A DNA stretch of 64,000 nt from Phanerochaete sordida (lineage: Eukaryota; Basidiomycota; Agaricomycetes; Polyporales; Phanerochaetaceae). Where the stretch lies: NCBI GenBank assembly GCA_019973155.2, contig BPQB01000004.1, positions 558,001 to 622,000 of the forward strand, given 5' to 3'. Shown piece after piece: positions 1 through 64,000 of this stretch. A program made the translations under genes and the position numbers. Positions within the stretch are counted from its first letter, which is position 1; the number at the start of each line of letters is the position of its first letter. Under the pieces are notes generated by a model, which searched no databases, was not told the origin of the DNA, and saw only the letters and a list, made by a program, of their open reading frames with translations.

Positions 1-72
1 CGCTCGTGCATCCAGGTCGTTCAACCGCTGCTGGAGGGTCCGAATTCGAGCCATAAGAGCCTCTTTGTTCAT
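1..72 (-). CDS. N-terminal fragment of a coiled-coil protein, possibly F-box
   Basis: A reading frame starts at an ATG at 72 and runs off the left edge with 24 codons and no stop. The peptide begins MNKEALMARIRTLQQRLNDL and is a heptad-like, charged helix. In basidiomycetes such a short N-terminal coiled coil often precedes an F-box, and the F-box gene at 45504 in this window starts in the same style. That assignment is inference; the fragment is too short to prove a family, and no promoter was checked beyond the adjacent repeat element. Confidence 0.4.
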   Translation of the reverse strand, partial: MNKEALMARIRTLQQRLNDLDARA

Positions 73-89
73 CAGCAAAATATGAGGAT

Positions 90-1675
90 AGATGTATCTC
101 GGTTTACCACAGACCGTGTGGTATACCCGCCCCAACCGCAGAATAGACATATATACCGCAATATATCGCGGTATGCCAGGACCTTTCGCAGACGGACCGA
201 TAAACCGCTACATCTGCGGTTGGGACAGATTTACCGCGGTAAACCGCGAGATACCGCGATACCTTGCAGCGCGCCTACGTCACCCTCGATGGGCACACGG
301 CGTGACGGTCACGAAGAACGACTTCTCGCTCCCGTCACCGAAGACACGCCAGGGCCCAGCTCTGGCACCCCGCCCTTCATGACGGCCCAAGGTACATACG
401 CCTGCCCTAAAGCGACGCTTTGGGGCATGCCGTCATGCAATAAACGGTCGACGGCGACCACCCGTCCCCAATTTCTCCCCTTGCCTCCTCCCTCCACCTC
501 TCCGCCTTCCAAAGCTCCCATTCTTTGGCCGCGGTGCGTCTCGCGCTAATTCTTAGCTATCTACCTGACGCATATAGCCATCTTCGTGCGAGACTTATGT
601 GACAACGACGATGGACGCGCGGCGTCGCATCGCGGCACTACTAACCAGCCGTCTTGAGCACATACTTTCCCCCTTGGTTATGTAACATGCTAACATCACT
701 CCCAGGAGCTTTACATGGACAGCACTACGACACGGCGCCCCCGAGATGTCGCGTAATTCGCGAACGTCAAGGTCACAGGCTACATTGTTGGTGCGTCATC
801 CCTCTCGTCCTTGCGCGCTGGCACTTCACTGAACGCACACGGAGGCGTCGTCCAAGGCGCGCGTCGCCTCTTCTCAACACGTCCACTGTCTTCCGGGCGC
901 GTTCGGCAGCTGCACAATCTGCAGCGCCAAGCCGCTGTATCCGGCGCACTTGACCCGCCGCTATTGCACGTTCAGCTCATATGATTTGTAGATGCATCCG
1001 CCGCGTGCAGTCAACTGGAAGCTCGGCGGAACAGCTTCGCTGGGCGAACTCGATCCGAACCTATACACAGCACCGCCGACTATCAGCCCTACATGAACGA
1101 GGCGCGCGAGGACTGGACCGTCAAGACAGTGAGCGCACTCCGCCCTCTTTATTACGCGTACGACTGCTGATTCTCGATTGCAGGGTTCCAGATGCAGGTT
1201 CGTGTGCACGAAGTCGTCTCGGGCACCGTCGCGCCGTAGTCGACAATAGCATATTCGGCGGTCGCGCGGGTTGTTGGACGTTCCGTGCGCCTTACCATCG
1301 CCACTCTGTCTACAGTGCTGACCTATTACGCTGTGTGCGCGACAGAAGTGGACATTGCGCTGCACTTCCAGTTTGCATAGTCGTCCTGCATTACCGAGAT
1401 TCCCTGTATTATACCCTCTCCACCAGAAATCTGATAATACATTACATTTACCGCATTAATGCAGTGGCATAAATTCGGGACCTGACGATGTGATACCGGA
1501 AGGGTGGGCCACAGGGCTTACGGGCCTTGAGGCCTCGCGATATACCGCGGTATATCTGCCATATCGCGGTGTACCGCGGTAAATTTGGCGATCTGCGGTC
1601 AGACCGGTTCCCCGCAGACAGCGTGATAAGATTAGGGGAGGACGGAGGTTTCACGATATCTAACTGGTAACTGCG
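90..1675. mobile_element. Putative non-autonomous repeat element with ACCGCGGTA-rich ends
   Basis: Both ends of this stretch (about 103-265 and 1535-1670) are dense in palindromic or near-palindromic ACCGCGGTA, TACCGC and CGCGGTA motifs. The right end read in reverse resembles the left end (ATTTACCGCGGTA then ACCGCGA). This is the pattern of subterminal repeats of a TIR element. The interior has no convincing transposase. One GT-AG intron-like piece near 1130-1184 could be a captured gene scrap. No target-site duplication was identified. The exact ends are uncertain. Confidence 0.4.
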
Positions 1676-1681
1676 ATACGG

Positions 1682-2402
1682 GTGGTATGTCGCGATCCTA
1701 GCGGTATCTAGCGGTATCTTATGCCGTTCATTCTGTATAAAAAATCAATACCGCAAACATAGTGGTCATACCGCACACTTTGGGCTGTCCCCAGCGTCAA
1801 AGCTCCCTAGACGCACGGAGGACGCGACGTCGGGAGCTCCCGACGCTGATTATGTAATCTTCGTGTTTCCGTCGTCGTATGTCGCGAAGCCTTGCGCGAG
1901 CCATTTCTCAATACCCTTGCTGTATATGACAGCCTCAATTATAGCCCTTCAGGTGGCCTCTTATAACTGAGCTTGTGTCAGGCAATATCTTAGAGGCCCT
2001 AGTAGATCTCTGTCGACAGCGCCATAAACATGTGCAGGCTGGCAAGTCTGACCCTCGAACAAGAGCCTCATTGGGGTGCTGAGGTACGCACTGAAGCTCT
2101 TCGAGCTTCCAGCTTAAAAATATTTGCAGCGTAAATATGCCTAGAGGGATTCATCTCAGTGACTTCCATCTGGTCGACCTACAAAGCCAGAATTAAATCT
2201 TGCAAGGTATCGCGACATACAACGGCGGAAATATGAAAATTACATAATCAGCGTCGGATGCTCCCGACGGCGCGCTTCCTGGGCGTTCAGAGAGCTTTGG
2301 CGCTGGGAATAACCCAAAGTGTGCGGTATGACCGCTATGTCTGCGGTATTGATTTTGTATACAGAATGAACGGCATAGTATCTTACGGTATATTAGGACC
2401 AC
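1682..2402. mobile_element. MITE-like element with about 200-bp terminal inverted repeats
   Basis: The sequence from about 1692-1890 reappears in reverse complement at about 2200-2400. Long shared blocks include ATGCCGTTCATTCTGTATA, CATACCGCACACTTTGGG and GACGCTGATTATGTAAT. The two arms are roughly 85% alike by eye and enclose about 300 bp without coding potential. Both outer ends can be read as GTGGT. No transposase is present, so it would need one in trans. The inner motif CGCGATACCTTGCA also occurs in the neighbouring element (about 252-265), so the two elements look related. Confidence 0.75.
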
Positions 2403-2879
2403 TTTTTTGCTGATGTTCTACGCTCAAGTTGCTCTGCGTGAGTATTCGTTGTCAGGTCATAGTAAATTATAATAGAGTGACTTGCAAGCGTCAGAGATAA
2501 AGATTAGGTTGAACAGTTGACATTGAAGGAGTGGCTGTGGTGGCTCTCGAGAGCAAAGCCCACCATGCTCAGGCCCGCCGCCTCAGGGCGTCAATTGATG
2601 CCGCGCTTCCGTAGATCAAGCGCCGCGCCTGCTGCTTGCTCTTTCAGCTTTCTCGCCACAGCCGCCTTCGTGCAGGCGGACCATGCTACCTACTGCGTAG
2701 CGTTGGGCAGAAAAGCTGACATGTTCCCTATCCTAGATGTTTGATTCGCCCTACGAGCCATCACGCGACTATCGCAGGCCACGTATCCACGTCAGTACCT
2801 TTTTTCGCCGCTGCGAGCTGAGCTGATGTGTCTGTGATGGAAATCCAGCGAGTTTTCGTCAACACGCGAGGCTAGGTCC
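2403..2879. other. Intergenic, no gene seen
   Basis: Only short chance frames are present. The stretch from about 2750 to 2840 resembles 5300-5390 and is the distal part of the upstream region shared by genes A and B. Confidence 0.5.
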
Positions 2880-3331
2880 TCTGCTACACAGCACCTCTAC
2901 GCATGTAGCCTGTGGCGGGCTCACCACGGTGTGGGCAGAGGCCCAGCGAGAGCGCATCAGCTTGCGGACGCCATCACCGCATCATCCAGCGTGGAGACAG
3001 ATGGAGCCAGGCGCGCCCTTGCCTGCAGCTTCCGCGCGTGCAATCCGACGTCGATACGTTTCGCACACATCGCTGTTATGCGTTGGGCCATCACGAAGAC
3101 GATGTTGTGCCCCAGTGCCCCAATCCTCTCCTGATGTGAAACGGGGTAAGTCATTGCGCACCGGCTGCCAAGAGTTGGCTCGCTGCTGAGAAGAGCAAGG
3201 CTTTATCCCCGAGAAAGGCGTATAAAAGGGCTTGGTATGCATCTTGCAGCTTCACCGCGGCAGGCCCGGTTCCACTTTTTTGACCTTTCTTACTCCTTTT
3301 TTGTTACATTTACCCTTCTATTTTCGCGAAA
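2880..3331 (+). promoter_or_regulatory. Upstream region of gene A, duplicated upstream of gene B
   Basis: About 300 bp here (2905-3195) match the region upstream of gene B (5450-5720) with many substitutions. Shared blocks include GCGGGCTCACC, CGCCATCACCGCATCA, CGTGGAGACA and CGCTGCTGAG. A TATA box (TATAAAAGG) lies at 3221-3229, 111 bp before the ATG. The same spacing is kept in genes B and C. Conserved upstream sequence suggests the tandem duplication carried its promoter along. Confidence 0.65.
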
Positions 3332-4403
3332 ATGCGCTTTTCATTCTTCACCATTCTCTCGCTCTTTATGTTTATTGGGCTGTCGTTTGCGGCACCTGTC
3401 ATGAACGGCCAGGTTTGTCCTTCTCTACGCCCTAGCGTGCGCTCTCCTTCTCACTCAAAACATCGTACAGGACGCCACACTTGCTCGCCGTGGGGGCATA
3501 CGGATCAACGTCAAGACGCTTACCGGCAAGGTCCTTCCTCTCACCGTCGCGCCAGGCGACACCATCGCGGCCGTCAAGCACCAGGTCGAGGGTGCCAGCG
3601 GCATACCTCCCGGAAACCATCGCCTTATCTTTGGCGGCAAGCAGCTCCCGGACGCGGCTACGGTCGCTTCGAGCCACATCGGCCCTGGCAGCACGGTCAC
3701 CCTGACCCTGGCTCTGCGCGGCGGAAAGGTGAGCTCAATCTGCGCTGTCTTTGCGTGCTGCGCTGACGGCCTGGCTTCACAGCGCGAGGCTGAGGGCGAG
3801 CTGTACCTGCGCGACCTCTTGGCCGAGTATGCGCGTAGCGAGCTGAAAGAGCTCGAGCGGCGCGGTGCCCACCCCTCGGCCCACCCGCGTCCTATCCCCT
3901 CTCGTCCTGTATACAAGTCTATCCGCAACGAAGCCCCTTTCCCCGAGTACACGCCAGCTCCCGCTGCCGAGCGCCGCGGACCCAAGTCCATAATTGCACA
4001 CAAGTCTATACGGGAGGACATGGAGGAGCTCGAACGCCGTGGCCACCCATCCGCCCACCCTCGTCCCATCCCCTCACGTCCTGCACACAAGTCCGTCCGC
4101 GAGGAAGCTCCTTCCCCCGAGCACACGCCCGCTCCCGAGCCCGCCGCCGAACGCCGCGGATTCAAATCTATGATCGCCCACAAGTCTGTGCGGGACGAGC
4201 CGGAAGGACTCGACCGCCGCGGCCACCGGTCTGCCCTCCCCCGTCCCATCCACTCTTTACCCGCCCACAAGTCCGTGCGCGGCGACCTGGACGAGCTCGA
4301 GCGCCGCGGATTCAAGTCCATGATCGCACATAAGTCTGTACGCCATGACGCGGAGGAGGTCCCTCCCCCTGGCTTCACGCCCGCCCCAGCTGCCACCCGC
4401 TGA
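3332..4403 (+). CDS. Gene A: secreted ubiquitin-like protein with Kex2-type peptide repeats
   Basis: Three exons, 3332-3412, 3471-3728 and 3783-4403, joined in phase 0, give 319 residues. Residues 1-20 are a signal peptide (MRFSFFTILSLFMFIGLSFA). A short pro-segment ends in LARR (33-34). Residues 37-112 align without gaps to all 76 positions of ubiquitin at about half identity, keeping Leu8, Lys48, Ile44 and the terminal LRGG. Next comes KR-EAE at 113-117, the arrangement seen in yeast alpha-factor (Kex2 site, then Ste13-type dipeptides). The last exon has RR-G sites at 139-140, 177-178, 198-199, 237-238, 258-259 and 287-288. These separate type I peptides (HPSAHPRPIPSRP-like) from type II peptides (GFKSMIAHKSVR-like). 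All sites are visible in the sequence; processing by Kex2 is inference. I know no named family with this layout. Confidence 0.88.
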
Positions 4404-5160
4404 GTGCCGCGGTCACACCACGCATCGGCCCGCCTGTGCCCCTTGCCTCTCTGCGCGCCAGAAAGGATACGCATGACTGGTAGATATGTAAATAGTGTGT
4501 AGCAACGCGATGCATGAATATTATTCTTGGGTCTGTATCTCGAGTCGCATGCATATCTTTCGAATTGCCCAGTATGAGTCCGCGCGTCGCGCGGGCACCG
4601 ATGCCGCGCGTGTACTTCGCTAACGTCATGTGGGACTAGGCTCAATGCTGGACAGCATTTTGTTAGCATGCAAGAGCGCTACCGATCCTGTCTCTAGCAG
4701 AACTCTGTCAGAGAGTGGGGCTCCTACGGGCGCTGCAGGGTCGGTACTGGGCGAGGTCCAATCGCAGGTCTCGCCACATCTTCTCCGATACGGCAGCTCG
4801 ATCCGTGACTTCGCCACTTGGTACGCTGCCCGCGGCCGCTGCTGACGGCGTCGTAAAAGCACACAAAATGCTCGACCTCGCGCGTTCTTGTCTCCGTCGG
4901 ACGTTCGAACATTCGTAGATGCATCGATGTCGAAACGCATATAAGCTAAATGCGACAACCGGCCGATGCACCTCGCTCGGCGTCTATCGCGTGGCGCCCA
5001 TCTGACGAGCTCCGTCGCTCGGACAAGACGTTGCTTTCTATCCCGCACCAACACTAGTCAGCGTCGACGCACTCGCAATCGGCATCGCTTGCCTCAAAAT
5101 CCAAGACTCGCATGCTTGTCTTCATTAATTCTGTTAGTTTCTATTCACCAGTCTGCGAAA
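4404..5160. other. Intergenic, no gene seen
   Basis: 3' flank of gene A followed by sequence with only short frames on both strands; none has a signal peptide, splice pattern or recognisable motif. Confidence 0.5.
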
Positions 5161-5851
5161 TGAACTCAAGTCGGGCGACGAAGGTGGACTCACAGCCTGC
5201 GCGCGCCATCACACGCATCTTCTTCGGTCCTGCGTTCTCGCTCGAAGATGCTGCTGGCTGCACAGCTGTCGTCAGCTCTTCGTCACGCATTGCACGGCTC
5301 CTGCGGACCATCATGCGACTGTCGCTTGCCGCCCCGCCAGGTCAGTCCTTTCCGCTGCTCCGAGCTACGCAGCTGACTTCTGCGAAATGCAGAGCACAGC
5401 AGACTGCGGCGTGCCGAGTCGATTACGCAGCCCCTACGCCTCTGTCAGCGTGCGGCGGGCTCACCGCGGACTGCCTAGAGCAAGCCCATAGCAGCACCGC
5501 GAGTGCACGCCATCACCGCATCAACCAACGTGGAGACAAATGGTATGCCGCGCCCCGGCCGCCATGCGTAGGCATTGTTCGGGGCGCGTTTCGCACGCAT
5601 GCGTCTCGCCATCACCATCGTAAAGGCGGCGCCGGGCTCCACTCGACGATGCAAAGTGAGACGGGGCAGCGCCTGCACACTGGCTTGGCCAAGGCTTCCG
5701 AATGCATTCGCTGCTGAGGAGAGCAGCAGCGTGACTACACCAGAGGCATATATAAGTGCTGAGGACGTGTTCTACAACCTCATCACAGCAGTACTCTTAT
5801 CCTCCAGTCGGTGGATTTTTGCCCAGATTTACACTCTACTGCGACGACGAC
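5161..5851 (+). promoter_or_regulatory. Upstream region of gene B
   Basis: This is the counterpart of the gene A upstream region. A TATA-like box (ATATATAAG, 5748-5756) lies about 100 bp before the ATG. The block CGCTGCTGAGGAGAGCAGCAG just upstream of it matches CGCTGCTGAGAAGAGCA in front of gene A. Confidence 0.6.
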
Positions 5852-6991
5852 ATGCGTTTTTCGTTCTTTGCCCTCCCGCTGCTCATCTTGAGCGGCTTGT
5901 CGCTTGCCACGCCTACCAGGGATGACCAGGTCTGTCCTCTCTTGTAAAATTATCTTTGGGCGAAGTCGCTGACACCTGTTGCTTCAGGCGACTCCTGCTC
6001 GAGCCCTGTCCGGAGATGTGCGTATCATCTCATAGGGGACTCTCTCCATGTTTAGCTTACAAGCTCATTGCAGCTCGCGGACGCTTACCCTCGCGCTGAT
6101 AACGTCATTCGCGGCGATGCCATTTCCGGCGGTACGTCCTACACGCCTTCACATCGCACGCACACTCACGCGCCTTCCTACCGCCAGACCCTATGCTCGC
6201 CCGCCGCAGCTTTCAGGTCACCATCGCCATGCTCACGGGGAGCACAATCTCGCTTACTGTGAACCCGGACGATACGTTCGCCATCGTAAAGGGCTACATT
6301 TTTGAGGTGGAAAACATCCCGACGGGCAACCAGCGCCTTATCTGGCAAGGCAGGCCAGCCCCCGACTCGCAAACCCTCACGCAGGCTGGCGTCGGCCCCG
6401 GCGCCACGATCACACTCGTTCTCGCGGTCGGCTCTGGCTCGGTACGTACTCCACCTCGATGTCTACGGAGATTTCAACCGCTGAGTCTTGCTCGTCGCAG
6501 TCGTCCGCCCCGGCGCCGAGCGGCGGGGTTGCCCGCGCGCGAGGGCGCAACACGGCTGCGGTACGTGGCCCGGCCATCACGCGGGCTGGGATCTCCTGCT
6601 GACCGCTACGTCCTGCAGCGCGCCCAGGTCACCTCGCTCTCCCGCCGCAGCTTCCAGGTCACCATTACCAGGGTCTCCGACGGCAGCTCGATTCAGCTTA
6701 CCGTGAACCCGACCGACACGTTCGCTATCGTGAAGGACGACATCGAGGCGGTGGAGGGCATCCCGCCGGCCAATCAGCGTCTCATCTGGCTGGGCAAGGC
6801 ACCCTCGGACTCGCAGACCCTCGAGCAGGCCGGCGTCGGGGCTGGCGACACGATCTACCTCGTCCTCGCACTCGGCGGTTCGGTGCGTGCTCTGCCTTGG
6901 GCATGATGGTGATGGCGTCCGGCTAATGCGTGCCCCACAGTCCACCGCGCCGACGCCGAGCGGAGCGGTTAAGCGCGTCAGAGCTTTCTAA
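5852..6991 (+). CDS. Gene B: secreted protein with two ubiquitin-like domains
   Basis: Seven exons give 264 residues: 5852-5929, 5988-6017, 6074-6131, 6188-6441, 6501-6560, 6619-6882 and 6941-6991. The signal peptide (MRFSFFALPLLILSGLSLA) is a clear relative of gene A's. The first ubiquitin-like domain follows LARR (61-62) and begins SFQVTI; it ends VGSGS with no diglycine. The second follows LSRR (169-170), again begins SFQVTI, and ends LALGGS. Both keep the NQRLIW block (NHRLIF in gene A and QQRLIF in ubiquitin) and the DSQTL block. A Ser/Pro/Ala linker (SSAPAPSGG) sits between them, and a matching tail ends AVKRVRAF with a KR site. Separate exons for linker and domains indicate internal duplication. 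Secretion and dibasic trimming are inference. Confidence 0.85.
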
Positions 6992-7577
6992 GCCACGTGA
7001 AGACGAGCCACGGTGATCAGCCCTCAAGCGCGTGGACCGGTAGTGACGTTGTGGAAGCCGAGAGGGTTTATGAATAACTTCAGCTCGATTTTCTGATTAA
7101 TGCGGACGTTCACTGCCGTCTACACTGTATTTATGCATGCTGGGGCACCGCGCTCTTGCGATTGCACATGTATAGCATTGGATTGTGCAGTTTTTCAACG
7201 AGAAGGGTTCGATGGGATTCCCAGTGCTTGCCTGCGATCCGCTGCAGCACGCTCTTCTGATGAGTGGCATATTTTTATCGACAGTCACCACATCTACTGA
7301 AGGCTTCCGGCCGTAGAAGAGACCTGCCGTCGTGCCGACCGGATGTTTGTCAGTGCCCCCGACTCGAACCTTCATATCCTAATCGGGACGCCCGTGCATG
7401 CGCGCCTATATTATTTCTCCAATTTGTGCGCCTTGCTTCACTGCACCGGCCACCCTCGTACTTGTCGTCCACGCGAGACCAGGGGAGTTGACTGCCGTTT
7501 GCTTCCGGCTCTGTTCAAGCGTCGGTTCTGTAAAGTGGGTCTGCTGCGCAGAGGTCTCCTAGACTTATGTCACGACC
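6992..7577. other. Intergenic, no gene seen
   Basis: 3' flank of gene B. A few short frames occur; none has support. Confidence 0.5.
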
Positions 7578-8152
7578 ATGTCCGAGTCGCTGCGCGTGTC
7601 CATGACTCGAGGAGTCGAGGCGTGGTGGACCTCGGGCTTGCCATGGCAGCTTCAACCGCGACTTGACCATCTTTCGTGGAAATTCTGTCAAACCAACGCA
7701 ACGTTGACCGTCCATCAGGACTCCGGTGCTATGTTCACTGTCGACAGGGTCAGTCATGCGATCTGCAGGGACATCCCAACCGCACTGACCCTGGCGCAGC
7801 AGCGCAAGCACATCTACCGGCGCGGTTCACCTGTTTTCTGCAGCAGCGATCCGCAGGGCCACGGTGAGTACTGACGCCGCGTGTCCGCGGCCCTGCTGAT
7901 CCTTCGCACAGCGGAGCCCACCCTGCGCCGAACGCAGGACGCGCGCGCAACGTACTCGAGCCCTCAGAGACCATCGCCGCGGTCAGGCGGGTCATCGCGG
8001 GTGCACGGAGCCACACGCAAGGCGGACCAAGCCTGCGCCACGGAGGGGCGCTGCTCGCGGACGCCGCGCGTGCTGGCTGCAATGCCTCGCACGGCGCGCG
8101 ATACGACCTGACGCTGGAGCTCCGCGCTGTATTCGCTGCGGGACGCGCGTAG
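7578..8152 (+). pseudogene. Decayed ubiquitin-like / gene C relative
   Basis: Two parts are recognisable. (1) 7690-7911 matches gene C from the end of its exon 1 onward. It has LTVHQDSGAMFTVDR against LTVRQDSGAAAPVGR, then a 51-nt intron that aligns base for base with gene C intron 1, then a second intron (GTGAGT...CACAG, 7864-7911) like gene C intron 2. (2) From 7961 to the stop at 8150-8152 a 63-residue frame reads PSETIAAVRRVIAG, then GGALLADAARAG, then DLTLELRA. This matches gene A's ubiquitin-like domain (APGDTIAAVK, GGKQLPDAA, TLTLALRGG). No single spliced frame joins everything to a good signal peptide, so I call it decayed. A live gene with unusual splicing is possible. Confidence 0.5.
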
Positions 8153-8980
8153 GGGCGCCGTGCAGAGTGTGTGCCCTGTGGCGCTGAGCTCACGGCTGTG
8201 CTGAGCAGCGCCGTCGCTCGCGTGCGGACCCAGGAACGGGCACATACGGCGCTGCGACGGGAGCTACTCTACCGGCATCCCGCATGCTTTCGTCGCCCGC
8301 GCGTCCGGGCTGGTGAACCTCCGTATGTATCTCTGTCGCTGAGAGCGGGACCCGCGTTCCCGCCGTCTGATGCCACGGGAACGAATGTTGCTACTGAGCC
8401 GGGTATCGCGATGTGAGTGACGTGCGTTCCTGGCGGCCGCTCCCGAATATGCTCACCGGGTGCAGAAACTCATGCTGAGGCACGGACTGGCTGCCTAAAC
8501 GCCCCGGAGACGTCGCCGGGCGTGTACTCATCATGCTGGGCCTCGGGTTCTCGGTATACCGTCCTCGACTTACGCCTGAACACAAGCACACTGTGGATTC
8601 CGTGAACGAGTCGTCCTGGCGTAGATGGAGCTGTGTGAGCCGTGCGTACTCGCCCAGCTGCAGCACTGCAGCACCACTCAGGCCCACATGCAGATGTGCA
8701 CCGACATAAGAGCCCTTTCTCTATACGGGTCCATGCTCAGTGGCTCGCGGGAACGGGATAGGGACTCTACGCTCCCGTATCATCCTCCAACGTCAATCAT
8801 AATCTGGTATATTGCAGCATCGCACGGCCCCCCGGGGACCCGCCAGCGCCGCCGCTCGGTCCTCTGCATATAAGAGCTCAGGACTTCCCTGTCTTCTCCC
8901 TCAATCTGCAGCTCTACAGCAGATAATCAGCCCGCCGCTTTTACTTCCCTCGATACTACCAGCCGTCGTTTTACGCCGCC
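8153..8980 (+). promoter_or_regulatory. Upstream region of gene C
   Basis: No gene is seen. A TATA box (CATATAAGAG, about 8867-8876) lies 105-112 bp before the gene C ATG, the same spacing as in genes A and B. Confidence 0.5.
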
Positions 8981-9551
8981 ATGCGCACCTCTATCCTCGC
9001 CATCCTGTCGCTGCTCATGACCAGCGGGCTCGCCCTCGCGGCCCCCACCCCAGACGAGTGTCCTACCTGCGACGGCCTAATCGACGTTCCGCTCACCGTC
9101 CGCCAGGACTCCGGCGCGGCCGCCCCCGTCGGCAGGGTGCGTCCCTATCTTCAGGGCTGTCCGCGCGTCTCTGACCTCGGCCCTGCAGAGCCTGCTCTCC
9201 TCCCGCGCGCCGCTCCCGTGCGAAGGCAAAGAGGAGCCGTGCTGTGAGCACCCAACGGTCGCGTGTGCACCGCCGTGCTGACCTGTAATACGCAGTCGCC
9301 GCCCCTCAGAAGCGCTCGCCGCTCCCGTGCGAAGGCAAAGAGGAGCCGTGTTGTAAGCATCGCGCGCCCGTGTGCGCCCCGCCGTGCTGACCTACGCTAC
9401 GCAGTCGCCGCCCCCCAAAAGCGAGACACGCACTTGTCCCGCTCGCCGCTCCCGTGTGAAGGCAGAGAAGAGCCGTGCTGTAAGCATTGTGCGCCCTCAT
9501 GAGCCCCTCTGTGCTGACCCGCGATATATTGCAGACGGCGCCCCTCAGTAG
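8981..9551 (+). CDS. Gene C: secreted Kex2-type repeat precursor with Cys peptides
   Basis: Five exons (8981-9136, 9189-9243, 9296-9352, 9405-9479, 9535-9551) give 119 residues. A signal peptide (MRTSILAILSLLMTSGLALA) is followed by a pro-region with one CPTC motif. Then come three repeats of SPLPCEGKEEPCFAAPQ-KR type. Core peptides start after SSR (58), KR (76-77) and KR (95-96), and the last repeat ends YGAPQ at the stop. Each core has two Cys spaced seven apart (63/70, 82/89, 107/114), so a small disulfide ring is possible. Each repeat is carried mainly by its own exon, with phase-1 introns of 52-55 nt that remove an in-frame stop. Known KEP/RiPP precursors in fungi have this logic, but no modifying enzyme of the UstY (DUF3328) type is next to it. 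Function is unknown. Confidence 0.78.
9189..9534 (+). repeat. Tandem exon-plus-intron repeat within gene C
   Basis: The unit is exon plus intron, about 109 bp in copies 1 and 2. Copy 3 is 127 bp because of an 18-bp insertion encoding DTHLSR. The block GCTCCCGTGCGAAGGCAAAG is shared, and the introns are also alike (TGTGCGCCCCGCCGTGCTGA). The array therefore grew by duplicating coding and intron sequence together. Confidence 0.85.
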
Positions 9552-10596
9552 CGGGACTTCGGTAGTGGCCCCACGGTTGGCTACTAGGCCAGCCGGTTAC
9601 ATGGGCCTATATAGCCTTTTGGTTGCTTCTGGGGATGCAGACGTTCGCTCGATGCTGTGCTGGTGGTGAAGAACCTTACTTTTGTCGGCATGATGCTCAG
9701 CGAAGACGTGACTCCCACATAATGTAAAATATATTATATGCACTCCTTGCATCTGGAAGGGTACATAGCACGATGTCGTGCCCATGCAACATCGTAATCA
9801 ACCTGCGTACAGCCGATGCCAGCGGCGTTTTTGGGTCTTGTCCCAGCTGGGCTCCATTGCAAACTTGATGTCCTTTCGGCCTCTTCGACGTAAATGTGTC
9901 GCTGGGTACCATGGCCTTAGCTGATGCGCCTCTTCGCATGTCTCTGATACAATCCTACCGTCGGCTTACCTTGCGCAGGTCCGCCTCACATGAGCCTGGC
10001 CAGTGTCCAGTGAACGTCGGCACCGAACAAATAAATAAAATAGCACGTGACCGCGAGGCTCGGCGGACGCTGCGCCACGACGGGCAGGGCAATTGGCAGC
10101 TTGTGCTCCGCCATGTGGTTTGATTCCGTCCTCAACGATATTTGCCCACTCTTTTCCGCGTCCCTCTTATAAGCAATCGAAAGCGACGCTGCTAGTGGTG
10201 ACGGATGCCAAAGTACAGAGGTTGGCCCGCGAGACCAGCTTTTTAGCCGCTCCAGCGACTTCGCCGCCCGTGCGTAATTTTAGGAGGACCTCGCTGCATC
10301 GATCTTCCTGCACAGAAGCGCACCACTCATTTAGGCTCGGTTATGATGCATCGACGGTGATGGAAGATATGGCACAAGTGACCGAGCCTACTCTCGAATG
10401 CGTATGCTTGTGATATGGTCCTGCCAGTGTTTCCCGTATACTCTCGCATGATGCTTCGTAGGATTCTGGATATTCGTCATCCTCTAAGTTATTACGGCGT
10501 GTTCATGTCCCACTCGGACATGTAACATTCCTGCTGTACCACCGCTATATCCAGTGCTTCGCAATTATTTATTCTGTCCGATCAGCGAGCTGGTTC
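9552..10596. other. Intergenic between gene C and P450-1, no gene seen
   Basis: The two genes converge here. Only short frames occur on either strand, without family motifs. Confidence 0.5.
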
Positions 10597-12653
10597 CTAA
10601 GCAATGTTTTTGGCCACCCCGCTTCTCGGCTCAATCTTGCACTTGAACGGCTTCGGATGGCTACAAGGCGAATGAATAGCGTGAGATGCGTATATACAAT
10701 TTCTTGACAAATTCTCTCGCACCTGATCGTGCCGCTGGTGTACTCCGGCTCGGGCGTGAGCACCTGGCCGTTCTCGACCGCCTTCGAGATGGTGAACGTC
10801 GCCAGAACACGCGCGCACGTGATGAAGAGCGTCGCATCCGCGAGGTGCATGCCTGGCGTCCCGTTAGCGTAGAGGAAGAGGGCCCAGCATCAGGTTCTCA
10901 CCTGGACATATTCTGCGCGGCGTGAAGAGGATGAGCTGTGGACGGCTGAAACGGCGCGAGGCAGTCTTACCTTCGTCCGAAGCCAAAGACGAACAGCTTG
11001 GGATCTGGCGCTACAGGCGTCGTTTGTGCTGCTAAGTACCGGGAAGGGTTGAACGCGAAAGGGTCGAGATAAACATCCGGGTCATGTAAGATTTTCCTAT
11101 GAGGCGAATGAGACTCGTGTACCATTGGCGCTCAAATAAGAAGATGAGCCGTACCATATATTGGCGATTACTAGCGTGTTCTTCGGTATCAGGTATCCCT
11201 CGTAGAAGTCATCGCGCGTCACGCGATGTGCGACGCCTGAAAGTCATGTATCCGATAAATCTGGGATTCCACCCCGCGCACTCTGCAACTCACCAAGCGG
11301 AGCGACCGGGTTCCATCGCAGGACCTCCTTGATCAAAGCTTCGATATAAGGCAGATTGGCGCGGTCGGCGGAGATGGGCAGCCGCTGCGGCCCGACGACA
11401 GCGTCGATTTCAGCTTGTGCGCGGCGCTGCACGTCCGGATAGAGGGTCATCGCCAGGAAAAACGAGTCTATCGCCGAGACGGTCTGTACCATGATGAGTA
11501 TGTCGCGGCCTAGCCACACAAGATGCACGTACTGTGTCTGCGCCGCCTAAGCATCTCGGGTAAGCAAGGACGCTGCGCGAGAGCTAGGGGGAGCGTACCG
11601 CCGTACAGTGAGGTCGCGGCCCATTTGATGTTAAATTCGTTCTGCTCTGTCTGCATTTCTGTCCGCAGCAGCAGCGAGGTGAGACTCGGTGTGTCGATTT
11701 GCTTGGCCTGGGACGTTCTCAGAAAGGGTCTGGCAAGACTAGCCGCGACAAGCTAGAGCTTACCATCTGCGCCTTGACAAAGTCGAACGGCAGGTCCGCC
11801 ATCGCGTCGATCGTCCGCCGGTACTCTGGGAGCTGCTTTTTGAAGCGTGCGCCGGGGACCCAGCTTGGCAGGTATCGGAGCACGGGGAAGACGTCCACTA
11901 GGAAGGCGCCTGGCGAGGTGATGGCGGAGAACTGGTCTGTCGCCCGGTCCACGGCCTCGACGATCGGGTCCGCGCCTTCGCGGACGTCGTAGCCATACGT
12001 GATGTTGAGGACAATCGCGCCTACGAACCTAGTCCCAGATCAGGTGGCGCACGCGCAGGACTCAAAACCAGATCGTACTTCCGTACATGCGCGCGAAAGT
12101 CTTTCGGCTCGTCCCGGAGCCTCAGCAGGAGCCTGTCCGCCTCGCGCTCCGTGAGCCCAACATGCCGCGCGACCTGCGCGTGCCCGCCGATCCACCGCGC
12201 GATGTAGCGGCGGTACGTGCGGAAGCGCTCGCCGTACGGCAGCAGCACGAGCGAGCGGCTCCAGCCGACGAGCTCGCCGCTCATCGCGAGCACGGGCCGG
12301 TCGGAGTAGACGTCGCCGCGCTTGTCGAGGAGCGCAGACGCGTGTGGGGCAGAGTTCAGGATGACCATCGGTTGTCCGAGGAGGTTGAGGTACACGATGT
12401 CGCCTGGATGCGTCGGTGTCAGCGCCTCGGCGCGTGGATGTGGAGGGCGCGCACCGTATTTCTCGCCCCATTCGGCGAACCGGCGCCACTCGTGGGACGT
12501 AGGCATGTCGAGGACATTGCCTATGAGTGGAAGGCCTCGCGGACCAGGTGGATACGGAGAGCGCTGCTGGAGTTTTCGATAAAGCTGAATCAGTAGTACA
12601 GTCACAGCGAGTGTGAGAATGACATGTAGCGGATTGAGTACCGCATCCGCCAT
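10597..12653 (-). CDS. Cytochrome P450 monooxygenase 1
   Basis: A heme-thiolate monooxygenase of the basidiomycete microsomal type. An N-terminal anchor helix (VILTLAVTVLLIQLY) precedes the proline hinge (YPPGPRGLP). The I-helix has GGADT, the K-helix has KEVLRW (ExxR), and the heme loop reads FGFGRRICPG. The C-terminus is HPKPFKCKIEPRS. It is split by many short introns. GGADT and the heme Cys are encoded by tiny exons of 14 nt (11533-11546) and 11 nt (10902-10912). The start at 12653 was chosen because the paralogues start at the same point before the anchor; an upstream in-frame ATG exists at 12767. First of four minus-strand copies. Substrate is unknown. Such genes are often labelled O-methylsterigmatocystin-oxidoreductase-like; the CYP family needs formal naming. 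Confidence 0.9.
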
Positions 12654-13100
12654 GTTTTTTGGGCGAGGAAAACGGAGCACATTTTCAGACGGTAGCTCGG
12701 GACTTGTACTCTCTGGAGCCTCCTGCTCGAGGTCTGACCTTGCGCCGATCGCAATCATAGCAAGCACGCGCTCGGCTGAAAATATCTCTGAGGTCTCTGA
12801 TTATCAGATGTCCACTCTCTAGCGGACTGTGAGGTCAGCCAGGCAAACATGTGCATCATACGGACGTGCTTACTTGGCGAACATATTTGCGTTTAGGTCC
12901 AGAAGCATGGCAGACACCCGAGACACCCGAGGACGGTGATCATTCCCACACAACCATCATGCTGGCGCGCGGCACGAGAACACAAACTCAGTAACACGCT
13001 CGATTGGGCGGAGCAAGGACACGCGGACCCTCTTTCGCAGTCGTCTAGAAGCTACCCTGTAGCGCCTGTGCGCAATGCGGAAACCATAGCCACCTCCGTC
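12654..13100. other. Spacer between P450-1 and P450-2
   Basis: 5' flank of P450-1 and 3' flank of P450-2. No further gene is seen. Confidence 0.5.
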
Positions 13101-15153
13101 TCACGCCCCGCCGGCGTTGATCAGGTCCTTCGTTTTGTCGGAGCGCGGGACGATGCTGCACTTGAACTGCGGGCGGCTGCCGGAGCATGGTCAGCCGGAG
13201 CGCGGTGACGAGACCTGGGGACACGAACGCGCACCTGACTGTGCCGCTCGTGAACGTCGGCGCCGCGCTACCCTGCGAGGGCTCGCGGATGTCGAACGTG
13301 GCGAGGATCATGGCGCAGGCGATCCAGACGGAGGCGTCAGCGAGATGGAGCCCTGGTATTGCGTCAGTGGGAACCAGCTCGACAAATGAAACGGTACGCA
13401 CCTGGACAGACGCTAATCGGTGCGCAGTTCTCTGTGAGTACGCGGACGAGCGAGGGGCAGGAGGGCGCGCACCGTCTGCCAAACCCGAAGACAAAGTCGC
13501 GGGGGTCGGGCGCAGCTTCGGTCCCGTCCTTTGCAAGGTGGCGCGCCGGATCGAATTCCGCGGGGTTCGGATAAATCTCCGGGTCATGCAGATATTTACT
13601 GCGGCGAGATGAGCTAGAAAATGCAGCAGTAGCAGATGACATACCCAATGTTAGTGATGATGATAGAGTCCTTCGGAAGGAGGTAGCCTTCGTATACGTC
13701 GTCTTGTCTGAGTCTGTGGGGTAGACCTGCAAGCGGAGACACGTGAAGATGTGCGCAGAACATCTTTGGAGACAGACTTGCCCAGTGGACCGATGGCGTG
13801 CCACCGCAGCGACTCTTTGTAGGCGGCTTCGACGTAGGGCAGGCTTGCGCGGTCCGCGAATGCTGGCAGACGTCCGGCTCCGATGACGGCGTCGACCTCG
13901 GCCTGTGCTCTTTTCTGTGCGTCGGGGAAGAGCATCATCGTGAGAATGAAGGTGTGTATAGCGGTGACGGTCTGCGACGCAGGAAGTCAGCGACGACTGT
14001 CAAAAGTGTACCAAGAGGCAGAAATGATATACCGTGTCGGATCCACCTGCAGATCGCGAAACGTCAGGGGGCATCCGAAGAATGAATCTCGTATGTGCTT
14101 ACCTGAGTAAAGCGATGCGGCTGTCCACTTGATGTCATGCTCCTTTTCGCCCGCTAATTTTTCATTGCTGAGGAGGTCGGACGTGAAGCTCGGGATCTCT
14201 GCATGTTTGGCCTTTACTTCTGGTCAGAACGAGCAAGACAACATAGACTACTCGTCGCACGCACCATCTGCTCTTTGACGAACACATGGGGCACGTCCAC
14301 CATCTTCTGTAAGGTCACCTTCCACCGCTTTGCTGTCGCCTTGAACGTGGCGCCCGGTACCCAGGCTGGGACATAGCGCAGCAGCGGGAAGACGTCGACG
14401 AGGAATGCGCCAGGCGTGGAGGCCTCAAAGAACTTGTCAATGGCCTCATGAACGACCTCAAGGAGAGGATCGTCGTCCTCCTGGACTCTGTAGCCATGTG
14501 AGAGAGTGAGAATGATCGCAGCAGCAGTCCTGCGAGTTCATCAGCGCTCCGGGCGTGCAGAATGAACATGCGAACATACTTTCGTAAATTCTCCAGTAGC
14601 TCATCCGGCTTGTTCAACAACCTTTTCAGGAGTATCGTGGTCTCGCGCTCCACTAGCGGGAGGTGGCGCTCCATCTGTGCCTTGCTGCCGATGGACTTCG
14701 CCATGAACCGCCTGTATTCGCGGAAGCGGGGGCCGTACGAGAGGAGACCGAGGCTGTCCTTCCAGCCGACGAGGTCCCCACCCATTGTGAGCATTGGGCG
14801 GTCGGAGTAGATCGTCCCCCGCTTGTCGAGCAAAGCAATAGCATCCTTGGCCGAGTTGAGGATGATCATTGGCTGGCCGAGCAGCTGGAGGTAGACGATG
14901 TCGCCTTGAGCCCGTGAGTTAGCGGTACATGCCAGAAATTTCGAGTAACGTTCGTACCGTATTGCTCGCCCCAGCGAGCAAAGGTCAACCACTCGTCCTC
15001 CTTCGGCATTTGCAAGATGTTTCCAATAATAGGCAGACCCTTGGGTCCGGGCGGGTAACGGGCGCGCTGCCTGCTACGAGTGATCACGGCCTTGAGTAGG
15101 ATGACTGTCAGGATCGCGAACGCGATGTCCAGATAGATTGGCAGGTGGAACAT
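13101..15153 (-). CDS. Cytochrome P450 monooxygenase 2
   Basis: Same family as its neighbours. It has an anchor (LDIAFAILTVILLKAVI), YPPGPKGLP hinge, GSDT in the I-helix, KESLRW (ExxR) and FGFGRRVCPG. The last exon ends KDLINAGGA. The 14-nt exon for GGSDT is 14033-14046 and the 11-nt exon for the heme Cys is 13402-13412. The intron at 13727-13781 needs a GC donor (GCAAGT) to give the conserved GPLGLPHRL; with it the frame is intact. The start at 15153 matches the paralogues, though an in-frame ATG at 15192 also exists. A TATA-like box (CATAAAATG read on the minus strand, about 15212-15220) lies about 60 bp upstream. ER-membrane bound; substrate unknown. Confidence 0.9.
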
Positions 15154-16170
15154 GACGAAGAGTGGGGAGTCAAGGAAGTGGGCTGAGGGCAATCTGAGGG
15201 GGACGCTTGCACATTTTATGCCCTCTTTGGGAGATGCAAAGTTGCTGTCGGGAAACGGAGCGCGGCGGCATTGGGAAAGGACGGGACAGTTTCAGCACGT
15301 CGGGGCGGGGTTTGACGGCTTACCCCACGAGCGCAGGGCGCGACGACTACGGCGTGGCGCCTTCTTTACGGTACGACCATTGACGTGAGGCAAGAATCAT
15401 TTGGTCGAGTGGGGTGCGCGAACTCCACAGCAAAAGAGCTTTCGCGGTACAGGAGACCAGTATCCATGGCCAGCGCATCGGAGGGCTCGAGCTCCGATGT
15501 CTGCAACTCGAACAGGGACCCGCATCGGACCTACAAGCGACGCAAGCAATGCATGTCAATGACACCTGTTCCACGCCTTGCTCATGTCGAGCATCTGGAA
15601 ATCTGAGCTAGTAGCTGGCAAACATGAGTGAACATTACTTGATTCTGAAGAGCACGGAACCTCACCTTCGTGTTTGTCGCTGCTGGGCGCCCGATGTATG
15701 GCTGACGGGTGAGCTGACTGCCGAACGTTTCAGGTAAGAACGATAAGTTGTTGTTCGCCGTCTCGACACTAACTTACGACTGCGGTGAACGTAGCGACGA
15801 AACGCTGTCGGATCCGACGCGCGCTTTCATTCGAAGCCAAACAGGGGAAGCGTCGGGAGCACGTGATACCGCAAGGGTCGCTGGAATCTGACCATCGCGC
15901 ACCGTCAGCACGTCTCTGCTCACCAAACGCTGGTCTGAGGGCAGACACTGGGCGTACATTTGTACTGGCCCAGCTTGGGCCCGACGTCAGGGCTCAGCAA
16001 CTCAACAACCTCGAGATACTTACCGCAGGGTGCTTGATGGGCGCGCTGGCCGAAAGTCATACACAACGTCACGACAGGCGGCGCGAGGATACCAGGATCC
16101 TCCTTCGATGTCGGGTAACAGCTCAAATAAAATAGCTGTGCGAATTACACTGACGTTGGCGAGGATTTTC
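15154..16170. other. Intergenic between P450-2 and P450-3, no gene seen
   Basis: About 1 kb holding the P450-2 promoter and the P450-3 3' flank. A frame at 15785-16135 has no recognisable motif and is taken as chance. Confidence 0.5.
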
Positions 16171-18216
16171 TCATGCGCGCTCCTCACTGGCGGTGATTAG
16201 ATCTCTGGCTTTCGCGGAGCGTGGCTGGATGCTGCACTCGAACTGGGGTCGACTGGGATTGCGTGATCAGCTTCGATGCTCTGCTGCGCAGTATATTGTA
16301 CAGGATCACGCACCTGAGCGTGCCGCTCGTGTACGTCAGTGCTACATCGACGCCTTTTGGCTTATCGATGTCGAAGACAGCAAGTATCATCGCACATGCG
16401 GCCCACACGGACGCGTCTGCAAGATGGAGTCCTGGTACTACGTCAGGTCAAGGATGGACAAGTGCAGAGGAAAGACCTACCCGGGCAAATTCTAGAGAAA
16501 GCACAGAGTGCCTCCGTCAGTACGTGAAAGGCTGAAACAGGCGGAAGACTCGCCTTCGACCAAAACCGAAGATAAAGTCACGAGGATCATGCGCCGCGAG
16601 TCGTCCATCTGCCTCCAGGAATCGCGTCGGATCGAACACATCAGGGTTTGGATACATCTCCGGATCGTGTAAGAATTTGCTGAACATGCGGTGAGATAAA
16701 GACGCTGCCAAATGACCCAACAGGCATACCCTATGTTGGGTATGACGATAGAGCCTCTCGGTAAAAGGTAGCCTTTGTATATGTCGTCTTCCTTCAACAT
16801 GTGGGGAAGTCCTACGGGGAGGGAGAAGTGAGTATTTGCGCGCATTGTGTGCGATAGACATACCTAGTGGTCCGAGGGAATGCCATCGCAATGATTCTTT
16901 GTAGACCGCCTCAACGAAAGGCATGCTTGATCGGTCCGCGAAGGTAGGCAGACGTTCGTTCCCCACGACCGAGTCAATCTCTGCCTGTGCACGCCTCTGC
17001 GCATCAGGAAAGAGCATCATGGTGAGGATGAAGGTGTGTATGGCGGCTACGGTCTGCGGCGCAGGGTATTAGCGGGACCTTCGAGAGTGGCTATCGAGGA
17101 TATCTACCGTATCAGAACCACCTAGTCATTATGAGGATCAGGGAAGAGCAGAGCAGCGTACAAGGCACGTACCAGAGTAGAGAGATGCTGCTGCCCATTT
17201 GATATTATGCTCTTTGTCGCCCTCCAAAGTTTCGGTCTTCAGGAGCTCAGACGTGAAGCTCGGGATTTCGGCGTTTATTGCCTGGAGCCTCCGTGAGAAG
17301 GAGGTCAGCGGCACAAATAGAACAGTGTCATCACCATCTGCTCTTTGACAAACTCGTGAGGCACATCCACCATCTTCTGCAACGTCTCGTTCCATCGCTT
17401 TGCCTTCGCCTTGAACGAAGTACCTGGGAACCATGAAGGGAGGTATCGTAGCGACGGGAAGACGTCGACTAAGAACGCGCCAGGCGTGGCTGCTTTGAAG
17501 AACTGCTCGACTGCCTCGTGCACGACCTTGAAAAGCGGGTCTCCCTCCTCGCGAATCCGATAACCGTGCGAGAAAGTCAGAATGATCGCGGCGGCGGTCC
17601 TAGAACACCATCAGTTCTATCTCGAGCGAGTGAACTCAAAGCTTACTTTCTCAGGTTACTGGACACATCCTTGGGATGATCCAGCATCCGCTGGAGAAGC
17701 CGCACCGTTTCGCGCTCGACCAGCGGAAGGTAGCGCTCTACCTGCGCCTTGCTGCCGATGGCCTTCGCCATGAACTTCCTGTACTCGCGAAAGCGCGCGC
17801 CGTACGGCAGGAGGCTCACGCTCTCCTTCCAGCCGACGAGCTCGCCGCCCATCGTGAGCACGGGCCGGTCCGAGTAGATGGTGCCCCGCTTGTCTAGCAG
17901 CGCGACCGCGTCCTTGGCCGAGTTCAGGATCACCATCGGCTGGCCGAGGAGCTCCAGGTAGACGATGTCGCCTGTTGCACAGGTCAGCGGTGCGCGGCAC
18001 GAAGCGCTGAGATCGCGCACCGTATTGCTCGCCCCAGCGAGCGAAGGTCACCCACTCTTGTTCCTTGGGCATTTGCAGCACATTGCCAATGATCGGCAAG
18101 CCCTTTGGACCCGGCGGGTAAGGGGCACGCTGCCTCCTCCGTGCGATCACGGCCTTCACCAGGACAACCGCCACAACGGCCAAAGCAATGTCGAGATACC
18201 TTGAGAGGCTGAACAT
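16171..18216 (-). CDS. Cytochrome P450 monooxygenase 3
   Basis: Closest in sequence to P450-2. The anchor (LDIALAVVAVVLVKAVI) is followed by [13 protein letters not shown] in the I-helix, KESLRW and FGFGRRICPG. The C-terminus is SRPQFECSIQPRS. GGSDT is on a 14-nt exon (17108-17121) and the heme Cys on an 11-nt exon (16481-16491). The intron at 16492-16553 begins GCGAGT, a second GC-AG intron in this array; only that splice restores RRICPG. The start at 18216 fits the paralogues, although the frame is open further upstream. Likely a microsomal oxidase working with cytochrome P450 reductase; substrate unknown. Confidence 0.9.
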
Positions 18217-19099
18217 GGTCGGGCCTCGAAAAGATCTGTAAGGGAGAATGGGTGAGACACAAGGAGCGAACGACCTTCGGTCATTTAAAACGCTGCACCT
18301 TCCATAAACGCTAGCTCCTTCCCTCGCGCGACGATGTTCCAGATACGCCCAGCTGCTGACGTACCCCAGATCGCAGCCGCGCCTGCGAGGGCCGGGCGGT
18401 TTCATGGGTGCATCAGGACGGTGTTCTCCGGCGTTCTCGAGCGGCTATACCAGCACGACGGCGCGCGGCGCGACGTTGCTGCCCCTGCGAGACATAAACG
18501 CACACGGCCATTGGGCAGAAGGATGATAGAGTTGTGGGCTACATGTGCGCTCCGTTCCGGGCAAGGTTTTTACGGCTGATGAGTACGGGGCCGGGCGAGA
18601 GCCGGGCGGAGGTCGGGCGAGAGCAATACGTGCCAAGGACGCCCTCCTATCACAGCCGCTCCATTGTCAACGTCTCCGCCTCAACCCGTCGAAGGGTCGC
18701 GCAGTCGCCTGGAAACGCGATATTCAAACGGATCAGATACAGCTTACGCGGTATTTCCTCAGAACATGCGGACCGGACTTGCGTTGATGCTGACATTGCA
18801 GCCTTCATCATGACGCGTAGCGTGCCATGCACAGCTCGTGTGCGTGCTTCTGTCGTGCGCTGGCTGGAAGGTATCTCGCATAAGTTGAGTGTGAGCTTAA
18901 GTAACACCCTTGAAAGCTTAAGCACAGCATCCATACTCACCTCATAGTCCAAAAACGAGCATGGTGGCAAGAGGCTCATAGGAGTCGCGCGCTTGTTCAC
19001 TCTCGAGCAAGGAGATCGTCGAATCATGTCTCAGATGCTCCGAACTGCTGCATTCAGGTTCTGTGGCTGCTAGGACACAGCCTTGGGCACAACCTACAA
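18217..19099. other. Intergenic between P450-3 and P450-4, no gene seen
   Basis: It contains the P450-3 promoter and the P450-4 3' flank. Frames on both strands at 18534-19027 overlap each other and have no motif. Confidence 0.5.
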
Positions 19100-21032
19100 C
19101 TACTCGTCGTCAGACAGTATCAGCGCCTCCGCCTTTGCCGACCGCGGTTTAATCGTGCATTTGAACGGTTTCGGGTGACTACAAAAATCACAGTGAGCAG
19201 GGCATCGAGTCCGCGAGCGAACCAGAACGTACCTAATCGTGCCACTGGTGTACTCGACGACGGGCTCGACGACCTCGCCGTTCTCGACGCTCTTGCTGAT
19301 GTCGAACGTCGCGAGCACCATCGCGCACGAGATGTACACCGAGGAGTCTGCGAGGTGCAGGCCTGGGCAGATCCTGCGACGCCAAATGAATATCGACGAG
19401 CCCAATTTGTTAGACGAGGCGCACCTCCTACCGAACCCGAAGCAGTACTCCCGGGGATCCGTTTCTGGCGCGCGACCGTCCTCCGGCAGGAAGCGCGTCG
19501 GGTCGAAGACGAAGGGGTTGGCGTAGAGACTCGGGTCGTGGAGGATATTCCTAAAATCACGTCAGGCGCCAGACAAGGAACCCCGCATGGCTGCGCGTAC
19601 CATATGTTGGAGATCACAATGCTCCCCTTTGGTATCAAGTAGCCCTCGTAGACATCGTCCTCGAGTAGCCGATGCGGGACTCCTGCGCGTGTGTGAGATA
19701 TTGCAACTGGCTACTGGAGGGGGGCGCACCTAGCGGAACGACAGGGTTCCAGCGGAAGACCTCCTTCATGAGCGCTTCGACGTAGGGCAGGTGCGGGCGG
19801 TCGGCGAAGGTGGGGAGGCGGTCGGTGCCCACAACGGAGTCGATCTCGGCGTGCGCACGCTTCGCGGCCTCGGGGAATAGTGTCATCGCGAGGAAGAAGG
19901 AGTAGACCGCCGATACGGTGGTGTCCGCGCCACCTAGGACGCTCGAATGAGTACGCGGTAGACATCTCCGGGTTACGGGCCTACCAGAGTAGAGCGACGC
20001 CGCCGACCACTTGATGTTGAACTCCTTGTCGCCCTCCAGCTTCTCGTTCTGCAGGAGCTCAGACGTGTAATTAGGGATGTTCGTATGCTCCGCCTGCGCC
20101 CACGCCAGTCAGCACCACCAGTATAAACACACAGTCGCCACCGACCATGCGCCTCTTGACAAACTCGTGCGGGACATCCGCCATCGTGTCGAGCACCTGC
20201 TTCCACTCACGCGCCTTCGTCTGGAACCCCGCGCCCGGGAGCCACGCCGGCACGTAGCGCAGCAGCGGGAAGACGTCGACGAGGAACGCGCCCGGCGACG
20301 ACGCGAGCGAGAACTGCTCCGTCGCGGTGTCGACGAGGTGCACGACGGGGTCGTGGCCCTCGGCGACCTCGTAGCCATGCGAGAGCTTCAGGATGATGCA
20401 CCCCGCCGTCCTGCGCCTGTCTCAGCCTGGGATCGACAGCGCGGGCAGGCGCACTCACTTGCGGATGTGCTCGGCGACGCGCGCTGGGTCGCGCAGGAGC
20501 CGGCGCAGGAAGCGCTTCGTCTCGTGCTCCTCGAGCGGGAGGTGCGCGTGCATCTGCGCGGGGCCGCCGATGAGCCGCGCGATGAAGCGCCGGTACTCGC
20601 GGAAGCGCTGCCCGTAGGGCGTGAGCGCGAGCGTGTACTTCCAGCCGACGATCTCGCCGCCCATCATCAGCTTCGGGCGGTCGGAGTATAGGGTGCTGCG
20701 CTTGTCGAGCAGCGCGATGGCGTGCTGGGCGCTGTTCAGGACGACCATGGGCTGGCCGAGCAAGTTTAGATAGATAATGTCGCCTGGACGTCGGCGTGTG
20801 TTAGAGATGCACGAGAAGACGCTACAGGTCGCTCACCATACTTCTCGCCCCATTCTGAGAACTTGTGCCACTCATGCGACTTGGGCATGTCCGCGACATT
20901 GCCAATGATGGGCAGTCCTTTCGGACCAGGAGGGTGCGGAAGCCGACTGCTCCTGCGAGCAATGATAGCGCGCACAAGGTAGACTCCAAGCAGCGCGACG
21001 ACGATGTCGACAGCTGTCAACGCGCTGGGCAT
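19100..21032 (-). CDS. Cytochrome P450 monooxygenase 4
   Basis: Same family. The anchor ([17 protein letters not shown]) is followed by the hinge [17 protein letters not shown] lies in the I-helix, KEVFRW is the ExxR element, and the heme loop is [15 protein letters not shown]. The end is [20 protein letters not shown]. Unlike the other five copies, GGADTTV and ICPGLH are each continuous in one exon. The introns that create the microexons elsewhere are therefore half missing here, either lost in this copy or gained in the others. A TATA-like stretch (AGTATATACT, about 21154-21163) lies about 125 bp upstream. Substrate unknown. Confidence 0.9.
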
Positions 21033-22171
21033 AATGGTTTCCTAGGAGTGGCGTAAGGCAAGGGAGGCCGTTTCGGCTGTAGAGAGGATCGCAGACGTCA
21101 GACCAACCCCGTGCGAAGAGACAAGAAGACACACGCTGCACATCATCCCAAGTATATACTCTTGGACGACGGACAAGATTGACGCGACTCCGAGGACGGC
21201 GAGGAGAATACGGCGCTCTGTCGCTGCGAGCGGGAAGCCTTGTGGTAAATGAGAGCCAGTCATGGGTCACTGCGCCTGATAGCTACGGACTTCTAGCATC
21301 CGGCACCACCTTGGCCGTATCTGTCTCAGAAGTGCACCCTCATCGTGTGGTAACTTCCGTGAGACAAGCCAGCGCCACGAAGTGCTGCAAATCCAATCAG
21401 AATGGGCGAGCGCTGTTGGCAGTAGGTCAGACTTGCCTGAATAAAGCTTCATCCCCGTCTCCGAGGCCGTAGGTTACATGAAAAGCTTATGAAGTGCTTC
21501 GGGTCGCCCGTAGGGGCTATTCTGAGCAGTGGCGGGAAGGGTGGCGGCAATACGGCGCCTCGGTCTGCCAGTCGAAAGGACGCGTCCTGCGTGAGCTGAC
21601 AGCGGGAGCGTTGTGCGGCTACGAACATTATGGTTAGGCTCGACGTCGAGAGCGAGAGTGTGGCACCCGTTGGAGCCGTGCTTACCCGATTCCTCGCTGC
21701 AGAGTGTCGCGGATGCCGACTGTCTCCAGCCAAGCAGCGCGTTCGCTGCAGGCGTCGGCTGCGGGATGCTCCAAAAACGGCCAGAATCGTCCCACGGTCT
21801 GGAGTGTCTGCTCCTCCGAACGCTTTGCCCGCCTGCCTTGTCCCAACGCCCTGCGGCGGTCTGCAATTCCATCCTGGGCTATCCTCGCACGTTGCCATGC
21901 GAATCCACAGCCCTGGTCTCCTTTGCATGTCGAAGCATCTCGTGGGCGAATGAAACCGCGCCCCCGGACCGACGGCACTCCTTCCTACTTCCGTGCCCGC
22001 AGACGTCCTCACGAGTCTCCTGACGTTCCACCCACCACCATCTTCGTCTCAGCCACGCACAAGCCACCGCTCATGTCTCGCGCAGACACCGCTGGGTCCT
22101 CACCTTCCCGTGTCGCGTCGGCCAGCGAGAGACTGACGCTTCTGGAATCGCACCTCAGGTCCGGGGAGAGG
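21033..22171. promoter_or_regulatory. Divergent intergenic region between P450-4 and the dehydrogenase
   Basis: The only divergent spacer in this part of the window, so it must hold both promoters. Overlapping frames at 21450-22380 lack motifs and are regarded as chance. Confidence 0.45.
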
Positions 22172-23568
22172 ATGAAGGTGGTCGTGACGAGGAACCTGGG
22201 GCCGGATGTCATGCCTTTGCTGCAGGAGAGGAAGGAGCTCGACGTGCGTGTTACTGCAGTTGCCCTGCATCAGAGTGTTCTCAGTAGCCGAACTAGCTCG
22301 TTGTTTGGCCAGAGGACAGACCTTGCGAGCGCGAATGGTTCCTACAGAATGTACCTGGAGCGACAGGCGTCATTGTGATGCTTTCAGACAAGGTGTGCCC
22401 GTGGCGACTCTACTGTACCATGTGCGGCGCGTTGACCCCAGCCAGGTGAACCAGGAGCTGTATGAAGCAGGTGCGAAAGACAGCCACTACCCGTGAAGTT
22501 ACGTAGGAATAACACCTCGAATGTGCAGCCGGGCCTACTCTCAAGATAGTCTCTACGATGTCTGTGGGATATGGTATGTGGCGCCGTTCGCCTCTTGGCT
22601 CCTTCTCACGCAAGTGCGCCTGTAGAGCACATAGATCTACAGGGCGCAGCCCAACGGAACATCAGAGTGGGCTACACTCCAGACGTCCTGACTGACGCAG
22701 GTATGCCCTCACGTATAAACCAGCGAGAATGCACCAGCTGACTCGGGTACGCAGTTGCGGACATCTCCATCATGCTGGCCCTCATGGCAGGCCGCAATGT
22801 GAGGGAGACGACCGAGTTGGTCGCGCGTGGCGACGTAAGTACCAGCTCTCCGCCCTCACCGAGCCGCTGACCGAGCTCTCTGCAGTGGCCAAACACCGCC
22901 TGGGCGCCATACGGCTTCGTCGGGCCCCAGCTGAGCGCAAACTGGGTACACCCCACGCGCACGGCCGGCTTCCTCGGCTTCGGGCGCATCTCGAAAGCTA
23001 CGCTCGCGCGGCTCGTCCCCTTCGGCTTCACCGACTGCGTGTACACCTCCAACCCCTCCTCCACGCCCAACCCCGCCGCCGACGCGGAGACCGCGCGCAC
23101 GTACGGCCTGCGCAGCGTGCGGCGCGTCGGCCTGCCCGAGCTCGCCGCACAGAGCGACGTCGTGTTCGTGCTCGCGCCCGGCGGCGCCGCGACGCACCAC
23201 GTCGTCGATGCGGCGTTCCTGCGCGGCATGAAGAGCACCGCGGTGCTCGTCAACACCGCGCGCGGCACGCTCGTCGACTCGGACGCGCTCGCGACCGCGC
23301 TCCGCGAGCGCTGGATCTGGGGCGCCGGCGTCGACGTCGTCGAGGGCGAGCCACACGTCGGACGCGAGCACCCGCTCGTTCGCGAGCCGAGGTGCGTGTT
23401 GCGTGGGGCTGATTGGTGGGCGTGGGCTGACCGCCGCGCAGGTGTGTCGTGCTCCCGCACATCGCGAGCGCGACGATCGAGACGCGCCTGGGCATGGCGA
23501 CGACGGCGGCGAAGAACCTGCTCGGCGCGCTCTTTGGGGAAGCTATGCCTGCGGAGGTGCAGATGTAG
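22172..23568 (+). CDS. NAD(P)-dependent 2-hydroxyacid dehydrogenase (glyoxylate/hydroxypyruvate reductase type)
   Basis: A multi-exon gene starting MKVVVTRNLGPDVMPLL. It reads VSTMSVGYEHIDL and VGYTPDVLTDAVADI, the usual N-terminal motifs of this family. TAGFLGFGRI follows as the dinucleotide-binding loop. The catalytic residues are all visible: Arg in NTARGTLVD, Glu in VDVVEGEP and His in LPHIASAT. The end is PAEVQM then a stop at 23566-23568. The family reduces glyoxylate, hydroxypyruvate or related 2-oxoacids. The gene lies between the two P450 arrays, so a role in the same pathway is possible but not shown. First intron 22244-22296. The block between TPDVLTDA and the Rossmann loop is well conserved and intact. 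Confidence 0.88.
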
Positions 23569-23689
23569 CCCGCATCGCGCGGTAGACACATGTACGTGCG
23601 CCAGTGCACGGCGCTGCTCAGGTGCGATGGCAGAAATCTGACTGCACACCGTCTAGGTTCGTAGCTGTATCACTCTGCGCGCCGCATCG

Positions 23690-25520
23690 GCGTCCGCATT
23701 GCACAATGTCTCACATGCGCTACCTGTGTGTACTGCTGCGAGCGGGGATCTGCGTTCTCGATGCGTGAGCCCTGGGCCAGCTGACCGCCCGCACACCCAC
23801 ATCCCGCCCGCATCATTGACACGTAGGCGCGCGGAGGGAAGCGCGCGCAGGAGGATGGGCGTTCTCCTTTGTACTGAGGTAGGGTGCACGGGAGAATCCT
23901 GCAGAATGCGCGCGTCACGGTGCAGCTCTAGCGTATCCCAGGGTCTGAAAGGGTCTGAGGAGCTTATTGTCTGCTGAGCCGGCTGGTGATCCCCAGCCTC
24001 AGCGCGCTCGGCAGGGCTCCCGACTGGTGTGCCGAGCCCAAGACTTTCCGTTCCCAAGCGAAACCCTCCAGCATGCGCAGAACAACCGTACTGGCCCTGC
24101 TCGGAGCGAGCGCACACGTGATTGTAAGCTTTCTGCTCGATCCTTAGGACTGCGGGCTCATGTTCAGGCTTTCTGCTCTGGCAACAGCTTCCGCGGACCC
24201 TGTGGCGCGTCACGGGAGGAATTGCGAGGGTATACTCTGAAATCGCGCAGGACCATTTCCAAACCATAGGCAACGTTTATGTCCTCACTAGGTGCAGCCC
24301 GCTGGCTCGTAAATCATGCTTGGGATTCATACACCATAGTCACTCGCGCTCTTCTCTTCGCAACCGTGTATGTCATGGAAGCTCCGGGGGCTAAATCAGC
24401 GTGGCGAGCCTCGCTGTGGCATGTAGGTACTCTACACCGATACTCGGAGATCATGTCTAATCACCGCCTCAGAGACTCAGATTGGCTTTGCAAAGGCTAT
24501 CCCATCTTCGACACGCTGTCGGAGGCCATCCGGAGGAGTGCGCACAGGTCAGCCAGCGTATACACGTCTTCCGCGACTTGGCCTCCGACGAGGCTATGCG
24601 CACTTCGTGCTTTCGCGTTCGCTTAGAGCCCATTGCGGCGTGATGACTCACAGCCATTACGGGTTACGCCCCCGGTAGAATGAAGGATGACCATGCCATC
24701 AACAAACCTGAGCGTACTGGGGATCTAGCTGCGAAAGACGTCGCGAAATGAGAACGTAGTGAGTACATAGACCTGAGCTAGTGAAACATTGCTGGCGTGC
24801 ACTTACTGGTGTGCAACCCAGTGACTCATATCAAGTCATGGACCGCTCAATGTGGTATGTGATTTACCAGCTAGAAAGGGTCTGGAACTCAGTATTGCGT
24901 TCTTTCAGCCGGCTTTAGAGACACGAGCCACCCGCTGTGTAACTGTTACGTCGATATATCGAAGTGCCGCCGTAATGACAGGATGGCACACTGACAGCTT
25001 TCCGCGCGAACCATTCCTCCCAGCCCGAAATGGCGGTCAATGAGGAGTGCGCGCAGCTGATAAGAGATCGCGATCTTACGTCCGATGCGCAGCGGACAGG
25101 CGTTGGGCCTGCGAATCGAACTCAAACATCGGATCCGAGGCAAGTCCCGGCGCCGCCTGCCCCGACACTCAACGCGAGACTAGAACGCGCTAGACAGGCG
25201 CGCTTGGCACGCCGCCTACACGCGTCCATGGTACCCTCCGCCGCTCCCGTGCGAGCTGCAGGGGCAATGCACAGCGCTGGGGGCGGGATCGTGCCGTGTG
25301 CTGCGCGTGTGTGAGTGCTGGTTCTCGCCGAGATGACATCCCGCTAACTCTGTTCCACTACAGCCACAGCACCCGTCCGGCCCACCGATGCCGGCGTCAT
25401 TCCCAGCATGCGCCACCGCGATGCTGGGGACGCATTAAGCTCCAAGGTATAAATGCCAGCCATCTCAGGGATGATTTACTCACCTCTGCCCCCTTCGCTT
25501 TATCCCTTTCTTTCTGCACC
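23690..25520 (+). repeat. Upstream copy of a duplicated block (with P450-5)
   Basis: No gene is seen in it. Blocks here recur in order at 27890-29692: GAGGAtGGGCGTTCTCCTT near 23850 and 28010, GCGCGCGTCACGGTGC near 23905 and 28065, a stretch near 24540-24660 and 28860-29000, and one near 25240 and 29420. The pair of blocks carries P450-5 and P450-6. A TATA box (TATAAA, 25448-25453) lies 73 bp before the P450-5 ATG. Confidence 0.7.
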
Positions 25521-27584
25521 ATGTTCAGCGGGCTGACGTATTTCAACTTCGCATTGGGGGGCCTCGCCGTTGTCCTCCTCCAGACATACATTTCGCGGAG
25601 CAGGCAGCGCGCACGCTACCCTCCAGGCCCGAAGGGGCTCCCCGTCATCGGGAATGTGCTCGACATGCCCAAGGAGCACGAGTGGCTCACGTTCGCAAGC
25701 TGGGGCGAGAAGTACGGTGCGTGCTCACCCCAGCCTGTGCAGCTGTCACCGACTAACGGCGCCTTCCCAGGCGACATCGTCTACCTCAGCCTGCTCGGGC
25801 AGCCCATGGTCGTCCTCAACTCCGCGAAACACGCCGTCGCACTCCTCGACAAGCGCAGCAACATCTACTCTGACCGTCCGGTGCTCACCATGGGCGGCGA
25901 GCTCGTGGGTTGGAACAAGATCCTCGCGCTGGTGCCCTACGGCGAGCGCTTCCGCGAGTACCGAAGGTTCATGGCGAAGCTTGTGGGGACCAAGACGCAA
26001 ATGGAGCGGCACCTCCCACTCGTCGAGCACGAGACGCGCAACTTCCTGAGGCGGATCCTCCGGCATCCTGACAATGTCGCAGCGAACATCCGCAAGTAAG
26101 CTTGCTCTGTTCGTCACCCGCTTCGCATGCCCTGACAAGCCTGGAACCTACAGAACCGCTGGCGCGGTCATCCTCACGCTGTCGCACGGGTACAAGATCC
26201 AGGAGGAGAACGACCCGTACGTCGCGCTCGTGGACCGCGCGATGCAGCAGTTCACCATCGCGACGACGCCCGGCGCGTTCCTCGTCGATGTGTTCCCGCT
26301 CCTGCGGCACGTCCCTGCTTGGTTCCCTGGCGCTTCGTTCAAGGTCAAGGCGCGGGAGTGGAAGGACACGCTGGAGACTATGGCAGATGTACCACACACA
26401 TACGTCAAGGAGCAGATGGTCAGTTCCTTGCCTGTTCGTCGGCGGTGCCTGCTCACAGGCCTGCAGGCGAACAACGCAGAGATCCCGAACTTTACCTCGG
26501 AGTTGCTGCGCGATGAGAAGATAGATGATGAGAAGGAGTTCAACATCAAGTGGTCTGCAGCATCGCTGTACTCAGGTACGCCCGCGTCACGCCTCGCGCC
26601 TTATCGCCGCTCATCCACAGCACGCTTGTAGGTGGTGCAGATACGGTACGTAGACATTTCACTGGGGTCACGCGCCACGCTTACCCATGACCTGCAGACC
26701 GTGTCGGCCATCCACACCTTCTTCCTCACGATGGTCCTCTTCCCGCATGTCCAGAAATGCGCCCAGGCGGAAATCGATTCTGTCATTGGAAGTGACCGGC
26801 TGCCTACGTTCGCAGATCGGCCGAACCTGCCCTACGTCGAGGGCGTGTTCAAGGAGGCGCTGCGCTGGCATCCCATCGGCCCCCTAGGTACGTCGGCTAC
26901 GAATCAAATCCCTCACGTGCTGACGTGCCTGTGCAGGCCTGCCGCATAGACTCACGCAGGATGACGTGTACGAGGGCTACCTGCTGCCCAAGGGCACGCT
27001 GCTTATCGCCAATATTTGGTTTGTGATCCCTTGTCTCTGCGTATATGCCCTTCTGATGTGGCGCACAGGAAATTCCTTCATGACCCAGAGGTGTACCCGA
27101 ATCCGTCGGACTTCGACCCCATGCGGCATTGTCCTGAAGATGGCAAGGCAGCGGCGCCCGACCCGCGCAACTACTGCTTCGGGTTTGGTCGACGGTGCGT
27201 CTTCATGTCATTCGCAGCAGAGCTTCCTCTTACCGGATTTGATTTCGTTAGGATATGCCCAGGTAAGCTCGACGCTGACACCCCGGGTTTGCTCGCGCTG
27301 ACCCCCAGTAGGACTCCATCTCGCCGACGCCTCTGTCTGGCTTGCGTGCGCGATGGTGCTCGCTGCGTTTGACATCGAGAAACCTGTCGTCGACGGAAAA
27401 GTCATCGAAATTCACCCTGAATACACGAGCGGGACCGTCAGGTGCGCTATCATGTCCCTTTCAACGTCTCAAGGGTACGACTAAGCGGTACATCTTCAGC
27501 CACCCGAAGCCGTTCAAGTGCACCATCAAGCCTCGGTCATCGAGAGCAAGGGCTCTGATCGTCGGTGACGAGGAGCAGGCGTGA
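25521..27584 (+). CDS. Cytochrome P450 monooxygenase 5
   Basis: Eleven exons give 510 residues. Exon boundaries are 25521-25716, 25771-26095, 26154-26418, 26467-26575, 26632-26645, 26698-26887, 26937-27018, 27069-27194, 27252-27262, 27312-27441 and 27500-27584. An anchor helix (FNFALGGLAVVLLQTYI) is followed by YPPGPKGLP (33-41). GGADT falls at about 299-303, ExxR at 356-359 (KEALRW), and the heme ligand is Cys438 in FGFGRRICPG. The 14-nt and 11-nt exons carry GGADT and the heme Cys. It is a near twin of P450-6, with the opposite orientation to P450-1 to -4. A monooxygenase of unknown substrate. Confidence 0.92.
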
Positions 27585-27889
27585 CTCAAGCAGGCCTGTC
27601 GCCTGGAATGACCACGGACTATCCTTATTTTTTATACGCTATGCTCATGATTCAGATGTATATGATACCCCGACGCCACCCTCTGCAAATCCGCGTTTTA
27701 TGTCAATCTAGCTCAAAACTGGGCTTCTGCTCAGGCTCCTTCCCATGCCGTCCTTCCTAGTGGGACGTCTGTGCGGGCCCTCAGGCCAAACGGCTTGATT
27801 CATGCAACAGCCAGAGTGCGAGGTCCTGCGCTTGGGCCCAGGATGGAAGCAGGTTATATTGAGAAGGTAATTTTCGCACTTACGAGATG
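27585..27889. other. 3' flank of P450-5, nothing seen
   Basis: AT-richer 3' flank ending at the start of the second duplicated block. Confidence 0.5.
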
Positions 27890-29692
27890 GGACTCATCTA
27901 ACGTCGCCCGCAGGTTCGGACGACCTCTCATTCGGAGGTCGGCAAGGAAAGGAGCCTGGGCTGCTGACCGCACCCACACCGCGCTTGCATGATTGGCACG
28001 TAAGCGAGGAGGACGGGCGTTCTCCTTCGCAGTGAGGCAGGGCGCATGGGAAAATCCTGCCGGACGCGCGCGTCACGGTGCTGCGCCGTCATGCTCCAGG
28101 GTCTAGCTGATGAGGCTGGTGTTCACCCCACCGCCTGCGCGCTCGGCAGGTATTTCGACCAGCGTGCCGTGCGCAAGAGCTCCTACGGCCAAGCGAGACC
28201 GTATAGCATGCGCAGGATAACTATACCGACCCTGCTCGGAGCGAGCGCATGCATGATTACGCTTCCTGCGCCGTGCTCAGGACTGCGGGCTCGCGTTCGG
28301 GCACGCTGAGGGCTAAGACTATCTGCTCTAGGATACAGGTTTCGTGGACCCTACGGCGTGTCAAGAGAAGGGTTGCAGGAGAGCTCTGGTCGAGGTAGGT
28401 CAAGCTTAGCTCACGGGCCGCTGGATTTTGTGCTGATGTCGCCCAGGCCGGCGTCCCTTTCTGAATCCCTCCGCCGCCCAGACATCAATCGCTGGGGCTA
28501 TAGACTTTGCTGTGGCGCGAGACGCACCAAAATGAAGCACTTCCCACGTCGAACACGTCACAATGCATGTGGCGTCGGCACAGCCGGTACGCGCTCTCAT
28601 TTGCGGATAATGCTCACTGTTCTTACGAGGGCCAGCCCACTGGCCCATGCTGGGGACTCGTCCAACGCAAATTATCGTCGATGTTCTTCTCTTTGCCATC
28701 CTGTATGCCATGGTCGCTACTCTGAATTTCTGCCCTTATCTATATCGAGGCACCACGGCACGTAAGCACTCAGATACTGGCGTAGAAGATCGTGTCTGAT
28801 CAATTCAGATTGGCCTCCAGGAGACCATCCTCCTTGAACCCCACCGCCGAGAACCACCTGGCGGAGCGCGCACAGGTCAGTCAGCATATACAAGTCTTCC
28901 CCGACTTGGCCTCCGAGGAGGCTATGCGTACTTCGTGCTTTTGCGTTCGCTTATAAACCATGGCGGCGTGGTGACTCACAGCTATCACGCGTTGCGCCCC
29001 TTGGTAGAGGGCAGCACGTCCGTAGGCCTAGCCATCAACAAGCTTAAACGTACTTGAGATCTTACCATGAAGGTCTTTTGAAAATGAAATCTAGTGAGCA
29101 GGTCTGCGGCAGTGAGATATTGCACTTACTTACGTGCAAACTAGTGTTCTATATCACGCCATGGACTGCTGGCAATGCAGTATGTGCTCCCCCAGCTGTG
29201 AAGGGTCTAGTGCTCAGCTAAGCATTCCATTCTTTCAGCCGGCTGTAGTGGCACGAGCCACCTGCTTCATAACTACTACGTCGAGATCTCGAGGACTCGC
29301 CGTAATGACACGGTATCGCACTGACACCTTCGGCGCGAGCCATCCAACGCCAGACCTACGCCAGAACGCGCTAGACAGCCGCGCCTGACGCGCCCCCTGC
29401 AGCCTCACCCTCCCCGCTCCCTCGCGAGCTGCAGGGGCACTGCACAGCGCCGGGGACGGGACTCCACGGCGTGCTGCGCGTGTGCAAGTGCTGGTTCTCG
29501 CCGAGATGACGTTCCGCTAACTATGTCCCACTACAGACGCAAATCCTGCCCGTCCCACCGATGCCGACACCAGTTTCAGCGTGCCGCATCTCGATTCAGA
29601 GCAAGCATTAAGCTCCAAGATATAAATGTGTCCCATCCCAAGGACGATTTATTTACCTTTCCCCCTTCACATTCTCCCTTTCTTTCTGCATC
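27890..29692 (+). repeat. Downstream copy of the duplicated block (with P450-6)
   Basis: Counterpart of 23690-25520. It holds the P450-6 promoter with TATAAA at 29621-29626, 72 bp before the ATG. The proximal 200 bp keep the P450-5 promoter almost unchanged (GGTTCTCGCCGAGATGAC). No gene is seen in it. Confidence 0.7.
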
Positions 29693-31766
29693 ATGTTCAG
29701 CGGCCTGACGTATTTCAACTTCGCGCTGGTGGGCCTCGCCGTTGTCCTCCTCCGGACATACATATCGCGGAGCAGGCAGCGCGCACGCTACCCTCCGGGC
29801 CCAAAGGGGCTCCCCGTCATCGGGAATGTGCTCGACATGCCCAAGGAGCACGAGTGGCTCACGTTCGCAAGCTGGGGCGAGAAGTACGGTATGCAGCCAC
29901 CCAGTCTCACCCGCTGTCACCGACTGACAGCGCTTCCCCAGGCGACATCGTCTACCTCAGCCTGCTCGGGCAGCCCATGGTCATTCTCAACTCCGCGAAA
30001 CACGCCGTCGCACTCCTCGACAAGCGTAGCAACATCTACTCCGACCGCCCGGTGCTGGCCATGGCCGGAGAGCTCGTGGGGTGGAGCCAGCTCCTCGCGC
30101 TCCTGCCGTACGGCGAACGCTTCCGCGAGTACCGCAGGTTTATGGCGAAGCTCATCGGGAGCAAGACGCACATGGTGCGGCACCTCCCGCTCGTCGAGCA
30201 CGAGACGCGTAGCTTCCTGAGGCGGCTCCTCCGGCATCCCGACGCCGTCACAGCGGACATCCGCAAGTACGCTTGCTTCGTTCGTCGCACGCTTCGCATA
30301 CACTGATAGCTCTGGGACCTGCAGGACCGCCGGCGCGATCATCCTCACACTGTCGTATGGCTACGAGATTCAGGAGGAGTGCGACCCGTACGTCGCGCTC
30401 GTGAACGCCGCGATGGAGCAATTCGCCACCGCGATGACGCCCGGCGCGTTCCTCGTCGACGTGTTCCCGCTCTTGCGGTACGTCCCTGCGTGGTTTCCCG
30501 GCGCGTCGTTCAAGGCGAAGGCGAGGGTGTGGAAGGACACGCTGCATACCATGGCAGACGTGCCGCACAAATTCGTCAAGGAGCAGATGGTCGGTTCTTT
30601 GCCCCGGGTACGGCGGGGATACTTGCTGACAAGGCTGCAGGCGAACAACGCAGAGATCCCGAACTTCACTTCGGAGTTGCTGCGCGATGAGAAGATGGAC
30701 GACGAGAAGGAGTTCAACATCAAGTGGTCTGCAGCATCGCTGTACTCAGGTACGCTCACGTCACGTCTCGCGCTTTATCGCTGCTGAGCCCTAGTACGTC
30801 TCTAGGTGGCGCAGACACGGTACGCTGAGATCCCACTTTCAGCCACGCGACGCGCTCATTCCCGGCTTGCAGACCGTGTCGGCCATACACACCTTCATCC
30901 TCACGATGGCGCTCTTCCCGCACGCCCAGAAGCGCGCCCAAGCGGAAATCGACGCGGTCATTGGAGGCGACCGGCTGCCTACGTTCGCGGATCGGTCGAG
31001 TCTGCCCTATGTCGAGGGTCTGTACAAGGAGGTGCTGCGCTGGCATCCCGTCGGCCCTCTGGGTGAGTTGACTGGCGTTGGGATGCCTGCACGTGCTGAC
31101 GTGCTGGCGTGTGTGTGCAGGCCTAACGCATAGGCTCACGCAAGATGACGAGTACGAGGGCTACCTGCTCCCCAAGGGCACGCTGGTTATCGCGAACATC
31201 TGGTTTGCGATTCGCCCTCTCTGCGTATATAGCCCTTCTGATGTGGCGCACAGGAAATTCATGCATGACCCAGAGGTGTACCCTAACCCGTCGGAATTCG
31301 ACCCAATGCGGCACTGCCCTGACGATGGCAAGGCAGCGGCGCCCGACCCGCGCAACTACTGCTTCGGGTTTGGCAGACGGTACGTTCTTGTTCAGCTCAG
31401 AGGGTAGCGCCCTCTTACCAAGCTGCATTTTGCTAGGATATGCCCAGGTGCGCTCGCCGCTGGCAACCCGAATTTGCTCGCACTGACTTGGACTAGGACT
31501 TCATCTCGCCGACGCCTCGGTATGGCTTGCATGCGCGATGGTGCTCGCTACATTCGACATCGAAAAACCTGTCGTCGACGGGAAGGTCGTGGAGATCCAC
31601 CCTGAGTTCACAAGCGGGACTGTCAGGTGCGTCATCACGGCCCTCAAGCTTTCCGAGCGCGACTGAGCGATGAACCTGTAGCCATCCAAAGCCGTTCAAG
31701 TGCACGATCGAGCCTCGGTCGTCGAGAGCCAGGGCTTTGATCGTCGCCGACGAGGAACATGCGTGA
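29693..31766 (+). CDS. Cytochrome P450 monooxygenase 6
   Basis: Tandem duplicate of P450-5 with the same eleven-exon plan. The anchor (FNFALVGLAVVLLRTYI) precedes [14 protein letters not shown] is on a 14-nt exon (30806-30819), KEVLRW is the ExxR element, and FGFGRRICPG has its Cys on an 11-nt exon (31437-31447). The end is [20 protein letters not shown]. All essential motifs are present, so both copies look functional. Start chosen at 29693 because the paralogue starts identically (MFSGLTYFNFAL). Substrate unknown. Confidence 0.92.
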
Positions 31767-32502
31767 CGAAAGCAGGCGTGCCGTTTGGAACGACAATGAA
31801 CTATATTTGTTTCGATATGGGATCCTCATGATTCAGATGTATATCTTACCCTCGGCAAATCCGCGTTTCATGGCTCGGCTCGAGTTGAGCAGGCCCACTG
31901 TATCGCTGTTTGTTATTGGTTTCCATCTGTCCCTGTTAAGTGCCTTCGATTGTCAGCCAGGGCTCGCGACCGGCCAGGAACGGAGGAGCGACTTCGAGGC
32001 TGCTTCGAGGTGATGTTGAGGTGATGGCTGGTTGCATGAAACTCGCAATTGCTGTGCTGATTGACTGTGGCCAATGGCCTGCCGAGTGACCGCGTCAGCG
32101 AAGGCACGTTCGCTGGGCCGGTCCTCGGAGCTATGATGAAGCTCGCTTGTCACTTTCATGTTAGACTCAAGCTCTACTTGTTTTACAGCTACGAACCGCT
32201 CTTTCTCACGCAACTAGACATGAAGGGCTGCAAATACAGCCTCTGGGCACCAGCGCTTCAAGACTTTGACCTCCGAAGTTGCAGCGCCCAACGCTCATGG
32301 TCGATTAGTGTCGCGGGCCAAGACCGCCGCCCCGCCGTTGTTTGTCATCGGAGGGCGCACCGGATGTGCATGATGTTCAGTTTATCTCGGAGGCTGTCGG
32401 CACGAATGACCACTAACCGGGAGCGCAGCCAGCCGCACGACGTATAAGTGCGGCCAGCCCTCCGTAGCGTTCCAATCCGAACTTTGCACGCACCCTCCCT
32501 CT
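31767..32502. other. Intergenic between P450-6 and FAD oxidase 1
   Basis: No gene is seen. A TATA-like box (TATAAG, 32443-32448) lies 60 bp before the next ATG. Confidence 0.5.
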
Positions 32503-34932
32503 ATGAAGATGTCCGACAGCCTCTGGCCGTCTACCGGGTTTGGGGCCATGCTCGCGCTCATGTCCGACCTCACGGGCACGTACGCGCACCCGCCCGTGCT
32601 GGGCGTCGACTGGAGCGAGTGGACCGCGCTCAACGCGTCCATCGGCGGGCAGCTGCGCCTCTCCACGCCCTTCGAGCTCCCGTGCTTCGCGTCCTTCGAG
32701 GGACACGCCCTACCGCCGGACTCTGCTGCGTGCGCGGCCGTCCAGGCAAACTATACCGACGCGCCGTTCCGCGTCGCGCAGTTTGGCGCGGCCATGAACG
32801 TGAGTGCAGGCACGTTCGGTGGGCGGTCGCAATGGCTAACGCGCGTACCAGGCGCAATGGGAGACATGCCAATCGACGGGCGCGAAGTGCCTTCTTGACG
32901 ACGCGAACCCGTCCAGTCCCGCGGCGTATCAGGACCAGAACTGCGACATTGGCAACATTGCCCCGCTCCACGTGCGTACTGCCTCGATCTCGCTGGTCTG
33001 AGCGTAGGGCTGAACGTGGCGCAGATTGATGTTCGCGCTGCTGAGCACGTCCAAGCCGCGTATGAGTTCTCAAGCAAGCACGGCGTCAGGCTGTCTGTGA
33101 AGAACACCGGACACGATTACGCAGGTCGCTCTTCCGGACACAACACTCTTGGTCTTTGGGTAGGTCACCTTCTCCTCTTCGCTTCTCGCAATTAATAGAG
33201 TGCTTCCAGGTCTCCACTCTCAATAAAGACCTGGTAAGGCTTTCATGGTCCGCGTCTAGTCGGATAAAATAACGACGGTCTACAGATGGCGTTTAGCGAC
33301 GCCTTCGTGCCCGAGCAATGCGATGGCAGCCACAAGGCCATCACCATCGGTGTACGTCTCCGTTCATTTCGTGCGCCTCGATACTAATTGATTGTTCTCA
33401 GGCCGGCGTAAAGATGGAAGACATGTACGCCTTCGCCGACAAACATAACGTGACAGCCATCGGAGGCTACCACAGGACAGTAGCGACCGGGTACTTCCTC
33501 GTACGCCGCAGTCACCCTTTACTCTACGTCTCCCACTGACCTCTGCCCAGGGCGGCGGCCACAGCGTTTTGTCGACAGTCTACGGTCTTGGCGCAGATCG
33601 CGTCGTTCAGATCAAGGTCGTGACTCCCGACGGCAAGTACCGCACGGTGAACAAGTGCCAGGACAGCGACCTCTTCTGGGCTCTGCGCGGCGGTGGCGGG
33701 AGCGCGTTCGGCGTCGTCACTGAGCTCACTGTGACGGTCGAGCCCCAGCTTACCATTCAAGCGTGAGCGCAAGAGTGTCTCATATTCTCCTTGCGCGAGG
33801 CTGACATGAATGATAGAGCTGTTGTCGCATTCCCACCAAGCCCGTCAACCCTGACGGCATGGTACAAGCTTATGGCTGACAACGCACTGGAGTGGTCGAA
33901 TGCGGGCTGGGGAATCCACCTCGTCGTAAGCGTCGTACACAGCACCAGTTCAACATGTAATACGAGCTTACCCTGCGTGGTAGCCTGGCAGTTTCGTCGC
34001 CGTCAACCCGCGTCTGGACAACGCTGCCGCCTCGAAGGCAATGCAGGGTGCCGTCGATCTCGCCAATGCGCAAGGCGGTACGGCGGTCGTCGACGAGCTC
34101 CCCTCGTTCTACGAGTTCTTCACGAAATACGTCGTGGCGACTGAGAATGTGAGTGCGAGTTTCCCCATATCCTAACCCTCCATGCTAACTGGTATGCTGC
34201 AGCCCGTCGGCCCCGAGGTCTTGCCATCGAGCCGGCTGCTGAGCAACTCTCTCTTCGCGACGGAAAGCGGGAAGGCGTCCTTGCTCGCGGCCATCGCGCA
34301 GGTGCCGTCCGCGCTCCCCATCGTCATCGTCGCAAGCAACCCGAACCCTGCGCTTTTCGCGTACGAGGAGGGCTCGACGAGCTTTACGCCTGCCTGGCGC
34401 GACTCCGCTTGGCATGTAAGTTGGTGTTGTGTATGGGATTTGAACCTGGAGTCTCACTAGTGACTGCAGTTCCTCATCGGCGCCGGTTTCGCATACAACA
34501 GCACGTTGGCCGACCGCCAGCAGATGTATACGCTCGCCAGCCAACTCATGCAGCCCTTCCGCGAGCTGACGCCGGGAAGCGGAGCCTACTTCGTGAGTCG
34601 CGCACGAATGTGTTCGGTCCCGCGACTTACCGCCACCCGTCAGAACGAGGCCGACGTGTACGAGCCCAACCATGAACAGTCGTTCTGGGGCTCGAACTAC
34701 GCAAAGCTGGCCGAGGTCAAGAAGAAGTAGTGAGTCGCGGCTTGCTGCGAGAGGTTGTGGGTAACACTCACGTTTCTTCGCTTTGCTTTAGTGACCCTAA
34801 CCACATTATGGATTGCTGGCAATGCGGTACGTGCGAAACGTTGGCTTTTGTACCCTGAGACTAACAAGATGTACTTTAGTGGGATGGAAGGGCGCCTCTG
34901 ACCCCCTGTTCACATGTTACGTGCAAGTGTAG
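32503..34932 (+). CDS. FAD-linked oxidase 1, berberine-bridge-enzyme type
   Basis: Fourteen short exons give about 578 residues. The PCMH-type FAD domain is clear: [14 protein letters not shown] with the FAD-linking His at 169, [25 protein letters not shown]. The C-terminal BBE motif reads [10 protein letters not shown] then KKKYDP. The second covalent anchor, normally a Cys in a GGxC motif, is missing: the site reads GGYHRT (about 235-240). FAD is therefore probably bound through His only. One exon is only 24 nt (33211-33234). The ninth exon must use the acceptor GTGGTAG to stay in frame. The gene may encode a secreted oxidase of alcohols, sugars or a pathway intermediate; the N-terminal signal is weak. 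The ATG at 32503 is followed by another at 32509. Confidence 0.85.
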
Positions 34933-35642
34933 GAGGCAAGCTGCGCGACGCTGGCTGGCTTGTGTTTTTTTTTTTTGGACTGCTTGTGGACATCGTTGAC
35001 ACTTTTTGGACTCGTGTGAATGCCATCACTTCTCACCTACATTTGAGTCGGAAAGAGACGCACAAATTCTGGCTTCCGTGCATAGCATAGAATGTTGTCG
35101 TTTTTTCTTGCGGCTCGTGGTGGTTCGGTGCAAGTCTCACATTGCTTGGGCGCTTCACTCAGTAAGTAACGTGAGTAAGCGTGAGTAAGTAGTTTGCAAG
35201 CGAGAGCTTACTTCTATCAGACGCGGTACTTACTGGACTCCTTATGTTTGACTCGAACACCGATCCGAAACGGTGTAGCCGGCGTTTGCTCTCTATCGAC
35301 GACCTGCACGCGACCACCACATATGTCATGACATCTGCTACTCTGGCCTTTGCAGGACACCGGCTAACTTGATTTGCCTATGCAGGTACAGCCACACTCT
35401 CAGCCATCAACCCTTGTGCTGTGTGCAGCGCACTCCGGCCGCCGAGCGCAGATCAGCCCTCGACGGTCACGGGCGAGCGATGCTGTCCTCACCTCCTGCA
35501 TTCGCGCTGGAAAGTGACATCGCTTATCTTCCTCGAGCGGGAATGCGCAGTTCGACAATTTCTTGGGAACGCCCCGCAGTGCTTTTAAGATGAGCACGGT
35601 AATGCAGGGCTTCGCAACTTGCTTCCCCCGCGTTCCCTCGCG
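34933..35642. other. Intergenic between the two FAD oxidases
   Basis: No gene is seen. A T-tract occurs near 34965-34976 and a short GTGAGTAAG repeat near 35170-35185. Confidence 0.5.
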
Positions 35643-38053
35643 ATGAGGTCTCAGAGGCGCGCCCTTTGGTCCTTTGGACTTGCCACCGTCTTCACATACG
35701 CGCCGGCAACGGCCAGCGTGCTCACCTGGCGCGACTTGGCAGCATTGAACGCCTCGGTCGGTGGACACCTGCACCTCGCCACACCTTTCGCGCTCCCTTG
35801 CTTCTCATCCTTCCAGGGCAAGTCTGTTTCTCCGGACCCTGTGGAATGCGATGCTATCCAAGCAAATTACACCGACTCTGTTATGCGCTCGGAGCACTTT
35901 GGCGCAATGATGAACGTATGCCCCCGGATACCTTTTCTCTACTGCTGGCGCTGAGGTTCGCTCTAGTCACAGTGGGAAACGTGTCAGGCAACAAGCTCGG
36001 GCTGTCTTCTGGACGTCACGGACCCCGTCGACCCGGCGGCCTATCAACATAGGGATTGCGAGATTGGGAACATCCCTCCTGCATACGTGAGCCTTTCAAG
36101 GCATTAGCCTCGCCTCGCATGTCAACTAAAATTTGCTCCAGGTCGAAGTGCAATCTGTAGAGCATATCCAGGCGGCATACAATTTTTCCCGTAAGACAGG
36201 TATTCGTCTGTCTGTTAAGAACAAGGGCCATGATTACAAGGGTCGTTCGAGTGGGCGAAATACTCTTAGTCTCTGGGTATGATTGGTCCACTCCTTGTTA
36301 CTTCATGACTGAACAAATCTGCAAGGTATCCCATCTCAATGCCGACTTGGTGAGGTCCGCTTGTCTGGTGCTTCTCCGGCCATGAGGACTAATGGGTTTT
36401 AGATGTCGTTTAACGAATCGTTCACACCCGAACATTGCGATGCTAGCTATAAGGCCATCACCATTGGAGTGCGCTCTGGCTACAGCTAGCTAGAACTCGT
36501 TGCTGAATGTTGTTACAGACCGGCGTAGGGATGCAGCAGCTATACGCCTTTGCCGATAAGCACAGCGTCACCGCGATCGGAGGCTATCATAAGACCGTTG
36601 CGACTGGCTACTTCCTGGTATGTGAACTAGCTCCTTCAAACGATTTATTCAGGCTGATTTTGGCGTAGGGCGGGGGACACAGCATTTTGTCCCCAGTCTA
36701 CGGGCTCGGGGTCGACCGCGTCGTACAGATAAAGGTCGTCACTCCAGACGGCCACCTCCGAACTGCGAGCGAGTGTCAGGACAGCGACCTTTTCTGGGCG
36801 TTGCGCGGCGGCGGCGGAAGTGCCTTCGGCGTCGTCACTGAGCTCACAGTGAAGGTGGAGCCCCAACTGACGATACAAGCGTAGGCGTTCATTTGTGTTC
36901 TTACGTTCTCACGTACTAAGGCGAGCGCACAGAGCACTTATCGAGTTCCCTAGCAATTCAACTAGCCTTCCGGCGTGGTATCGTATCATGATAAACAATT
37001 CTTTGAGATGGGGCCAGGAAGGTTGGGGTGGCCATCTCGTCGTACGTATCCTTCCTCGACAGTTCATGCCGACGTCCACTCATCTCGAAAATCTACATCG
37101 CAGGGCGGCGGGCTGATCTACGTAAATCCGCGTCTCAACAATTCTGCGGCGCACAGTTCGATGAGGGAAGCTATCGACTTTGCCAAGGAGCACGGTGGAG
37201 TTGGTCTCGTCGACGAGCTCCCGTCGTGGTATGCGTTCTTCACCAAATATGTTTTGACAGCTGAAGCTGTAAGTTCTTTTATTCGACGGAGAACACATGA
37301 CACTGAACTACTTCAGGCTGTCGGTCCTGAGATTGTGATGGGTAGCCGGCTCTTGAGCACCGACCTGTTTGCGAACGACAGTGGGAAGGAAGCATTGGCG
37401 ACGGCTATCGACAAGGTGCTACCATTTTCCACGCCATACATCGTCGCCGGCACTCCAATTGGCTTTCCCTACGTCAACGGAACGACAAGCGTGACGCCGG
37501 CTTGGCGAAGCTCTCTTTGGCATGTACGGATATCTTCCAATGATGTCGTCACTCGTTGCTCACCGTACAATTCCTAGTTCATTATTTCGAAGGACTTCAA
37601 TTATAATAGCACATTGCTTGACCGCCAAAGCACGTACACAGATGTCAGTCTGCATACTCAACCCTTCCGCGATCTGACACCGGAAGGCGGTGCATACTTT
37701 GTGCGTGAGCCTGGAGGGCAATCTCGGAGATTCGAGTCATCGGCTGACTATGGAATCAGAATGAAGGTGACGTTTACGAGCCCAGCCATCGGCGGTCGTA
37801 CTGGGGTAACAACTACGACAAGCTCTTGAAGACGAAGCAGAAGTAGTGAGTGTAGCTTTAAACGAGCTATCAAGATAGCCGCTGACATATTTGGGCCGCC
37901 TTGCGCCACAGCGACCCTCATCACCTCATGGACTGTTGGCAGTGTGGTACGTCCTCCCGTCGCCTTACGTGAGTCAATATCTGATGTATCTGTCTGTAAG
38001 TTGGTTGGAAAGGGCCTGCACATCCTCTGTACGCGTGTTATGTGCAAATCTAG
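35643..38053 (+). CDS. FAD-linked oxidase 2, berberine-bridge-enzyme type
   Basis: Paralogue of oxidase 1 with the same exon plan. The start at 35643 gives a good signal peptide ([20 protein letters not shown]); an in-frame ATG at 35619 exists. Key blocks are [14 protein letters not shown] (His for covalent FAD), [27 protein letters not shown] and [17 protein letters not shown]. The C-terminal block is YWGNNYDKL followed by a final exon ending CYVQI. The Cys for 6-S-cysteinyl FAD is again absent, as in oxidase 1. It is probably secreted. The substrate is unknown; the pair next to six P450s suggests a joint oxidative pathway, which is inference. Confidence 0.85.
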
Positions 38054-38304
38054 AAGCTTCCGTGTTCTGCCAATCCCGTCGTCATGAAGTGTTCCGCGTG
38101 CGTTCTGCCAGTAGCCATGGGTTGATTCGTCAGGTTCGAGAAGAATTTGGCCCTTCAGATCTAGTCCTTGAGCCTGGGCTGTTTGATGAGCGGATGGCTT
38201 GAACTGGGGACTGCGTCCAGAGCTATGTTTACCCTTTCAACGTACATCATCCTAAATCCCAGCCGAAGACGAGAGCACAGGCGCGCGAAGCTCAAGCTCA
38301 TATT

Positions 38305-40350
38305 TCATGAATTACGCTGCATTGCAGATCTTGCCCACACTTCGTAAGTACTCTCCAGATATACTACTCGTATCCTAGGCTGTCCAACATTTAAGGCTAC
38401 TAATAAATTCCCCGCCTCCTCGTCCGTGCCAAAAACACCCCACTTGACTGCTTCAAGCGCTGTCGCATTTTTGACCTGCCGCGTGCCGACCACTTCGACG
38501 ACAATCCAGTATTCCTTCCACTGCTCACCGACTGCGACGAGTTGGTATGAAAAGTCAGGACGGAACTTTCCATGTGAACCGGTGATGTTGACGGTGACTG
38601 GACCAAATGGCGCCGCATCGAAACGAATGTCCAGCGAGTTTGAGTCGTCGTCCCTTTCAGAAATTCGACATGGGCTAGTCACGTAGCCATCGTGGAAGTA
38701 CCGCGATACCACGGTACCATGGAGGGGTTCTTGCACGCTGTCATGATAACGCAGTTGCTCCCGATCGGTAATTCCTGCCCGCGTATACGAGATACTGGGT
38801 CCGCGCTTGCATATCGTGTCTACCGAAGGCCACAGCGCACCATGACGGCCCACAGGGTACCTTAGGCAGAGTTCGGTACGCATCAGCGGCGGGAGGTGCT
38901 CGACAAGCTGATCCCATGTGCAGTCGACCGGGATGGTCGGGCACCCCAGCAGGTATGGCAGCGCCATGGGCTCGTCGGCCATGACATTTCGAGGTAGGCG
39001 CTGCAGTTCTTGGATCACGAATCGCATGCGTTCGTCGTCTCCGACAGGCCGACTGAGGATTCGCATGGTGTCCTCGACTTGAGCGAAAAATGCATCGCCG
39101 TTCCATGGCCTTGAGGCGGTCAAGCCTCCAGGAAGCCAGTGTCCTGTGAGGCGACCTCGCAGGATGTTAGCCCAGAACGAGGCTGAGTCGGATGCGGTTG
39201 GAGGGGGTAGCCGTTCTAGGGGGAGTCCAAGGCCGTTGAAGTAGGCCACGCATGGCCGGTCCCATGACTGGAACATGTAGCCTGTGGTCGGGATATCGAG
39301 CTGCAGCTCTTCGCTGCGCGCGCGCTCTTCCTCGTTGGTCTCTCCGCCAAACCCTGATCTGAGACACAGAACGTCGAGCCAAACATACTCGGCCCCCATA
39401 TTCAGAAGCTCAACTCGAATGTGGTTCAAAGACGTGTCTTTGGGGAGGGCCACCGGCCACCGCCTGCCGTTGATGCTGGTAACGATGCTGCCGCGGGGAA
39501 CATCAAGCCACACCTGGTTGTGCGTGACGAACCACACGTTCGAGGGTATCTCTTCCGGGCGGCCGAGGGCATCCGGCCGCAGGAAGTAGAATGGCACCAC
39601 TCGGTTGCTGTGGAGGTCCCAGACGCGCCTTGGTGGCACCCATGGGTCGTGGATGAACTCGTTCCCGAGCGCACCGCGACGGAGGAGCTCGTCGTCGTTC
39701 TTGCGCTTGGCCATGCCGGCAAGCGCGGTCGAGAAGTCCGTGGACCACCACGGGCGCAAGAGCGCGTACGCCTCGCCAAAGTCGCGTATATCGGTGTCCA
39801 GTGCGCGGGAGAGACAGTCCTCTAGCCCGTCTTCTTGCACAGTGTAAGCGGTGCCGAGGACGCTGTTGAGGTTCTGAAGAAGGGCTTCATGGGTTATCTC
39901 GGAGGTGCTCATGTTTGCGAGAGAATCCGGAATGGTGCCGTGCCCCGCGTGAACCCATTGCAAGGGTACGAGAGATCGCGGCGTAGGTCGAAGGGTGAAG
40001 CAGACCCCGCGGCCTGCGGACCGGAACAATGTGTCAATTGCAGCGTCAGGTGCCGATGCCAGCTGGACCGTCGCCCATATATTGGTTCTGTTGGACTCTG
40101 CAGACGCATACTTGCTTAAAATTCTGTTCTGCGTGCAGTCGGGGATGATTTTGGGGACAACTGGGGTGGTGTCGCCAGTGAATAGCTGCCATGGAGGATC
40201 TGCATGTGCCTGTATGACCCACGCCGAGGAATTGACCACTCCAAAATATGTATACTGTCGGTGTGGTACGTCAGCGTGTGATGGTCCCACGACCATCATG
40301 AATTGTACGAACCCGGGGTCTCGAAGTCGAGTCAAGGCTAACGCTGTCAT
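38305..40350 (-). CDS. HET-like protein 2
   Basis: A long intronless frame of about 681 residues. The HET-like core has AEYVWLDVLCLRSG, then PTTGYMF, RPCVAYFNGLGLPLE and a tryptophan-rich stretch. It is clearly a paralogue of the adjacent HET-like protein 1 across most of its length (IPLQRVH/VPLQWVH, LLNMGAEYVWLDVLCLR). In fungi HET domains act in non-self recognition and cell death. The start is uncertain: an ATG at 40476 overlaps the upstream gene, and the ATG at 40350 leaves only 25 nt between genes. The 40350 codon follows a good splice acceptor (GTCTGGACCAG), so it may instead be an internal exon of a fused gene. Confidence 0.72.
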   Translation of the reverse strand: MTALALTRLRDPGFVQFMMVVGPSHADVPHRQYTYFGVVNSSAWVIQAHADPPWQLFTGDTTPVVPKIIPDCTQNRILSKYASAESNRTNIWATVQLASAPDAAIDTLFRSAGRGVCFTLRPTPRSLVPLQWVHAGHGTIPDSLANMSTSEITHEALLQNLNSVLGTAYTVQEDGLEDCLSRALDTDIRDFGEAYALLRPWWSTDFSTALAGMAKRKNDDELLRRGALGNEFIHDPWVPPRRVWDLHSNRVVPFYFLRPDALGRPEEIPSNVWFVTHNQVWLDVPRGSIVTSINGRRWPVALPKDTSLNHIRVELLNMGAEYVWLDVLCLRSGFGGETNEEERARSEELQLDIPTTGYMFQSWDRPCVAYFNGLGLPLERLPPPTASDSASFWANILRGRLTGHWLPGGLTASRPWNGDAFFAQVEDTMRILSRPVGDDERMRFVIQELQRLPRNVMADEPMALPYLLGCPTIPVDCTWDQLVEHLPPLMRTELCLRYPVGRHGALWPSVDTICKRGPSISYTRAGITDREQLRYHDSVQEPLHGTVVSRYFHDGYVTSPCRISERDDDSNSLDIRFDAAPFGPVTVNITGSHGKFRPDFSYQLVAVGEQWKEYWIVVEVVGTRQVKNATALEAVKWGVFGTDEEAGNLLVALNVGQPRIRVVYLESTYEVWARSAMQRNS

Positions 40351-40375
40351 CTGGTCCAGACAGACTGAAAACCTA

Positions 40376-42583
40376 TCAAGGCCGAAGCTGCTCAGCTTCT
40401 TGCTTGTACCCCGAGGAAAGTGGACCGCGCACCTCAATATACTCGCCTGCGCAAGGGCTACGGAGCAGGGCTTCATTCGTGGCCAGATATGTCAAGTATG
40501 CTCTCCGTTTGTATTCGCTTGTCAAGGCTTCCAGGCGTGCCCCTTCGTCCTGTGTCGTGTGAATGACCGCCCATCTCACCACCTCGACGACGGTCCGCTT
40601 GTTGACCTCCCGCTCCCCAATCATCTCGCAAAACGCCCATCGTTCGACGTCATCTTTGAGGCTGACCAAGCAATACGAGATGTCTTCTAAGAGTATACCG
40701 TGGCTGTGTAGGACAGATAGTTGAAATCGCGTCTCCGAGTCGCCAAGCGAGAGCTGGATGATATCGGGGCTGTCATCGGAGCCGTCCAGCAAAACGCGGC
40801 ACGGGTGGATGACATAGCCCCAGTGGCAGTACTGCCCGTGCTCGCTGGTGTACAGCTGCTTCGGATCCACCAGCTCGAACACGTCGCCGGATGACCCCAT
40901 TCTAGAGGTCGTTGTAGCGAGTCGAGGTCTGCTCGGGTGTAGCGTCCCACGCAGCGAAGTGAGGAACGTTTCCCAAGACGTCCAGATGCCGAACGGCCGC
41001 TCCGGCGAGTAGTGAAGCGAAATCTCTGTGCGTCGGTGTGGGTCCATGTGCTTGAGTAGCAGCGTCCAGGCGTCCTCTTGAGTCACGGACTCGTCGTATA
41101 TCGGCAACGTGCGGCAGCGGAAGATGTACGCGAGTCCGGATATGCGGTCAAGCTCGGTGGTGCACGCCCGCGCTCGGAGGGCCTGCGCGAGGCTGAGGTC
41201 GCTGCCAAAGCCATTCACTGCGCGTACGATGTCCTCGAGCCGGTCGAAGAATGCCCTCCCCTCCTCGAGCGGGCCGCCTACAAGACCACCTGGCAGCCAG
41301 CCGAGCGTCGACTCTTGCAGCGTCCAAACGCGGTTGAACCACTGGCGGTGCGATTCCAGCGTAGCGGCGGAGGTATCAAGGGGGAGTCCGAGGCCGTTGA
41401 AGTAGGTGACGCACGGTGTCGTGGGGCGGGAATAAGTGTAGCCGATGGTGGGTACATCGAGCCTCCACTCTGCCTGCCGCACCGCTTCCTCTTTCTCGTT
41501 CCCGCGCTGGCGCAGGCAGAGAACGTCCAGCCAGACGTACTCTGCCCCCATGTTCAGCAGTTCGATGCGGATGTGGTCCAGAGTGGTGGTTTTCGGGATG
41601 GGGACGGGCCAGCGTTTGCCGTTTATCTTCGTCCAGACTTCGAGCCGGTCTTCTTCAGTAACCCAGCTGTGTGAGACACACCAGACGCTGGAGGGAATGT
41701 CTTCGGGATTAGAGCCCTGATCTGGAGGCAATGCTTGCAGAGGAAGTACGCGATTGGCGTATAGGTCCCATACGTGCCTCGGCGGAATGCGCGAGTTTTG
41801 GATACAGGACCCGCGGATAGCCTCCTTTCGTATCATGTCAAGTTCGCTCTCGCGGTGGGCGATGTGGGTGAAAATGTCGCGAAAACAGTCTCCTCGCCAC
41901 CAAGGGCGTAAAAAGCCATAAACCTCTCCAAGGTCGCGATAGTCGTGCAGACAGCGCTGGAGGCAGTTGTACAGACCCTGCGTGCGCAAGGTGAACTCGG
42001 TGCGCATGATGTCGTTGAGCATATCGAGTGCCTGGTACAGGTCGATGTCCTTGCAGGGGACGCCTGCCAGCACGTCTGGGATGGCGCCGTCCCCGACGTG
42101 CACGCGCTGAAGCGGTATCTTGGACCGGAAGCGCGGTCTCAGCGTGAAGGTCATGCCACGGTCCGCGTTTTGCGATCTGAACAGGATCTTCTCGGGGACT
42201 GCGTGCGATAGTGCGAGCTGCACCATGCCCCAAAGGTGCAGGCGGTTTTTCTCGGGGGTCGCGCAGCCCACTCCGCGATCCCGGATCCGTTGGTCGAGGG
42301 CGGCTGGGACCACAATCGTCCCGTTGTCCCGTGATTCCCAAGGAGGGTCTTCGCATGCTATGATGGCCGATGTTCCCTCCAGGACAAATCGTCGCCGAAG
42401 GTCCTGAGAATCATCAGGTTGCTCTGAGACGTCCGTAACGGCTTCGACATTTTGCACAGCAGACGAGGTATCCTGAATATCTGTAGACTGTACAAGGCAA
42501 TCAGCTCAGCCTGATTCGCGATATCGAGGACATCTTACCTCTTCCTTAGCAAAGGCATCCCCACCTGTCGCTGGAGACGTCAT
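40376..42583 (-). CDS. HET-like protein 1
   Basis: Two exons, 42539-42583 and 40376-42487, give 718 residues starting MTSPATGGDAFAKEE. The HET-like core spans about 283-430: SSVWCVSHSW, MGAEYVWLDVLCLRQRG (Cys-containing signature at about 334-342), YFNGLGLPL and RVWTLQES at about 401. The rest resembles HET-like protein 2 in order. The acidic N-terminal leader is unique. Genes of this family are usually polymorphic and often occur in tandem. The domain name is inferred from motif order, not a profile search. The 3' end could be altered by splicing into HET-like protein 2 (donor at 40432). Confidence 0.75.
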
Positions 42584-42966
42584 GGACGAGTACAGAGAGC
42601 CGCAAGGCACTGCAGAGCGTTGCCCTCATTGTCGCAGTTTCGAAACCCTGATGCCGCACTCTGGCCTCGCTTCGCGTGGGACGGATCACATGGAAATGAT
42701 GCGCCCAGACCCTTACGGAGGACCGCAAGTCCCGACGGTCTGGTTGGACGTCGGAGGCCAGTATTTATAGCGATAGATGGGCAAGACGGTCTACTGGAAA
42801 ATGTATCGAAAAGACATGGAAATCGCTGGGCCAGGGGCCAGTCAGAAATAGCTGAGGTGCAAAGACATGCACCTCACCTGGGGTGTCTGAGCTGAGTCCG
42901 TCGTGTATGAAGCTCCTCCCCATCTGATGCTCCTCCACCACTCTGCCTGAAATTCTTGCATCAGAG
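42584..42966. other. Spacer between HET-like 1 and F-box 1
   Basis: 5' flank of HET-like 1 and 3' flank of F-box 1. No gene is seen. Confidence 0.5.
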
Positions 42967-44358
42967 CTACCGCACCCGATTCCGCTCGTCGAGGCGCGTA
43001 ACCGTCACGTGCTGCGACAGCGCATGCAGCAGCTCGCCATCGAGCTCAGCGAGGAAGAAGTACCCCAGCCTTATCTCCTTCAATGGCCGCCCAATCCGCT
43101 CACGATGCCGCACAAGGTCCAGGAAGATATCGTGACGCTCGTTCCAGAGGATGGTCGCCGTGAGCACCTCGAGCGCGGGCAGGAGCGCCGCGCCCGGCGC
43201 GGCGAGCAGCGCGCGAGCCAGCGGCCCGACGTTCGTCCCGGTGAGGTCGAGCGCCGCGACGGCGGGCGTCTGCGCGACGAGCGCGGGGATGTGCGCCGCG
43301 GCGTACGGGAAGTGGATGCGCATGTGCCGGAGCGCGGCGTAGGCGCGCACGCGCGGCGCGGGCAGCGCGTGCGGGTGCGTGCCGCCGAGGCTGATGTCGC
43401 GGATCGTGAGCCCCGCGAGCTGCGGCGCGTCGATCCACGCGAGCAGGTCGCCCATGCGGCTGAGGTGCAGCTCGGAGAGGTACAGGTGCTCGAGCGCCGC
43501 GAAGCGCGCCTCGACGAGCGTGCCGTCGGCGGCGGTGGTGACTTCGCGCAGGGTGAGGTGCGTCAGCGCCGGGCATGACAGTGCGATCTCGTGGAGGTAG
43601 TGGAGGGTCATAGGCTGCTGCTCAAGAGTGAGACGGCGAAGGCTGGACAGGGTGATTGGCGGTGAGGGTAGGCGAACAGCGTGAAGGACGAGGGACCGCA
43701 GGTACGGAGGTACAACACTTCCGTCCATAACCAATCGAGAGTCTTCGCCAAGGAGCTGCAGATGCAAGTGCTCGAATTCGCAGCGATGGGCGGCTGAGAG
43801 GAAGCCGGTGAGTGTTTCCATGGATGATGCATAGTCGGTATACAGCGTGCACGAGCGCACGCGAGCCGTGAGCAGAAGTGACAGGCACTCCATGAAAAGG
43901 CCCATCTCCGGTGAGGCAGGGGTATAAAAGCGGCATCGGATGGTAAAGGAGATTGGCATGGGCCGCGAACGAGCGACGTAGAGGGTGATGCGTGGAATGT
44001 GAGACCTCGACAGCGGCGCTGGTACGTGGATGCAAGACCAGATCCGGGGAAGGGAAAGTGCAGCGTAGCGCCAGCGACGTGAGACCTGGGCTATGGCGAG
44101 CGGAGTGTGGCTGTTGTAGTCCAATCTACAGCGGTGCAGGTCATGAGCGTAGGCTTCTTCCAAGATTTGGTAGAGCACATCGTCAGGGACGGAATAGACA
44201 GGGGCGTAGGCCGCTCGTTTGATGTTAACCTGCCGCTTCTGGCGCTCTACGTCGTCGAGTTGCCGCAAGAGTTCAGCTCTGGCACCCTCGAGTCGCAGAT
44301 ACTCGAGGTCGAGGATGGCCAGAGTCTCGGATGACGTGTCTGGGGTAGACAACAACAT
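42967..44358 (-). CDS. F-box/LRR-like protein 1
   Basis: Single exon, 463 residues. An N-terminal coiled coil (LEGARAELLRQLDDVERQKR) is followed by an F-box-like segment (YSVPDDVLYQILEEAYAH) and VSRRWRYAALSLPRIWSCIHV. The remainder is irregular leucine-rich repeats (LRSLVLHAVRL, LRRLTLEQQ, LTHLTLREV, LEHLYLSEL). Such proteins link substrates to SCF ubiquitin ligases via Skp1, and basidiomycetes have hundreds. The target is unknown. The coding region from about 43100 to 43600 is very GC-rich. Confidence 0.8.
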   Translation of the reverse strand: MLLSTPDTSSETLAILDLEYLRLEGARAELLRQLDDVERQKRQVNIKRAAYAPVYSVPDDVLYQILEEAYAHDLHRCRLDYNSHTPLAIAQVSRRWRYAALSLPRIWSCIHVPAPLSRSHIPRITLYVARSRPMPISFTIRCRFYTPASPEMGLFMECLSLLLTARVRSCTLYTDYASSMETLTGFLSAAHRCEFEHLHLQLLGEDSRLVMDGSVVPPYLRSLVLHAVRLPSPPITLSSLRRLTLEQQPMTLHYLHEIALSCPALTHLTLREVTTAADGTLVEARFAALEHLYLSELHLSRMGDLLAWIDAPQLAGLTIRDISLGGTHPHALPAPRVRAYAALRHMRIHFPYAAAHIPALVAQTPAVAALDLTGTNVGPLARALLAAPGAALLPALEVLTATILWNERHDIFLDLVRHRERIGRPLKEIRLGYFFLAELDGELLHALSQHVTVTRLDERNRVR

Positions 44359-45503
44359 ACTTCTATGACACGCCGTCAGAGACGAATCGCGATACCAGCC
44401 TGTGTTTGGCCTACCACTCGGCGTGCTGTCTATCCACAGACCTGGTGAAGGTGCTCCGCCGGCGAGCGACAGAGATGTATCGTGGTGGAACAGAGGTGGC
44501 CGACAGATAATAACCTAACGACAGCGCGCGGATTCAGTTACTTGGGCCCATCTTCCCATCCATGTGAAAACTTACCAGCCTTAGAATTGATACGACATGC
44601 GCCGAGTGTCTTGGAGGAGCCGGGAGACGGGTGTCAACAACTGGCCGGCAGCAGGCTTCAAGACCATCTGAAGATTGTCGTCGAGCAATTCGAGCCTTTG
44701 CTTAGATAAGAAAATGAGCCATAGATAAGAGCTGGCACCTTGTGTAAGCTGAGGTTTCAAGCATGCAATCAAATGGTGTCATGACGTGGCAGGCTTACCA
44801 TCAGCTACTTGAAAACTTCGTGTGCACCGTGTCTGTATTGGTTGAGCATATGGAAAGCTCAAAGCTGTATACGTTCCCACAAGCAGCTATAAAGCGTAGC
44901 TGCACATGCCCTGGGGTTGGCAGTGCAGGCACATCCCCACCGAGTCTTGCACGACAATGAAAACCGGGCTAATTCGCTATTTCCTGGCCTATCGTTAGCC
45001 TCAAATCATCAGAGCGGATAGGCGAGTAGTCAAAATACCTGTATAAGTCCTATGCACGCAAAGTTCGGAGAGTCATATTGCTGCTGAGAGGATGGCTTGG
45101 AGCAGCGAAGGGCCCTGGACCCCGGAAGTCCCTGATGCGTGGGAAAATATCACCGCTTCAAGATCCAGGCTTTGTGGCGCGCGCGTCTAATTTTCGTCCG
45201 TTCAACCGCCACCACGACCTGGTAAGTGAGCAGAAACTATACAAATGAGGACCACTATCGTGGTCTTCAGCGATGGCTGGATACCTATATTTGCGAGAAT
45301 CTGCCGATTTCTACCCATGTTTCTGGGTAGTTCGAACGTTCAAGCAAGCTAACGCTGTCACCTATACTCCAAGTCCCTTTCTTCCAAGCTTCAAAACCAC
45401 CCGTGAACATTTACCTCTTACCTTTTGGGCTGCGGAACTCTCCGGTATGTATGACATCTCGATTATTTCTGCAAGTCTATTTATTCATATGCTATTTTAG
45501 GAT
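44359..45503. promoter_or_regulatory. Divergent spacer between F-box 1 and F-box 2
   Basis: Holds the start regions of both flanking genes, which face away from each other. No gene is seen. Confidence 0.45.
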
Positions 45504-46967
45504 ATGAATCAGGACCAGGCGACGACCGCCAAACACACAAGGCTTGCGGAACTCTCGGCCGAACAGTCTCTACTGGAAATTCAGAAAGCTGAGCTGCTAC
45601 GCCAGTCCGACCTCGTCGAAGCCAGCCTGCGGAGAATTGCAGTCGAGACCGCAGAGTTCTCCCCACTCTACACCCTACCCATCGATGTCCTCATGGACAT
45701 CCTCGAGGTTGCGTACGAGCACACGCCACACGACCGTCGCTGCGCAATCGAGCAGAACCCCATGATACCAGCCCAAGTCTGTCGTCGCTGGCGACGAGCA
45801 GCCCTAGCACTGCCGCGCCTCTGGAGCTGCCTCCACGTCAACTGCTCGGCTGAGCTGCTGGCGCTCTGGCTGGCGCGCTCCGGATCACTCCCGCTGCGCA
45901 TCATATGCGCGGGAAAAGATGTCGAGGCTCGACGCACCGGCGCTGGCATGACGGCTGCGCAATCCGCTCCCTGGACTGCGAGTTATCTGCAGGGCCTGAC
46001 CAACCTGATGCAGCATGCGTCGCGCTGGCAGCACTTCGACATCGAGACGAGCCACTCTGTCTTCCTGCAGACTGTGCTCGAGGTCATGGGCGGCAACTAC
46101 TTCCCCGCCCTCGAATATCTTGCCGTGTGGCATGCTGGACACGCGCAAAACATCTCAAGCCGCTCCTCGTTGCTATCCTGCTGTCCAAGGCTCACAGAGC
46201 TGGCGTTGCTCCGCCTCGACGCACCATTTTCAATCTTCACCCCGCTGCGGCATCTCAGCGAGCTCTATCTGGGATGCCGCAGCTTCACGAGCTGGCAGCT
46301 TTCCCAGCTCGCCAAAGCGTTACCCGAGCTCGTCGAGCTCACGTTGGACCAGGTCACCGAGGCTTGGAGCCCGAACGGCGTCGAGCATACCGCGGTGTTC
46401 CCAAGTCTGAAGACGCTGTTCTTCCAGCTGACGGACTGGGAAGACATCTTCTACTGGATGGAGGCACCCATGCTCGAGACGATGAGCTGCGACCAGGGCC
46501 CACTGTGGGCCGAACCACCGCAGCGCGCGAATCTCAGCCGGGTTTTTCCTCGGCTCCGCGAGCTGCGCCTGCCCCGCAGCTCCCCTCAGCCCGACGGAGA
46601 CGGACACCTCTTCCGCACGATGCCCAACCTCAGGTACCTCGATCTCGGCAAGTGCCACGGCGCATTCTACTGCGTGCTCTCCTGCCTCACGAGGGACGAA
46701 GACCTCCTTCCTCACCTCGAGATTCTCACGCTCACCGAGGGCGCTGAGGAGCCCCATGGGATACTCCTCCAATTCCTCGACGGGCGGAGGCGCGCTGAGC
46801 GTCCGCTGAAGGAGGTCCGTCTCGGCCGCGAGCTGCACGCGCTGCCGTTGTGGGATATCTGTGGGATGCGTCGGATGGTGAAGGTGACGTGCCTCATGGA
46901 GGAGGAGGACCTTGTGAGCCCCGTAGAGCCTGTGGAGGGGCAGACGAGCGGCGTTGCTTACTGGTAG
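45504..46967 (+). CDS. F-box/LRR-like protein 2
   Basis: Single exon, 487 residues. An N-terminal coiled coil (LSAEQSLLEIQKAELLRQSD) is followed by the F-box (YTLPIDVLMDILEVAYEH). VCRRWRRAALALPRLWSCLHV and leucine-rich repeats follow (LRHLSELYLGC, LVELTLDQV). The end SGVAYW is shared with F-box protein 3 (DGVAYW). A likely SCF substrate adaptor with unknown target. Confidence 0.82.
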   Translation: MNQDQATTAKHTRLAELSAEQSLLEIQKAELLRQSDLVEASLRRIAVETAEFSPLYTLPIDVLMDILEVAYEHTPHDRRCAIEQNPMIPAQVCRRWRRAALALPRLWSCLHVNCSAELLALWLARSGSLPLRIICAGKDVEARRTGAGMTAAQSAPWTASYLQGLTNLMQHASRWQHFDIETSHSVFLQTVLEVMGGNYFPALEYLAVWHAGHAQNISSRSSLLSCCPRLTELALLRLDAPFSIFTPLRHLSELYLGCRSFTSWQLSQLAKALPELVELTLDQVTEAWSPNGVEHTAVFPSLKTLFFQLTDWEDIFYWMEAPMLETMSCDQGPLWAEPPQRANLSRVFPRLRELRLPRSSPQPDGDGHLFRTMPNLRYLDLGKCHGAFYCVLSCLTRDEDLLPHLEILTLTEGAEEPHGILLQFLDGRRRAERPLKEVRLGRELHALPLWDICGMRRMVKVTCLMEEEDLVSPVEPVEGQTSGVAYW

Positions 46968-47590
46968 AGGGCTTGCGAGGATCCCCGAGGGGCATTTTCT
47001 TGACTCGCGAGTGCTGGCCACGACGCATGTACCGCATCCGGGCTACGGGGAGCACTCGCACTGCTCGCCGCACGTTGTACTATGCTACAGCGGTTACCAG
47101 CTATCTCCTGTCGGCCTTGGATCTCCTCCGACGCCCGTCAGCGCGGCGATGCTCACGAATGCATCCTCGGTCAGGATTTGTTTCCAGATTGGGATCTGCC
47201 GAGCCCTGCTCGGAGCCTCGGGCAGGCGCTGGCCGAGCTCGGCCAGGCTTGGGTCTGTCAGCACGCCCAAGCTGCCCAGCGCCGCAGACGGGCGAACCTG
47301 CGTATTTGGTGGACAGCGGGGCTTGTGCTCTGGGCTGTGCTACACATTTTGTCTCTCGACGCCAAGCAGGTTTGAGTCCAGCTCGTTCGTTGTCGGGCGC
47401 CGCCACCTCACCGCGCCTTGCACACGACAGGACTCCCGTAACGAGCGTGGGACACACCTTCCATACTCGAAACGCCCGACCGCCGTACGCCGTACACAAC
47501 AAGTCCGCCGTCGTCTCAGGTGCGCACCCGAAATGCGGGGTTCTTGCAGTCAGGCGAGAGAGCTTTGTATTGACTCTTCCTTTGCAGATC
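46968..47590. other. Spacer between F-box 2 and F-box 3
   Basis: An open frame extends through here into F-box 3 but has no motif and overlaps the end of F-box 2 in another frame. It may contain decayed 5' sequence for the coiled coil that F-box 3 lacks. Confidence 0.45.
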
Positions 47591-49015
47591 ATGGGGAGCT
47601 GCAAACGTCGCCATCCAGATCACCCGTGCTCGGGCATCGCGGTGGCTGCTCATAAACGAAGCGCAGCTCCGCCAATGGGTGCAGTCAGCGCACACACCCT
47701 TCCCGACGATATCTTGATGGAGATCTTCGAGGCTGCGTACCAGCACTCGCCGAACGACCGGTGGTGCCCGCTCGAACGCAATCCGATGATAGCTTCGCAG
47801 GTCTGCCGTCGGTGGCGCCAGACCGCCATATCACGACCGCATCTGTGGTGCTGCCTCCATGTTAGCCGTTCTGTCGAGCTTCTCGCGCTCTGGCTGGAGC
47901 GGTCGGGGACAATACCCCTCCACGTAATATTCAGAGCCAACGAAGTCGGTTACGACCGACATCCCGACGCCTCGGACGCTTCTCCAGTAACCCTGTGGTC
48001 CCTACGATATCTGCAGAGTCTCGTCGTTTTGCTGCGCCACTCGTCGCGGTGGTGGCACTTTGAACTCGAGACCAGTAATATTTCTTTCCTCGAAGCGGCG
48101 CTCGAAACGATCGGGCGTACCGGCCTTCCCACCCTCAGGACCCTTACAATCCGCCATGCAGGGAATGCCATTGACCTTCCCAGCCCTGTGACCCTTCCTG
48201 AAACACCATGGCTAACAAAGCTCTCAACGTATCGAATACATGGGTCGATTCCTCCGCCAAGCTGCATATATCACCTCCGGCAACTCCATCTCGGCCACTG
48301 CATCATCTTCGGATACGAGCTGCTCCAGCTCTCACGCACCGCGCCGAACCTCCGCGAACTCACTATGGAGGCCGTCGAGGCCGCGGTCGACGCGGAAGAG
48401 TCGTCGCTGCACGCGATCACTTTCCCGGTCCTCCAGACGCTCACCTTCATCGCGGTCGCTGAGTGGGAGGACCTCCTCGACCGGCTCGACGCGCCGGCGC
48501 TCGAGACGCTCGTGTGCTCGCAGTGCCCGATCTGGGCGGACGCGGCGTCGGTCGTCGCGCTGAGCCCGCAGCGGACGTTCCCCGCGCTGCGCACGCTGTG
48601 CCTGCGGCACTGCGCGTGCGAGTGGTGGGGCAACGACGGGCACTTCTTCCGCAAGACCCCGCGCGTCGAGCACCTCGACCTCACCGGGTGCACGACGACG
48701 TACCTCGGCGTCGTCGACGGTCTCGCGACGCTCGACGCCGCGGCAGAGCTTCTCCCCGCGCTCCGCACGCTCACCGTTACGGACATCAAGGACAAGAGCT
48801 TCGAGATCCTCGTGCAGTTTCTCGTACAGCGCGAGCGCTTTGGACGGCGCATCGAGGAGGTCCGCTTCGGCAAGGCGCTGTACGTGCTGCCCGAGTGGCG
48901 GATCTGCTTGGTCGACCGCCTCGTTAAGGTGACGTGCTTAACGGAAGAGGAGGAAGAAGCTGTCATACCCAGTGAGATCTCGGAGGAGCGGACGGATGGC
49001 GTCGCGTATTGGTAA
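47591..49015 (+). CDS. F-box/LRR-like protein 3
   Basis: Single exon, 474 residues from the ATG at 47591; a second ATG at 47675 begins just before the F-box. The F-box is HTLPDDILMEIFEAAYQH, followed by VCRRWRQTAISRPHLWCCLHV and leucine-rich repeats. It is close to F-box protein 2 (NPMIASQVCRRWR against NPMIPAQVCRRWR; both have VELLALWLERSG-like blocks). Unlike that protein it lacks the N-terminal coiled coil, so the start may be truncated or the true first exon not recognised. The frame stays open far upstream, so the start is a choice based on the paralogue. Confidence 0.78.
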   Translation: MGSCKRRHPDHPCSGIAVAAHKRSAAPPMGAVSAHTLPDDILMEIFEAAYQHSPNDRWCPLERNPMIASQVCRRWRQTAISRPHLWCCLHVSRSVELLALWLERSGTIPLHVIFRANEVGYDRHPDASDASPVTLWSLRYLQSLVVLLRHSSRWWHFELETSNISFLEAALETIGRTGLPTLRTLTIRHAGNAIDLPSPVTLPETPWLTKLSTYRIHGSIPPPSCIYHLRQLHLGHCIIFGYELLQLSRTAPNLRELTMEAVEAAVDAEESSLHAITFPVLQTLTFIAVAEWEDLLDRLDAPALETLVCSQCPIWADAASVVALSPQRTFPALRTLCLRHCACEWWGNDGHFFRKTPRVEHLDLTGCTTTYLGVVDGLATLDAAAELLPALRTLTVTDIKDKSFEILVQFLVQRERFGRRIEEVRFGKALYVLPEWRICLVDRLVKVTCLTEEEEEAVIPSEISEERTDGVAYW

Positions 49016-49225
49016 ACACCCAGCAGAGCCAGTCATCGAGTTGATTTAAATAGAAAATAATATGGAGTCATGCAAGCATCGAAATATAGACACAGGTATA
49101 GCTGCCAGAAATGAGGAGCACTGTTCACAGTAAGCGCGACGAAACGGTCGACATCGCAGTCTACCAATAATTACCACAGCAATTACCACAGCATCTTGGT
49201 ATCGAATCCGATGAACGCAATACGG

Positions 49226-51142
49226 CTATTCTGGGTGATGGGTAGGGACAGGTCCGATGGTTCCGTGACGAGAGTCGCTGGACCGTCCTCGATCACACCT
49301 CCACCTACAATCGGAGGGCTCTCTTAGAATCAAGCCCAAGAGCTCGATGACCATCAGACTGACCTCTTCTATGTGCGACATTTCGACCGCGTCGATAGAA
49401 GACAGGCTGCGCAACGCCGTCTGTCCCGTCCTTCCGGCGTGTGGTGCGTCTGACACCCTCAGCGCAGCGTCCGATCCCTCTATGTCGCTCGCAGCGCCTT
49501 CTGGGCAGGAGACGGCCGCGTTCATTGCTTCGATGCAGCCTTCCGGGGTTTGTTCATCTCCAGCGTGTTCGAGTGGCTCTCCGATATTTCCGAGGAAGCT
49601 ATGGGCAGACTGGGCCCTGAAGTGCGGCGCGGAGAAGCGCGAGAAGTGATCTATATCCGGAGTCGTGTTCGCCACGCCGGCCCCCTGTGCGAATTGCCGC
49701 AGGTTCAGTAGGAATCGCTGTATGAGCAATGATGGCTATAGCAAGCCCGAGCAAATGATTGAACATGGTTACTGTAGGGTGTAGAATAAAACTTACCAGT
49801 ATTGCGAGCACTGCTTGCACGAGTTCCGCAGGCTAGAGAAGACGATATTTACGGTGAATACAGCTACGGCGAGACAAAATATTCACCGTCAAAGCTTCTC
49901 TCCCTCTTCTACGCACCGCGGATGTACAAATTGAAGCCACGTTGCATGCTGAAAGTGCACTGCCCCCGTGTCAGTAACTAGAGTTGAAGGAGTACTTCAA
50001 TACAGCGTACATAAAGTAGAATGTCCCTGCGAAGGTCATAAGTGCTATAAAAATACATGCAATGCGGCAAATGAATCATACCGTCGCGCAAAAACAGGAA
50101 CGTTAGAGAAACGTTAATCTTCAACTTGCGGGACTCGCGCCATTGGTTCAGAGTCTTGATCCACGTGAGCATGACAACGAGAAGATCCGCGAGGAGGACA
50201 CAGCTTCGCGTGACGTAGTCCACTATTGCTTTTCAGCCACGGTACGGATGAGAAGCACGGCTTCGTACATACACCTAGATGGTCTCTGTCAGTCTTCGCA
50301 CATAATCGGCTCGCTATGCACCGTACTCTACGTTTGCGACTTCGGACAGTTTGCTGAACAGAAAACATTCCGAATCCGGGGAGCCTACGTAGATCACGCC
50401 TGATGTAGCCCATCTAACCTGTGCGTAGTGAGTACGATGATCCCAAGAAAAGGTATACTTGCCCACAATGTTGGTGATGAGTGGCGCAAGACCGGGAGCT
50501 AGTACCAAGCCCGAAAGCAGAAACCTATGCTGTGACAAGCTCCAAAGAACGTAGACTCTTAGGGCAGAGAACACTTCGCGCCCCCTAAGTCAGGGAAAAG
50601 AAGTGGGCGGGAACGATATGCTACGGTAAACTCACGAGCTGTTTGAATATACATCAACGCAAGGCTTATGTTGCCAACGACGATTAGTGATTTGCAGCTG
50701 TAGTCAATAGATGCATCAACGAGTGCAAATTGGCAGAGGGCTCAAGATGACATCTGTGTGCAGCAGATCAGCTCGGAGAAGAGTGGGGCACGTAACATAG
50801 ACTCACACTTGTATGGGCTCAGCGGAATAAATTGCACAACTTCGGTAAGGACCATGACCCAGCGGATGGACAGCAAGAGGCATGAGGTCGCCGTCGGCTT
50901 TCGCTTCCACACATATTGCACTTCCTGGTCAATGGTAGTGACGTATTCATAAATCACTAGGGCTGCAATACTCGGTATGAGTACCAGAAAACACATTCAT
51001 GAAATATGCCTACTCAGTACTGCGACTTGACAATAACTTTGCAATAAGCTGAACATGGTTAGCTTTAATATAGACTTCAACAAGCCGCTGGTACTCACTC
51101 TATGTAAACGGTTTGTGATAGGTCTGGTGTTGATCCTGCCAT
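49226..51142 (-). CDS. DUF6533-type seven-helix membrane protein 1
   Basis: Multi-exon gene. Exon 1 encodes MAGSTPDLSQTVYI and joins LLQSYCQVAVLTLVIYEYVTTIDQEV, the DUF6533 hallmark. YVWKRK and SIRWVMVLTEVVQF follow. Later exons give FSALRVYVLW, VTRSCVLLADLLVVMLTW, LTFLFLRDG and RFLLNLRQ, in the order usual for this basidiomycete family. The tail is acidic and ends IEEVSLMVIELLGLILRE then a polar segment. Hydrophobic blocks fit about seven membrane helices. Function of the family is unknown. Boundaries of the middle exons (about 50230-50720) are uncertain because several acceptors fit. Confidence 0.78.
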
Positions 51143-52692
51143 CCTCAGAACATGAAGTGGTACAAGGTCCGGCGGCCTGGCTACAGCGATACTCCAGCTG
51201 GTATTTATATCCTTCGCCGGTGATATGACTACCTCGCCTACCCCATGGCTCCTGCCTTATTTGCTGGGGGAAAAAATACAGCATGCATCGCCCGCACGAG
51301 GACAGCACTAAATTCTCCGGATGCAGAAGCGTGTAAGATTCCAATGCAGAACTTCAATGGTTTCAGAAACGTGCAAAGTAAGCGTAATACCCGATATCTT
51401 CGAGGTTGAAAAGCCTGCCTGTACCTGCGATTGCACCTGCGATGAGGCCACACAGCAGTCGCCAAGGACACAGATACATCTATGTTATGGAGCTCCACAC
51501 GAGCAAACTGGATGCCTGGTAAAGCACTGGGAAAACTGTTTAAGCCCGAGGTATCTTCGTCTGATTCCATAATCAACTATGATGCAGACACTAATAAGGC
51601 ACTAATAAGGCTTAGAAGTTGGGGCAGTTTAATGTCCCGAGCGATGATGGACAGATAAATATCAGCCTCTGTGTCTCCAGCAGATACGCCGTTCGTTTTA
51701 AGACTGATTTACAAGCCCCCTTCTAGGCTTTTCTTTTCTCGGCCCCGCGCACGGCGATAGTTGAGCTATTGAACCTCCGAGGTTCGATACGCTGATCCGT
51801 CCAACGGACTCGGCTCTCATATGATACCAATCGGCTCATACCAGGCCTTGCGATGGATACGAGGTGGATATCCTATCTCACCTGGCTCTCCCAATGCCAA
51901 TACGCTCTACATTTCTAATGCTACAGCGCCATTCTGGCATGGTAATCGAAGGCCTCCTGGCGCATCTAGACCATCAGATCTAGATACGCCAGGAAAGCTC
52001 ACAGCCACTATCAGGAAGCATCCAAGAAGCGAACTGGATGCGATGACTAGCTCCCGTGATGAGCGCACACAAGACAATGTATTTGCCAGTGCGAGCTCTT
52101 TGCGCAGGGCACGGCCCTGCCCCTGCACGAAATGAACGTTGAACAGGTATCCGTGCTTCACGGCCGCTTTGATTAACATAATCTATCAGGCCAGACGTAT
52201 CTGGATCCTTTCAGCTCAACGTTCATCCCATCCAGTGGCAGCCACATCCGCTCACGGCATGGGGCTCTCTCAGCGACACCACGCTCGCCTGCGCCGTGGC
52301 CCGCGGAGCAGCCGGTATCACCCTAGCGTCTGGCGGACAATGCCTGCGACGGCGCGCTCTGCGGTGCGGCGGTAGACATTCAGCAGAGCTGGTCGTATAG
52401 CTGATTTACAAAGGTAAATAAAATAGATAGCCTATAGAGCGAGGAAGGAAACGAAGACAGAGACAAAGACACAAGCTACGCTGCGAAGAATCGGTGACAC
52501 TGCACACAGCTGGCCGACTCATGATACGGTCTGTGTCCTGATCTGTAGATAATAAACACAAATCTAGGCAATGCAACTGAGGAGAGCCGGTGATCTAGTC
52601 CAGAAACCATTCGGACCATTCGATGCCGATCTACTCGACTGTTTTAAATCAAGCTTCCACCTATGGTTTGACGATTCTCGTCAGAATTTAAA
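51143..52692. other. Intergenic with duplicated fragments, no intact gene
   Basis: 51960-52100 resembles 54800-54920 (ACTATCAGGAAGCATCC against ACCATCAGAGGACATCT; GATGCGATGACTAGC against GACGCGATGATTGCC). 52200-52380 resembles 55780-55960 (AGCGTCTGGCGGACA). These are remnants shared with the second DUF6533 block. Confidence 0.55.
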
Positions 52693-54489
52693 CTAGCAGA
52701 TTAAGAGCGACCAAAGACTGACCTCCTCGATGTCCGACATTTCTGAGATCGCGTCGACGGACGGCATGCTATGCAGCGCCCCCTTGCCTATACTTCGAGT
52801 GTATAGTGTTCCTGATTCCCCAGCATCCGATCCCTTCACGTCGTTAACAGTGCCTTCTTGGTAGGACGTGTTCATCGTCTCAGTCCAATCCTTCGGAGCC
52901 TGTCCATCTTCAGCGTCCTCGAGTGACTCCCCGATGTTCCCGAGGAAGCTCCGGGCCGACTGGACTCTGAAATCCGGCGCAGAGAAACGCGAGAAACGTC
53001 CTTCGCCTGTAGCTGTGTCCGGCACCGCCGCCTGCGCAGATTGCCGGAGGTTCAGTATAAAACGTTGTATGAGCACTGATGGCTGTAGCATGCCCGAGGC
53101 AAGGATTGAGTTTGGTTGCTGGGATATGGAGGATGAAGGAGATAACATACCAGCACTAGGAGCAGTTGCTCTACGAATTGCGTTGGCTAACGAATTGTGA
53201 CATTTATAGTGAGCTCAGCTACGGTGAAGCACAATATTTACCGCAGAGTTGCTTGTTATATCTTTTCCACGCGTCACGGATGTGAAGAATGAAGCCGCAT
53301 TAATGGCTGAGAGTGCCCTGCTCCATCGATATGAGTTACCAGAGTCACAGAGAACTTCCATGAATCCTCACATAAAATAAAACGTCCCTGCCAACATCAT
53401 CAGTGCCACAAAGACTCGTGTGATATGACAAGTAGAACATACCATCGCGCAAAAAGAAGAAGGTCACAGAGACCTTCATTTTTACTCTGCGGGACTCGCG
53501 CCACTGGCTCAGAGTTTTGATCAATGTGAGCATAAGAATGAGAAGATCTGCGAGAAGGACACAGCTTCGCGTGACGAAGCCCACTGTTACTTGTCAGATA
53601 CAGTACGTCTGGAGCGCGTTTCTTTGTACATACACCTAAACGTTCCGTGTCAATATCCGCACTTGCTCACTTTGCTAGAACCCCTACTTTATGCTTGCGG
53701 CATCGGACAGTCTGCTGAACGACGTGCATATCGAATACGGAGGGCCTACGTATACTGCAACCGATGTAGCCCACCCGATCTATGGGCAGTGAGCATGATG
53801 CTTTTGAAGAAGGATATAGCTTCCCACAATGTTGGTGACGAGTGGCGCAAGACCGAGAGCTAGCACCGAGCCCGAGAGCAGGTACTTATACCGTGACAAG
53901 CTCCACAGGACGTAGACTCTGAGGGTAGCGAACACTTTGCGCTCCGTTAGTTCTGGAACGGAGAGGAATAATGTTGCACCGTAAGCTCACCGGCTATTTG
54001 GATGAATGCGAGTGCATAGCACATGTTTAGAATGATTGTTATCGATATGCAGCTGTAGACATTGAGTGTCAGCGTAGGCAGATTTGAAGAAGGCCTGAGA
54101 TGAGATCTGTGTACAGCTTTCAGCTTGAGACATGATATGGTGCACAACACAAACCTACACTTGTATCGGTCTATCGGAATAAAGCGCATAACTTGGTTGA
54201 GGACCATGACCCAGCGGATGGATAGCAAGAGGCATGAGGTCGCCGATGGCCTTCCCATCCATACAAGTTGCACTTCCTGCCCGATGGTAATGCCATATTC
54301 ATAGATAACCAGTGCTGCAATGTATGCCATGAGTGCTGGAGAGCATTTCCATAAAAAAGCGACTACTTAGGATAGCAAGTGAGCAGTAATTTTCCGACAA
54401 ACTAAACACGGTCAGCCCGATTGCGTAGTCTCACAAGTCACTCACATTTTGGAGATGTCCTGTGCTAGCTCTGAAATTGACTCTGCCAT
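52693..54489 (-). CDS. DUF6533-type seven-helix membrane protein 2
   Basis: Paralogue of membrane protein 1. Exon 1 encodes MAESISELAQDISK, joined to ILSENYCSLAILTLVIYEYG. Then come TIGQEVQLVWMGR, SIRWVMVLNQVMRF, FATLRVYVLW, VTRSCVLLADLLILMLTL and FFFLRDG. The C-terminal exon has RFILNLRQSAQ and ends EEVSLWSLLIC, shorter than in copy 1. The spacing of introns is kept. As in copy 1, the exon after the first helix block has an unclear acceptor. The cellular role is unknown. Confidence 0.75.
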
Positions 54490-55649
54490 TGTGAAAATGT
54501 GGAGAGAGAAAGATGACGGTCGAGTGTGTGCAGACACCACCTTGTACCACCTGGCATTTATATCCCTCCCCAGTGAGACGACCACCCTGTCGGATTGCAG
54601 GGCTAGTGATTTACTGGTTTCGATGAACTACAGCGTGCATCGTCCGCAACAGCGCTAAGACCTCCGGATGCAGAAGCGTATACGACTCCAACTAAGATGC
54701 TGACGCGTATACGTCTACTTGTTTAATACGTACACGTTCTATCGAACACGAGCTGATTATGGGTTCAGTTGCTGGATTCGTCGCACGAGTTGCTCTACAC
54801 AGCTATGAAAGGACTCCTAGTTAAGGTATCAAAGGAAGAACTCATCGCCACCATCAGAGGACATCTCGGAAGAGAACTCGACGCGATGATTGCCACCAGG
54901 ATTGGTCGTCTAGCCTCTATGGAGCTCGTAATGAGCGCTGAGCCTCAAGCGAGGCAACTTCATACAAGCCCACACGGAGCGGATGAAACCTCGAGCTGGA
55001 GGAGACTAGACTTCCTAGAAACAGCTGATCCCGTTTACCGAATGGTAAGCGCTAGAAGGTGATCGCACTCGAGTAGAATCGTGCTGAGCTAACACTGAGA
55101 CCGTCGCTCATCTGTCTCGCTGTCTCAAACCAGTCAGCGGACGTCCTGTGCTGAGCTCATAACCAGTCGGCCCGACAGAGCAACAGCGCATCCCGAGGAG
55201 ATCTGAATTTGATAGCCTCGGTACGCTAGTTTAGGTGAGGCCTTGGCATGCAATGCTAGCCCTCCTGGCGAGGGAGTCCAGTCATTTGTTGATTCTTATG
55301 TGATACCTTCCGGTTGGGGCTCAATTTCGAAGGTTCAAGGGTTGTTCTATCCAGCCGAATGCTGTGGGTATCCACTCTCCCCGTGAAGATGCACAGAGTC
55401 GGCGAAAGAGCCTAGCCACCTCGGTCCCCCATATCTGTGGCCTGTACATTCAAAGGTGTGTGCAGACCATATCTCTTCCGCACTTTGCGTCGTCCAGTGT
55501 CTCTTCCTATCCTTTAATCCACACAACACGTTACCGATGGTGATTAGCCATCCGCTACGACTGCTACCATCGTGCCTTCTTAGGATACTGTCCCCCAATC
55601 TACGCCGCACAATCCACGGATGGCAAAGAACACGTCCGTGCACCCATGA
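54490..55649. other. Intergenic with a small open frame of unknown status
   Basis: A plus-strand frame at 54769-55062 (97 codons, containing KEELIATIRGHLGRELDAMI) has a degraded copy near 51960-52130. It could be the remains of an exon duplicated with the DUF6533 genes. I do not recognise it. Confidence 0.4.
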
Positions 55650-56030
55650 TCACCACGCACAAGCCAACGCATCTGCGAACTCCCCGCGCAGGACGCGCCC
55701 GCGCGCGCGGCGAACAGGCGTCCGTGCGCCACAGCCGCTCCGAGCAGCACGATCTATCAGCCCAGACGTAACGCAGAACTCCCCATCTCGAAGCTCCTCC
55801 CATCGCGCAGCCACATCGCCTGCGCCACCACGCGCGCCCGCGCAGCCCGTCGCATCCGCAGCGGGCTCTGCACGCGCGCCCGCGCCGCAGCCCGCCGCAC
55901 CGCAGCGTCTGGCGGACACCGCCTGCAGCGGCGCGCGCTGCCGCAGGCCATGGCGCGCCTCCGCGCGGAGCACCGGGTCGGACGGCAGGGTGCCGCGGTC
56001 GACGAGGGCGGCTCATGAAGCTTGAGACCA
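55650..56030 (-). pseudogene. Glutathione-transferase-like fragment, copy 1
   Basis: On the minus strand, LPSDPVLRAEARHGL followed by AGDVAARWEELRDGEF resembles the C-terminal half of basidiomycete glutathione transferases. No start, thioredoxin-like half or splice pattern survives. The segment is over 70% GC. The DNA around GCGGAGCACCGGGTCGGACG is repeated about 550 bp downstream. Confidence 0.4.
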
Positions 56031-56479
56031 GGGCGAGGGCGAATCGACCAAGGCAGCGCGCGCGCCATGCACGACAGCTGGGATCGGGAGGTGCATGTGC
56101 GAGCAGGGCGCAGCGCGCGCCGGCTGCACACGCAGCGCGCGGCGTCGCGTCTCGGAACGCAGAGCAGGCAGCCAGCTGCGCGCGCATCGGCCGCAGCCTG
56201 CCGCACCACCACGCCCGACGCCGCAGAAGCCGTGCGCGAGATGCAGGCCGTGTCTTGTCCAGTTTATGGGCGGGCGCGGACTCGGCCGCGCGACGGCAGG
56301 CGCAGAGCTACACGAGTGTCGCAATGCCGGGGATGCCGGCCGGGTGCAGGCGCGTTCGGTATCTGGTCTAGCGGTCAGCATGTGCTCGCGCCCGCGGATG
56401 CTAGTGCTGTCCAGGTGTATCGCGGCGTTCGGCCTCGAGGCGGCGTGCATGTGGCAGCACGGGGTCAGCGCGACGTAGC

Positions 56480-56800
56480 TGCTGCTCGCTGAACGTCCGC
56501 GTGAAGAGGCACGCCTTCGCGCGGAGCACCGGGTCGGACGGCGGAGTATAAGCCGGCGTTGAACTCGGCGAGGACGAGCAACTCACGAAGCTTGAGATCT
56601 CGAGACTAGGGCGAGGGCTGGTCGGCCAGGTCAGCGCGCCTGCCGTCCGCGACCCAGACCTGGAGGCGCGTGTAGGAACACGGCGCGGGGAGCTCCGGCT
56701 GCACAAGCAGCTCCCAGGCGGCCGTCGGGCCCGCCGCCGGACGAGCGAGCGCGCGCGAAGGCGGGCTTGAATTCCTGGGTAGTTCATGAGCTGTCCCAGT
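56480..56800 (-). pseudogene. Glutathione-transferase-like fragment, copy 2
   Basis: On the minus strand, KLRELLVLAEFNAGLYS then, after a frame change, PSDPVLRAKACLFTRTFSEQQ. Both halves match the junction region of fungal glutathione transferases but lie in different frames, so a frameshift is present. It is a direct repeat of the fragment near 55960. Confidence 0.45.
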
Positions 56801-57438
56801 CCTCTGTGCAAACGGGCTCGACGTACAGCGCAGCGGACGTCCGTTCGTGGGTCCATATGCCCCCGATGCTGTGTGTTGGCCTGCAACTCATGGCTTCCAC
56901 CCAGGCCGCCGACGAGCGGCGTGAGCACAGCCAAGCCGCAGGTCGCGCACGGAGCATCGGCGTGCGCGAACGGGCGAAATCGCACAGCGAAGGGCTGTCC
57001 AACGTCATGGGCTTTGAGATGCGCAGCGGCGTCGGCGCGCGCACCGTCCATACAGGATTCGGGTGTGTGTTCCCGCGCATGGTGCCCCATACAGGCCCCT
57101 TGTCTGCGCCTTGTGCCACGTCAGCTTCGCACACGCCTGCGCCACGCGCGGGAAGCCGCAGGATGTGGGGACAGGTGGGACCGAGCCGTCAAGGGCGCCA
57201 TTGCTGCTTCCGGAGCCGCAGAACAGGCAGCCAGCTGCGTGCGCATCGCAAATTTCCAGCAGAACGCAGAGTGTGAGAATCCATCCAATCCGTGTTAGCT
57301 ATGTACGACAACCGTCCGCGGCGAGATCCTAGCAAACCTCGAAAAATCCAATCCTGCAAAATCCTACACTCTCATCAGCACCACCGTTACCACCCGCCAC
57401 CACCCACTACCACACACACACACTCACCACACGCGCGC
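56801..57438. other. GC-rich intergenic sequence, no gene seen
   Basis: Many overlapping frames arise from high GC. A short repeat (CAGAACAGGCAGCCAGCTGC) occurs here and near 56160. A CA-rich tract lies at 57375-57430. Confidence 0.45.
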
Positions 57439-60004
57439 CTACCCGACGCGCCCAACCCCCCGCTCCGCAAGCTCGCGCGCCCAGCGACGGAGCACATGCT
57501 TCATGACCTTCCCGCTCGCCGTCTTCGGCAGGCCCGCGAACTTCCTCACGCCGCCCTCCTCCTCCTCTCCCTCCTTGCCCTGCGCGTACTCGCCGAGCTC
57601 GCCAACAAACCACACATACGCCGGCGCGTTCTACATCGCATCAGCCCCCCACCCCACCGCGCAAAAAGGGCAGGACGCACCTGCGGATTCATGCCCCTCA
57701 CGACCGCCTCGCGCACGTCGGCCGGCGAGAGCGCGGCGCCGGCGGGGCCGGGCGCGCGGACGACCCACGCGCCGACGGCCTCGCCGAGGCGCGCGTCGGG
57801 GACGGCGACGGCGGCGGCCTCGCGCACGCCCGCGTGCGCGCCGAGCGCGTTCTCGATCTGCACCGGGAAGAGGTTCTCGCCGCCGCGGATGATGAGGTCT
57901 TTGATGCGGCCCACGACTGGCGCGCTCGTCAGCTGGGTTGTTTCAGGGAGAAGGGCGGGGGAGGGAGGGAGGGAGGGAGGGAGGGAGGGAAGAGAAGGGA
58001 GGGAGGGGAGGGGGGACGCACTGCGGAGGTATCCGTCGGCGTCGAGCACGCCCTCGTCGCCGGTGTGCATCCAGAGCGTGCCCGCGGCGTCGCGGCGCAT
58101 GGCCTGCGCGGTGTGCGCCGCGTCCTTCCAGTAGCCGGCCTGCAGGAGGTAGCCCGCGACGAGCAGCTCGCCGGGCGTGCCGACGGGCGCGATGGCGTGT
58201 TCGCCGCCGTGCGCGTCGTCGGTCGCGTGCGCCCTGCGCGGCGGGTTAGCTGGGTGGAGCGGGTGGTGGGGGAGAGGCAGAGGGGCGGGGCGGGGAGGGA
58301 GGGGCGCACCGGTCCGTGAGGATGATCTTCGCCTTGACGTGCGGGTGCACGCGCCCGACGGTCTCGACGCGCTTCTCGAGCGGGTCGTTGGGCGTCGTCT
58401 GGAACGACACCGGGCTGCGCGCCGCGTCAGCACACAGAATCGCACCCTCGCCCGCACGCGCGCCGCGCACACGCACCTCGTCTCGGCTGCTCGCGGTGCA
58501 CGTCAGCTGGCGAAACGCGGGAGAGGGCGGAGGACGCACTCATGCCGTACGCGATCGTGAGCTCCGTGAGGTTCAGCTTGTCGACGAGCGTCCGCATGAG
58601 CGGGATCGGGATCGAGCTGCCGGCCGCGATGCCCGTCCTGTCCCCAAGTCAGCCCGGAACCCGCGCACCGACGCAAACACGCACCTGAGCCGGTCGAACA
58701 CGAGCTTCGTCCCGCGCTCCTGCTCGCGGCGCTCGACCTCGGCGAGGACGCCGAGGAAGTGCGTGGGGACGCCGTGGAGCGCGGAGGCGCGCTCGGCGAG
58801 GAGCGCGTCGACGACGGCGGCCGCGCTGAACACGGGCGCGGGGTACACGACGCTGCTCCCGTGCGTCCACGCGGCGAGGTTCCCGAGCACGAGCCCGAAG
58901 CAGTGGAAGAGCGGCGGGACGTTGCCTGGCGTGAGTGGACGGGTGAGAAGGGCGGTGAGGGGGAGAGGGAGGGAGGGCGCACAGAGGACGTCGGACGGCG
59001 TGAGGCGCATGCAGCGCCCGATCTGGAGGCCGTTGTTCAGCAGGTTGTGGTGCGTGAGCTGGCGCGGGGTCAGTCGGGGCGTGTGTGCGCGTGTGCAGCG
59101 GACTGTACCGAGACGGCTTTCGGGGCTCCGGTCGTGCCACTGACACAGACATTGAGCCAATCGCACAAGGAGCACGCAAGACGTGGCGCACCTCGTGAAC
59201 TGCAGGTTGATGATCTCGTGCTCCTTCAGTCCGCGCTCGAGAGCCTCGAGCTCGCGCTGCTCGGGTCCGGCGTCCCGCCAGACGAGGATCTCGCGGAAGT
59301 CGACCGCGGCGCGGACACGCGCCCTCTCCGCGGCGCCCTCGTCCCCGCCGAGGTCGTCGACGACGACGACGTTCCGGAGCTCCGGGAGGCGCTCGTCGCG
59401 CACCTGCCCGGGGGCCGCGGCCGCGAGGGACGGGAGGGCGTCGGCGAGGATGCGGAGGTACGCGCTCGTGCGGATGCGGGGCACGACGACGAGGTGGTTG
59501 ACCTGCGCGAGCGCGAGCGTCGCGACGAGCTCGGGCGCGCGGTAGGCGGGGTTGAGGGTGACGAGGCGCGCGCCGACGCGCGCGCACGCCCACTGGAGCA
59601 GCGCGTACGCACTGCGCGGGTCAGCACGCGTGCGGGGCGCGGGGGCGCGCGGCGCACCTGTTGTTGCCCATGATGACGCCGACGCGCTCGCCCTTGGTCA
59701 CGCCGAGCGCGAGCAGGCCGCGCGCGAGCGCGCTGACGTGGTCGTCGAGCTCGCGGAAGGTCCAGGCGAGGTGCGCGGCGGTGCTCGTCTGCGGGGGGCC
59801 GCCGAGGGCGTCGGGCTTCTCTGCGCGGCACACGAGCGCGGGGCGGTCGGCGTGGTGGGGGAGGATGTGCTGGGCGAAGTAGGCGGGGAGGGTGAGGTGG
59901 CTGAGGGGCGGGTCAGTCGGGCCCTCGACGTAGGACTGCGTGAGCTTGGCGTAGGAGCGGCGGGCGAGGACGCGTGCGGGGACGCGCTTTGGGAGGAGCA
60001 GCAT
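57439..60004 (-). CDS. AMP-forming acyl-CoA synthetase
   Basis: Large multi-exon gene of about 600 residues. The AMP-binding signature is split as FTSGTTGAPKAVS, with the middle Gly-Thr region over a junction. PLFHCFGLVLG, YGMTETSPVSF, GRIKDLIIRGGENLFP and PKTASGKVMK follow; the last contains the catalytic Lys. These enzymes activate a carboxylic acid to acyl-AMP and then acyl-CoA. The start at 60004 gives a basic N-terminus (LPKRVPARVLARRSYAK) that looks mitochondrial; an in-frame ATG at 60085 exists. TETS is encoded by a 10-nt microexon at 58477-58486. An intron at about 57917-58023 contains a GGGA repeat. Its order of motifs fits medium-chain or ACSF2-like synthetases; the substrate cannot be read from sequence. 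Confidence 0.85.
57956..58014. repeat. GGGA simple repeat
   Basis: A purine-rich run of GGGA units on the plus strand, inside an intron of the acyl-CoA synthetase gene. The transcript therefore has a pyrimidine-rich tract. Confidence 0.9.
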
Positions 60005-61734
60005 GCGTGCTGGCAGGAAGGACAGGGCCGTCGTGGCGTGGCATGGGAGGCCCCTGTGTATTTGAGGCGGAATGGAAAGAGCCAAGCGGCGGCGGCACCG
60101 GCGTCCCGGGACGCGACTCGCATCAGACCGTCACATGGCCCGCCGTGGGGTCCCCGCCTCCTCCTTCTTCACACTCATCCTCTTCCCCGTCCTTCAAAGA
60201 CGTCCATGCGCTGCGCACCTTCTCTGTGGCTATACGTGTACATAAAGACCTGAAAAAATTTCCCCTTCTGTGCTCGACGTCTCCTGCTTGCCTGGATCAA
60301 CATGCTGCTGTCGGTCACACGACACGTCTCCGAACTTCAGCGTCCTTCTCTTGTCAGCTTCACGAAGGTTCGCTTTGTGGGAAGAGCGTTGCGCGCAGTC
60401 TGTTTGCTACGCGCTTTCAGTCAGTATCTCGTCGCCTGCTTCCACTTTCTTTCGGCCGCGTGGATTTCGGGCGAAGACCTGGAAGACGACTGGGATGCGC
60501 CTCGCTCTACTACGCGTCTTACGAGCGTGTGCTCTGATGTATGCTCCCAGCCATTGTTCAGAGTATCAGTGCGCATGTCAACAAGCCCGCACGCCGACGG
60601 ATCGAGCTTGCGAAACGTCTTGTCGCGGTGCCTCTACCTCCCACCCTTGCTCACGAGTACACCCTCCCGGTAGGAGAAGTCGCGCTACTTCGCCGTTCGA
60701 ATGCTGAAGTGGTCTCTAGTTCTGTATGCATGTCCTCGCATTTATCTTGGGCGGCGTGTTCCAAGCACTGGGAAGAGCCGCATACCTGGAATTCTAGATG
60801 CAGTCGCCTAAGTACAGGCAATCAAAGGACCCTCGTTCCGACGCCGAGTACCCTCGGCGACGCGCCGCGCATCGCAGGGAACGTTGCAGTGCTGCCCTTT
60901 GAAAGCTCGTAGCGCGCACTGTCTCGACCGTCCACGCTGACAGAAGCGTCGCGCTCGTACACATATTGCTGCTGTTCTACGACGTGGGCTGTGTGCAGAC
61001 GGTACCAGTCACCGCGCCTGGTCGCGACTGTAAGCGGACGACGCAGGCCAACGAGAACAGGTCGGCACACCGTCTACACTCCGCTGCACTACAGCACATA
61101 CTGATTCTATCCTTCTATGTAGGCTGACCCCTTTTGAGGCTTACGCCTAAGTCAGTGCGCCCCTACCCTAGAGAGCTCCGCAGTCCCCAGTTCGCCCGCG
61201 TCTTCTCTGCTCCCAAGGTCAGCCCAATCTTGGCGCAGAGCCCTTGCCAGCCGCCGCGCCGGTACTCGATCTCGATTTGCGTCGTCTTCGTGAGTGTCCG
61301 CACATTCGATATACCGAGATATATAGGTATCAATCGTTTAATTGTCCGTTCCTTGGGACCCTGCAAGCCTACCCTGTCCCCCATTAAAAGCAGAAAAAAC
61401 TTGTGGTGGCTCCCGAACATCCTCGTGAGCTGCCCTTCTTGATAGAAGAACTCATATGCTAACCGTTATGCCTACCATTTAGAGCGCTCCTCTCCAGGTG
61501 GAAGCAGTAGGTGGGTTGAGCAACCTCAGCAAGACCCAGGCCGCACCGCGAAGCGCTCGCTCGAACCTCGGGCTGACCGAGCCGGCAACGCAGACCGAGA
61601 GCCTTACTATTATTGGGGCAGCTGGCCATAGAGATTCAGAATGACTCGGTGCGCTGCACACGGGGCAGATAAATAGCGAACGTGAGTGCAGGTCAGCTCG
61701 CAAAAACTGCGGACCCTTCGCCTGTTCTGTACTG
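60005..61734. promoter_or_regulatory. Divergent spacer between acyl-CoA synthetase and acyltransferase
   Basis: It holds the start regions of both flanking genes. Frames near 60150-60910 overlap in three phases and have no motif. A TATA-like stretch (GATAAATAG, about 61668-61676) lies about 60 bp before the acyltransferase ATG. Confidence 0.5.
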
Positions 61735-63403
61735 ATGACGACTTACACAGTGAAGGCGAGCGAGCCAACCGTCCTCGACGGACAATCGCACTACGTGCTG
61801 CGGCCGGACAACCTGTTTATTAGCCTCAAGGTGAGACAGCGCCTTACAGTTCTCGCCACGAAGCTAAAGTATGAACTTGTGCAATTCTGGCAGGTCGACA
61901 CTGCGCATGTCGTGCCAGGAGACATAAACATAGACCGTTTCAACGACGCGCTCGCAAGGACCCTGCAGGCATGTCCCGTACACGCCGGTCGTGTTGTACG
62001 CCCAGAGGAACCTAAAGACCCGTGGATGGTAAGCTGGATTATTTGCCGCGGGGTGTATAGAAGCTGAGGTGGCATTACAAACGCAGATCAGCCTCGGGAA
62101 CCAAGGTGTACCCGTCACTGTCATAGACAGCGACGCGGAAACCGAGGTGCCTGCGAACACCGTCGTCCAGAACCCCTTCCCCTTCACACAACCCGTGAAC
62201 TGCGTGAAATATCTGGACTTCGATAGCGACGAGCCGCTCCTGAAGGTGACTATCACACGCTTCACGAAGACAGGCAGCACCTCCATCGGCCTATGCTCAT
62301 CGCACCTCGTCGGTCCGCGCTCCACCCCTTCGTACGCGAGTTACGCTGACCGCCCACAGGCGACGGCTACGCCGTACTCCACTTCCTGCGCCTCCTCTCG
62401 CAGAACTACCAAGGCCTCGCGCCCCTGGACCCCCCGCTCACCTTCACCACACCGCCACCACACCCATTCAACCCCGCAGACCACGCTGCCGCGCCTTTCG
62501 TCTCGCACTTCCAGCACCTGTACCCCCTGCGCGGCGTCCCGCCGCACCTCGCGCGCGGCCATACGAAGTCCGCGCGCGTCGACCTCCGCTTGCGCGCACA
62601 GCAGATCGCGCAGCTGCACGCGGGCGTGTGCGCGCAGCGCCCGGACCCGCCGCCGCGCGTGTCGCGGCAGGACACGCTCGCGGCGCTCCTCGCGCACTGC
62701 ATCTCGCGCGCGGACGCGGACGCGCCGCCCGTCGAACACATCAGCACGTTCTTCATGGTGCGCGCACCCCCGCCGCACCTCTCGCACTTCCGCAGCTGAC
62801 GCAGCTGACCCGTGCCCCAGGCGCGCGGCGTCGCGCCGCGCTCCACGACCGCCGCGGGCAACGCGCTCCTGCTCGCGACGACCGTGCCGCCCGCGGACAG
62901 CAGCGAGGCGACGCTCCTCGGCACCGCGCTGCGCGTGCGCACGGCGCTCGCGCGCTGCCGCGATCCGGCGTATGCGGCTGCGTACGACGCGGCGTCGGCG
63001 CCGCTGGCGGTGCGCGCGCTGAACGCGGAGCTCGCGCAGGACTTCGTCCAGCGCCCGGGGCGCATGGCCGTGAACTCGACGTGGCGGTGCGCGGCGTTTC
63101 GTTTTGTGTGTGTAGCGGCGCCTGATGTGGGCGAGCAGGTTCGACTGGACGTCGGCGCACTTTGGGTGGGCGGGCCGCACGCGGTTCTACCATACCGTGC
63201 TCGACGAGCCGCGGTTTGTCAAGATGTTCCAGCCGAACCCGGCGCCGCTGCCGGATGGGAGCTGGGAGGTGCGATCGAAGGACGATGTCGAGATCGTGTT
63301 TTATATCCAGAAGGAGCTCAGGGGGGCTTTCGTGGATTTGTTCGCGGCTCAGGCGCGTGAGCTGGGTATGTCGGGAGAGGTCGAGTGGGTTCCTGCACAG
63401 TAG
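61735..63403 (+). CDS. BAHD-type acyltransferase (transferase family)
   Basis: Six exons (61735-61830, 61894-62028, 62087-62312, 62360-62757, 62821-63086, 63136-63403) give 462 residues, usual for the family. The catalytic HxxxD motif is HLVGD at 150-154, split by an intron after the G codon's first base. The C-terminal motif usually DFGWG appears as HFGWAG. The N-terminus has the DxxxFxxALA-like block INIDRFNDALART. Such enzymes move an acyl group from CoA to a hydroxyl or amine. The neighbouring acyl-CoA synthetase could supply the donor (inference). The fifth intron (63087-63135) must use the acceptor GGGCGAG to avoid a stop. Exon 4 is very GC-rich. Confidence 0.82.
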
Positions 63404-63703
63404 AGGGTTGAGAACATTTAGATGGATGCTGCTAAATAGGCACCAGCTCGAATCCCTGCGTCTCAAGATCGGCTCGTTCGCCGGTTCGATCTCTCTAGCC
63501 TTCCGTTCGATTGAATATCAACTGCCCAAATCGCGGCACGCGCGAAGACGTTGTGGCGTTCCTGCAGCGTAAGCTGTCAGACTGAGCGACGAACTCTTCA
63601 GCGGGGTTTCAGATTAAGGATGTAGATTCTCGGAATAAGATATTGCTGATGTACATGAAGGAGAAATAGCTAGCCGTGAACCCACGACGACGCTGAGCTA
63701 GAC
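63404..63703. other. Convergent spacer, nothing seen
   Basis: 3' flanks of the acyltransferase and of the gene at the right edge. Confidence 0.5.
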
Positions 63704-64000
63704 CTAACGAAAATGCGCCTTGCGCGTGGTCCGCGGCGTACCCGGGAGGCGCATCGGCGCGATGGACGAGCGACCGGGCGGCGGCCGCTCCGCAGAGCGC
63801 GGCAGCAGCAGGCGGGACTCCATCCTCTGGTGCGTCGGGGTGCGCAGCTCGGGCAGCTCGTCCCAGAGCTCGTCCGCCTCAGTCAAATCGATGATCTCGG
63901 GCGTAATCGCCCTCGGCGGAGGCGACCTCGCACGTCCCTTGCCCTTCCTCGTCGCAGGCGGGGCGTCCTCCAGTACCTCGACCTCCGAGTCGTTCTCGCC
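63704..64000 (-). CDS. C-terminal part of an unknown protein with a possible SUMO-interacting motif
   Basis: A minus-strand frame of 98 codons ends at the stop 63704-63706 and is open to the right edge. It is low-complexity and charged. It contains PEIIDLTEADELWDELPEL, which fits a SUMO-interacting motif (hydrophobic IIDLT followed by acidic residues). Basic stretches (TRKGKGRARS) are nuclear-localisation-like. The upstream part is outside the window, so the family cannot be named. Confidence 0.55.
   Translation of the reverse strand, partial: GENDSEVEVLEDAPPATRKGKGRARSPPPRAITPEIIDLTEADELWDELPELRTPTHQRMESRLLLPRSAERPPPGRSSIAPMRLPGTPRTTRKAHFR

Follow-up and report, generated by a model that had tools for sequence, protein, structure and literature searches.

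Dedicated secreted ubiquitins have been described in cyst nematodes and in Bacteroides fragilis, and Kex2-processed repeat proteins (KEPs) throughout the fungi. Mammalian eUb, ubiquitin acting outside cells, is the same molecule as cytosolic ubiquitin and is not known to have a dedicated secreted gene, and the ubiquitin part of UBCEP12, a secreted ubiquitin extension protein of cyst nematodes, is nearly canonical and not known to be bounded by Kex2 sites. Extracellular action of eUb includes antimicrobial fragments, with fungi among the targets (PMC10892293). UBCEP12 combines a signal peptide, ubiquitin and a C-terminal extension that are cleaved apart, and nematode UBCEP proteins are host-directed factors (PMC5705921, PMC4532164); the extension is single and short, and the cleavage takes place in the plant (PMC5705921). 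BfUbb of B. fragilis is a bacterial, extracellular, antibacterial protein that consists of a signal peptide and a single stand-alone ubiquitin fold; signal peptidase is enough to free it, and there is no precursor tail (PMC5705921); it lacks the terminal glycine and is 63% identical to human ubiquitin (PMC3352274).

To count as a KEP, a fungal protein needs a signal peptide, must yield four or more fragments when cut in silico at KR/RR, and must carry three or more repeated motifs separated by such sites (PMC6339444). The yeast alpha-factor precursor, with its KR-EAE junction and Kex2/Kex1/Ste13-type logic (PMC9769878), carries short peptides as cargo. Precursor 365456 of Coprinopsis cinerea is a secreted precursor that is cut by Kex2 and holds a folded domain, a C-terminal GH128 glycoside hydrolase, but the peptide found came from outside that domain (PMC9769878). 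The word 'ubiquitin' is absent, by term search, from the main texts of three KEP papers (PMC6339444, PMC7329392, PMC9769878), and no report of secreted ubiquitin-like proteins in fungi was found in the open-licence literature.

Here we analyse gene A, located in a window of 64,000 nucleotides (the whole stretch of DNA examined) of Phanerochaete sordida, together with its relatives. We propose, with a probability of roughly 70% that covers the precursor and its processing and not its role, that gene A encodes a secreted precursor of the KEP type processed by Kex2. As in KEPs, a predicted signal peptide is followed by repeats with KR/RR between them, and as in the alpha-factor precursor the junction reads KR-EAE; however, the first cargo would be a folded ubiquitin of 78 residues, ubiquitin folds are the main cargo in the sister genes, and EA follows the KR site only. 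The nematode arrangement of signal peptide, ubiquitin and extension recurs in gene A as a layout only, origin and ubiquitin identity being different, and the missing terminal glycine of BfUbb is not shared by gene A, which keeps GG, although five sister domains are without the diglycine. The initial annotation knew of no described family like this one. Secreted ubiquitins and KEPs are in fact each known, and it is the ubiquitin fold as KEP cargo for which we found no report.

Gene A and its ubiquitin-like domain

Gene A comprises the following features, numbered from the start of the window.

3221..3226, + strand: TATA-like box (TATAAA), 111 nt 5' of the ATG
3332..3412, + strand: exon 1, MRFSFFTILSLFMFIGLSFA followed by APVMNGQ, signal-peptide-like
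3413..3470, + strand: intron 1, 58 nt, phase 0, directly after the signal-peptide exon
3471..3728, + strand: exon 2, DATLARR, ubiquitin-like domain and K
3486..3491, + strand: RR (residues 33-34), Kex2-type site 5' of the domain
3492..3725, + strand: residues 35-112, the 78-aa product GGIRINV...LALRGG; fold and identity computed, release predicted
3729..3782, + strand: intron 2 (54 nt), which keeps the reading frame and has no stop codon
3783..4403, + strand: exon 3, R of KR, EAE spacer, KEP tail and stop

The three exons join in frame to give 319 codons and a stop, and both introns follow the GT-AG rule; in each, a branch-like motif (CTNAY) lies 16-17 nt before the 3' end. A protein search showed that the deposited P. 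sordida protein P0001 ('UBL domain-containing protein') is identical to the gene A product at 319/319 residues, in agreement with the two introns proposed at the outset. The deposited model is not equivalent to a transcript, because the annotation was obtained with BRAKER2 plus manual curation, the use of RNA not being stated (PMC8530024). The LARR, the LRGG and the K/R pair spanning the junction of exons 2 and 3 were all found as originally described. If intron 2 were retained, the KR site would be lost and an uncut LRGG-KVSSIC product would result, a possible splice switch.

The start of the protein is of the secretory type, as supported by two features of its sequence. Hydropathy, used as a proxy for a signal peptide, peaks at 2.4 within residues 1-30 (at residues 6-17) compared with 1.3 elsewhere, and SFA/APV fits the (-3,-1) rule for signal peptidase cleavage sites. 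The signal peptide of the initial annotation is thus borne out as a prediction.

The gap-free match of about 51% over 76 positions, reported from a hand count, was reproduced: 39/76 residues are identical to human ubiquitin, compared with 38/76 for P. sordida ubiquitin and 38/76 for P. sordida NEDD8. The Pfam ubiquitin profile (PF00240) matches with an E value of 1.4e-17 and 63.7 bits against a cut-off of 25.4. The structure prediction suggested in the initial annotation was carried out and gave the ubiquitin beta-grasp fold, with a pLDDT of 90.8 and a TMq of 0.94 to ubiquitin. A viral fold search returned known viral ubiquitins, as fold matches only.

Gene A has A72 and the LALRGG tail of NEDD8, a cytosolic protein; this tail differs from that of ubiquitin. 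In total, P19, V30, E31, S34, G46, P51, G64 and A72 are present in gene A and P. sordida NEDD8 and absent from P. sordida ubiquitin, whereas at eight further positions gene A sides with ubiquitin alone. A 76-column tree in which 1/12 branches was starred neither places the domain with NEDD8 nor separates it from NEDD8 (AU p 0.153), and the domain may derive from ubiquitin or from NEDD8. L8, I44 and K48 are retained, while V70 is replaced by T and K63 by P. The RGG of conjugatable ubiquitin occurs in gene A alone within the family, and a cut at KR would be needed to expose it as a free end.

A family of four genes with dibasic borders

A PF00240 search of the P. sordida assembly gave 33 matches, six of them in four genes: gene A, gene B and the head-to-head pair Cm and Cp on contig C9 (locus L011). 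Cm encodes 213 aa with two ubiquitin-like domains, and Cp 167 aa with one. The spliced models of all four genes equal deposited proteins (P0001, P0004 and P0007 by search, P0008 by eye). Gene B, with a signal-peptide-like start and two ubiquitin-like domains that are clear duplicates of each other, lies close to gene A.

5749..5754, + strand: TATA-like box, 103 nt 5' of the gene B ATG
5852..6991, + strand: gene B, 264 aa, identical to P0004; exons 5852-5929, 5988-6017, 6074-6131, 6188-6441, 6501-6560, 6619-6882, 6941-6991
6202..6207, + strand: RR before domain 1
6208..6441, + strand: ubiquitin-like domain 1, ending LAVGSGS, without RGG
6643..6648, + strand: RR before domain 2
6649..6882, + strand: ubiquitin-like domain 2, ending LALGGS, without RGG

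All four genes have a hydrophobic, signal-peptide-like start, a phase-0 intron directly after the signal-peptide exon and a TATA-like box at -103 to -127 of the ATG (by chance, such a box occurs in 1.7% of 50-nt stretches drawn at random from the window); B, Cm and Cp also share a second exon of 10 residues. The diglycine is kept in the gene A domain only and is missing from 5/6 family domains, and a repeat tail like that of gene A is absent from the other three genes. A tree is compatible with a single clade of all six domains but does not demonstrate it (AU p 0.22). The predicted Cm model, built from a four-sequence alignment (mean pLDDT 69.6), has a pLDDT below 50 at residues 19-42 and 121-136, at or adjoining the dibasic sites, as would be expected of exposed linkers. 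Foldseek matched it to di- and tetra-ubiquitin with E values down to 3e-15, with a best whole-chain TM of 0.35, which by our reading is low because the two domains are placed differently.

It is highly improbable that gene A is an artefact of gene modelling, either a cytosolic ubiquitin gene of the usual kind whose hydrophobic start is accidental, or a pseudogene in decay. The deposited models come without stated RNA support, but start type, intron phase and TATA spacing are alike in four genes, the frames are open, the core is intact, the fold is predicted and dN is below dS in the tail repeats described below; in view of the four matching genes, the intact core and dN < dS, both an accidental start and a pseudogene were rejected.

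A dibasic site precedes each of the domains. RR stands 0-3 residues N-terminal of 6/6 family domains, with the starts as set by us, in the contexts LARR-GG, LARR-S, LSRR-S, LERR-D, LVRR and DRR-DTM, and no [KR]R was found inside any of the six mature domains. A random five-residue draw would give RR with p 0.006-0.045 per domain (product 9e-12); these values serve as a guide only, as shared ancestry of the genes would make the sites depend on one another. Among 15 other ubiquitin-type hits, none has RR within eight residues before the match; this is a weak control in which splicing is ignored, several hits start mid-domain, and 12 further PF00240 hits (10 polyubiquitin units and two second pieces) were left out. 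The number of dibasic sites was rejected as proof of processing: in the arginine-rich gene A, [KR]R occurs 8 times versus 5.1 expected (p 0.12) and RR 7 times versus 3.5 (p 0.047). Judged from the sequence, it is the placement of these sites that is unusual in gene A, not their number.

This bears on the alternative that gene A is not processed, being either secreted whole or translated with intron 2 retained, so that KR is never made. The dibasic count is near chance, and intron 2, at 54 nt, could be read through without a frameshift or a stop; against this stand the RR placement at all six domains and the good splice signals, and also the introns located 3' of 3/5 other family domains (both of gene B and the first of Cm), which support intron 2 of gene A. 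We therefore consider non-processing unlikely and keep the Kex2-processed precursor as the preferred reading.

Candidates for the processing enzymes are present in the same assembly. A single P-domain match was obtained, and the frame that contains it resembles kexin most closely. Ste13 is a peptidase of the DPP IV family, and DPP IV-type matches occur in one place (contig C35). Kex1 could not be singled out among the 58 S10 carboxypeptidase matches of the assembly. Taken as a prediction from sequence, release of the ubiquitin-like proteins by Kex2 is well supported.

Searches for orthologues, each of which scored about 8000 candidates sharing the most words and can miss distant ones, found none outside P. 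sordida; the family proteins were returned by construction, as they were themselves among the queries. P0002, P0003, P0005, P0006, P0009 and P0010 were discarded as relatives, since by eye their architecture differs, and P0002, P0003, P0006 and P0010 have no signal-like start. P0009, encoded on an ENA contig of 726 bp, shares 88% identity with Cm across 24% of the latter, inside the second domain, and continues into a short-chain dehydrogenase; the contig is probably chimeric but may point to another sample containing a close relative. The YukD fold is ubiquitin-like, and its Pfam profile matches gene B with an E value of 0.0025, below its cut-off. In PMC7329392, YukD, NifZ and DUF5109 motifs are annotated in Peniophora KEP type S-1, the most duplicated type (37 proteins in two strains). 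This type may be a second case, and ubiquitin folds may serve as KEP cargo beyond P. sordida.

Elsewhere in the assembly, a cluster on contig C33 contains four ubiquitin-domain hits (L009:2219-2371 and 5611-5775; L010:129-308 and 3317-3481), each followed by another conserved region, and it is this region that by eye looks similar to the Mollisia ubiquitin-domain protein P0006. Among 10 window frames scanned, four match cytochrome P450 (12024-15073 and 25194-30303), and one on the minus strand (40379-42505) weakly matches the HET (heterokaryon incompatibility) domain, E 2.9e-5. A search for UstYa cyclase genes found none close to the window; its contig has one, about 412 kb before the first position of the window. 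A bacterial-type promoter scan and a tRNA scan found nothing.

Repeat tail and proposed processing

Downstream of KR, the gene A tail opens with EAE in a 26-residue spacer, followed by alternating units, each opened by G after RR, of 38, 21, 39, 21, 29 and 31 residues, with six [YH]KS[VI]R cores across them. At the DNA level the tail contains an 89-nt repeat in three copies (spaced 180 and 150), a 40-nt repeat in four and an 18-nt repeat in five, the last representing 5/6 cores. In-silico KR/RR cutting of gene A yields nine fragments, the first with the signal peptide, and gene A falls within the published definition of KEPs, its signal peptide being judged by the hydropathy proxy. In two pairs of repeats dN is below dS, a ratio that sequence exchange among the repeats can blur. 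No further genomic copies of the tail peptides were found (best other match E 0.08). By analogy with proposals for other KEPs, the peptides may act as signals.

From these results a route of maturation may be proposed. Signal peptidase would remove residues 1 to about 20, kexin would cut after RR34, KR114 and the RR sites of the tail, and a Kex1-type carboxypeptidase would trim KR, leaving a 78-residue protein ending LALRGG and seven tail pieces. The first cargo would thus be a folded ubiquitin/NEDD8-like protein and the later ones small repeated peptides. The same route would serve gene B and the two C9 genes, whose five ubiquitin folds (one or two per gene) have lost the diglycine. The sequence itself shows how the genes are built, where the domains begin and end, where the sites and repeats lie, and that a kexin gene is present; the fold is predicted, and from these we infer secretion, cutting and trimming. 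The initial annotation had proposed secretory release of a ubiquitin-sized protein with a free diglycine end. The release agrees with the secretory-type start, the fold, the Kex2-type border and the kexin homologue, while the diglycine end proved confined to gene A.

Like the ubiquitin of ubiquitin-ribosomal fusions, the ubiquitin-like part could instead assist folding or act as a spacer and then be discarded, the tail peptides being the real product. The standard KEP layout of gene A, the repetition of its tail units and dN < dS in two repeat pairs would fit such an arrangement, as would the nematode case, where a 12-residue extension is itself active (PMC5705921). We regard it as rather unlikely, given that B, Cm and Cp are without a repeat tail of this kind, which leaves their ubiquitin folds as main cargo, and that a cut after RR34 would free the gene A domain as a defined unit.

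Possible role outside the cell

For the released domains, our tentative suggestion, by analogy with BfUbb and at clearly less than even odds, is antagonism of neighbouring, wood-inhabiting microbes or defence against them by a compact, cysteine-free ubiquitin scaffold, which we favour over conjugation. Diglycine chemistry is unlikely as a shared function of the family, because 5/6 domains are without it; for gene A alone, NEDD8-like mimicry is possible. The proposal of antagonism is itself weakened by published work: a review concludes that full-length ubiquitin is poorly antimicrobial and that activity resides in fragments (PMC10892293), and bovine ubiquitin had no inhibitory effect on the target bacteria of BfUbb (PMC5705921), so that the ubiquitin fold alone is no toxin.

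We consider it improbable that the gene A domain, once released, enters another cell or re-enters its producer as a diglycine-activated ubiquitin/NEDD8 mimic that blocks or rewrites conjugation. Its LALRGG end is identical to that of NEDD8 and L8, I44 and K48 are retained, but V70 and K63 are exchanged for T and P, and the loss of the diglycine elsewhere in the family counts against it as well. A protein staying outside the cell meets no E1 or ATP, and we know of no uptake signal for such domains. In favour of mimicry, BfUbb binds human E1 covalently in vitro (PMC3352274).

A further evolutionary reading, which we think unlikely as a whole, is that in gene A a Kex2 site replaced the bond after GG that is cut by deubiquitinases, that the secretory pathway would thereby make a conjugation-competent, NEDD8-tailed ubiquitin for other cells, and that a ubiquitin/NEDD8 gene of this lineage gave rise to a small, Kex2-released extracellular family.

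If the proposed Kex2-processed precursor is correct, the ubiquitin fold would be a cargo of the fungal Kex2 route, for which we found no description, and dedicated secreted ubiquitins would extend to fungi. P. sordida is a transformable white-rot fungus (PMC8530024), and it would offer a system for asking what ubiquitin does extracellularly, in a family that combines the two states, the diglycine being present in one domain and absent from five.
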